Source: an uncultured Cryomorphaceae bacterium (GTDB lineage Bacteria > Bacteroidota > Bacteroidia > Flavobacteriales > UBA7430). From it: a stretch of 42,925 nucleotides of DNA. Positions 1 to 42,925 of the stretch are shown piece after piece. The stretch spans positions 1-42,925 of the forward strand of contig CACDER010000006.1 of NCBI GenBank assembly GCA_902551855.1, in the 5' to 3' direction. Position 1 is the first letter of the stretch. The number at the start of each line of letters is the position of its first letter. The translations under genes were made by a program, and so were the position numbers. The notes under the pieces were generated by a model. That model ran no database searches. It was not told the DNA's origin and saw only the letters and a list, made by a program, of their open reading frames with translations.

Positions 1-2
1 GA

Positions 3-326
3 GTTGGACCAAGAGTTAGAAACTCGGATATAATTCCTGGAGTTGAGATGGACAAAAAGGGAAAAGTTATTTCATATGATATTGAAAAACAATGTGTTTC
101 AGTTTTTAGTAATATAAAGAATATTTTAGAAGATTCCGGTTCCCGTTGGGAAAATATAATTGATGTAACTGTCTTTTTAACTAATATGAAGTCTGATTTT
201 AAAATTTATAATAAAGTTTATTCAGATTTTTTTAAAGATAATAAACCCTGTAGAACAACAGTTGAAATATTATCACTACCTACTCCAATTAATATTGAAT
301 TAAAAGTTATTGCAATTATTGATTAG
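3..326 (+). CDS. RidA-family protein, 2-aminomuconate deaminase-like (5' partial)
   Basis: The reading frame is open to the left edge of the window, so the gene begins upstream; the ATG at 48 is internal. The protein shows the RidA/YjgF core: a helix around QCVSVFSNIKNIL, the strand DVTVFLTNM, NKVYSDFF, and the ending RTTVEI...IELKVIAI. The upstream part reads GPRVRNSDIIPGVE, which resembles 2-aminomuconate deaminases of the kynurenine branch of tryptophan degradation more than general enamine deaminases. If so, it hydrolyses 2-aminomuconate in the cytoplasm, and other kynurenine-pathway genes may lie to the left. It ends 8 bases before ileS. Family membership is secure; substrate is an inference from short motifs. 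Confidence 0.8.
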   Translation, partial: VGPRVRNSDIIPGVEMDKKGKVISYDIEKQCVSVFSNIKNILEDSGSRWENIIDVTVFLTNMKSDFKIYNKVYSDFFKDNKPCRTTVEILSLPTPINIELKVIAIID

Positions 327-334
327 TTTATATC

Positions 335-3300
335 ATGAAAAAATTTAAAGAATATAAATCATTAAATCTTCCTAATGATTCAAGAGAAATACTTGATTAT
401 TGGAAAAAACATAAAATTTTTGAAAAAAGTGTTAAAAAAAATTCTGTAAATAAACCTTATATTTTTTACGAAGGTCCTCCTTCAGCTAATGGTATGCCTG
501 GAATTCATCATGTAATGGCAAGAACTATCAAAGATATTTTTTGTAGGTATAAGACTTTAAAAGGATTCCTAGTTGAGAGAAAAGCAGGATGGGATACTCA
601 TGGATTGCCTGTTGAATTAAGTGTAGAAAAAGAACTAAATATTTCAAAAGAAGATATCGGAAATAAAATATCGATTGAAGAATATAATAATGAATGTAAA
701 AAAACTGTAATGAAGTATACCCATGTCTGGAATAAATTAACCTCAGATATGGGATACTGGGTTGATACTCAAAACCCGTATATAACTTATCAAAGTAAAT
801 ATATGGAAAGTGTTTGGTCTATTTTATCTAAACTATATGATAAAAATCTAATTTATAAAGGGTATACAATTCAACCTTTTTCTCCTGCTGCGGGGACTGG
901 GTTAAGTTCACATGAGTTAAACCAACCCGGATGTTATAAAATGATTACTGATACTTCCGCCATTGCTCTTTTTGAATTAATTCCTAGTTCAATTAAGTTT
1001 GTAAAACTCAAACAAATTAATTCTCCCATATTTGCTTTGGCATGGACTACCACTCCTTGGACCCTTCCTTCGAATACTGCCTTGTGTGTTGGTGAAAATA
1101 TTCAATATTCTCTAGTAGAAACATTTAACCAGTATGATGGGAAAAATATAATAATAATAATAGCAAAAAACTTAATCAACAAACAACTCGTTGGAAAGTA
1201 CTTTCAAACTTCTGATGTGAAAGAATTTCAAAATTATAAACATTTAAATAAAAAAATTCCATTCAGAGTATTATTCGATTTTAAAGGAAAAGATATAGTT
1301 GGTGTTAAATATAAACAATTATTAAATTACGCTAAACCATATAAAGGTTGTGAAAATGCTTTCAGAATTATTTCTGGTGATTTTGTAACAACTGAAGATG
1401 GAACTGGAATTGTTCATATTGCTCCTACATTTGGTTCTGATGACTCAATTGTTGCTAAAAAATTTAATATCCCCTCTTTGCTGGTAATGAATAAAAATAA
1501 TCAACCAATTCCTATAGTTAATTTACAGGGGAAATTTATCTCTGGTATGGGAGATTTATCTGGTATGTATGTTAAAAACGAATTCTATGAGAAGAATAAC
1601 CGCCCAAAAAAATCTGTTGATGTTATAATAATCATTAATCTTAAAGTCCAAAGTAAGTTATTTTATTCCCAAAAATATGAACATTCCTATCCACACTGTT
1701 GGAGAACAGATAAGCCAATATTATATTATCCACTTGATTCCTGGTTTATAAAAACTACAGAATACAAAAATAAATTAATTACACTCAATGATTCTATAAA
1801 TTGGAAACCAAACTCGACTGGGGTTGGAAGATTTAAAAATTGGCTTGAGAACCTAAATGACTGGAATCTTTCAAGATCTAGATTCTGGGGAATCCCCATT
1901 CCTATTTGGTCAACAAAAGACGAGAGTGAAAGAATCTGTATTGGCTCAATCGAGGAACTTTATAATGAATGTGAAAAATCATTAAAATATGGCATAATGA
2001 AACATAACCCTTTGAAAGATTTTATTGTAGGGGATTTTAGTGATATTAATTATTCAAAAATAGACTTACATAAAAATTATGTTGATAAAATAATTTTATG
2101 CTCATCTGACTTTAAACCTATGTACAGAGAAAACGACCTTGTAGATGTTTGGTTTGATTCTGGAGCTATGCCTTATGCTCAGCATCATTATCCTTTTGAA
2201 AATAAAAATTTAATTGATGAAAATAAAAATTTTCCTGCAGATTTTATCGCTGAAGGAGTAGATCAAACAAGAGGTTGGTTTTTCACTTTACATGTTATAT
2301 CTACAATGTGTTTCAATTCGGTAGCTTTTAAAAATGTAATTTCAAATGGATTAGTACTTGATAAAAATGGTTCAAAAATGTCTAAGAGACTAGGAAATTC
2401 AATAGATCCATTTCTGACAATTAGTAAATATGGTCCTGACGCTACAAGATGGTATATGATTTCTAATTCTCAACCTTGGGATAATTTAAAATTTGATTTT
2501 GATGGGATAACTGAAATTCAAAGAAAATTTTTTGGGACATTACATAATACATATTCATTTTTTGCATTATATGCTAACATAGACGGATTTAATTACTCTG
2601 AAAAAGAAATTGACTTTAATAATAAACCTGAAATTGATAGGTGGATAATTTCATCACTTAATTCATTGTTACTAAAAGTTGAAGTAGAATACGAAAATTA
2701 TGAACCAACTAAAGTTACTCGTTTAATTCAAAAATTTGTAACTGAAAATCTAAGTAATTGGTATGTAAGACTTTGTAGGAGGAGATTTTGGAAAGGAGAT
2801 TACACTGAAGATAAAGTCTCAGCTTATCAGACACTATTTACCTGTCTAATTGAAATTTGTAAAATTTCATGCCCAATTTCTCCATTTTATTTTGATAAAT
2901 TATACTTAGATTTAGTGAGTAGTTCAGACTACAATAAAAATTTATCCGTTCATCTTTCTGAATTTCCAGTAATAAATTCAAAATTTATAGATTTAAGTTT
3001 GGAAAAAAGAATGAAGTTGGCCCAAAATATTTCCTCAATGGTATTATCTCTTAGAAAAAAGGAAAAAATTAAAGTTAGACAACCATTGTCTAAAATTATA
3101 ATTCTATCCTCAGACGAAGAAATTAAAAGTGATATCATATCAATAAGCAACTATATTTTAACTGAGGTAAATGTTAAGAAGATTGATTTTATGTCAAATA
3201 GTTCAGATATATTAAAGAAAAATATTAAACCCAATTTCAAAATACTTGGACCAAAATATGGCAAGATGATAAAATATATAAACAAAAAAATTTCTAATTT

Positions 3301-3739
3301 CAATCAAAATCAAATTAACAAAATTGAAAAATATGGTTATATTGAAATTTTACTTAATAATACTAAAATTATAATCAAAAAAGAGGATGTAATAATTAAT
3401 TCAAATGAGATAGATGGATTATCTATAAGTAACAATTATGGACTAACAATTGCTTTAGATATTGAACTAACAGATAAACTTATTTTCGAGGGAATTGCCA
3501 GAGAACTAATAAATAGAATTCAAAATTTAAGAAAAGAAAAAAAATTTAATGTTACAGATAAAATAATATTATATATTTTGTGTGATAACAAAATTAATGA
3601 AGCAATTATAAATAATAAAGATTACATTTGCGAAGAAACATTAATTAAAGAAATTAATTTTTTAAAACATAAGCCCAAAAGTTTTAATCATATTGAATTT
3701 AACAATTTAAAAAGCTATATTGAAATAAAAAAATGTTGA
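335..3739 (+). CDS. ileS: Isoleucyl-tRNA synthetase, type 2 with GIHH signature
   Basis: Charges tRNA-Ile with isoleucine in the cytoplasm. The 1134-residue length fits the large IleRS form. The class I signature region reads GPPSANGMPGIHH: residues 56-59 are GIHH where most class I enzymes have HIGH, so first and third positions are swapped. The second signature KMSKR is intact at 681-685. The CP1 editing domain is recognisable from WTTTPWTLPSN and GTGIVHIAP. The C-terminal part is lysine- and isoleucine-rich with no clear zinc-binding cysteine cluster, as expected for the eukaryote-like type 2 enzyme common in Bacteroidota. Published work on IleRS2 links the GXHH swap to extreme mupirocin resistance. 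ATG at 335; the downstream DksA-like gene starts 4 bases after the stop. Confidence 0.97.
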   Translation: MKKFKEYKSLNLPNDSREILDYWKKHKIFEKSVKKNSVNKPYIFYEGPPSANGMPGIHHVMARTIKDIFCRYKTLKGFLVERKAGWDTHGLPVELSVEKELNISKEDIGNKISIEEYNNECKKTVMKYTHVWNKLTSDMGYWVDTQNPYITYQSKYMESVWSILSKLYDKNLIYKGYTIQPFSPAAGTGLSSHELNQPGCYKMITDTSAIALFELIPSSIKFVKLKQINSPIFALAWTTTPWTLPSNTALCVGENIQYSLVETFNQYDGKNIIIIIAKNLINKQLVGKYFQTSDVKEFQNYKHLNKKIPFRVLFDFKGKDIVGVKYKQLLNYAKPYKGCENAFRIISGDFVTTEDGTGIVHIAPTFGSDDSIVAKKFNIPSLLVMNKNNQPIPIVNLQGKFISGMGDLSGMYVKNEFYEKNNRPKKSVDVIIIINLKVQSKLFYSQKYEHSYPHCWRTDKPILYYPLDSWFIKTTEYKNKLITLNDSINWKPNSTGVGRFKNWLENLNDWNLSRSRFWGIPIPIWSTKDESERICIGSIEELYNECEKSLKYGIMKHNPLKDFIVGDFSDINYSKIDLHKNYVDKIILCSSDFKPMYRENDLVDVWFDSGAMPYAQHHYPFENKNLIDENKNFPADFIAEGVDQTRGWFFTLHVISTMCFNSVAFKNVISNGLVLDKNGSKMSKRLGNSIDPFLTISKYGPDATRWYMISNSQPWDNLKFDFDGITEIQRKFFGTLHNTYSFFALYANIDGFNYSEKEIDFNNKPEIDRWIISSLNSLLLKVEVEYENYEPTKVTRLIQKFVTENLSNWYVRLCRRRFWKGDYTEDKVSAYQTLFTCLIEICKISCPISPFYFDKLYLDLVSSSDYNKNLSVHLSEFPVINSKFIDLSLEKRMKLAQNISSMVLSLRKKEKIKVRQPLSKIIILSSDEEIKSDIISISNYILTEVNVKKIDFMSNSSDILKKNIKPNFKILGPKYGKMIKYINKKISNFNQNQINKIEKYGYIEILLNNTKIIIKKEDVIINSNEIDGLSISNNYGLTIALDIELTDKLIFEGIARELINRIQNLRKEKKFNVTDKIILYILCDNKINEAIINNKDYICEETLIKEINFLKHKPKSFNHIEFNNLKSYIEIKKC

Positions 3740-3743
3740 AATT

Positions 3744-4130
3744 ATGAAAAATGTAAGTAGAAGATACTCTGACTCAGATTTATTAGAATTTAAAAAACTT
3801 ATAAAAGAAAAAATTAATTCAGCTGGTGAAGATCTTAAAAGGTTGAGAGACTCAATTACCCAAAACGCTGGCAATGGTACTAATGATACATACTCTGCAT
3901 TCAAAGCTTTTGAAGAAGGATCTGAAACCCTTTCAAAAGAATCAAATTCATTGCTAGCTCAAAGACAAGAGAAATTTATTCTTGATTTAAAAAATGCATT
4001 AATTAGAATTGAAAATAAAACTTATGGTATTTGCAGAGTCACAGGTAAATTAATAAAAAAAGAAAGATTATTACTTGTTCCACATGCAACTTTGAGTATA
4101 GAAGCTAAACAGATGCAAAATAGAAAATAA
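3744..4130 (+). CDS. TraR/DksA family regulator lacking the zinc finger
   Basis: A 128-residue protein with a charged coiled-coil N-terminal half and a C-terminal region matching the DksA zinc-finger fold (YGICRVTGKLI, then PHATLS). Canonical DksA has a four-cysteine zinc site; here only one cysteine (in ICRVTG) survives, and the final CxxC equivalent is SIEA. This is the usual form of the short Bacteroidota TraR/DksA proteins encoded next to lspA. By family it is expected to bind RNA polymerase through the secondary channel and modulate transcription, but that role is inferred. It sits between ileS and lspA with 4- and 7-base gaps, so the three are probably co-transcribed. Confidence 0.9.
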   Translation: MKNVSRRYSDSDLLEFKKLIKEKINSAGEDLKRLRDSITQNAGNGTNDTYSAFKAFEEGSETLSKESNSLLAQRQEKFILDLKNALIRIENKTYGICRVTGKLIKKERLLLVPHATLSIEAKQMQNRK

Positions 4131-4137
4131 TCTTTTT

Positions 4138-4734
4138 ATGAAAAAATCAATTTTGATTATTCTTATCGTAATTTTAATTGATCAAGTCTTAAAAATTTAT
4201 GTGAAGTCATCCATGATTTTAGGTGAGGAGTACAAGATCTTAGATTGGTTTTATATACATTTTACAGAAAATAATGGAATGGCTTTTGGTTTGGAATTTG
4301 GGGGTAAGATTGGTAAAGTTATATTGATGATTTTAAGAATATCTTTTGTCCTAATAATGATTTCCTATCTTAAAAAAACACTTTTTAAAAAATATGATAA
4401 TTTATCATTACTAACTTTTTCCCTGATTATTGGAGGGGCTATAGGTAACATAATTGATGGTGTTTTTTATGGATATTTTTTTACATCAAGCTTAGGACAA
4501 ATTTCAACTTTTTCAATTAATGGAAATGGATACGCTCCGTTAATGTTTGGTAAAGTTGTTGATATGTTTTATTTTCCTTTGTACAAAGGGGTTTTACCTG
4601 ATTACATACCTTTTTTAGGAGGAGACTATTTTATATTCTTTAGACCTGTGTTTAATTTTGCAGATACATGTATATCTATCGGGGTCTTTCTGTTAATTTT
4701 ATTTAACAAAAAAATAATGAAATTTATCAATTAA
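4138..4734 (+). CDS. lspA: Lipoprotein signal peptidase (signal peptidase II)
   Basis: Inner-membrane aspartyl protease that removes signal peptides from diacylglyceryl-modified prolipoproteins. At 198 residues it is somewhat longer than the enterobacterial enzyme, as usual in this phylum. An N-terminal membrane segment carries the early LIDQVLK motif; three further hydrophobic segments follow. The catalytic aspartates are visible: D107 in GNIIDG and D176 in FNFADTCISIG. The NNGMAFG segment is also family-typical. Its last 8 bases overlap the 3' end of the convergent ABC-ATPase gene. Confidence 0.96.
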   Translation: MKKSILIILIVILIDQVLKIYVKSSMILGEEYKILDWFYIHFTENNGMAFGLEFGGKIGKVILMILRISFVLIMISYLKKTLFKKYDNLSLLTFSLIIGGAIGNIIDGVFYGYFFTSSLGQISTFSINGNGYAPLMFGKVVDMFYFPLYKGVLPDYIPFLGGDYFIFFRPVFNFADTCISIGVFLLILFNKKIMKFIN

Positions 4735-6403
4735 GATTTTTGACAAATAATTTTTTTGTGTCAACAACATTAGATTTCAAAATATCTTCAGCAAATCCAA
4801 CTTTAATTAATTCCCCTTCATTAATAACGCAAATTCTATCACAAAATGATTTTACAATATTTAAATTGTGAGAGATAAAAATGAAAGTTAAATTATATTT
4901 TTTTTTCAAAAAATTTAGTAAGTTTAAAATCTGTCCTTGAAGTGATAAATCCAATCCTGATATAGATTCATCAAATATAATAACTTTAGGTTTAACCGAA
5001 ATTGCCTTAGCTATAGCAACCCTCTGAATTTCTCCCCCTGATAATTGGTGTGGATATCTTTCTAAAATTTCTTTTTCTAACCCCACATCTGATAATAAAT
5101 TATTTAAATATTTTCTCATTTTAATATTATTAGATTCTAATTTATAATATTTAATTATTTCCATAATCATAATATCTATTTTTTGTGATGGATTTAATGA
5201 AGATTTAGTATTTTGAAAAATCATTTGAATATCTCTCCTTGAATTTAGTTTACTTTTAGTAATCTTTCCTGATGTTATTTTTTCTAAATTTAAAATACAT
5301 TTAACCATAGTGCTTTTTCCTGATCCTGATTTCCCAATAATTCCAATACACTCTCCTCTAAAAATTTTTAAATTAATATTTGATAAAGCTGAATGTATAA
5401 TATCACTTCTGAATAATCTTTTAATAAAATATTTTTTTGAAACATTAGTTAATTTAATAATAGGTTTATTTTCATATATTAAATTTCTATTTTTAATTAA
5501 AATTGTTTTTTCTAAAATATTTTCTTTTCGAAAGAAACTAAAATTGAAGTTTTTTTCTAAGACATTTTCTTTTGTCAAATATTTAATTAGATTGAATTTG
5601 TAACTTTCTTTAATTAATATTAAAGCTTTAGTATAGATATTTAAAGGATTTTGAAATAAATTTTTAGTTATGCTTTTTTCTAGAATTTTCCCTTTAAAAA
5701 TAACTATTATCCTTTTACTTATTTTTTCTACAATTGATAAATCATGACTTATAAATAAACAAGTAAGCTTAAATTTTTTTTGAATTTTCTTTAATAAGTT
5801 AATAATTTCACTTTGTGTTATATTGTCTAAAGAAGTCGTTGGCTCATCAGCTATTAATATTCTTGGATTACAAGATAACGCTATCGCAATTATGATCCTT
5901 TGAAGTTGACCTCCAGATAATTGATGTGGATAAGAATTGTAAATTCTCTCTATATCTGAAAAATCAACAGATTTTAATAAACTGTATGTTTTAATTTTTG
6001 AAAATTTATTATTGAGACCTAAATTATGTTTTACCCCTTCTAAAATTTGTTCACCACACTTTATTTTAGGATTTAGAGAATTTAAAGGATTTTGAAATAT
6101 AATTGATATTTCATTTAACCTAATTTTTCTCATTTCTTTTTCATCTAAATTTAATAATGGTATTTTCTCATTATTTTTATAATACCATATCTGCCCAGAA
6201 TCAATTTTTAAATTACTTGAACGTAATAGTGATAAAATTGTTAAACAAATTAAAGATTTTCCTGAACCGGATTCTCCAACCATAGAAATAAACTCAGACT
6301 CATAAATTTTAAAGCTTATAGAATGTAGAAGAGTATTTTTTTTTTCAATATTAGATATAGTAAGATTATCTATATGTAGTATTATATTATTTTTATTAAA
6401 CAA
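4727..6403 (-). CDS. Fused two-domain ABC transporter ATPase (oligopeptide/nickel type)
   Basis: Two ABC ATPase domains in one 558-residue chain, equivalent to DppD/DppF fused. Domain 1 has Walker A GESGSGKS near residue 43, signature LSGGQLQR and Walker B ILIADEP. Domain 2 has Walker A GKSGSGKST, signature LSGGEIQR and Walker B VIIFDES. By family it energises uptake or export of peptides or similar solutes, but no permease or binding-protein gene is adjacent, so the substrate is unknown. The start is taken as TTG at 6403, because the next in-frame methionine lies inside Walker A. The gene begins 5 bases after the stop of the serine-hydrolase gene on the same strand. Confidence 0.9.
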   Translation of the reverse strand: MFNKNNIILHIDNLTISNIEKKNTLLHSISFKIYESEFISMVGESGSGKSLICLTILSLLRSSNLKIDSGQIWYYKNNEKIPLLNLDEKEMRKIRLNEISIIFQNPLNSLNPKIKCGEQILEGVKHNLGLNNKFSKIKTYSLLKSVDFSDIERIYNSYPHQLSGGQLQRIIIAIALSCNPRILIADEPTTSLDNITQSEIINLLKKIQKKFKLTCLFISHDLSIVEKISKRIIVIFKGKILEKSITKNLFQNPLNIYTKALILIKESYKFNLIKYLTKENVLEKNFNFSFFRKENILEKTILIKNRNLIYENKPIIKLTNVSKKYFIKRLFRSDIIHSALSNINLKIFRGECIGIIGKSGSGKSTMVKCILNLEKITSGKITKSKLNSRRDIQMIFQNTKSSLNPSQKIDIMIMEIIKYYKLESNNIKMRKYLNNLLSDVGLEKEILERYPHQLSGGEIQRVAIAKAISVKPKVIIFDESISGLDLSLQGQILNLLNFLKKKYNLTFIFISHNLNIVKSFCDRICVINEGELIKVGFAEDILKSNVVDTKKLFVKNLN

Positions 6404-6408
6404 AAAAT

Positions 6409-7572
6409 TTAATTTTTATTTTTTTCATCTGAACTAATAATTTCAATTATATAATCTTTTAAATCTGATGGAAGAATTAATGAATCATATTTTTGAAAAT
6501 GACCTAACCTAACTGCTATAAGTTTTAATTCTGGAATTAAAATTAAATATTGACCTAGTAAACCAGTTAAGCAAAAGACTGTATGTTTAAATTCTTTATC
6601 AAATTTTCTCCAAGAATACGAATAATGGTTTACTATCCCGTTATTTAGAGATTCATGAACAAATTTTTTATCCAAGATTTGTTTACTTTTCCATACTCCT
6701 TTATTAAGATAAAGACTACCTATTCTTGCTAAATCAAGAGCATTTGTTATAAAACAACAATGACCTTTTTCAATAGACTTGTCTTTATCAATTGACCAAA
6801 GAGCGTTATAATTAGAATTCAAAGGAGTCCAAAGTTTATCAGATGTATATGAACTTATATTTTTTTTGGTTGCTCTCTGAATTATAAGTGCTAATAACAT
6901 TGTATTACCACTTAAGTATCTAAATTGTTCTCCAGGTTTCTCAGAGAAATTGAGATTTAATGTGAAATTTAAATTATTATTAGTTAAATAGGATTCAGCT
7001 AATTGCCCAAATGGATTAAAAGAATTTTCATTCCAGTATAATCCTGAACTCATTGTAATTAAATCTTTTATTGTTACCTGATTATTATAACTTTCTCCTT
7101 CTCTCTTTAATTCTGGTAAATATTTAATAATTTTTTCATTAATATCTCCGATGTGACCTTCCTTAATAGCTATACCTAAAAGGGATGTTACAATCCCCTT
7201 AGTGACAGAAAAAGTATTAGTAAAAGATTTTTCTGATCCAATATCCCAATACCTTTCAAAAACTAAACTATCACTTTTAATAATGATAAATGCAATTGAC
7301 TTATTTTCCTCTAAATAATTTTTAAGATTACTAGTAATTTCAAATGAATTAAATTTCTTTGATTTTTCCCATTGAATAGGATTCTTAGAAATTATTTCGC
7401 TAGTTTCATGAAAATATTTATAATCTTCTAGTGAGGCAGTAAAATTACCAAAAATATATCCTTTAAATAGGGCTGTATAAAAAAAGCTTTTTCCACTTAA
7501 AATAATCACAAAATTTATAAGTAATATTATTCCAATTATATACTTTAATTTTTTTGATATTTTAATTAACAT
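6409..7572 (-). CDS. Beta-lactamase-related serine hydrolase (class C / PBP4* family)
   Basis: A 387-residue protein with one N-terminal hydrophobic segment (about residues 11-33, signal anchor or signal peptide), followed by a class C beta-lactamase fold. The nucleophile motif SxxK appears as SVTK, in the context FSVTKGIVTSLLGIA; the second motif is YLSGN. A KTG-like third motif is not obvious; HTVFCLTGLLGQY occupies roughly that place. Members include D-aminopeptidases, esterases and true beta-lactamases, so substrate cannot be assigned. It acts in the periplasm if the N-terminal segment is a signal. Its start overlaps the lipB 3' end by 7 bases, so the two are probably co-transcribed. Confidence 0.87.
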   Translation of the reverse strand: MLIKISKKLKYIIGIILLINFVIILSGKSFFYTALFKGYIFGNFTASLEDYKYFHETSEIISKNPIQWEKSKKFNSFEITSNLKNYLEENKSIAFIIIKSDSLVFERYWDIGSEKSFTNTFSVTKGIVTSLLGIAIKEGHIGDINEKIIKYLPELKREGESYNNQVTIKDLITMSSGLYWNENSFNPFGQLAESYLTNNNLNFTLNLNFSEKPGEQFRYLSGNTMLLALIIQRATKKNISSYTSDKLWTPLNSNYNALWSIDKDKSIEKGHCCFITNALDLARIGSLYLNKGVWKSKQILDKKFVHESLNNGIVNHYSYSWRKFDKEFKHTVFCLTGLLGQYLILIPELKLIAVRLGHFQKYDSLILPSDLKDYIIEIISSDEKNKN

Positions 7573-8282
7573 AATTTAAATCTAAAAAGTTTTTCAAAAT
7601 GCTTTTTCAATTTTTCTTTTAAATTATTCATACTGATTTCTATACCTAATTCTTTGTTCATTGATGTTACAGACTTATCTTTAATTCCACATGGTATTAT
7701 TTTAGTAAAATTACTTAAATCATTGTTAACATTTAAAGCTAAGCCATGCATTGTTACCCATCTACTTGATTTAACTCCGAAAGCACAAATCTTTCTTGCA
7801 AACTCATTATTTCGATCAATCCAAACCCCTGTTTGACCTTCAATTCTTCCAGATTTAATATCGTATTCTAATAATGTTCTAATTACAACTTCTTCTAGTA
7901 ATCTTAGGTATTTATGAATATCAGTAAAAAAATTATCTAAGTCAAAAATAGGGTAGCAAACCAATTGACCAGGACCGTGATAAGTTATATCTCCTCCTCT
8001 GTTTATTTTATGGAATTTAATTCCTAACGAGTCTAATTCTATTTTATTTATTAGCAAGTTTGAAATTTTACCACTTTTGCCTATAGTAAAAACACTGTAA
8101 TGTTGACAAAAAAGCAGGTAACTTTTGGTTGGAATTTTAACTTGGTTTAATTTTTCTCTTTTTCTATTTTCACTCTTGATATCTAAAATTTCATTAAATT
8201 TAATTTCTTGAAACTTCCAAGCTTTACGAAAATCTATCAAACCTAAATCATGAAATTCAACTTCATTTAAATTATTACTCAT
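7566..8282 (-). CDS. lipB: Lipoyl(octanoyl) transferase
   Basis: Transfers octanoyl groups from acyl-carrier protein to lipoyl domains of 2-oxoacid dehydrogenases and the glycine cleavage H protein. Family motifs are clear: FTIGKSG, RGGDITYHGPGQL, the HGLALNV strand, and the active-site cysteine segment IIPCGIKDK with the downstream lysine. I choose the ATG at 8282, giving 238 residues starting MSNNLNEVEF. A GTG at 8312 would add ten residues and overlap the upstream SIS-isomerase gene by 20 bases, which is less likely. Confidence 0.95.
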   Translation of the reverse strand: MSNNLNEVEFHDLGLIDFRKAWKFQEIKFNEILDIKSENRKREKLNQVKIPTKSYLLFCQHYSVFTIGKSGKISNLLINKIELDSLGIKFHKINRGGDITYHGPGQLVCYPIFDLDNFFTDIHKYLRLLEEVVIRTLLEYDIKSGRIEGQTGVWIDRNNEFARKICAFGVKSSRWVTMHGLALNVNNDLSNFTKIIPCGIKDKSVTSMNKELGIEISMNNLKEKLKKHFEKLFRFKLC

Positions 8283-8292
8283 AAATGAAATT

Positions 8293-9276
8293 TTAAAATT
8301 TCTGTAGTTCACTTTTTAGATAATCTATCACGTCAATTTCTTCTGCAATTACATTATTTTTTTTTGATAAATTATACGAAACATGGTCACATAAATTTAT
8401 GAGATAAAATGTGTTTTCAATTATTGAATTTCCTTTTGACTCAATTTCAATTATTGAAGAGGTATATTTAGATATAATTTTTTTATTTATTTCCAATCTC
8501 TTAATATTTCTATAATAGTCTTTTTCATTCTTAAAAAAAATTACGGCTAAATTATTATTTTTATTTCTCCAACCGACTAATTCATTATGATTCATCTCCG
8601 GAATGGTATTTGTAAAACCTAGCATTTTTGAATTTTCATTTAATTGTTGCTTAAACCTTGTAACCATTCCAGAAAATCCCTCACAACTGTATAAAATTGG
8701 TATCTTACCAAATAAAATATCGGTTATTTTCTCTGATTCATTTTGAATTTTATTTTGATATTTATCAATTAAATCTGCAGAATTTAAAATTTCATTTACG
8801 AAATCATAACTAATAATATCATAATTATATAAAATAAATAATATTTGAGTTATTGAATATCCAATCATTGTTCTTGGAGATTTTGCTTTTGGAAGCATAA
8901 TGTAATTAAGATTTTTTTCTTTAGCCAAATCTATTAAAAGCCCACCAGAACTGATACATACAATTTCGCAATTCTTATGTAATGATTTATTAAAAACCTC
9001 AATAGTTTCCTCTGTATTACCAGAGAACGATGAACAAATAACTAAAGTATCTTCATTACTATATTTTGGTATATCATAACCCTTAATAACATTAATGGGT
9101 AAAATACTAGTATTTGAGACAAACTCAGACACTATTGTGCCTCCAATACCAGATCCCCCTAGACCAGAAATTATGACATTTTTAAATGATCGCTTTTTAC
9201 TTTTTAATTTAAAATTTTCTCCAATTTTTACCGCATCTCTGAGTTGATGGCTAAAATTTATTATCAAATCTTTCAT
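8293..9276 (-). CDS. Bifunctional phosphoglucose/phosphomannose isomerase-like SIS protein
   Basis: A 327-residue sugar-isomerase (SIS) protein. The first SIS domain opens with SGLGGSGIGG and contains SSFSGNTEET. The second half has LNENSKMLGF and PEMNHNELVGW, typical of the archaeal/Bacteroidota Pgi/Pmi family, where the Glu and His take part in ring opening and isomerisation. Expected reaction: fructose-6-phosphate to glucose-6-phosphate and/or mannose-6-phosphate. It heads the reverse-strand block SIS-lipB-serine hydrolase-ABC and is divergent from lysS across 76 bases. Choice between the two sugar substrates is not possible from motifs alone. Confidence 0.9.
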   Translation of the reverse strand: MKDLIINFSHQLRDAVKIGENFKLKSKKRSFKNVIISGLGGSGIGGTIVSEFVSNTSILPINVIKGYDIPKYSNEDTLVICSSFSGNTEETIEVFNKSLHKNCEIVCISSGGLLIDLAKEKNLNYIMLPKAKSPRTMIGYSITQILFILYNYDIISYDFVNEILNSADLIDKYQNKIQNESEKITDILFGKIPILYSCEGFSGMVTRFKQQLNENSKMLGFTNTIPEMNHNELVGWRNKNNNLAVIFFKNEKDYYRNIKRLEINKKIISKYTSSIIEIESKGNSIIENTFYLINLCDHVSYNLSKKNNVIAEEIDVIDYLKSELQKF

Positions 9277-9352
9277 AAAAAATTAGTTTTATTCGGCAAA
9301 TTAAAAAATTTTATTCTAAAAAAGTTGGTATATTTAAAACAAAATTAATTTA

Positions 9353-10852
9353 ATGGCCAAAAAAATTTCAGAACAAGAAATCAATAGAAGGAATTCTCTC
9401 AGCAAAATAAGAGAGCTTGGTATTAATCCATTTCCAGCAGAGAGTTTTGATATAGATAGCGATACTGTTGCATGTAAGGAAGAATTTGTTGATAAAAAAA
9501 ATGTAAAAATTGCTGGTAGAATTATGTCGAAAAGAGTAATGGGAAAAGCTTCTTTCGCAGAAATTCAAGACTCTAATGGAAGAATACAATTATATCTAAA
9601 CAGAGATGAAATTTGTAATACTGAAAATAAAATTCTCTATAACGAAGTTTTTAAAAAACTTTTAGATATTGGTGATATCATCGGGGTCCACGGGTTTTTA
9701 TTTAAAACTAAAGTTGGTGAAATTTCAATTTGGGTTAAAAATTTTATAATCTTATCTAAATCTATAAAACCTCTTCCCGTAACTAAAATTGATGAAAAAG
9801 GAAATAAATATGATGAATTTTCCAACCTTGAACTCAAGTATCGAAGAAGATATGTTGATTTAATTGTGAATGAAAATACTAAAAAAGTATTTATTAATAG
9901 AAATAAAATTATTTCTGTAATGCGAAATTTTTTTAATGATTATTCTTACTTAGAGGTGGAAACTCCAATTTTACAAGGAATCCCTGGTGGCGCATCAGCA
10001 AGACCTTTTAAGACTCATCATAATTCTCTAAATGTACCACTTTACTTGAGGATTGCAAATGAATTATATTTAAAAAGACTAATTGTAGGCGGATTTAATG
10101 GTGTATTTGAATTTGCTAAATGCTTCAGAAATGAAGGAATGGATAAAACTCATAATCCAGAATTTACAATGTTAGAAATTTACGTAGCATACAAAGATTA
10201 TTTTTGGATGATGAATTTTACTGAAAAATTATTTGAAAAAATATCATTAGAATTAAATAATAGTTCAATAATTAAAGTGGGAGAAAATGAAATAAACTTA
10301 AAACCACCTTTTGAAAGAATTTCAATAACTGATGTTATTATTAAGCATACTAATATCGATATTTCAAAACTTAACACAGATCAGCTAAAAATTGAGTGTG
10401 AAAAATTAAATATAGATTCCCATAAACTCCAAAGTAAAAGTAAACTAATTGATGCCATTTTTAGTGAAAAATGTGAATCCAAACTTATCCAACCCACTTT
10501 TATAGTTGATTATCCTAAAGAAATGTCTCCACTATGCAAAACTCACAGGAAGAATAAAAATTTAACTGAAAGATTTGAGTTGTTTATCAATGGAAAAGAA
10601 ATTGCAAACGCATATTCAGAACTAAATGATCCCATAGATCAAGAAGAACGTTTTAAAAGTCAAATGAAACTTCTATCTAAAGGAGATGATGAAGCAATGA
10701 TTATTGATCAAGATTTTATTAGATCTCTTGAATATGGAATGCCTCCTACTTCAGGAATGGGAATTGGAATTGATAGACTAACAATGCTAATTACAAATCA
10801 ACCTTCAATTCAAGATGTTATATTTTTCCCACAGATGAAACCTGAAAAATAA
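9353..10852 (+). CDS. lysS: Lysyl-tRNA synthetase (class II)
   Basis: Charges tRNA-Lys. An N-terminal OB-fold anticodon-binding domain (IAGRIMSKRVMGKASFAEIQD) is followed by the class II catalytic core. Motif 2 reads FEFAKCFRNEGMD...HNPEFTMLE and motif 3 reads GMGIGIDRLTML. The 499-residue length is near the bacterial norm; Bacteroidota forms often carry an extra C-terminal tail that is absent here. It starts at ATG 9353 and ends 6 bases before the convergent DAHP synthase gene. A TATATTTA sequence at 9329-9336 is a near match to a -7 box. Confidence 0.97.
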   Translation: MAKKISEQEINRRNSLSKIRELGINPFPAESFDIDSDTVACKEEFVDKKNVKIAGRIMSKRVMGKASFAEIQDSNGRIQLYLNRDEICNTENKILYNEVFKKLLDIGDIIGVHGFLFKTKVGEISIWVKNFIILSKSIKPLPVTKIDEKGNKYDEFSNLELKYRRRYVDLIVNENTKKVFINRNKIISVMRNFFNDYSYLEVETPILQGIPGGASARPFKTHHNSLNVPLYLRIANELYLKRLIVGGFNGVFEFAKCFRNEGMDKTHNPEFTMLEIYVAYKDYFWMMNFTEKLFEKISLELNNSSIIKVGENEINLKPPFERISITDVIIKHTNIDISKLNTDQLKIECEKLNIDSHKLQSKSKLIDAIFSEKCESKLIQPTFIVDYPKEMSPLCKTHRKNKNLTERFELFINGKEIANAYSELNDPIDQEERFKSQMKLLSKGDDEAMIIDQDFIRSLEYGMPPTSGMGIGIDRLTMLITNQPSIQDVIFFPQMKPEK

Positions 10853-10858
10853 ATATTA

Positions 10859-11749
10859 TCATTCATTTTTCAATTTTTTGTAACTATTTCTAATTTTTAT
10901 TAGCTCTGTAATATTTTTATTTATCAGATCAATTTGATTATCGAAAAAAAAATTTTTGTCGATATTAAAATTATCAATTTTGATTTTTTTTAAAATATTT
11001 TTTAACTCCCTCGGAGTCACCTGCTGTTTAGAGTCTGTCAGAGCTTTTTTAGGATTTATATGAGACTCTATCATTATTCCATCATATTTTAGACTTAATG
11101 CTATTTTAATAATATCAATAATATTTTCTGTATTTCCACATATATGAGATGGATCAACTAATAATTTTAATTCAGGGAATTTTTTTTTAACTTCAAAAAC
11201 TTTATCCCAATGGGGAAAATTTCTAAAGGGAGAAGAATAAAATGAAGAAAAACCTCTGTGAATTATTCCAATTTGTGATATTCCAGAAGAAAGTATCCTT
11301 TCTACAGCACCAATCCATAATTTAATATCTAGATGAATAGGATTTTTAACTAATATAATTTTATTAGATCCTTTCAAAGAATCTGATATCTCATTAACTG
11401 AAAAAGGGTTAGTTGTAGTTCTTGCTCCAATCCAAAAAATATCAATATCATACTTTAAGGCTAATTCTATATGTTTAGCATTTGCCACTTCTATTGCTAA
11501 ATCTAGATTAGTAATAGTTTTAACTTCCTGCATCCATTTTAGCCCTTCTTCTCCTATTCCTTGAAATCCTCTAGCTTTTGTTCTTGGTTTCCATATACCT
11601 GCTCTAAAAATTTTTACTCCAATTTTTTTTAATTCTATGGCTGTATTTATTAATTGGTCTCTCGTCTCTGCACTACATGGCCCAGAAATTATTAAATTTC
11701 TATCAAGATAAGGTTTTACCCATATACTATTTTCTTTTGTTATTATCAA
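10859..11749 (-). CDS. DAHP synthase with truncated chorismate-mutase tail
   Basis: Condenses phosphoenolpyruvate and erythrose-4-phosphate in the first shikimate-pathway step. The beta/alpha barrel carries LIISGPCSAET near the start, RAGIWKPRT, LVKNPIH, IGIIHRGFS, LVDPSHICG and GIMIESH. In Bacteroidota this family is normally fused to a C-terminal chorismate mutase domain and is about 360 residues long. Here the protein is 296 residues and stops after one helix (NQIDLINKNITELIKIR) that resembles the first mutase helix. The start is TTG at 11749, since an in-frame stop lies just upstream and no ATG precedes the barrel. It is convergent with lysS. Confidence 0.92.
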   Translation of the reverse strand: MIITKENSIWVKPYLDRNLIISGPCSAETRDQLINTAIELKKIGVKIFRAGIWKPRTKARGFQGIGEEGLKWMQEVKTITNLDLAIEVANAKHIELALKYDIDIFWIGARTTTNPFSVNEISDSLKGSNKIILVKNPIHLDIKLWIGAVERILSSGISQIGIIHRGFSSFYSSPFRNFPHWDKVFEVKKKFPELKLLVDPSHICGNTENIIDIIKIALSLKYDGIMIESHINPKKALTDSKQQVTPRELKNILKKIKIDNFNIDKNFFFDNQIDLINKNITELIKIRNSYKKLKNE

Positions 11750-11812
11750 TTAGATATTTAATTTAATTTTTCTTAAAAATAATAGAAAATATTTAGAATT
11801 TTGCATTATTGG

Positions 11813-11840
11813 TTTGAGTATTATAGTTTTATTATATTTG
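11813..11840 (+). promoter_or_regulatory. Candidate Bacteroidota-type promoter of hppA
   Basis: TTTG at 11813-11816 and TATATTTG at 11833-11840 are separated by 16 bases. This approximates the Bacteroidota sigma-ABfr consensus TTTG/TAnnTTTG. The predicted start of transcription is a few bases downstream, leaving a short leader before ATG 11864. In such AT-rich DNA chance matches are frequent. Confidence 0.45.
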
Positions 11841-11863
11841 CCAAAATTATTATATAAGTTGTT

Positions 11864-14095
11864 ATGGAATTTTTGACACAAAATCTAATTTACTTAGTAC
11901 CTTTGTTTGGATTAACTGGCCTATTTTTCATGTATATTAAGTCTTCTTGGATCAAGAAACAAAATCCCGGAAATGAAAATATGCAAGAATTAGCTAACTA
12001 TATAGCAGATGGAGCTATGGCTTTTCTCAAAGCAGAGTGGAAAGTACTAACTTACTTCTCTTTTATTGCCAGTATATTACTATTTTACTCTGGAACACTT
12101 GTTGAAACATCTAGCCCAATCATTGCTTTATCATTTTTAATAGGAGCTATTTTTTCTGCTTTGGCAGGATACTTTGGAATGTCAATAGCAACCAAAGCTA
12201 ATGTTAGAACTACAGAAGCTGCTAAAGAATCTCTTTCAAAAGCACTAAAAGTTTCATTTACCGGGGGTACAGTTATGGGTGTTGGTGTTGCTAGTCTAGC
12301 AATCCTAGGTTTAGGTTTATTATTTATATTTTTTTATAACTATTTCGTAATTAGTGTAGGTGCACCAGCAGATAGTATTGAAATGGTAAAAACTTTAGAA
12401 GTTCTTGCCGGATTTTCTCTTGGCGCCGAGTCAATTGCTTTGTTCGCTAGAGTTGGAGGAGGGATTTATACTAAAGCTGCTGATGTAGGTGCTGATCTAG
12501 TTGGTAAGGTTGAAGCTGGAATCCCTGAAGATGATCCAAGGAATCCTGCTACTATTGCTGATAACGTAGGAGATAATGTTGGAGATGTAGCCGGAATGGG
12601 TGCTGATTTATTTGGTTCATATGTTGCTACAATACTTGCAACAATGGTTTTGGGTCAAGAAATTTATTCAGAAGACTCATTTAATGGAATTGGTCCAATA
12701 TTACTTCCAATGATAATTGCATCTCTAGGGTTACTATTTTCAATTGTTGGAACATTTTTTGTAAAAATCAATAAAGACTCTGATTCAGTTCAAAAAGCTT
12801 TAAATATTGGGAATTGGAGTTCAAGTATCTTGACTTTATTCTCATCATATTTTGTCGTTAACTGGATTTTGCCTCCTTCAATGTCAATTAGAGGATACGA
12901 ATTTACTTCAAATGATGTTTTCTTATCTATTTTTTTAGGATTAGCTGTAGGAACACTCATGTCTGTTATTACAGAATATTATACTGCAATGGGTAAAAGG
13001 CCAGTTAATTCAATAATTAATCAATCTTCAACTGGACATGCCACAAATATTATTGGAGGACTTGCAATTGGAATGGAATCTACAGTTTTACCAACACTAA
13101 TACTTTCTTCTGGGATTATTTTATCTTATTCTTTTGCTGGATTATATGGTGTAGCGATTGCTGCTGCTGGTATGATGGCTACAACTGCAATGCAACTTGC
13201 TATTGACGCATTTGGCCCGATTGCTGATAACGCAGGTGGAATTGCAGAAATGAGTGGATTACCAAAAGAAGTCAGAGAAAGAACTGACAATCTTGATGCA
13301 GTTGGTAACACGACTGCAGCTGCAGGGAAAGGTTTTGCAATTGCCTCAGCTGCTCTAACTGCTCTTGCTTTATTTGCTGCTTTTGTAGGAATTTCTGGGA
13401 TAAATAGTATTGATATTTTTAAAGCTCCAGTTCTTGGAATGCTCTTTATAGGAGCAATGATTCCATTTATTTTCTCATCACTAGCAATTGCTGCTGTTGG
13501 TAGAGCGGCTATGGATATGGTTAACGAAGTTAGAAGACAATTCAAAGATATACCAGGAATAATGGAAGGTAAAGCAAAGCCTGAATATGAAAAATGTGTT
13601 GATATTTCAACTAAAGCGTCAATAAGAGAGATGATTCTTCCAGGAGGAATTGCATTAATTACTCCAATTATTGTTGGATTTGGGTTCAAAGATATGTTTG
13701 ATGATGTTTCTTCCGCAGAAATGCTTGGTGGACTTCTTGCTGGGACTACTGTTTCTGGAGTTCTAATGGGTATGTTTCAAAATAATGCAGGAGGAGCCTG
13801 GGACAACGCAAAAAAATCATTTGAGGCAGGAGTTATTATAAATGGGAAAAAAGAATTTAAAGGGTCAGAAGCACATAAAGCCTCAGTGACAGGAGATACT
13901 GTTGGAGACCCCTTTAAAGACACATCTGGCCCCTCAATGAATATTTTAATAAAATTAATGTCAATAGTTTCCTTAGTAATTGCTCCTCACATAGCTGTAA
14001 ATTCTAATCATAATAACCCGCACCACGGTTTGAAAATTGAGAAAACATTAAATTTAGAAAATACCAATGTTGATAATGGAAAAAAATTAGATTAA
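11864..14095 (+). CDS. hppA: Membrane-bound ion-pumping pyrophosphatase, K+-dependent type
   Basis: Couples pyrophosphate hydrolysis to H+ and/or Na+ pumping across the cytoplasmic membrane. The 743-residue protein is almost all hydrophobic helices. Substrate-binding motifs are clear: [36 protein letters not shown] and [16 protein letters not shown]. The segment [15 protein letters not shown] has alanine where K+-independent enzymes have lysine, so a K+-dependent enzyme is predicted. I cannot decide between H+, Na+ or dual pumping by eye. The C-terminal tail is histidine- and asparagine-rich ([10 protein letters not shown]) after the last helix. The gene stands alone between the reverse-strand DAHP synthase gene and a two-component system. 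Confidence 0.96.
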
Positions 14096-14154
14096 TATTA
14101 ATACCATTATACAACTAATTATTTTTCTAAATTTTCCTTTTACTAAACTATCAA

Positions 14155-15414
14155 ATGAAAAGTAAAACTATTCGAAACCTCTCTATACTTGGGTTTATTA
14201 CTATCTTTGGAATTATCAGTGTTCAAATATATTGGATAACCCAGGCCCTAAATTTACAAAAAAAAGAATTCCAAAATAGTGTTTTTATATCCTTAAGAAA
14301 TGTTGCCAAAGATATTTCAAAATACAATAAAATGGATTTTCCAATTGAAAATCCTGTTAAACAGATTTCCTCTGACTACTACATTGTAAATATTCGAGAA
14401 GCTATCGATGTAAATATTTTACAACTTTATCTGAAACAAGAATTTTCAAAATATAATTTAAGACTTGACTATGAGTTCGCAATTTATGATTGTCTAAATG
14501 ACAAAATGGTTTATGGAAAGTATGTTTCATTTGATTATGAAAATGAAGACCAATTAAGCAATGAAACCCTTCCGAAATATAACCAATTTACATACTATTT
14601 TGGAGTTCACTTTCCAAAAATTAATTCATATCTATTAGCAAGCAATAAACTTTGGATTTTTTTTACTGTAATTTTATTTTTTTCAATTTTATTTTTCGTC
14701 TATTCAATTAATATTATCTTGAAACAAAAAAGACTATCAGAGCTTCAAAAAAACTTCATAAATAATATGACACATGAATTTAAAACCCCTATTTCAACTA
14801 TTAATATTGCATCCAAAGCCTTAAATGATAATAATACAATTAAATTGGATAAGAATTTATCAAATTATTCAAGCATCATATTCGAACAAAATCAAAGACT
14901 CAATTTACAAATTGAAAAAATTTTAGAAATTGCCAAAATTGAGAGAGAAAAAATTAAACTTAAAAAAGAGTTAATCAATCTAAATGAAATAATTAAAACT
15001 ATAATAAATAGCATTAATTTATCGTTAATAGAATTAAATGCAAAAGTAATTTTGAATTTGTCGAATGATGATATTTTTATTAAATGTGATAAAATTCATT
15101 TGTCAAATGTTTTATATAATATTGTTGATAATGCTTTAAAATACTCCGAACCAAATCCCCAAATAACAATTGAAACATTATTTGAAAAAAATCATACTAC
15201 TATAAAAGTTTCCGATAATGGCGTCGGAATCCCAAAAGAATTCATTTCAAAAGTCTCAAATAAATTTTTTAGGGTCCCCACCGGTAAGATTCATAATGTT
15301 AAAGGATTTGGATTAGGTTTATTTTATGTCAATGAAATATGTAAAGCTCACAATTGGACATGGAAAATTAATTCTACTGAGAATTCAGGAACTGAAATAA
15401 CTTTTAAAATATGA
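14155..15414 (+). CDS. Sensor histidine kinase, two membrane segments
   Basis: A 419-residue kinase. One membrane helix lies near residues 9-30 and another near 163-185, enclosing a periplasmic sensor region of about 130 residues with no family I recognise. The H-box is FINNMTHEF with the phospho-acceptor at H207. The ATPase domain shows the N box NVLYNIVDNALKYS, the G1 box VSDNGVGIP and the G2 box GFGLGL. The layout resembles the RprX-type kinases of Bacteroidota. It overlaps the response-regulator gene by 4 bases (ATGA), so the two form an operon. The signal is unknown. Confidence 0.93.
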   Translation: MKSKTIRNLSILGFITIFGIISVQIYWITQALNLQKKEFQNSVFISLRNVAKDISKYNKMDFPIENPVKQISSDYYIVNIREAIDVNILQLYLKQEFSKYNLRLDYEFAIYDCLNDKMVYGKYVSFDYENEDQLSNETLPKYNQFTYYFGVHFPKINSYLLASNKLWIFFTVILFFSILFFVYSINIILKQKRLSELQKNFINNMTHEFKTPISTINIASKALNDNNTIKLDKNLSNYSSIIFEQNQRLNLQIEKILEIAKIEREKIKLKKELINLNEIIKTIINSINLSLIELNAKVILNLSNDDIFIKCDKIHLSNVLYNIVDNALKYSEPNPQITIETLFEKNHTTIKVSDNGVGIPKEFISKVSNKFFRVPTGKIHNVKGFGLGLFYVNEICKAHNWTWKINSTENSGTEITFKI

Positions 15415-16097
15415 CAACTATTCTATATGTTGAAGATGATGAAAAACTGTCCTTCGTAACAAAAGATCAGCTTGAAAAAAATAATTATATAGTTGATACC
15501 TTTACTAATGGATTTAGTGCTCTCAAAGGATTTAAGAAGAAAAAATATGACATTTGTATTTTAGACGTAATGCTTCCAATTATTGATGGATTTTCCCTTG
15601 CAAAAAATATTAGACAAATTAATGAAGAAATACCCATAATATTTTTAACTGCTAGATCCTTAACAGAGGACAAAATCGAAGGCTTAAAATTGGGAGGAGA
15701 CGATTATATAACAAAACCATATGACATGGAGGAGCTTTTTCTAAAAATAGAAATTTTTTTGAAAAGAAAGAAAATTTATAACCTAAAAACTTATAATGAA
15801 ATAATTAAAATTGGCGATTATAAGTTAAATATACCAAATCAAATTTTATCAATAAATTCTGTAGTAAAAAAATTAACCCTGAAAGAGACAAAATTATTAA
15901 AAATTCTTCATGAAAATCAAAATACTGTTATGACAAGGAAAGAAATACTCACTGAACTTTGGGGAAAGGATGATTACTTCTTAGGAAGGAGTTTGGATGT
16001 TTTTATATCCAGATTAAGAAAGTATTTAAAAAAAGATATTAAAATATCAATAGAAAATATTAGAGGTGTGGGATTCAAATTAAAAACTTTATTATAA
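15411..16097 (+). CDS. OmpR-family response regulator
   Basis: A 228-residue protein with an N-terminal receiver domain (acidic pair near YVEDDE, phospho-acceptor D52 in CILDVMLP, conserved lysine in YITKPYD) and a C-terminal winged-helix DNA-binding domain (LTLKETKLLKIL, the recognition-helix region LGRSLDVFISRLRKYL, ending in IRGVGFKL). It resembles RprY-type regulators and is the cognate partner of the kinase encoded directly upstream. Its stop codon abuts the stop codon of the convergent hpd gene with no spacer. Confidence 0.95.
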   Translation: MTTILYVEDDEKLSFVTKDQLEKNNYIVDTFTNGFSALKGFKKKKYDICILDVMLPIIDGFSLAKNIRQINEEIPIIFLTARSLTEDKIEGLKLGGDDYITKPYDMEELFLKIEIFLKRKKIYNLKTYNEIIKIGDYKLNIPNQILSINSVVKKLTLKETKLLKILHENQNTVMTRKEILTELWGKDDYFLGRSLDVFISRLRKYLKKDIKISIENIRGVGFKLKTLL

Positions 16098-17198
16098 TTA
16101 AATTGTTCCTCTTTTTTTTTGCTCTAATTCAATGGCTTCAAACAAAGCTTTAAAGTTCCCTTTTCCAAAAGAATTTGAGCCTTTTCTTTGAATAATTTCA
16201 AAAAAGAAAGTTGGTCTATCCATAACTGGTTTTGTGAATATTTGTAAAAGATATCCCTCTTCATCCTTATCAACTAATATTCCAAGATTTCTTAAAATAC
16301 TTAAATCTTCATCAATTTGACCACATCTTTCAAATAACTTATCATAATAAGTTTTAGGTACTTCAAGAAATTCAACCCCTTTTGATCTCATATTTTTAAC
16401 GGAAAAAATTATATCCTCAGACAATAAAGCAATATGTTGACAACCTGGACCATTGTAAAATTCAATAAATTCTTCTATTTGAGATTTTTTTATTCCTTTA
16501 GCTGGTTCATTAATTGGAAACTTAATTTTATTATTACTATTAATCATAACTTTACTCATCAAAGCTGTGTATTTTGTTGATATATCTTTGTCATCAAAAG
16601 TAATTAAATTTGAAAATCCCATTACAGTTGAATAAAAGTTAACCCACTCATTCATTTGATTCCAACCTACATTAGCGACAACATGATCAATATTTTTCAA
16701 ACGAAAATCAATTGGTGGTTTTTTCTTTTTGAATTTTTTAAATCCAGGTAAAAATAAACCATTATAATTTTTTCTTTCGACAAATAAATGCACAGTATCA
16801 CCATATACTTTGATTCCTGAAATAATAATCTCCCCATTTTTATCATATATTAAATTTGGCAAAAGATATTTTTCTGCTCCCTTGTTGACTGTATTGTGAT
16901 ATGCTAATTTTGAATCCTCTACTAAAAAAGCAATAAATTTAACTCCATCTCCATGACTTTTTACATGGTCTGAAATCTCACTATTTGGAATTAAACTTGA
17001 AGTTAAAACTATCCTAATATTTTGCTGAACTAGTAAATACGAAGTTTTTCTTTTATCTCCTGTTTCAAGTCCAGCAAAAGCAATAATTTCAAATCCAAAA
17101 TAATCTTGATAAAAATATGCAGCTTGCTTAGCGTTACCAACATAAAATTCTATAAAATCAATTTCTAATAAAGGTAAATTATTGTTTTTGTTTTGCAT
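16098..17198 (-). CDS. hpd: 4-hydroxyphenylpyruvate dioxygenase
   Basis: Converts 4-hydroxyphenylpyruvate to homogentisate in tyrosine and phenylalanine breakdown. Two vicinal-oxygen-chelate domains are present: FIEFYVGNAKQAAYFY starts the first and NIDHVVANVGWNQM starts the second. The Fe(II) ligands are the His of IDHVV, the His of GCQHIAL and the Glu of FFEIIQRKG. I choose the ATG at 17198 (366 residues), 8 bases after the hmgA stop; a TTG at 17228 would overlap hmgA by 22 bases and add no conserved sequence. It forms an operon with hmgA, the next enzyme of the pathway. Confidence 0.96.
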   Translation of the reverse strand: MQNKNNNLPLLEIDFIEFYVGNAKQAAYFYQDYFGFEIIAFAGLETGDKRKTSYLLVQQNIRIVLTSSLIPNSEISDHVKSHGDGVKFIAFLVEDSKLAYHNTVNKGAEKYLLPNLIYDKNGEIIISGIKVYGDTVHLFVERKNYNGLFLPGFKKFKKKKPPIDFRLKNIDHVVANVGWNQMNEWVNFYSTVMGFSNLITFDDKDISTKYTALMSKVMINSNNKIKFPINEPAKGIKKSQIEEFIEFYNGPGCQHIALLSEDIIFSVKNMRSKGVEFLEVPKTYYDKLFERCGQIDEDLSILRNLGILVDKDEEGYLLQIFTKPVMDRPTFFFEIIQRKGSNSFGKGNFKALFEAIELEQKKRGTI

Positions 17199-17206
17199 TT
17201 CTATAT

Positions 17207-18373
17207 TTAGATTAAATTTTCTTTCCAAGATTTATAATAATTTTTATCTTCAAGATTGATTACATTTGTTGATATTTTTAATGGATTGAATGTATCAACC
17301 ATAACTGCTAATTCATTGGTTTGTTTTTTACCTATACTGTTCTCTGTAGCACCTGGATGTGGACCATGAGGTATCCCCTGAGGGTGTAATGATATATAAC
17401 CAATCATACTTTTGTTTCTGCTCATGAAATTCCCATCAACATAAAAGATAACTTCATCTGAATCAATATTACTATGATGATATGGTGCTGGGATTGAATT
17501 TGGGTGATAATCATAAATTCTAGGACAAAAAGAACAAATCACAAAACTTTTTGAAGCAAATGTCTGATGTATTGGAGGTGGCATATGTATTCTACCTGTA
17601 ATAGGTTCAAAATCATGAATTGAGAAAATATAAGGAAAATTGTAACCATCCCAACCAACTAAGTCAAATGGATGAGTCTCATAGATAAAGTTATGAACTA
17701 TATTATGTTTTTTTATCTTTATCAAAAATTTACCAGTTTTATCATAAGTTTCTATGTCGCTAGGTGTTTTTATATCTCTCTCACAAAATGGTGCACTTTC
17801 TAGTATTTGTCCATATTCGTTTAAATATCTTTTTGGAAAAGTTATTTTATCACCAGATTCAACTATAAACCATCTATTCTGATTAGAACTAAAGTTAACT
17901 TGATAAATTACTCCTTTAGGTACAACAATATAGTCTCCACTTTTAAAATCAAGATTTCCCATCATTGATCTAAATTTGCCTTTACCTTTATGAACAAAAA
18001 TAACTTCGTTAGCGTCAGCATTTTTATAAAAATAGTCCTCTAACGATTTTGAGGACGAAAAAAGAGATATTTTACAATCCCCATTTGATAATATACTTCT
18101 CCTAGATTTTATATAATCACTTTTTGAATCCAACTTACTTGAATCAAATAACCTTGGATGAAGATTTTTAATATCTAAAAAGTAATCTTTGATTTTTTCA
18201 GTTTTGTCAATATTAGATATCCTAGTTGGCCTATTAATATGATACAGTAATGATGATGAACCGTGAAATCCTTCATTTCCAAAGAGTTCTTCATAATATA
18301 ATTTTCCACCTTTACTTTTAAATACTGTGTGACGTTTTTTTGGAATCTTACCAAGTTTTTTATAAAATGGCAT
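17207..18373 (-). CDS. hmgA: Homogentisate 1,2-dioxygenase
   Basis: Opens the aromatic ring of homogentisate to maleylacetoacetate using Fe(II). Cupin-type motifs include DEVIFYVDGNFMSR and SLHPQGIPHGPHPG, where the histidines and a nearby glutamate form the metal site, and PFDLVGWDGYNFPY. At 388 residues it is the shorter bacterial form. It is the first gene of the hmgA-hpd unit and diverges from tdh. Maleylacetoacetate isomerase and fumarylacetoacetase genes are not in the window. Confidence 0.95.
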   Translation of the reverse strand: MPFYKKLGKIPKKRHTVFKSKGGKLYYEELFGNEGFHGSSSLLYHINRPTRISNIDKTEKIKDYFLDIKNLHPRLFDSSKLDSKSDYIKSRRSILSNGDCKISLFSSSKSLEDYFYKNADANEVIFVHKGKGKFRSMMGNLDFKSGDYIVVPKGVIYQVNFSSNQNRWFIVESGDKITFPKRYLNEYGQILESAPFCERDIKTPSDIETYDKTGKFLIKIKKHNIVHNFIYETHPFDLVGWDGYNFPYIFSIHDFEPITGRIHMPPPIHQTFASKSFVICSFCPRIYDYHPNSIPAPYHHSNIDSDEVIFYVDGNFMSRNKSMIGYISLHPQGIPHGPHPGATENSIGKKQTNELAVMVDTFNPLKISTNVINLEDKNYYKSWKENLI

Positions 18374-18396
18374 CTTATTAAATTTAAATTATTTAT

Positions 18397-18404
18397 CAAA
18401 TATA
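18397..18404 (-). promoter_or_regulatory. Candidate -7 box for hmgA-hpd
   Basis: The reverse strand reads TATATTTG, a match to TAnnTTTG, about 24 bases upstream of the hmgA ATG. No TTTG element is seen at the usual spacing, so this is a weak call. Confidence 0.35.
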
Positions 18405-18486
18405 TCATTAAAAATATAATTTAATCATTATGTCATACTACGAATATTAATTTAATATTTAAATTAATAATTTAATTTAACACAAC

Positions 18487-18513
18487 TTTTTCAAATATCG
18501 TATATTTGAAAAA
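18487..18513. promoter_or_regulatory. Perfect 12-bp inverted repeat in the hmgA/tdh divergent region (candidate operator)
   Basis: TTTTTCAAATAT (18487-18498) is the exact reverse complement of ATATTTGAAAAA (18502-18513), separated by CGT. It lies between two divergent start codons, so it cannot be a terminator for either gene. Its right arm overlaps the candidate -7 box TATATTTG (18501-18508) of tdh, the position expected for a repressor site. The regulator is not identified. Confidence 0.5.
18501..18508 (+). promoter_or_regulatory. Candidate -7 box for tdh-cysS
   Basis: TATATTTG matches TAnnTTTG and lies 18 bases before the ATG at 18527. It contains the TTG at 18506 that would be an alternative start, which argues for the ATG as the real start. 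Confidence 0.4.
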
Positions 18514-18526
18514 TAAGATAGATTTG

Positions 18527-19495
18527 ATGTATAATAATAAAATATTAATAATTGGGGCTTTAGGACAGATTGGGAGTGAACTTACATTCAAGCTTGCTAA
18601 TATTTATGGTGAATCAAAAATACTTGCAAGTGATATTAAAGTTACAAACAAAAAAAGATTTGGAAATATTAAGTATTTACATCTTGATATTCTTGACAGA
18701 AAATCATTATTTAATCTTGTGAAAAAATATAATATTAATGAAATATATTTATTAGCAGCAAGTCTGTCATATAGGGCTGAAAAAAATATTTATGAAAGTT
18801 GGCTTCTCAATACAAACTCTTTACTAAATGTCTTAGAGGTTGCTAAAATTTTTAAAATAAAGAAAATATTTTGGCCTAGCTCTATTGCAGTTTTTGGTAA
18901 GACCTCTGAAAAAATAAATACTCCACAAATAGGAATAATTGAACCCAATTCAATTTATGGGATTACAAAACTTGCTGGAGAAAGAATGTGTGAATATTAT
19001 TTCAATAAATATAACTTAGATATTAGGAGTCTTCGATTACCTGGTTTAATTAGCTGGAAGACCCCTCCAGGTGGAGGTACTACTGACTATGCAGTAGATA
19101 TTTTTCATCATGCTATTCAAAATAAAAATTATACCTGCTTTTTAAAAAGAAATACTGTGTTACCTATGATGTATATTGATGACGCTATTGATGCAATTAT
19201 AAGATTAATGACAAGTGATCAAAAAAAAATAACAATCAGAACATCATATAATATCTCTGGAATTAGCTTCAGTCCAAATAATTTGTATGATGAAATAAAA
19301 AAATATAAACCTGAATTTAAAATTAAGTATAACCCTGATATTAGGCAAGATATTGCAGATAGCTGGCCTCAATCTTTGGATGATTCAAATGCAAGAAAAG
19401 ATTGGAATTGGTATCGAAATTTTGATTTATCATCAATAGTTAAAACTATGTTTAAAAATCTTGATAAAGGTATAAAGATTAATTATCATGAATAA
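18527..19495 (+). CDS. tdh: L-threonine 3-dehydrogenase, short-chain (epimerase-like) type
   Basis: An extended SDR protein that by family oxidises L-threonine to 2-amino-3-ketobutyrate with NAD+. The Rossmann motif is [12 protein letters not shown] at the N-terminus. The catalytic Tyr and Lys are in [10 protein letters not shown]. The signature [15 protein letters not shown] is specific for the SDR threonine dehydrogenases rather than sugar epimerases. I choose the ATG at 18527 (322 residues, [10 protein letters not shown]) over the TTG at 18506, because family members begin just before the Rossmann strand and the TTG lies in a putative promoter box. It overlaps cysS by 8 bases. Confidence 0.9.
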
Positions 19496-20957
19496 CCTTA
19501 AAATATATAATACCCAATCTAAAAAGAAAGAACCTTTTACACCAGTTAACAAAGGTAAAGTTGGAATGTATGTTTGTGGTCCAACAGTTTATGGAAATGC
19601 TCACCTAGGTCATGCAAGGCCAGGAATAACTTTTGATATAGTTTATAGATATTTATTACATCTTGGATATAAAGTCAGATATGTGAGAAATATTACTGAT
19701 GTTGGACATTTAGTTAATGATTTAGATGAAGGTGAAGATAAAATTATAAAAAAGGCAAAAATTGACAACCTTGAACCAATGGAAGTAGTTGCAAATTATA
19801 CCAGATCATATCACTTAGATATGAAAAAGCTAAATAATTTAGATCCAAGTATTGAGCCAACTGCTACTGGTCACATAATTGAGCAAATAGAATTAATAAA
19901 AGACATAATTTCAAAAGGTTATGCATATGAAAGTAACGGAGATGTTTATTTTGATGTTTCCAAATACAATGAAAGACATAACTATGGTAAACTTTCTGGA
20001 CGAAATATTGAGGATCTAATATCAAATACGAGAATTCTTGATGGTCAATCAAGTAAGAAAAAAAATGAAGACTTTGCTTTATGGAAAAAAGCAAAGAAAA
20101 ATCATATCATGTCTTGGCCATCACCTTGGTCAAGAGGTTTCCCTGGTTGGCATATAGAATGCTCTGCTATGAGCTTAAAATATCTAGGCACTTCTTTTGA
20201 TATTCATGGAGGAGGGATGGATCTGATTTTTCCTCATCACGAAGCTGAAATTGCTCAGTCATCAATTTCAACTGGTCAAGATCCAGTAAAATATTGGATG
20301 CATAATAATATGATAACTATAAATGGTCAAAAGATGGGTAAATCTCTTGGTAACTTTATAACTCTTGATGAGTTTTTTACAGGTCAACATGAAAAATTAT
20401 CTAAATCTTTTAGCCCAAATACTATAAGATTTTTTATCCTCCAAGCTCACTATAGATCTCCATTAGATTTTTCAAATATGGCATTAGAATCATCTGAAAA
20501 AGGTCTTCAAAAATTATTAAGATCAATTAATACTTTAGAGAAAATTAAACCTTCAGAAAAAAATTCTGTGAATACTAATTCCTATAAAAAATTATTCTAT
20601 GAAGCAATAAATGATGATTTTAATACTCCTATTTTAATTTCTTATATTTTTGATGTCGTTAAACTAATTAACAATATTAATACAAATAAAGTTTTAATTG
20701 ATAAAAAAAATAAAAATGAATTGATTTTACTAATGAAAACATTTTGTTTTGATATACTTGGGCTTAAAAATAATAAAGTTAGTACATCAAAAAATGAATA
20801 TTTTTCTGAACTAATAAAAATTTTACTTCAAATTAGAACGACTGCAAAAGAAGACAAAAATTATACTCTAGCTGACTCAATAAGATCAAAATTAGAAAAA
20901 TTAAATATTGTAATAAATGATAACAAAGATGGAACTGATTGGGATTTGGATACATAA
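19488..20957 (+). CDS. cysS: Cysteinyl-tRNA synthetase
   Basis: Charges tRNA-Cys. The class I signature is HLGH in [11 protein letters not shown] and the second signature is KMGKS in [11 protein letters not shown]. The zinc-binding residues are the Cys of CGPTVYG, the Cys of WHIECSAMS and the His residues of FPHHEAE. The 489-residue length is normal. Its ATG at 19488 lies inside the end of tdh, which suggests translational coupling of the two. The next gene starts 9 bases after its stop. Confidence 0.97.
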
Positions 20958-20966
20958 ATTAACCAA

Positions 20967-21953
20967 ATGATTTTTAATTATAAATATCTAAAATATTATC
21001 TATTTATATCTTTAATCTCATGTAATTTTAATAAAGATCAAGATACTATTAAAAATAAACAGGATAATGTTATAATTCCCTCATTTAATCAAGACTCTGC
21101 TTATAAAAATATATCTGATCAAGTTAACTTTGGACCAAGGGTACCAGGGTCAAAAGAACATTACGAATGTAAAAATTATATATCAAAAAAACTTTCAAAT
21201 TATTGTGATACTTTAATATTACAGGATTTTGAAGCAGTAACATTTGATAATAAAATTTTAAATTCGACAAATATTATTGGTTCTTTCTCTCCTAACAAAG
21301 CTAAAAGAATTTTATTGTGTGCTCATTGGGATACGAGACCATTTGCAGACCAAGATTCAATAAATAAAAATAAACCAATTATTGGAGCAAATGATGGAGC
21401 AAGTGGTGTGGGAGTACTCATAGAAATTGCAAGACAATTTTCAATTTTAAAGCCTAAAATTGGAGTAGATATAATTTTTTTTGATGTTGAAGACTATGGT
21501 CAACCAGATAACAGTGATTTACCAAGAGTTGATAATTCATATTGTTTAGGATCTCAATACTGGTCTAATAACCCCCACAAAAGAAATTATTTTGCAAAAT
21601 ATGGTATTTTATTAGATATGGTAGGAGGGGAAAAAGCTATTTTTACTCAAGAACTGGCATCAGTTGAATTTGCTCCGAAAGTTTTAAATAAAGTTTGGTC
21701 AACTGGTATTCAACTTGGATTTAATGAATATTTTTCATTTGAAAAAACTGGATTGATTGTTGATGATCACTTATATATTAACAATTTGACTAAAGGACGG
21801 GTTCCTACGATTAATATCATTGAGCATGACAAGAAAACAAAATCAAAATTCTATAAACATTGGCATACTCACAATGATAATATTGAAAATATTGATAGGC
21901 AAACACTCAAAGTTGTTGGACAGACCTTATTGCATGTAATTTACAAGGAATGA
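20967..21953 (+). CDS. M28-family glutaminyl cyclase-like lipoprotein
   Basis: A 328-residue predicted lipoprotein: a hydrophobic signal ending in LISC (lipobox, Cys near residue 19). The fold is that of M28 peptidases and bacterial glutaminyl-peptide cyclotransferases. Zinc-site motifs are LCAHWDTRP, GANDGASGVGVL, FFDVEDYG and the late HWHTHNDNIENID. By family it cyclises N-terminal Gln to pyroglutamate on exported proteins or acts as an aminopeptidase; the W-D-T-R-P/GANDGASG pattern favours the cyclotransferase branch. It would sit in the periplasm, anchored to a membrane. It ends 13 bases before the convergent sod gene. Confidence 0.85.
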   Translation: MIFNYKYLKYYLFISLISCNFNKDQDTIKNKQDNVIIPSFNQDSAYKNISDQVNFGPRVPGSKEHYECKNYISKKLSNYCDTLILQDFEAVTFDNKILNSTNIIGSFSPNKAKRILLCAHWDTRPFADQDSINKNKPIIGANDGASGVGVLIEIARQFSILKPKIGVDIIFFDVEDYGQPDNSDLPRVDNSYCLGSQYWSNNPHKRNYFAKYGILLDMVGGEKAIFTQELASVEFAPKVLNKVWSTGIQLGFNEYFSFEKTGLIVDDHLYINNLTKGRVPTINIIEHDKKTKSKFYKHWHTHNDNIENIDRQTLKVVGQTLLHVIYKE

Positions 21954-21966
21954 AATTATTAACCTA

Positions 21967-22563
21967 TTATGCATTGTTAAATTTATCTTCAACTTTGGAC
22001 CAATCAATTACATTAAAGAAAGCATTAATATAATCTGGTCTTCTATTTTGATAATTAAGATAATAAGCGTGTTCCCAAACATCTAAACATAAAATTGGAG
22101 TTCCATCACATCCAATTCCTTTCATTAAGGGGTTATCTTGATTTGGAGTTGAACACACCTCTAATTTACCAGATTTAGCGCATAACCATGCCCATCCAGA
22201 ACCAAATCTAGATGATGCAGCATTGGTAAAAACCTCTTTAAATGAAGCAAACGAACTGAAGTCTCTTTCAATTACTTTTAAAAAAGTATTTGAAGGCATA
22301 CTTTTGTTTGGTGATAAAATATCCCAAAATAAACAATGATTATAAAACCCTCCCCCATTATTTCTAATTGCAGTAGATAAAATTCCAGCAGATAAAATTT
22401 CTTCTATATTTTTATTTTTTAAATCTGTACCTTCTATTGCAGAATTTAATTTGTTGGTGTAACCAGCATGATGTTTAGAATAATGAATTTCCATTGTTAG
22501 AGCATCAATATGAGGTTCTAGTGCATCAAAAGCAAAGTTGAGTTTTGGAAGTTTAAATGTCAT
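21967..22563 (-). CDS. sodB: Superoxide dismutase, Fe/Mn type
   Basis: Dismutates superoxide to oxygen and hydrogen peroxide. Metal ligands are the His of MEIHYSKHHAGY, the His of GGGFYNHCLFW, and the Asp and His of CLDVWEHAYY. The 198-residue length is typical of Fe/Mn SODs. There is no signal peptide, so it is cytoplasmic. Fe versus Mn cannot be decided safely by eye; the symbol reflects the usual naming. It is divergent from rfbB and convergent with the glutaminyl-cyclase gene. Confidence 0.95.
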   Translation of the reverse strand: MTFKLPKLNFAFDALEPHIDALTMEIHYSKHHAGYTNKLNSAIEGTDLKNKNIEEILSAGILSTAIRNNGGGFYNHCLFWDILSPNKSMPSNTFLKVIERDFSSFASFKEVFTNAASSRFGSGWAWLCAKSGKLEVCSTPNQDNPLMKGIGCDGTPILCLDVWEHAYYLNYQNRRPDYINAFFNVIDWSKVEDKFNNA

Positions 22564-22585
22564 ATGTAATTATTGTTAATTTTTC

Positions 22586-22593
22586 CAAAGATA
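22586..22593 (-). promoter_or_regulatory. Candidate -7 box for sodB
   Basis: The reverse strand reads TATCTTTG, a match to TAnnTTTG, 22 bases upstream of the sod ATG. No clear upstream TTTG partner at normal spacing. Confidence 0.35.
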
Positions 22594-22630
22594 CAAAATT
22601 TAATTATGTATTTTTTAAAATAAATTTTAA

Positions 22631-22638
22631 TATTTTTG
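22631..22638 (+). promoter_or_regulatory. Candidate -7 box for the rfbBACD operon
   Basis: TATTTTTG matches TAnnTTTG and lies 19 bases before the rfbB ATG at 22658. It would start the long co-directional carbohydrate block. No clear -33 element. Confidence 0.35.
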
Positions 22639-22657
22639 GAATGTTGAATATAATTTT

Positions 22658-23668
22658 ATGAAAAATATTTTAATAACAGGAGGCGCTGGTTTTATCGGAT
22701 CTCATGTGTGTAGAAAATTTACTTTGAAATATCCAAAATATAATATTTACAATCTTGATAATTTGTCATATGCTGGAAATCTTGATAATTTAAGAGATAT
22801 AGAGAAGAAAAAAAATTATTGTTTTATAGAAGAAAATATTAGAAATATTTCAGCTTTAAATGATTTATTTTTAAAATATAAATTTGACAGTGTTATTCAT
22901 TTAGCTGCTGAATCTCATGTTGATAGATCCATCCAAGATCCTTTTCTATTTGCTGAAACTAATATTTTAGGTACTATTAACTTAATTAATGTTGCTAATA
23001 AATGTTGGGATGGGAACTTTAATGGAAAAATATTTTATCATATTAGCACTGACGAAGTCTATGGTTCTTTAAAAAATAAAGGTTTATTTTCTGAACTATC
23101 TCCTTATGATCCAAAATCGCCCTATTCAGCCTCTAAGGCTAGTGCAGATCACTTTGTGAGAGCATATGGGAATACATATAAAATTCCTTACATAATTTCC
23201 AATTGTTCAAATAATTATGGGCCAAATCAACATCCTGAAAAATTAATTCCATTATGTATAACTAATATTTTAAATGAAAATTCACTACCAATTTACGGTA
23301 ATGGAGAAAATATTAGAGATTGGTTGTATGTTGAAGATCACGCCGATGCAATAGATTTAATTTTTCATAGTGGGAAAATATTTGAAACATATAATATAGG
23401 TGGGTTAAACGAATGGAAAAATATTGACTTAGTTAAAGAAATTTGTTCTCAAATGGATCAAAAACTAGGAAATAAAAATAACACAAGTCAAAAATTAATT
23501 AAATTTGTTAAAGACAGACCTGGTCACGATTTAAGATATGCAATTGATTCGAATAAACTCAGAACATCTTTAGGGTGGTCCCCAAAATATAAATTCAAGG
23601 ATGGAATATCTAAAACTATTGATTGGTACTTAAAAAATAATTTATGGTTAAAAAAATACAATAAATGA
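22658..23668 (+). CDS. rfbB: dTDP-glucose 4,6-dehydratase
   Basis: Second step of dTDP-L-rhamnose synthesis, forming dTDP-4-keto-6-deoxyglucose with bound NAD+. The Rossmann motif [10 protein letters not shown] is at the N-terminus, the dehydratase Asp-Glu pair is in STDEVYGSL, and the catalytic Tyr and Lys are in [26 protein letters not shown] and [11 protein letters not shown] are family hallmarks. The 336-residue length fits. It overlaps rfbA by 4 bases and opens the rfbB-rfbA-rfbC-rfbD operon. Confidence 0.97.
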
Positions 23669-24549
23669 AAGGAATTATTCTTGCTGGAGGAAGCGGCTCT
23701 AGGCTTTATCCAATTACAAAAAGTATATCAAAACAGTTGTTACCAGTTTATGATAAACCTATGATATATTATCCACTATCAATATTATTAGATGCAAAAA
23801 TAAAAGAGATCCTCATAATTTCAACACCTCACGATTTGCCGAATTTTAAAAAACTTTTGGGAGATGGAAGTAAATTAGGAATAATCCTACGTTATGCTGA
23901 ACAACCTAATCCAGAAGGGCTTGCGCAAGCATTTATAATTGGTCAAAAGTTCATTGGGAATGACTCTGTATGTTTAGTTCTTGGTGATAATATATTTTAT
24001 GGACAAGGACTTAATAAACTAATACTTAATGCAAAAAAAAATGTTGAAAAAAATAAAAAGTCTTCTATATTTGGCTATTATGTGAATGATCCAGAAAGAT
24101 ATGGTGTTGCTGAATTTGATAAAAATAATAACGTTATATCCATTGAAGAAAAACCTTCCAACCCAAAATCTAATTATGCAATAGTTGGCTTATACTTTTA
24201 TACCAATGACGTAATTAAAGTGGCTAAGAATATAAAACCATCAAAAAGAGGAGAATTAGAAATAACCTCTATCAACGAATATTTCCTTAAAAAAGGGAAT
24301 CTGATTTTAGAAATTATGGATATAGGATTTGCTTGGCTTGACACAGGAACTTATGATTCACTAAATGAAGCAAGCAATTTTGTTCAAACTATTGAAAAAA
24401 GACAGGGATTAAAAATTGCATGTCTTGAAGAAATTGCATATAAGCATAATTTTATTAGCAAAGAGCATGCTCTAAAGCTGGCAGAAAGTATGAATAAAAC
24501 AACTTATGGTAAATATCTTAAAAATAGAATTTTGAAATGGAATTTATAA
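23665..24549 (+). CDS. rfbA: Glucose-1-phosphate thymidylyltransferase
   Basis: First step of the dTDP-rhamnose pathway: dTTP plus glucose-1-phosphate. The nucleotide-binding loop is [13 protein letters not shown] at the N-terminus. [25 protein letters not shown] (metal-binding Asp) and [14 protein letters not shown] are diagnostic. At 294 residues it is full length. Its stop overlaps the start of rfbC by 13 bases. Confidence 0.97.
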
Positions 24550-25070
24550 AAACAAAAATTGAAGATTTAATTATTATAAAACCTTCTGTACATGAAGATG
24601 GAAGAGGATATTTTATGGAAACATTCAAAGAGTCTATTTTCAAAGATAAATTTCCACACATAAATTTCATTCAAGATAATGAATCTGCATCCAAGTATGG
24701 AATTTTAAGAGGTCTTCATTTTCAAATAAATCCATTTTCACAAACTAAACTTGTAAGAGTATCACATGGTGAAGTTTTAGATGTTGCAGTAGATTTAAGA
24801 AAAAAATCTAAAACTTTCGGAAAATATTTTTCTATTAACTTAAGCTCTAATAACAAACTTCAACTTTTAATACCTAAAGGATTTGCTCATGGTTACGTTG
24901 TTTTAAGTAAGTATGCTATATTTAACTATAAAGTTGACTCAATTTACAGTCCAAAACATGAAAAAGGGATTATATGGAATGATCCGAATATTAATATAGA
25001 CTGGAAAATTCCAATTGATGTAATTAAATTATCAAAAAAAGATAAAAACTTTAAAAATTTTAATTTTTGA
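24537..25070 (+). CDS. rfbC: dTDP-4-dehydrorhamnose 3,5-epimerase
   Basis: Epimerises C3 and C5 of dTDP-4-keto-6-deoxyglucose. A 177-residue cupin with the active-site histidine in GILRGLHFQ, the [15 protein letters not shown] strand, and [12 protein letters not shown] carrying the second catalytic region. ATG at 24537 lies inside the end of rfbA. rfbD follows directly. Confidence 0.96.
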
Positions 25071-25072
25071 AA

Positions 25073-25930
25073 ATGAATATTTTAGTAACAGGAAAGTCTG
25101 GACAACTTGGGGTTGAAATTGAAAAAATACACACAAATTATTCTAAACATAATTTTATATTTAAAGATAAAAAAGAACTTGATATTACAAATTTTAATAA
25201 TTTGAATAAATTTTTTAAAAATAATGATATTAAGTTAATAATTAATTGTGCAGCTTATACTAATGTAAATGGTGCAGAAATTGAAAAAAAAATTGCTAAT
25301 AAAGTAAATAATTTAGGTGTAGAAAATTTGAGCTTAATTTGTAAAAATTTTAATTGTAAAATTATACATATTTCTACTGATTATGTTTTTGATGGTCTCA
25401 AAAATCAACCTTACAAAGAAACTGACTTTACCAATCCAATAAATTATTATGGGTTTTCAAAGCTTGAGGGAGAAAAAAAAATTTTGAAATATAATATTAA
25501 TGCATTAATAATTAGGACTTCTTGGCTTTATTCTAGTAATAAAAATAATTTTTTCTCCAATATTATTAAAAGAGCAGAATCGATGGATAAAATAAATGTA
25601 GTGAATGACCAAATTGGTTCACCTACTTCAGCGCACGAATTAGCTAAAATTTGTATTTACTTATCAACAACTAATTTCAATTGGGGAGACGGACCTAAAA
25701 TATATAACTTCTCAAATGAAGGAATGTGTAGTTGGTACGAGTTTGCTAAAGCTATTATTTTACTAAAAAAAATTCCTTGTAATATTATCCCAATTAAATC
25801 AAACAAAATGAAAAATAGTATTATTCGCCCTAAATATTCTGTTTTAGATAAAAGTAAAATTAAACAGGACTTTAATATTAGTCCAAATAACTGGTATGAT
25901 TCTCTAAAATTAGAAATTATTAGAAAATAA
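25073..25930 (+). CDS. rfbD: dTDP-4-dehydrorhamnose reductase
   Basis: Last step of dTDP-L-rhamnose synthesis. The N-terminus MNILVTGKSGQLG is the Rossmann motif. The catalytic triad region is HISTDYVFDG with YYGFSKLEGE, and NDQIGSPTSA and RPKYSVLD are typical. I choose the ATG at 25073 (285 residues, 2 bases after the rfbC stop) over an overlapping TTG at 25067, because family members start exactly at MNILVTG. Confidence 0.95.
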   Translation: MNILVTGKSGQLGVEIEKIHTNYSKHNFIFKDKKELDITNFNNLNKFFKNNDIKLIINCAAYTNVNGAEIEKKIANKVNNLGVENLSLICKNFNCKIIHISTDYVFDGLKNQPYKETDFTNPINYYGFSKLEGEKKILKYNINALIIRTSWLYSSNKNNFFSNIIKRAESMDKINVVNDQIGSPTSAHELAKICIYLSTTNFNWGDGPKIYNFSNEGMCSWYEFAKAIILLKKIPCNIIPIKSNKMKNSIIRPKYSVLDKSKIKQDFNISPNNWYDSLKLEIIRK

Positions 25931-25954
25931 TTTCGTAATTTGATCATACTCACT

Positions 25955-25962
25955 TATTTTTG
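25955..25962 (+). promoter_or_regulatory. Candidate -7 box for the DUF2061-cys operon
   Basis: TATTTTTG matches TAnnTTTG in the 51-base gap between rfbD and the DUF2061 gene, 19 bases before its ATG. A TTTG at 25939-25942 is too close for the standard -33 spacing. Confidence 0.3.
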
Positions 25963-25981
25963 CTGGCTTAATAATTAATTT

Positions 25982-26398
25982 ATGATTAGGTTTAATAAAA
26001 GACACATTGTTAAATCTTTTAGTTGGAGGTTTATCGCATTTTTTGATACTCTTTTGTTATCCTCTTTTTTTTCTGGGAATATAAATTTTGCAAGTAAAAT
26101 TGTTTTATTTGAATTTTTTTCTAAAATCATAATGTATTATTTCCATGAAAGAATTTGGTATAAATCTAATTTTAAAAATAAAAAATTACGTCATTTAATT
26201 AAAACTTTTACTTGGCGAATTTTAGGATCAATTGATACTTTTATAATTGGGACTTTAATTATTGGTGATAGTATTATTGCCCTTAGTATTAGTAGTTTTG
26301 AAATATTTTCCAAGCTTATATTATACTATGTTCATGAAAAAATTTGGTATAAATCAAATTTCGGTTTATATAAAAGAAAAAATGAAACTAAACATTAA
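25982..26398 (+). CDS. Tandem DUF2061 membrane protein
   Basis: A 138-residue protein made of two similar halves. Half 1 runs from HIVKSFSWRFIAFFDT to FHERIWYKSNF and half 2 from HLIKTFTWRILGSIDT to VHEKIWYKSNFG. Each half carries a hydrophobic stretch, giving about four short membrane segments. DUF2061 has no established function; it often accompanies sulfate-activation genes in marine bacteria. Here its end overlaps cysC by 17 bases, which suggests a membrane role connected with sulfate activation, such as transport or scaffolding. That role is an inference. Confidence 0.88.
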   Translation: MIRFNKRHIVKSFSWRFIAFFDTLLLSSFFSGNINFASKIVLFEFFSKIIMYYFHERIWYKSNFKNKKLRHLIKTFTWRILGSIDTFIIGTLIIGDSIIALSISSFEIFSKLILYYVHEKIWYKSNFGLYKRKNETKH

Positions 26399-26975
26399 AA
26401 ATTTTCAATTTACAATAACTAAATCTGATAGGGAACTTTTAACGAATCATAAATCTCACCTAATTTGGCTTACGGGGTTATCTGGTTCTGGTAAGTCAAC
26501 ATTGGCTAATTTAGTTGAAATTGAGCTGAATAAAAGAAATATATTAACTTATGTAATTGACGGGGATAATATAAGACAGGGTATTAATTCAGACTTAAAT
26601 TTTGAAATAAAAGATAGAATTGAAAATATCCGTCGTATATCTGAACTATCTAAATTGCTAGTCGATGCAGGGATATTTGTTATTGCTTGTTTTATTTCAC
26701 CATTTTCGAAAGATCGATTAGCTGTAAAAAATAACCTTGGACAAGAAAACTTTTCTGAAATATATATTAATTCCTCAATAGAATCTTGTGAGAAAAGAGA
26801 TGTAAAAGGATTATATAAAAAAGCTAGAAAAGGAGAAATAAAAAATTTTACTGGGATATCCTCTCCATACGAAACTCCAATAAATCCAGACTTAGAAATT
26901 AAAACTGATCAACTTCCAATTAAAAAATGTTCAGAATTAATTATTAATTTTATAACCTCTAATATTTTAAAATGA
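26382..26975 (+). CDS. cysC: Adenylylsulfate (APS) kinase
   Basis: Phosphorylates APS to PAPS, the sulfate donor. The P-loop GLSGSGKST is at residues 32-40, followed by the IDGDNIRQGI motif and ACFISPF. The true start is the ATG at 26382 (197 residues, MKLNIKNFQF); the frame is open further upstream, but that extension only reads through the DUF2061 gene in another frame. It overlaps cysD by 4 bases (ATGA). Confidence 0.95.
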   Translation: MKLNIKNFQFTITKSDRELLTNHKSHLIWLTGLSGSGKSTLANLVEIELNKRNILTYVIDGDNIRQGINSDLNFEIKDRIENIRRISELSKLLVDAGIFVIACFISPFSKDRLAVKNNLGQENFSEIYINSSIESCEKRDVKGLYKKARKGEIKNFTGISSPYETPINPDLEIKTDQLPIKKCSELIINFITSNILK

Positions 26976-27877
26976 ATGCTAATTATTTTGATCATTTAAG
27001 TGAACTTGAATCTGAGGCAATATTTGTTATAAGAGAAGTTTACTCTGAATTTGAAAATCCTGTAATTCTTTTCTCTGGAGGAAAAGATTCTATACTTCTT
27101 ACACACCTGGCTAAAAAAGCATTTTACCCTGCTAAGATTCCCTTTCCTCTTGTTCATATTGACACAGGTCATAATTTCCCTGAAACAATTAATTTTAGAG
27201 ATAGTCTTGTTAATAAATTTAATCTCAATTTAATAATTGGAGATGTTCAAAAGTCAATTGATGAAGGTTTAGTAAAAGAAGAAAATGGTATTAATGCTTC
27301 AAGAAATTATTTGCAAATTTCATCATTAATAGAAACTATTGAAAAAAATAATATTGATGGTGCAATGGGCGGTGGAAGAAGAGATGAGGAAAAATCAAGA
27401 GCTAAAGAAAGATTTTTTTCTCACAGAAATGAATTTAGTCAATGGGACCCAAAAAATCAAAGACCTGAACTTTGGAATTTATTTAATGGAAAAAAAAATT
27501 ATGGTGAACATTTTAGAATATTTCCCATATCAAACTGGACTGAACTTGATGTTTGGAGGTATTTAAAAAAAGAAAAAATAAATTTACCCTCACTCTATTT
27601 TTCTCATAAAAGAAAGTGTATTGTAAGAAAAAACACGATTTTATCTTACTCTAAATTTATTTCTTTAAATATTAATGAAAAAATCATTGAAAAAGAAATT
27701 AGATTTAGAACATGCGGAGATATGACAATAACAGGAGCTGTTGAGTCTAAAGCAAAAAATTATGATGAGATTATTAAGGAAATTTCAATGTCAAAATATA
27801 CAGAAAGAGGAGGTAGAGCAGATGATAAAAGAGCAGATTCAGCAATGGAAGATAGAAAAAAAGAAGGTTATTTTTAG
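26972..27877 (+). CDS. cysD: Sulfate adenylyltransferase subunit 2
   Basis: Catalytic subunit of ATP sulfurylase: ATP plus sulfate to APS. The PP-loop is SGGKDS at residues 35-40; VHIDTGHNFPETI and GGGRRDEEKSRAKER are diagnostic. The C-terminus ERGGRADDKRADSAMEDRK-type ending is that of CysD, here closing with KEGYF. 301 residues, full length. Works with CysN encoded 8 bases downstream. Confidence 0.97.
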   Translation: MNANYFDHLSELESEAIFVIREVYSEFENPVILFSGGKDSILLTHLAKKAFYPAKIPFPLVHIDTGHNFPETINFRDSLVNKFNLNLIIGDVQKSIDEGLVKEENGINASRNYLQISSLIETIEKNNIDGAMGGGRRDEEKSRAKERFFSHRNEFSQWDPKNQRPELWNLFNGKKNYGEHFRIFPISNWTELDVWRYLKKEKINLPSLYFSHKRKCIVRKNTILSYSKFISLNINEKIIEKEIRFRTCGDMTITGAVESKAKNYDEIIKEISMSKYTERGGRADDKRADSAMEDRKKEGYF

Positions 27878-27885
27878 AAAACCAT

Positions 27886-29142
27886 ATGATGAAAAATAAT
27901 ACCAAAATTTTGCGTTTTACTACTGTTGGTAGTGTTGATGATGGTAAAAGCACCCTAATTGGAAGATTATTATTAGATAGTAAATCAACTTTTGATGATC
28001 AATTAAACTCAATTGAAAGATCAAGTAGAAAAAAAGGGTTTGATTTTCTTGATTTATCCTTGTTAACGGATGGACTAAAATCAGAAAGAGAACAAGGAAT
28101 CACAATTGATGTTGCCTACCGATATTTTTCTACAAAAAAAAGAAAATTTATAGTAGCTGATACTCCAGGACACATACAGTACACCAGGAATATGGTAACT
28201 GGTGCTTCTACTGCTAATCTAGCCTTAATAATAATTGACATAACCAAAGGAATTTCAGAACAAACCCTTCGTCATACATATATATCTTCACTTTTAGGGA
28301 TTAGTCATGCTATTGTTTGTATTAATAAAATGGATTTAATTAACTATGACCAAAAAGCTTTTAATAGTATTATAGAAAATTTTAAAAAAATTAAATCAAA
28401 AATTAAAATAGATGATATAAAATTTGTACCAATTTCAGCTTTAATTGGAGAAAATATTATTAAAAAATCCTCTAAAATGAAATGGTATAATGGGAAAGCT
28501 TTAATTCAATATTTAGAAGACATAGAAATATCCCATAACAAAATTTATAATTATCCAAGATTTCCAATTCAATGCGCAATTAGACCACAAACATTTAAAC
28601 AGGATAATTTTAGAGGTTTTGCTGGAAGAATTGAAGGTGGAATTTTTAAACCAAATGACAAAATTAAAATTCTACCATCAGGGCATTCCACAAAAATTAA
28701 AAATATTCAATTTGATGGGAGAATATTAAATGAAGCTTTTTCACCAATGTCAGTAATAATGACTATTGAAGATGATATTGATATTGGAAGAGGAGATATG
28801 ATTGTTAAAGAAGATAGTCTTCCAATTGTTACAAAAGAAATAGACTTGATTGTAACTTGGATGAGTTCAAGTTCTCTTGAAAATAAAAAAAAAGTAATTA
28901 TTAAACATACTACTCGAGAAACTTTAGCAATAATTGATTCAATCAGTTATAAAATTAACATAGATAACTTTGAAAATATTGAAAATATTAAATGTTTAAA
29001 AATGAATGATATTGGGAAAATCTCAATTAAAACATCAAGTCCAATAAACATTGATAAATATGAAAATAACAGAAATACAGGGTCTTTGATTATAATTGAT
29101 ATTAATACTAATGAAACTATAGGTGCTGGTATAATTATATAA
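27886..29142 (+). CDS. cysN: Sulfate adenylyltransferase subunit 1 (GTPase)
   Basis: EF-Tu-like GTPase that drives APS formation by CysD. G1 is GSVDDGKSTLIGRL, G3 is ADTPGH, G4 is NKMD. EREQGITIDVAYRYF marks the effector region. At 418 residues it is the short form without a fused APS kinase, consistent with a separate cysC in the operon. Two adjacent ATGs (27886 and 27889) are possible starts. cysQ follows after 3 bases. Confidence 0.96.
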   Translation: MMKNNTKILRFTTVGSVDDGKSTLIGRLLLDSKSTFDDQLNSIERSSRKKGFDFLDLSLLTDGLKSEREQGITIDVAYRYFSTKKRKFIVADTPGHIQYTRNMVTGASTANLALIIIDITKGISEQTLRHTYISSLLGISHAIVCINKMDLINYDQKAFNSIIENFKKIKSKIKIDDIKFVPISALIGENIIKKSSKMKWYNGKALIQYLEDIEISHNKIYNYPRFPIQCAIRPQTFKQDNFRGFAGRIEGGIFKPNDKIKILPSGHSTKIKNIQFDGRILNEAFSPMSVIMTIEDDIDIGRGDMIVKEDSLPIVTKEIDLIVTWMSSSSLENKKKVIIKHTTRETLAIIDSISYKINIDNFENIENIKCLKMNDIGKISIKTSSPINIDKYENNRNTGSLIIIDINTNETIGAGIII

Positions 29143-29145
29143 TCT

Positions 29146-29976
29146 ATGAAACAAGAGCTAAATATTGCAATTAGGTCAGCTATTAATGCAGGATTTGAAA
29201 TTTTGAAAATATATAACAGTAATAATTTTAATGTAAAGTTTAAAAAAGATAGAAGTCCTGTTACTTTAGCTGATGAACTCTCTAATAAGATAATTTGCAA
29301 ATATTTAATCAAAACCGGTATTCCTATATTATCTGAAGAAAACGAACAAGTGTCCTATGAATATAGAAAGAAATGGGAAAAATTTTGGTTAATTGATCCT
29401 CTTGATGGCACTAAAGAATTTATTAAAAAAAATGGAGAATTTACTGTAAATATTGCATTAATAGTAAATAAAATTCCGAAATTAGGCGTGATATTTATAC
29501 CAGTGACGAGTGAATTATATTTTTCTTCACCACAATATGGATCACTTAAATCACATATTAAATCTAAAGATTCGTCATTATCATTGATCTTTAAAAAATC
29601 TATTAAACTTCCAATTCAAAATAACCCTAGTGAAACTTTTAAAATTACCGTTAGTAGATCTCATAAATCTGTTTTTTTCAATAAATTTTTATTGCAATCA
29701 AAAAAAAAATATTCTAAAGTTTCAATTTTAAATAAAGGTAGTTCTATAAAACTATGCATGGTTGCCGAGGGAAAGGCAGATTGCTATCCTAGGTTTTCCC
29801 CATCAATGGAATGGGATACAGCTGCTGGACAAGCAATATGTTTTAATGCAGGATACGATTTGATTGATTTAGTAACAAAAAAAAATATGGTTTATAATAG
29901 AATTAATCTTACAAATAATTTTTTTTTAGTAAAAAAAAATAATTTGAGAATAATTAATTTTAAGCCCATTAAATAA
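29146..29976 (+). CDS. cysQ: 3'(2'),5'-bisphosphate nucleotidase
   Basis: Hydrolyses PAP, the by-product of PAPS-dependent sulfotransferases or PAPS reductase, to AMP. Inositol-monophosphatase superfamily motifs: EEN near residue 65, WLIDPLDGTKEFI for metal binding, and SMEWDTAAGQAI near the C-terminus. 276 residues. Its presence directly after cysCDN supports active PAPS use. Its stop overlaps the kdsB start by one base (TAATG). Confidence 0.95.
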   Translation: MKQELNIAIRSAINAGFEILKIYNSNNFNVKFKKDRSPVTLADELSNKIICKYLIKTGIPILSEENEQVSYEYRKKWEKFWLIDPLDGTKEFIKKNGEFTVNIALIVNKIPKLGVIFIPVTSELYFSSPQYGSLKSHIKSKDSSLSLIFKKSIKLPIQNNPSETFKITVSRSHKSVFFNKFLLQSKKKYSKVSILNKGSSIKLCMVAEGKADCYPRFSPSMEWDTAAGQAICFNAGYDLIDLVTKKNMVYNRINLTNNFFLVKKNNLRIINFKPIK

Positions 29977-30731
29977 TGAAAAATTGTATAATTATTCCCG
30001 CAAGATTAAATTCAAGTCGCCTCCCAGGTAAATTACTTTTAAAAATTAATAACTTATCTTTAATTGAAAATGTTTATAATAACTGCTGCAAGACAAAAAA
30101 TACGGATGTATATATTGCCACAGACAATTTAAAGATCAAAAGAGAGTGTTTAAAATTTACTAAAAATATAATTATGACAGATCCCCTGCATAATTCAGGA
30201 ACTGACAGAGTCGCTGAAGCAGCAGAAAAACTGAAAATTTATGAAACTATTATCAATGTTCAAGGTGACGAATTATCAGTATCAAATAAAAATATTTTGC
30301 TGTTAATAAAAGCTCTGAAAGATAATACTTCAACAATGGTGTCATTAATGACTAATCTAGGAAAGACGGAAATTGATAATCCTAATACGGTGAAAGTAAT
30401 ATTTAATAAACTAAATTATGCCCTGGATTTTAAGAGAAATCTTAATAAAAACAGAGCTCAATTATTAAGTCAAAATAACCCTTCTGATATATTTATAAAT
30501 AAACATATAGGAGTTTACGGATTTAATATTAAAAATCTCATCAGATTTAAAAAATTGAATATGACAGATAGAGAAAAAAATGAAAAATTAGAACAACTTA
30601 GAGCGATAGAGAATAATATTCCAATAAAAATGTTTTTTGTTAATTTAGCAAAGAATAACTTTAGCATTAATAATAGATCTGATTATTTAAAAGCAAAAAA
30701 ATATTTTGAAAAAAATTTTAAAAATAACTAA
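29976..30731 (+). CDS. kdsB: 3-deoxy-manno-octulosonate cytidylyltransferase
   Basis: Activates KDO as CMP-KDO for lipopolysaccharide or capsule assembly. The N-terminal nucleotide-binding motif is IIPARLNSSRLPGK; HNSGTDRVAEAAE, the metal-binding INVQGDE and LEQLRAIEN follow. 251 residues. The usual QGDEPLI reads QGDELSV and the usual ATDD reads ATDN, so this copy is more diverged than typical KdsB. Its 3' end overlaps the kdsA start by 26 bases. Confidence 0.9.
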   Translation: MKNCIIIPARLNSSRLPGKLLLKINNLSLIENVYNNCCKTKNTDVYIATDNLKIKRECLKFTKNIIMTDPLHNSGTDRVAEAAEKLKIYETIINVQGDELSVSNKNILLLIKALKDNTSTMVSLMTNLGKTEIDNPNTVKVIFNKLNYALDFKRNLNKNRAQLLSQNNPSDIFINKHIGVYGFNIKNLIRFKKLNMTDREKNEKLEQLRAIENNIPIKMFFVNLAKNNFSINNRSDYLKAKKYFEKNFKNN

Positions 30732-31521
30732 AAATCCTTCTAACAACTTTTTTTTAATCGCTGGACCATGCCTCATTGAGGATGAACTTTCAATATTTAA
30801 AATAGGTGAAACTCTTAAAAAAATATGCGATAATCTAGATATTCCTTTAATACTAAAAGGCAGTTTTTTAAAAGCTAACAGAACTAAAATTTCAAGTTTT
30901 TCTGGAATTGGAGATATAAAAGCTTTGAAAATTCTAAATAAAGTTGGTAAATATTTAAATATTCCAACTCTAACTGATGTTCATGAAACTAGTGATATGA
31001 AATTTGTCACTGAATATGTAGATATTATTCAAATACCAGCCTTTTTATGTAGGCAAACAAAACTAATTCAATCAGCTGCTGAAACTAATAAAATAATAAA
31101 TATTAAAAAAGGCCAATTTATGAGTTCTGAAAGTATTAAATTCGCTATTGAAAAAGTTTTAATATCAGGGAATAAAAATGTAATGGTTACAGAAAGAGGA
31201 ACATTATTTGGTTATAATGATCTTATTGTTGATTTTAGAGGTATAAATGTAATGAAAAAACTTGCCCCAACAGTAATAGACATTACTCATTCAATCCAAA
31301 AACCCAATCAATTAGATGGAATAACCTCAGGAAACCCAGAGTCTATTGAAACTATTGCAAAGGCTGGAATTGTAGCTGGGGTAGATGGAATATTTTGTGA
31401 AACACATCATGATTTAAAAAAAGCTAAGAGTGACAGTTCAAGTATGTTAAATTTAAATAAAATTGAAAAAATGCTTGTTACTTTAACTAAAATTCGTCAA
31501 TGTATTAATAAATTAAATTAG
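30706..31521 (+). CDS. kdsA: 3-deoxy-8-phosphooctulonate (KDO-8-P) synthase
   Basis: Condenses PEP with arabinose-5-phosphate. FLIAGPCLIEDE carries a cysteine at the position that distinguishes metal-dependent synthases from the metal-independent enterobacterial type. LKGSFLKANRTK, VTERGTLFGYNDLIVDFRG, DITHSIQKPNQ and a diverged FCETHHDLKKAKSD ending support the call. The start is TTG at 30706; the lengths of family N-termini fit and no in-frame ATG occurs before the barrel. The large overlap with kdsB suggests translational coupling. Confidence 0.93.
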   Translation: MKKILKITKNPSNNFFLIAGPCLIEDELSIFKIGETLKKICDNLDIPLILKGSFLKANRTKISSFSGIGDIKALKILNKVGKYLNIPTLTDVHETSDMKFVTEYVDIIQIPAFLCRQTKLIQSAAETNKIINIKKGQFMSSESIKFAIEKVLISGNKNVMVTERGTLFGYNDLIVDFRGINVMKKLAPTVIDITHSIQKPNQLDGITSGNPESIETIAKAGIVAGVDGIFCETHHDLKKAKSDSSSMLNLNKIEKMLVTLTKIRQCINKLN

Positions 31522-31525
31522 ACTT

Positions 31526-31927
31526 ATGAAAATTTCAGTAATTGGGGGTGGTTATGTCGGACTAGTTTCTGTGACATGTTTTTCTGAGATGGGAAATAAA
31601 GTTCCAATAACAGATAATAACAATCAGAAAATTAAAGATCTAAAAAATGGAATAATTCCAATTTACGAACTAGGTTTGGAGAGTTTGATAATTAAAAATA
31701 TAAATAATTCTAATTTATTTTTTACTACAAATTTTAAAGAAGGTATTAGTAATTCTGACATTATATTTATTGCAGTTGGAACTCCAATGGGAGAAGATGG
31801 ATCAGCCGATTTTAGTTTAATTAAGAAAAAATTGAAAAATTCAATTATTTTTGATGGAAGGAATCAATATAATGAAGAGTATTTAAAATCAGTTGGTTTT
31901 GGTTATATTAAGATTGGTAAGTTATAA
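31526..31927 (+). pseudogene. Internally deleted UDP-glucose 6-dehydrogenase remnant
   Basis: An intact 133-codon frame that joins the NAD-binding start of a Ugd (ISVIGGGYVGLVSVTCFSEMG up to VGTPMGEDGSADFSLI) directly to the extreme C-terminus of the same family (IIFDGRNQYNEEYLK...IGKL). Against the complete ugd at 37258 about 300 central residues are missing, including the dimerisation domain and catalytic cysteine. The frame is preserved across the deletion. The acidic NAD-binding residue also differs (ITDNN for VDID). It cannot be an active dehydrogenase; whether the peptide is made or useful is unknown. It lies 4 bases after kdsA and 3 before the tviB-like gene. Confidence 0.88.
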
Positions 31928-31930
31928 AAA

Positions 31931-33214
31931 ATGGACAATATAAATGAAATAAGTATAATAGGACTTGGTTATGTGGGACTTCCTCTTGCTGTTGAATTTA
32001 GTAAATATTACAAAACTATTGGCTATGACATTAATTCTACTAGGATAAAAGAACTCAACAATTATGTAGATATTACTCTTGAAATTTCTAGAAAAGAATT
32101 GAAAAATGTTATTACTAAAAAAAATAAAAACTCAACTGGGCTATTTTTAAGTAATAATTTAGATTCAATTAAAAATTCAAATATTTATATAATTACAGTC
32201 CCAACTCCAATAGATAGCAGTAAAAAACCTAATTTGAATCCTTTAATAAAGGCGTCAACTGATATTAGTAAGTGTATTAAGAAAAATGATATTGTAATAT
32301 ATGAAAGTACAGTTTACCCTGGAGCTACTGAAGAAATTTGTGTCCCAATCTTAGAAAAACATAGTAAGTTGAAATTTAACTCTGATTTTTTTGTTGGCTA
32401 CTCTCCTGAAAGAATTAACCCTGGTGATAAAAAACGTAAAATTTCTAAAATAATTAAAGTTACTTCTGGCTCAACTAAAAAAACAGCAACTGCAGTTAAT
32501 AATCTATATAAAAAAATAATAACTGCTGGAACCCATTTAGCTTCCTCTATAAAAGTTGCAGAAGCATCAAAAGTGATTGAAAATTCTCAGAGAGATATCA
32601 ATATTGCTTTTGTAAATGAATTAGCTAAAATCTTTAAATTATTAGATATTAATACTAATGATGTTCTTCAAGCTGCAAAAACTAAATGGAATTTTTTACC
32701 ATTTAAACCTGGTCTAGTTGGAGGACATTGTATTGGAGTTGATCCTTATTATTTAGCTCAAAAAGCTCAAGATATAGGTTATTACCCTGAAATTATTTTG
32801 GCTGCAAGAAGGTTAAACGATTCAATGGGCTTTTTTATTTCATCAGAGGTTGTCAAAGAAATGATCAAAGCAGACATTAAAATTAAGAATTCTAATATTT
32901 TAGTTATGGGAGTAACTTACAAAGAAGATTGTCCAGATACTAGAAATTCAAAAGTTATCGATATAATTAATAAGCTATATGAATATAAAATTAATATTGA
33001 TATATATGACCCTTGGGCAAATATTGATGAGGTTAAGCAAAAATTTAGTTTAAATATTTATAATACTTGCCCCTCCAAAAAATACAATTGTATTTTAATT
33101 GCAGTTGCTCATAAGAAATTTTTAAAATTTGATATCAATAATTATAAAGACAAAAAATGTATTATTTATGATGTAAAAGGTATATTAAATAGTTCTCAAA
33201 ATATTACTTTATAA
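31931..33214 (+). CDS. tviB: TviB-type UDP-N-acetylhexosamine 6-dehydrogenase
   Basis: A 427-residue nucleotide-sugar dehydrogenase. The Rossmann motif is GLGYVGLPLAVEF, with GYDINSTRIKEL; VPTPID and YESTVYPGATEE follow. The catalytic cysteine is in GGHCIGVDPYYL. The N-terminal DITLEIS segment and overall pattern match the Vi-polysaccharide TviB/WbpA group, which oxidises UDP-GlcNAc (or UDP-GalNAc) to the uronic acid. Probably supplies an amino-uronic acid to the surface glycan. It directly precedes upxY. Confidence 0.9.
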   Translation: MDNINEISIIGLGYVGLPLAVEFSKYYKTIGYDINSTRIKELNNYVDITLEISRKELKNVITKKNKNSTGLFLSNNLDSIKNSNIYIITVPTPIDSSKKPNLNPLIKASTDISKCIKKNDIVIYESTVYPGATEEICVPILEKHSKLKFNSDFFVGYSPERINPGDKKRKISKIIKVTSGSTKKTATAVNNLYKKIITAGTHLASSIKVAEASKVIENSQRDINIAFVNELAKIFKLLDINTNDVLQAAKTKWNFLPFKPGLVGGHCIGVDPYYLAQKAQDIGYYPEIILAARRLNDSMGFFISSEVVKEMIKADIKIKNSNILVMGVTYKEDCPDTRNSKVIDIINKLYEYKINIDIYDPWANIDEVKQKFSLNIYNTCPSKKYNCILIAVAHKKFLKFDINNYKDKKCIIYDVKGILNSSQNITL

Positions 33215-33241
33215 ATATTTAAAATAATAAATTAAATAATA

Positions 33242-33703
33242 ATGGATGAATATAAAACATATTGGTTCGTATTGTGTACCAAGGCTAGGCAAGAGTTAAA
33301 AGTATCAAAGATTTTAAACCGATTAGGTATTGAAGCATACACCCCAACTAAAATTGAAGTCAAAAATTGGTCTGATCGAATAAAAAAAGTTCGAACTAGT
33401 TTATTGCCTTCAATGGTTTTAGTTAAAATACCAAAAAATAAAGTAAATACAGTTTTTGATATACCAGCAGTAAAAAAGTATTTGTTTGTTAATGGTGTTA
33501 GAGCAAAAGTTTATAATTATGAAGTAGATGCTATGAAAAATTACTTGGATAGTAAATTTGAATCAGACGGGCAAATAAAAATTGGTAATAACATTAATAT
33601 CCCTAATTTAAATCAATCAGGAGAAATTATAGAGGTTAATGCAAGAAAATGTATTGTTCGATTACAACTGCTGGGTGCAAAAATGTCAATTCAATTAAGT
33701 TGA
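33242..33703 (+). CDS. UpxY-type NusG paralog (transcription antiterminator)
   Basis: A 153-residue protein with an N-terminal NGN domain (YWFVLCTKARQELKVSKILNRLGIEAYTP, then SLLPSMVLVKI) and a short C-terminal KOW-like domain (SGEIIEVNARKCIVRLQLLG). It is shorter than housekeeping NusG. UpxY proteins in Bacteroidota promote full transcription of the capsule operon they precede by preventing termination in its leader. Here it stands immediately before a long leader-like region and the polysaccharide locus, the classical position. Membership is clear; the exact target is inferred. Confidence 0.87.
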   Translation: MDEYKTYWFVLCTKARQELKVSKILNRLGIEAYTPTKIEVKNWSDRIKKVRTSLLPSMVLVKIPKNKVNTVFDIPAVKKYLFVNGVRAKVYNYEVDAMKNYLDSKFESDGQIKIGNNINIPNLNQSGEIIEVNARKCIVRLQLLGAKMSIQLS

Positions 33704-33849
33704 TTTAACTCAATATTATTTTTAATGTACAATATTTCATTGTTTTTTTTAAATAAGCTCATTAGTAATAAGTTTAATCCAAAATTTTTAATAAATATGT
33801 CGTAAAAGGATTAGTTGGCGTTATTACTTTTATTTTAATCATTTTTAAT

Positions 33850-33857
33850 TATTTTTG
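33850..33857 (+). promoter_or_regulatory. Candidate -7 box for the capsule-locus leader
   Basis: TATTTTTG matches TAnnTTTG in the otherwise gene-free region after upxY. Transcription from here would give a leader of roughly 125 bases ending at the hairpin and T-run at 33987. No good TTTG partner is visible at the standard spacing. Confidence 0.35.
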
Positions 33858-33941
33858 TTATATAATAGTCATAATATTTAATAGCTATTTATGTGGCTTT
33901 AATCGGCGGAGCCTCGCCCGAATTATACTATTCTATTAAAT

Positions 33942-33987
33942 AATACTTAATAAATTCAAATTAAATTTGAGTTAAGTATTTTTTTTT
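33942..33987 (+). terminator. Terminator-like hairpin with T-run in the leader (candidate UpxY target)
   Basis: AATACTTAA (33942-33950) pairs with TTAAGTATT (33972-33980), and an inner TCAAA/TTTGA stem (33956-33960 with 33966-33970) extends the hairpin across an asymmetric internal loop. A run of nine T (33979-33987) follows. It lies about 240 bases after the upxY stop and before the downstream capsule genes, so it is either the terminator of the upstream operon or an attenuator overcome by UpxY. Confidence 0.6.
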
Positions 33988-34318
33988 GTTGTGGCCTATG
34001 ATATTGAAGTAAAATGTCTGTCAAATTTAAAAAGACAAAAAAATTAACTATATAATACAGTTAACAATCGATAATAAATATTATGACAAAAGTCACTAAA
34101 ATAAACATAATAAGCAACGGCGGCGTATTTGGTTCTGGGGGCTGGTAGGCTTTGGAATTTAAAGACTAAAACTGAGACATATTTATGTTTTAGAAAAAAT
34201 TTATATAATAAAATATTACATTACACCATCAAGAAAAAAAATAATTTCACAACATATTTAAGCTAAATTACAATTAAATTATCATTACTTTATTTATAAA
34301 TAAATTTAATTAAATAAT

Positions 34319-34704
34319 ATGAGATTTTTCGTTGATACCAAAAGTTTAAATCAAATTAAAGAAGTGTAAGATCTTGGTGTAATCCTCGACATTATAAAAT
34401 ACCAGTCTTTAGTGTCTGAGGAAGATATATCAAAATCTAAAAAAATTTTAGATCAATATAAATTTATATCTGATATTATAGATAATAATGTATCTGCCTA
34501 AGAACACAATTTTTTGCGAGTTTTTGGTGGAAGTGTCTCTATAGTTTTAGCACCAAAAAGCTATTGCCACTAGAATTTGTATCTACTAATAATACATTTA
34601 GTGAATCTGCAAATTGCACACAGTTAACGCACAAATACGGCTTAGATATCGATGGTATTTCAGAAAAAACTCTGAAAATACTTTACAGAAAGTATATTCT
34701 TTAA
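34319..34704 (+). pseudogene. Decayed transaldolase / fructose-6-phosphate aldolase-like gene
   Basis: The frame from ATG 34319 reads MRFFVDTKSLNQIKEV then a stop (34367-34369). It continues in frame as DLGVI and, after a damaged stretch, QSLVSEEDISKSKKILDQY and ISDIIDNNVSA before another stop near 34499. This follows the N-terminus of the TalC/FSA family (xFFxDTAxxxEIK...GVxDGxTTNPSLxxKE...GxVSAE). The remainder is spread over several frames and poorly recognisable. Several stops and shifts make it a pseudogene. It directly precedes an intact SIS isomerase gene, so the two probably once belonged to one sugar-phosphate pathway. Confidence 0.65.
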
Positions 34705-34743
34705 AATTTACTAAAAGTTTGAAAATAATAAATAAAAAAAAAC

Positions 34744-35367
34744 ATGGAAGATTATGCTAAATGTTACATTGAGACATTTCATACTGGTATTAAAAATACA
34801 AAATATAAAATAAGTGGACAGAAACTAAATTCTAGCTCATTTTTTCATGAATTGAACGAAAAGATTAAAAATGTCAAAGAAAATGAAGGTAGACTCTTTT
34901 TCTTTGGAAACGGTGGTAGCGCTTCTTTTTCAAATCATATGGCTCTAGATTGGTCAAAAAATGGTGGAATATTAGCTTTTTGTCTCAGCGACAGTGCAAT
35001 GCTAACAGCTCTAGGAAATGATTATGATTTTGAGCAATGTTTCTTAGAATTTTTAAAAATTAATTCGCCGACTTCTAATGATTTAGTAGTTACTACTAGC
35101 TCTAGTGGAAATAGTAAAAATATTGTTAAAGTTCTTGAACACTGCAAAAAAAACAAAATAAGTAGTTTCGGTATGAGTGGTTTGAATGAAGGAAATAAAA
35201 CTGAAATTTTATCAGATTTTTCACTTTTTGTTCCAATGAAGACTTATGGAATGGTTGAGTGTATTCATCAACTGTTTCATCATATATTTCTAGATAATTA
35301 TATGGGAATTGAAGAATGGAACAAGACGGAACCTCAAAATATGGACGCATCAAACTTTAAATTATGA
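34744..35367 (+). CDS. SIS-domain phosphosugar isomerase, GmhA-like
   Basis: A 207-residue protein with the SIS fold: FFFGNGGSASFSNHMALDW near residue 52, TTSSSGNSKNIVKVL, and the late MVECIHQLFHHIFLDNY that matches the catalytic Glu and His of sedoheptulose-7-phosphate isomerases. By family it would convert a ketose phosphate such as sedoheptulose-7-phosphate to an aldoheptose phosphate. It is intact although the genes on both sides are decayed. Its TGA overlaps the ATG of the ruined oxidoreductase (ATGA), showing an original operon order transaldolase-SIS-oxidoreductase. Precise substrate unknown. Confidence 0.82.
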   Translation: MEDYAKCYIETFHTGIKNTKYKISGQKLNSSSFFHELNEKIKNVKENEGRLFFFGNGGSASFSNHMALDWSKNGGILAFCLSDSAMLTALGNDYDFEQCFLEFLKINSPTSNDLVVTTSSSGNSKNIVKVLEHCKKNKISSFGMSGLNEGNKTEILSDFSLFVPMKTYGMVECIHQLFHHIFLDNYMGIEEWNKTEPQNMDASNFKL

Positions 35368-35498
35368 TCAGAGTAGGAGTAGCTGGGTAGGGTAAAATTA
35401 GAAAATTAAGAGCTAAAATTTTATCGGAAAGAATTGATTTAGAAATAGTTGGTATTTATGATCCTCAATAGTCTGATAGAAATGATGATGGATTAATG
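35364..35498 (+). pseudogene. 5' fragment of a Gfo/Idh/MocA-family oxidoreductase gene
   Basis: The frame from ATG 35364 reads MIRVGVAG, a stop (35388-35390), GKIRKLRAKILSERIDL and EIVGIYDPQ, another stop, then SDRNDDG. Without the stops this is the NAD(P)-binding start of a Gfo/Idh/MocA sugar oxidoreductase (VGVAGxGKxGxxRAxxL...LEIVGIYDP). Two nonsense mutations are visible. The gene is cut off at about 35499, where sequence copied from the end of the UDP-glucuronate epimerase gene begins, so most of it is lost. Confidence 0.72.
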
Positions 35499-35792
35499 AA
35501 TTGTCTTACTAAAGTTATTGAAAAGAATATTGACCCCAGAAAACATTATAAAATATACAATATTGGGAACAACAAAACTGTAAGCTTACAAGACTTTATA
35601 AATACTATTGAGATTGCTATGGGTAAAAAAGCAATTAAAAAAATGTACCCAATGCAAAAAGGAGATGTTCCAAGGACATTTGCTGATATAACAGAATTAA
35701 TAAAAGATTATAAATATTCTCCTAGTACAGATATTATGTCGGGTATTGAAAACTTTGTAAATTGGTTTATGAATTACAACAAAAATAAATGA
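35496..35792 (+). pseudogene. 3' fragment of a UDP-glucuronate epimerase gene (duplicated)
   Basis: Encodes the last ~97 residues of the epimerase whose complete copy is at 38584-39600; the peptide differs at one residue in the shared part (DPRKH for DSRKH) and at the first residue. It lacks the whole NAD-binding domain and catalytic Tyr/Lys, so it is non-functional. The frame continues in phase from the decayed oxidoreductase fragment to its left. It overlaps the galE start exactly as the complete copy overlaps wecB. Confidence 0.92.
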
Positions 35793-35806
35793 TAAAAAAA
35801 ATATTA
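35499..35806 (+). repeat. 308-base direct repeat, left copy
   Basis: Matches 39307-39614 at a constant offset of 3808 bases with a single difference that I find (C at 35535, T at 39343). It contains the last ~96 codons of the epimerase, the overlapping start codon and the first codons (MIKKIL) of the next gene, galE here and wecB in the other copy. Just left of the repeat both copies share a GATGAT motif, a possible microhomology at the junction. Confidence 0.95.
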
Positions 35807-36784
35807 GTTACAGGAGGAGCAGGATATATTGGATCGCATACTGTTATTGAATTATATAAGGTCGGATATATGCCTATAATTATTGATAATTTATGTAATA
35901 CTACCGACCAAAATTTGTTTGGAATAAATAAAATTTTAAGAACTAATATTCCATTTTATAAAATTGATTGTAGTGATTTAAGTCAAATGCAAAAATTTTT
36001 TAAGACTCATAACGATATATATGCTTGTATTCATTTTGCAGCTTATAAGTCCGTTAGTGAGTCTATTGAAAATCCAAAAAAATATTATGATAATAATATT
36101 GGTTCTACTGAAGTATTATTAAAATGTTTAGAGAAAAGTAATTTTAAAAATTTAATTTTTTCTTCTTCATGTACTGTTTATGGTATGCCTGATATACTTC
36201 CAGTCGATGAAAAGGCTCCATTTAAAAAAGCTGAATCCCCATATGGTGAGACAAAGCAAAAGTGTGAAATTTTAATAAACTCAAGCTCATGTAATAGTAT
36301 ATCTCTAAGATATTTTAACCCTATTGGCTCTCATAATTCTGGACTAATTGGTGATTGCTCTAGTGATAATGCTAGTAATTTAGTACCAATTGTTGCAGAA
36401 GTTGCATGTGGAATCCGTGATAAATTAATTGTAAATGGAGATGATTACGATACCAAAGATGGTACTTGCATTAGAGATTACATTCATGTTCAAGATTTAG
36501 CGGTAGCTCACGTCAAAGCCTTAAATTATTTATTAGAAAACAAAGTTAAAGAGGTGTTTAATGTTGGAACTGGAAACGGATTAAGTGTTTTAGATATTAT
36601 AAATACGTTTGAAGAAGTAAATAAATTGAAAGTTAATTATAATTTCGGACCAAGGAGATTGGGTGATATACAAGAAATATATTCAGATGGTGATAAAATA
36701 ATGAATGTCCTTAGATGGAAAGCAGATAAAACCATTAATGAAGCTTTAATTTCAGCTTGGAATTGGCAAAAATCAAAAAAATAA
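35789..36784 (+). CDS. galE: UDP-glucose 4-epimerase
   Basis: Interconverts UDP-glucose and UDP-galactose with bound NAD+. The Rossmann motif GGAGYIGSHT is at the N-terminus; FAAYKSVSESIENP, SSSCTVYG and the catalytic SPYGETKQK with Tyr and Lys follow; RYFNPIGSH and GTCIRDYIHVQDLA are GalE hallmarks. At 331 residues it is complete. Its start codon and first six codons belong to the 308-base repeat, so the junction was created or used by the recombination event. A decayed gene follows. Confidence 0.95.
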   Translation: MIKKILVTGGAGYIGSHTVIELYKVGYMPIIIDNLCNTTDQNLFGINKILRTNIPFYKIDCSDLSQMQKFFKTHNDIYACIHFAAYKSVSESIENPKKYYDNNIGSTEVLLKCLEKSNFKNLIFSSSCTVYGMPDILPVDEKAPFKKAESPYGETKQKCEILINSSSCNSISLRYFNPIGSHNSGLIGDCSSDNASNLVPIVAEVACGIRDKLIVNGDDYDTKDGTCIRDYIHVQDLAVAHVKALNYLLENKVKEVFNVGTGNGLSVLDIINTFEEVNKLKVNYNFGPRRLGDIQEIYSDGDKIMNVLRWKADKTINEALISAWNWQKSKK

Positions 36785-36840
36785 ATATTGATAAATATAA
36801 TAATGAATACTGATGGGAGTCTTAAAAAAGATAAATTATT

Positions 36841-37228
36841 AAATTAGAAATCATCTTCTCAACCTTTAATCTTTTTCATGCCGGACATGTAAAGATGTTG
36901 GAAGAGATAAAATGTCAGTGTGATTATTTAATCGTAGGCTTGCAGTTTGATCCTTCAATTGATTGCACAAAGAAAACGGTCATTTACAGTCGATTATTGA
37001 GCGGTATATTCAGCTCAAAATATCCTAGCATTTAAATGAAATTGTACCGTATATAACTGAACAAGATTTGGAAGATTTTTACGTTCTTTAAAGCTCAATA
37101 TTCGAATTATTGTTGATGCATATAAAGAAAAAACTATACTGGAAGATCCTGTTGTGAAAAAAAGAGAATCGAACTCTGTTACAACTCGAGAAATCAAAGA
37201 TTCCCTTTGATTAGACTAAGAAAGTAAA
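36841..37228 (+). pseudogene. Decayed glycerol-3-phosphate cytidylyltransferase-like gene
   Basis: Reading across frames gives IIFSTFNLFHAGHVKMLEE, CDYLIVGLQFDPSID, then after shifts NEIVPYITEQDLEDF, LKLNIRIIVDAYKEK and finally CEKKRIELCYNSRN. This is the TagD/RfaE2-type nucleotidyltransferase family with its HxGH motif (HAGH at 36877-36888) and the usual order of blocks. At least two frameshifts and an early stop destroy it. The family makes CDP- or ADP-activated polyols or heptoses. It lies between galE and the intact ugd cassette. Confidence 0.82.
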
Positions 37229-37257
37229 TAAAAGAAATTGAAGAAATTAAATAAGTT

Positions 37258-38583
37258 ATGAATATTACAGTTATAGGATCTGGATATGTTGGGCTTGTCT
37301 CAGGGACATGCTTTGCAGAAATGGGAAATAAGGTCACTTGTGTAGATATAGACCCAGTCAAGATTGAAAAATTAAATCAAGGGATTATACCTATTTTTGA
37401 ACCTGGTTTAGAGACCATGGTGCTGAAAAATGTAAAAAATAAAAATCTGCTTTTTACAACAAAGTTACATGAGGCTTTAAAAAGTTCTGAAATCGCTTTT
37501 ATAGCCGTTGGAACTCCTATGTTTGATGACGGTTCTGCAGATTTACAATATGTATTAGCTGTAGCGAAGTCGATTGGACAGTCTATGCAAAAAAGATTGA
37601 TTGTGGTTGATAAGTCTACAGTCCCTATTGGGACTGCTGATAAGGTGAAGGCAATCATTCAAAAAGAGTTAGATGAACGGAAATCTGATTTGCATTTTGA
37701 TGTAGTTTCTAATCCAGAATTCTTAAAAGAGGGAGCTGCAATCGCAGATTTTATGAAGCCAGACAGGGTAGTTGTTGGTACGGATTCTGATTATGCTGAA
37801 GAAACAATGAAACAATTGTATCAGCCATTTTGTATGTCAAGGCAGCGCTTCATAACTATGGATATTCGTTCTGCAGAAATGACAAAGTATGCTGCTAATG
37901 CAATGTTAGCTACTAAAATCTCTTTTATGAATGAAATTGCTAATATTTGTGAAAGGGTAGGGGCTGATGCGAATCAAGTAAGAATAGGAATTGGCTCTGA
38001 TGAGCGAATTGGGTATAGTTTTATATACCCCGGTGCAGGCTATGGTGGATCATGTTTCCCAAAAGATATAAAAGCACTCACAAAAATTGCCAAAAAAAAT
38101 AATTACAATGCCCAGCTTATAAATGCGGTAGAGAGAGTAAACAACGCACAGAAATTAGTAATCGCTCAGAAAATTATAACTCGTTTTGGAGAAGATCTTA
38201 CTGGCTTTACTTTTGGTATTTGGGGATTGGCATTCAAGCCAGGAACTGATGACATGAGAGAAGCACCTGCTATCTATGTTATAATGGAGTTGGTGAAACG
38301 TGGAGCTAAAATAAAAGCGTATGACCCAAAGGCTGCCAATGAGGCAAAAGAGCATTACCTGAAAGGAGTTAAAAATATAACCTATGTTGATTTTAAGTAT
38401 GAAGTTTTAAAAGATTCAGATGCATTAGTATTACTTACTGAATGGAAAGAATTCCGTTCTCCAAATTTTGAAGAGATTAAAACACAATTGAAAACACCTG
38501 TTATTTTTGATGGTCGTAATCAGTACAACTCATTTAGCCTTGAGAAAAAAGGATTTGAATATAATCAAATAGGAAAAAAATAG
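37258..38583 (+). CDS. ugd: UDP-glucose 6-dehydrogenase
   Basis: Oxidises UDP-glucose to UDP-glucuronate with two NAD+. The 441 residues are complete: GSGYVGLVSGTCFAEMG at the N-terminus, VGTPMFDDGSADL, DKSTVPIGTAD, NPEFLKEGAAI, and the catalytic cysteine in GGSCFPKDI. GLAFKPGTDDMREAP and VIFDGRNQYN close the protein. Base composition is visibly less AT-rich than the genes upstream, suggesting later acquisition. Its product feeds the epimerase encoded after it. It is the complete counterpart of the deleted copy at 31526. Confidence 0.97.
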   Translation: MNITVIGSGYVGLVSGTCFAEMGNKVTCVDIDPVKIEKLNQGIIPIFEPGLETMVLKNVKNKNLLFTTKLHEALKSSEIAFIAVGTPMFDDGSADLQYVLAVAKSIGQSMQKRLIVVDKSTVPIGTADKVKAIIQKELDERKSDLHFDVVSNPEFLKEGAAIADFMKPDRVVVGTDSDYAEETMKQLYQPFCMSRQRFITMDIRSAEMTKYAANAMLATKISFMNEIANICERVGADANQVRIGIGSDERIGYSFIYPGAGYGGSCFPKDIKALTKIAKKNNYNAQLINAVERVNNAQKLVIAQKIITRFGEDLTGFTFGIWGLAFKPGTDDMREAPAIYVIMELVKRGAKIKAYDPKAANEAKEHYLKGVKNITYVDFKYEVLKDSDALVLLTEWKEFRSPNFEEIKTQLKTPVIFDGRNQYNSFSLEKKGFEYNQIGKK

Positions 38584-39600
38584 ATGAAAATATTAGTGAC
38601 TGGTGCAGCTGGATTTATTGGATTTCATACTTGTTTAAAATTAGTAGACCTAGGTCATGATGTTTATGGCATTGATAATATTAATGATTATTATGACCCA
38701 AAATTAAAGTTTGATCGATTAAATGAATTAGGTTTTAGTCCAGATGCAACAAAAATCTTTAAAGCTGAAGTTAAAAGTTCTAAATTCAATTCTTTACGAT
38801 TTTCTAGAATAGATCTAGTTGATCATGAAATTATTGATAATTTATTTAAACAAGAACAATTTGAAGTAGTTTGTAATCTAGCTGCTCAAGCGGGTGTTCG
38901 ATATTCCATAGAAAATCCTAAATCATACATTGATAGTAACATCTCAGGGTTTATAAATATTCTTGAAGGATGTCGAAATCATAAAGTAAGACATTTAGTT
39001 TATGCTAGCAGTTCTAGTGTATACGGAGAAAATAAAAAAATACCTTTTGAAACAAATGATAATGTAGATCATCCCATTAGTTTATACGCTGCTACAAAAA
39101 AGAGCAATGAATTAATGGCCTACAGCTATGGACATTTGTATGACTTTAAAACTACTGGATTACGTTTTTTTACTGTTTATGGAGCTTGGGGAAGACCAGA
39201 TATGGCTTATTATTTATTTACTGATGCAATTTCAAATAATCACCCTATTAAAGTTTTTAATAATGGTCAAATGGAGCGTGATTTTACATATATAGATGAT
39301 ATAATAAATTGTCTTACTAAAGTTATTGAAAAGAATATTGACTCCAGAAAACATTATAAAATATACAATATTGGGAACAACAAAACTGTAAGCTTACAAG
39401 ACTTTATAAATACTATTGAGATTGCTATGGGTAAAAAAGCAATTAAAAAAATGTACCCAATGCAAAAAGGAGATGTTCCAAGGACATTTGCTGATATAAC
39501 AGAATTAATAAAAGATTATAAATATTCTCCTAGTACAGATATTATGTCGGGTATTGAAAACTTTGTAAATTGGTTTATGAATTACAACAAAAATAAATGA
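38584..39600 (+). CDS. UDP-glucuronate 4-epimerase
   Basis: A 338-residue extended SDR: GAAGFIGFHTC at the N-terminus, IDNINDYYDPKLK, NLAAQAGVRYSIENP, SSSSVYG, the catalytic Tyr and Lys in SLYAATKKSNE, and ERDFTYIDDI. AAQAGVRYSIENP with NDYYDPKLK is the pattern of UDP-glucuronate 4-epimerases making UDP-galacturonate. The preceding ugd supplies the substrate, with the start directly after its stop. The last ~96 codons are duplicated at 35499-35806. It overlaps wecB by 4 bases. Confidence 0.92.
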   Translation: MKILVTGAAGFIGFHTCLKLVDLGHDVYGIDNINDYYDPKLKFDRLNELGFSPDATKIFKAEVKSSKFNSLRFSRIDLVDHEIIDNLFKQEQFEVVCNLAAQAGVRYSIENPKSYIDSNISGFINILEGCRNHKVRHLVYASSSSVYGENKKIPFETNDNVDHPISLYAATKKSNELMAYSYGHLYDFKTTGLRFFTVYGAWGRPDMAYYLFTDAISNNHPIKVFNNGQMERDFTYIDDIINCLTKVIEKNIDSRKHYKIYNIGNNKTVSLQDFINTIEIAMGKKAIKKMYPMQKGDVPRTFADITELIKDYKYSPSTDIMSGIENFVNWFMNYNKNK

Positions 39601-39614
39601 TAAAAAAAATATTA
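39307..39614 (+). repeat. 308-base direct repeat, right copy
   Basis: Right-hand partner of 35499-35806; covers the 3' end of the complete UDP-glucuronate epimerase gene and the first codons of wecB. Because the epimerase gene is whole here, this copy is the likely source of the other. Confidence 0.95.
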
Positions 39615-40715
39615 TTAATTTTTGGAACACGACCAGAGGCTATCAAAATGGCCCCACTCGTAAAAGAATTTCAAAGCCATACTAATATTTTTGAAACTAA
39701 AGTTTGTGTAACTTCTCAGCATAGAGAGATGCTAGATCAAGTATTAGATTTTTTTGAGATAATTCCTGATTATGATTTAGACTTAATGAAGCCAGGTCAA
39801 AATTTATACGGATTGACATCTACAATAATTGAGTCGTTGAAGCCAGTTCTTGAGGATTGCACTCCTGATTTTGTTTTTGTTCATGGTGATACTACTACCA
39901 CAATGGCGGGATCTATTGCAAGTTTCTATTCTGGTGCAAAAGTATGCCATGTAGAGGCAGGATTGAGAACAAATAATAAATTATCACCTTTCCCTGAAGA
40001 AATAAATCGTCAAATTACAAGTAGAATTTGTGATTATCATTTTGCTCCTACAGAGACTTCAAAAAAAAACTTACTTAAAGAAAATATATCTGATGGTTCA
40101 ATTTTAGTGACTGGAAACACGGTGATTGATGCTTTAATTAAGTCTGTTGAAAAAGTTAATGAAGAACCTAGTCAATTAATTCAAGAACTCTCGAGGCAAA
40201 TCGGAAATCAAGAAGTTGTTTTAGTAACAGGTCACCGGAGAGAGAATCATGGTAATGGATTTGAAAGAATTTGTAAAGCTTTAAAACGAATAGCTGATGA
40301 TGATGCAAATCGTTTAATTATATATCCTGTTCATTTAAATCCAAAAGTCCAGGAGCCTGTAAATAGAATCTTATCAGGAGTTAGTAATGTAATCTTAATA
40401 GATCCATTAGCATATCAAGATTTTATTTGGCTAATGAACAGATCTAAAATTATTATTACAGATAGCGGTGGTGTACAAGAAGAAGCACCTAGTTTAGGTA
40501 AGCCGGTTTTAGTGATGAGAGATACTACTGAGAGACCTGAGGCAGTAGAAGTAGGGACAGTATTGTTGGTAGGCACTGATGAGGAGCTAATAGTTTCTAA
40601 AGCATTAGACTTATTAAATAATAATGATAACTTTGATAAAATGTCAAAACTTCACAATCCTTATGGAGACGGGTTGGCATCAAATAGAATTGTAGACTTT
40701 ATAAAAAACATATAA
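39597..40715 (+). CDS. wecB: UDP-N-acetylglucosamine 2-epimerase (non-hydrolysing)
   Basis: Converts UDP-GlcNAc to UDP-ManNAc. IFGTRPEAIKMAPL is at the N-terminus; HGDTTTTMAGS, CHVEAGLRT, FPEEINRQIT, VTGHRRENHG, DSGGVQEEAPSLGKPVLVMR and TERPEAVEVGT are all classical WecB motifs. The 372-residue length is complete. Works with WecC encoded 2 bases downstream to make UDP-ManNAcA. Confidence 0.97.
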   Translation: MIKKILLIFGTRPEAIKMAPLVKEFQSHTNIFETKVCVTSQHREMLDQVLDFFEIIPDYDLDLMKPGQNLYGLTSTIIESLKPVLEDCTPDFVFVHGDTTTTMAGSIASFYSGAKVCHVEAGLRTNNKLSPFPEEINRQITSRICDYHFAPTETSKKNLLKENISDGSILVTGNTVIDALIKSVEKVNEEPSQLIQELSRQIGNQEVVLVTGHRRENHGNGFERICKALKRIADDDANRLIIYPVHLNPKVQEPVNRILSGVSNVILIDPLAYQDFIWLMNRSKIIITDSGGVQEEAPSLGKPVLVMRDTTERPEAVEVGTVLLVGTDEELIVSKALDLLNNNDNFDKMSKLHNPYGDGLASNRIVDFIKNI

Positions 40716-40717
40716 TA

Positions 40718-41926
40718 ATGAACCCAGAAGTAGTAACTATAGGATTAGGATATATTGGATTACCAACATCAGCATTAATTGCTTCTAATAATACCAATGT
40801 GTTAGGAGTGGATATAAACCAGAGTGTTGTTGACACTATAAACAAAGGCAAAATTCATATTGTTGAACCAGATTTAGATGTTGTTGTATCAAAAGCAGTA
40901 TCTGATGGATTTTTGAAAGTATCAACACGACCTACTGCAGCTGATGTTTTCTTGATAGTAGTTCCTACTCCTTTTAAGGGTAATCACGAGCCCGATATTT
41001 CATTTGTTGAAGCCGCAACAAAAGGTATTATTCCACTTCTAAAAAAAGGTGATTTATACATTATTGAGTCTACTTCACCAATTGGCACTACTGAGAAAAT
41101 GGAAAAACTAATTTACACCACTAGGCCTGAATTAAAAGATGAGATATATATCGCATATTGCCCTGAGAGAGTATTGCCTGGAAACGTAATGTACGAACTA
41201 GTTGAGAATGACCGTGTAATAGGAGGTGTAAATCAAGCTTCTACACAAAAAGCAATCTCGTTTTATAGAAGATATGTTAAAGGTGAGTTACATGCAACAA
41301 ATTCTCGTACTGCTGAGATGTGTAAATTAGTAGAAAACTCATCTAGAGATTCCCAAATAGCATTTGCGAACGAGCTTTCTCTAATATGCGATAAGGCTGA
41401 TATTAACGTTTGGGAATTAATAAATCTTGCAAATAAACACCCAAGAGTAAATATCTTACAACCAGGCTGTGGAGTTGGGGGACACTGTATTGCAGTAGAT
41501 CCTTATTTTATTCTTTCTGACTATCCAGCAGAGTCAAAAATGATAGGTAAAGCAAGAGAAGTAAACAATTACAAATCTTTTTGGTGTGCAGAGAAAATTC
41601 AAAATGAAAAACTTCAATTTGAATTAAAACATGGTAGAAAACCAAAAACTGCTTTAATGGGACTAGCATTTAAACCAAATATTAATGATCTGAGAGAATC
41701 TCCAGCTAAATATATTGCTCAAAAAGTTTTGCAAAACTCTAACAATGAAGAACACTTTATTGTTGAGCCTAACATTGATTCACACTCTGTTTACAAACTA
41801 ACTGATTATAAGGAAGCTTCAGAAAAAGCCGATATCATTGCTTTTTTAGTAGCCCATAATGATTTTAAAGAATTAGCAATTTCGGAGGATAAGATTATAC
41901 TAGATTTTACAGGAATAACAAAATAA
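40718..41926 (+). CDS. wecC: UDP-N-acetyl-D-mannosamine dehydrogenase
   Basis: Oxidises UDP-ManNAc to UDP-ManNAcA. The 402 residues show GLGYIGLPTSALIA, VPTPFKGNHEPD, ESTSPIGTTEKM, CPERVLPGN, the catalytic cysteine in GVGGHCIAVDPYF, and GLAFKPNINDLRESP. The TSALIA and FKGNHEPD details separate it from ordinary UDP-glucose dehydrogenases. Its stop overlaps the next ATG by one base (TAATG). Confidence 0.96.
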   Translation: MNPEVVTIGLGYIGLPTSALIASNNTNVLGVDINQSVVDTINKGKIHIVEPDLDVVVSKAVSDGFLKVSTRPTAADVFLIVVPTPFKGNHEPDISFVEAATKGIIPLLKKGDLYIIESTSPIGTTEKMEKLIYTTRPELKDEIYIAYCPERVLPGNVMYELVENDRVIGGVNQASTQKAISFYRRYVKGELHATNSRTAEMCKLVENSSRDSQIAFANELSLICDKADINVWELINLANKHPRVNILQPGCGVGGHCIAVDPYFILSDYPAESKMIGKAREVNNYKSFWCAEKIQNEKLQFELKHGRKPKTALMGLAFKPNINDLRESPAKYIAQKVLQNSNNEEHFIVEPNIDSHSVYKLTDYKEASEKADIIAFLVAHNDFKELAISEDKIILDFTGITK

Positions 41927-42925
41927 TGAATCAGATGAAACTACTGGATTGCACTTTACGAGATGGAGGTTATTACACAAACTGGGATTTTGACAAATCC
42001 TTAGTGAAAACCTATTGCAAATCAATGGAGTCACTACCTATTGATTATGTGGAAATAGGTTATAGAAGTATTCCATTAGAAGGCTATTTAGGAGAATACT
42101 TCTATTGTCCAGATTTTGTAATGAAAGAATTGAAAGAAATGATGCCATCTAAAAAGTTGGTAATTATTTTAAATGAGAAAGATATTAGAGCATCACATGT
42201 ATCTGAATTGCTAAAAGCATGTAATGAATATATTTCTATGGTTAGAATTGCTATTGATCCAGCGAATTTTACAAGAGCAATTGAATTGGCTAAGGCTGTC
42301 AAGAAAATGGGCTTTGAAGTGGCATTCAATGTCATGTACATGTCGGAATGGAATGAAGACAACTCCTTTTTGGATCTGTTAGAAGGATTGGACGATGTAA
42401 TTGACTATTTCTATATGGTCGATTCTTTTGGAGGTGTTTATCAAGAAGATGTGAAAGCCATAATTAGTTTGGTAAAGTCTAAGACAAATGTAAACATCGG
42501 TTTTCACGGACATAATAACTTGGAAATGGCATTGGCAAACACGATAACAGCCATAGATGAAGGATGTGCTATCGTGGATGCAACCATTACTGGAATGGGC
42601 AGAGGAGCAGGAAATTTAAGAACCGAGCTGCTATTGATCTATTTAAAAAGTAAAGGATATGAAGAAATAACATTTGGTGATTTAAGTGTTACTGTTGCCT
42701 TATTTGAAGAAATGAAAAAGGAGCACGGATGGGGAACGAACTTACCTTATATGTTCTCGGGCGCATTTTCTCTTCCTCAAAAACAAGTGATGGAATGGGT
42801 AGGGATGAATCGATATCCTTTGGCATCTATTGTGAATGCCCTTCAAAATAAAAAGAGTTTTATCGATGATAACCTTGTACTACCATCCATAGGTGCTAGT
42901 GAGTTTAGCAACAATGTTTTAATTA
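41926..42925 (+). CDS. DRE-TIM (HMGL-like) aldolase domain protein, 3' partial
   Basis: An open frame of 333 codons from ATG 41926 that runs off the window; it has no stop inside it. The DRE-TIM signature is LLDCTLRDGGYYTNWDF at the N-terminus, with the metal-binding FHGHNNLEMA and GCAIVDATITGMGRGAGN later on. This is the superfamily of HMG-CoA lyase, isopropylmalate synthase and 4-hydroxy-2-oxovalerate aldolase. Members embedded in capsule and O-antigen clusters are known but their reaction is not established; they may make or cleave a keto-acid for an unusual sugar or decoration. Co-transcription with wecBC is strongly suggested by the one-base overlap. Confidence 0.87.
   Translation, partial: MNQMKLLDCTLRDGGYYTNWDFDKSLVKTYCKSMESLPIDYVEIGYRSIPLEGYLGEYFYCPDFVMKELKEMMPSKKLVIILNEKDIRASHVSELLKACNEYISMVRIAIDPANFTRAIELAKAVKKMGFEVAFNVMYMSEWNEDNSFLDLLEGLDDVIDYFYMVDSFGGVYQEDVKAIISLVKSKTNVNIGFHGHNNLEMALANTITAIDEGCAIVDATITGMGRGAGNLRTELLLIYLKSKGYEEITFGDLSVTVALFEEMKKEHGWGTNLPYMFSGAFSLPQKQVMEWVGMNRYPLASIVNALQNKKSFIDDNLVLPSIGASEFSNNVLI

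Follow-up and report, generated by a model that had tools for sequence, protein, structure and literature searches.

What does a NusG paralog do when its gene lies among sugar-nucleotide genes and is followed by a stretch free of genes? The question is raised by the window, by which we mean the whole 42,925-nt stretch of DNA that was analysed, contig C6 of a draft genome (1.13 Mb, 80% complete, 79 contigs) of an uncultured Cryomorphaceae bacterium. The original prediction was that the gene encodes a UpxY-type antiterminator that lets polymerase pass a terminator-like leader and thereby switches on a capsule operon. Our analyses indicate that the interval 33242-33990 is likely to be a cassette consisting of a UpxY-like NusG paralog and, downstream of it, a promoter-bearing leader with its own loading site, and that a short DNA signal common to many flavobacteria probably loads the factor onto polymerase ahead of surface-sugar genes. 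As judged by sequence comparison, the conserved part of the leader is a GC-rich block and not the terminator. The features concerned are as follows.

31931..33214, + strand: TviB-like nucleotide-sugar dehydrogenase gene, directly upstream of the upxY-like gene and kept in the sister genome G001
33242..33703, + strand: UpxY-like NusG paralog, NGN plus KOW, 153 aa, intact ORF with zero stops
33850-33857, + strand: Bacteroidota-type -7 box TATTTTTG (TAnnTTTG), identical in G001
33878..33902, + strand: predicted RNA hairpin just 5' of the core, possible pause hairpin (window fold z -0.87)
33892..33895, + strand: TGTG, the 5' half of the bipartite element, 13 nt ahead of the core
33905..33916, + strand: GGCGGAGCCTCG, ops-like core with a candidate GC-GGA-GC mini-hairpin, the conserved GC-rich block
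33943..33987, + strand: AT-rich hairpin with nine T (T9 hairpin), candidate intrinsic terminator, in this genome only
34744..35367, + strand: phosphoheptose-isomerase-like (SIS) gene, the first intact gene past the leader
35789..36784, + strand: galE-type epimerase gene, the first gene past the leader in G001

The product of the upxY-like gene matches the N-domain model of Pfam NusG (E 9e-10), and an AlphaFold2 model (mean pLDDT 82.7), whose best Foldseek matches are NusG and RfaH, has the NusG/RfaH fold and four C-terminal strands, as expected of an NGN-plus-KOW protein. Its best NCBIfam model is antiterm_UpxY (NF033644), with a score of 76.5 bits that misses the cut-off of 100, and a relative in genome G039 that is 48% identical to it scores 100.8 bits; the RfaH equivalog model (23.1 bits, cut-off 144.5) and the LoaP model (25 bits, cut-off 125) are also missed. 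Thus the predicted NusG paralog is borne out, and its UpxY label holds in the weaker form of UpxY-like. The one other NusG match in the genome adjoins secE-, rplK- and rplA-like genes (identified by eye), and no relatives of the paralog were found in viral contigs. Polysaccharide-precursor (sugar-nucleotide) genes recognised by Pfam and NCBIfam models lie on either side of the paralog, as expected of a UpxY gene, which belongs in a polysaccharide operon; a search for an adjacent upxZ found matches in 0 of 10 genomes and likewise in 0 of 14 controls. The sister genome G001 has the same gene order and a paralog 88% identical to that of the window. Upstream of the TviB-like gene, a 133-aa ORF at 31526-31927 corresponds to the N-terminal part only of a UDP-sugar dehydrogenase and is likely a gene remnant.

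In Bacteroides fragilis, UpxY is likewise a NusG paralog encoded within a polysaccharide operon with a leader (from the excerpts available of PMC7819879 and PMC7593976), and that leader lies upstream of upxY (same excerpt of PMC7819879). Here, promoter and element lie 150-215 nt past the upxY-like stop codon, and the protein scores under the UpxY cut-off. Because the leader is downstream here and upstream there, the match of arrangements that had been claimed does not hold.

The region past the paralog is indeed gene-free, with zero ORFs of at least 90 aa in 33704-34743, and its first 330 nt are 75% identical to those of G001. Promoters of the Bacteroidota carry a -7 box with the consensus TAnnTTTG, and the predicted promoter box, TATTTTTG, fits that consensus. 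The -33 box is weak, and a sigma-70 scan gave no excess of promoters over shuffled sequence, this promoter type being outside the scope of such a scan. A TAnnTTTG box 53-58 nt ahead of the core is present in 16 of 30 sequences, including the window (-55) and G001 (-57), and it is absent at this distance from the leaders of family 12, which seem to be read from upstream. We infer that transcription starts near position 33864.

The GC-rich block that had been pointed out proved to be one half of a bipartite element of the form TGTR-N9-RGCGRAGCY(GTR). The window has a single match to TGTRN9RGCGRAGCY, as compared to none in 100 shuffles; at 0 mismatches the element occurs once in the 1.13 Mb of its own genome and once in the sister genome, each time after upxY. 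Prior to any pattern search, the same GC-rich core had been seen after the upxY genes of the nearest relatives from other genera (48-57% identical). A pattern-free count identified GGCGAAGCC as the commonest 9-mer within 350 nt 3' of upxY, at 32 of 80 loci (the best 80 of 568 relatives), and found it upstream of upxY at 1 of these 80. Among the same 80 named loci, a phylogenetically uneven set, the element is present in 47, on the coding strand only (46 minus L178, whose site is probably due to chance), and absent in 33. Allowing at most one mismatch and spacings of 0-18, the N9 spacing accounts for 30 sites and the minus strand for 0.

Across 395 genomes of the order, the full pattern gave 31 matches in 29 genomes and the reversed-pattern control gave 6; 20 of the 31 lie within 600 nt of a UpxY match on the same strand, the other 11 include one second leader, in G278, that shares its region with an upxY gene, and several of the 10 that are not beside a UpxY match look like chance matches in coding sequence. 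Conversely, 19 of 30 UpxY loci in the order carry the element within 600 nt at no more than 2 mismatches, and one more does so with an N8 spacing. The element was found in 0 of 7 loci at which the paralog lies beside alaS (identified by eye), outside polysaccharide operons. Among UpxY loci sampled across the phylum, the exact 12-base core occurs nearby in 5 of 30 and the full bipartite form in none, leaving 25 of 30 without the element; the signal thus reaches beyond the order yet is not general. Where a first ORF past the element was scored, it encodes a UDP-sugar (sugar-nucleotide) dehydrogenase in 24 of 45 cases, and the median gap from element to next ORF is 44 nt. Other members of the family to which the window belongs (L017-L023) have an element-free NusG paralog about 30% identical to that of the window, beside merR and alaS (by eye).

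To what extent does the core behave as a hairpin? A set of 73 sequences (L178, G300, G027 and G085 having been removed) yielded 64 distinct ones, and since these were chosen by a pattern with 1-2 mismatches, the invariance of the core bases is partly built in. Within them, core positions 1 and 9 covary (GC 46, AU 6, GU 6, AC 2, and TA, CG, TT and CC one each; n=64), with a Fisher p of 0.0004 on purine/pyrimidine cells, uncorrected for kinship. By DNA energy parameters, which are not known to carry a bonus for GNA loops, the core is stable by only -0.6 kcal/mol, and under the same limit the window 15-mer gave no excess over shuffles.

The same covariation would be explained equally well were the element to act as RNA, with UpxY binding a hairpin of the nascent transcript in the manner of LoaP, which binds an RNA hairpin according to the portion of PMC12691694 consulted, or with the leader being a structured RNA. 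In all 30 sequences a helix is indeed predicted, and its end falls 0-5 nt short of the core (mean z -1.12, one +1.03); in 28 Flavobacterium-type leaders the named upstream hairpin, picked after the alignment was viewed, is 83% paired, with compensatory changes, as compared to 29-46% in slid controls and none as high among 1000 shuffles. However, the sequence of this hairpin varies while the ops-like core and the TGTG at fixed distance are kept, the core is the size of ops, which acts as DNA (PMC5995543, in excerpt), and an Rfam search gave no match, so that we consider action through RNA unlikely. The hairpin before the core is often weak, in the window as in several relatives, and RNAalifold, run on the 28 leaders, predicts the core stem alone and not the upstream hairpin. 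Separately, the leaders of family 12 and of G039 (L052-L058) have a second hairpin, of the form ACTACCnnnGGTAGTC, 20-40 nt ahead of the next gene; it is also present in G001 and G278.

A loading site made of DNA, the reading we prefer, finds a parallel in the ops element of Escherichia coli, a 12-nt G-rich core that likewise stands ahead of sugar operons and that, in the excerpt consulted of PMC5995543, takes the form of a hairpin in non-template DNA, which RfaH recognises. Aligned without gaps, ops, GGCGGTAGCGTG (as given in that excerpt), and GGCGAAGCCGTG are identical at 8 of 12 positions; ops itself is absent from the window leader, where the core is GGCGGAGCCTCG. GNA and GNNA loops closed by two G-C pairs are described as forming extraordinarily stable DNA mini-hairpins (PMC4686876, in the part available), and a mini-hairpin of this kind, its loop being G...A, can arise in both ops and the flavobacterial core (excerpts of PMC5995543 and PMC4686876). 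Unlike ops, whose loop in that excerpted account is G4-A7, the core here would have a GNA triloop, and unlike RfaH (model score 23.1 against a cut-off of 144.5 bits) the window paralog is encoded beside its own putative target. LoaP of Bacillus velezensis is similarly described, in partial accounts, as a NusG paralog loaded in a leader that contains terminators, but it reads a UNCG hairpin of RNA, and the window protein reaches 25 bits on its model, for which the cut-off is 125.

The original prediction gave a central place to the terminator. The T9 hairpin is real, its stem (33943-33979) and T-run (33979-33987) folding better than shuffles (z -2.80) and ranking third of the 254 runs of at least six T in the window; a generic terminator scan misses it because that scan requires three G-C pairs. 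In G001, part of the stem is kept and the T-run is absent, and Flavobacterium leaders have just ~20-50 nt between the element and the next ORF, leaving no room for such a hairpin. A leader terminator is therefore ruled out as a conserved feature, and what survives of the predicted leader is its promoter and a site of the factor-loading type ahead of polysaccharide genes. Processive anti-pausing or antitermination fits the protein family better than does read-through of one leader terminator. A strong hairpin placed where a run of genes ends, with an extra 1.76 kb of remnants beyond it, would also suit a plain 3' terminator of a tviB-upxY transcript, the stretch before it being a non-regulatory tail; such a terminator would, however, follow a conserved promoter box and an element that relatives keep free of terminators, and we regard this account as quite improbable.

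The ~1.76 kb between the leader and galE is absent in the sister genome and consists of a stop-ridden frame, the phosphoheptose-isomerase-like gene, which is missing at the equivalent place in G001, and a 297-bp duplicate of the end of a nearby epimerase gene. In this mosaic (34030-35790, missing in the sister), the frame with many stops is at 34319 and a Gfo/Idh-like fragment (Pfam E 0.07) at 35368; the segment 35494-35790 is a 99.3% copy of 39302-39598. A second GC-rich block, GGCGGCGTATTTGGTTCTGGGGGCTGGTAGGCTTTGG (34119-34155), past the end of the interval first described, lies within DNA of 26% GC; it is unlike the element, is missing in the sister, and was set aside as a relative of it. 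A conserved short peptide at 33989-34045 was also dropped, the differences between the window and G001 being mostly amino-acid changes (by eye).

These remnants bear on whether the window copy is itself active. Core positions 10-12 read TCG here and GTR at the other loci, and the window copy is the worst of the 64, being alone in having C at position 11 (T in all 63 others). This copy could thus be a decaying relic of a system that works in relatives, the site having been lost here; it alone carries TCG and not GTR, a broken-gene mosaic lies downstream, and the genome is an 80% complete draft in 79 contigs. Against this, upxY is intact and 88% identical to that of the sister, the promoter box, the hairpin and the bipartite spacing are all kept, and C followed by G still fits the Y-1 G+1 pause rule. 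We think complete loss rather unlikely. Because of the TCG end of the core and the remnants absent in the sister, the leader may nevertheless be weakened or a relic here while the system is sound in relatives, and the activity of the window copy is uncertain given that the most aberrant element is followed by gene remnants.

How might a leader of this kind load its factor? RNA polymerase would start near 33864, form a short hairpin, and pause at the ops-like core about 50 nt into the transcript. During the pause, the non-template GCGGAGC (GCGAAGC in most relatives) could form a GNA mini-hairpin of great stability and the TGTG would sit in the duplex of the upstream fork; the UpxY-like protein would recognise this paused complex, remain bound, and suppress pausing and termination across the polysaccharide genes. 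Among the terminators suppressed in the window would be the T9 hairpin, which lies 26 nt past the core. Work by Saba (2024) reportedly found that UpxY recognises a paused polymerase by way of the non-template strand and the upstream duplex, RNA hairpins assisting. Another paper, in the part available, cites that work for the upstream duplex contacts.

UpxY and ops are already known, and the element is a variant of the UpxY/RfaH-ops design; we found no published description of it in the open-licence papers searched. It offers a candidate target site, defined by sequence, for UpxY-like proteins, of which Flavobacteriia have a large group, many of them in culturable species, so that operons under UpxY-like control would be predictable from sequence. 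More tentatively, and as a possibility we hold somewhat less probable than its negation, flavobacterial NusG paralogs may be loaded through a bipartite signal whose core, d(GCGNAGC), is a non-template mini-hairpin. With ops as the GNNA counterpart of this GNA design, loop length and loop base could form a recognition code shared by RfaH- and UpxY-type factors across phyla. If this is true, nature would be using as a regulatory signal a DNA fold familiar from chemistry, and the recruitment of RfaH and UpxY would come under one structural rule that is testable base by base. Finally, at locus L085 (G278:C25:9458-9482) the leader element occurs for a second time, ~4 kb 3' of the first copy in that genome; the core bases of this copy are compensated, which suggests that an operon can have more than one target site.
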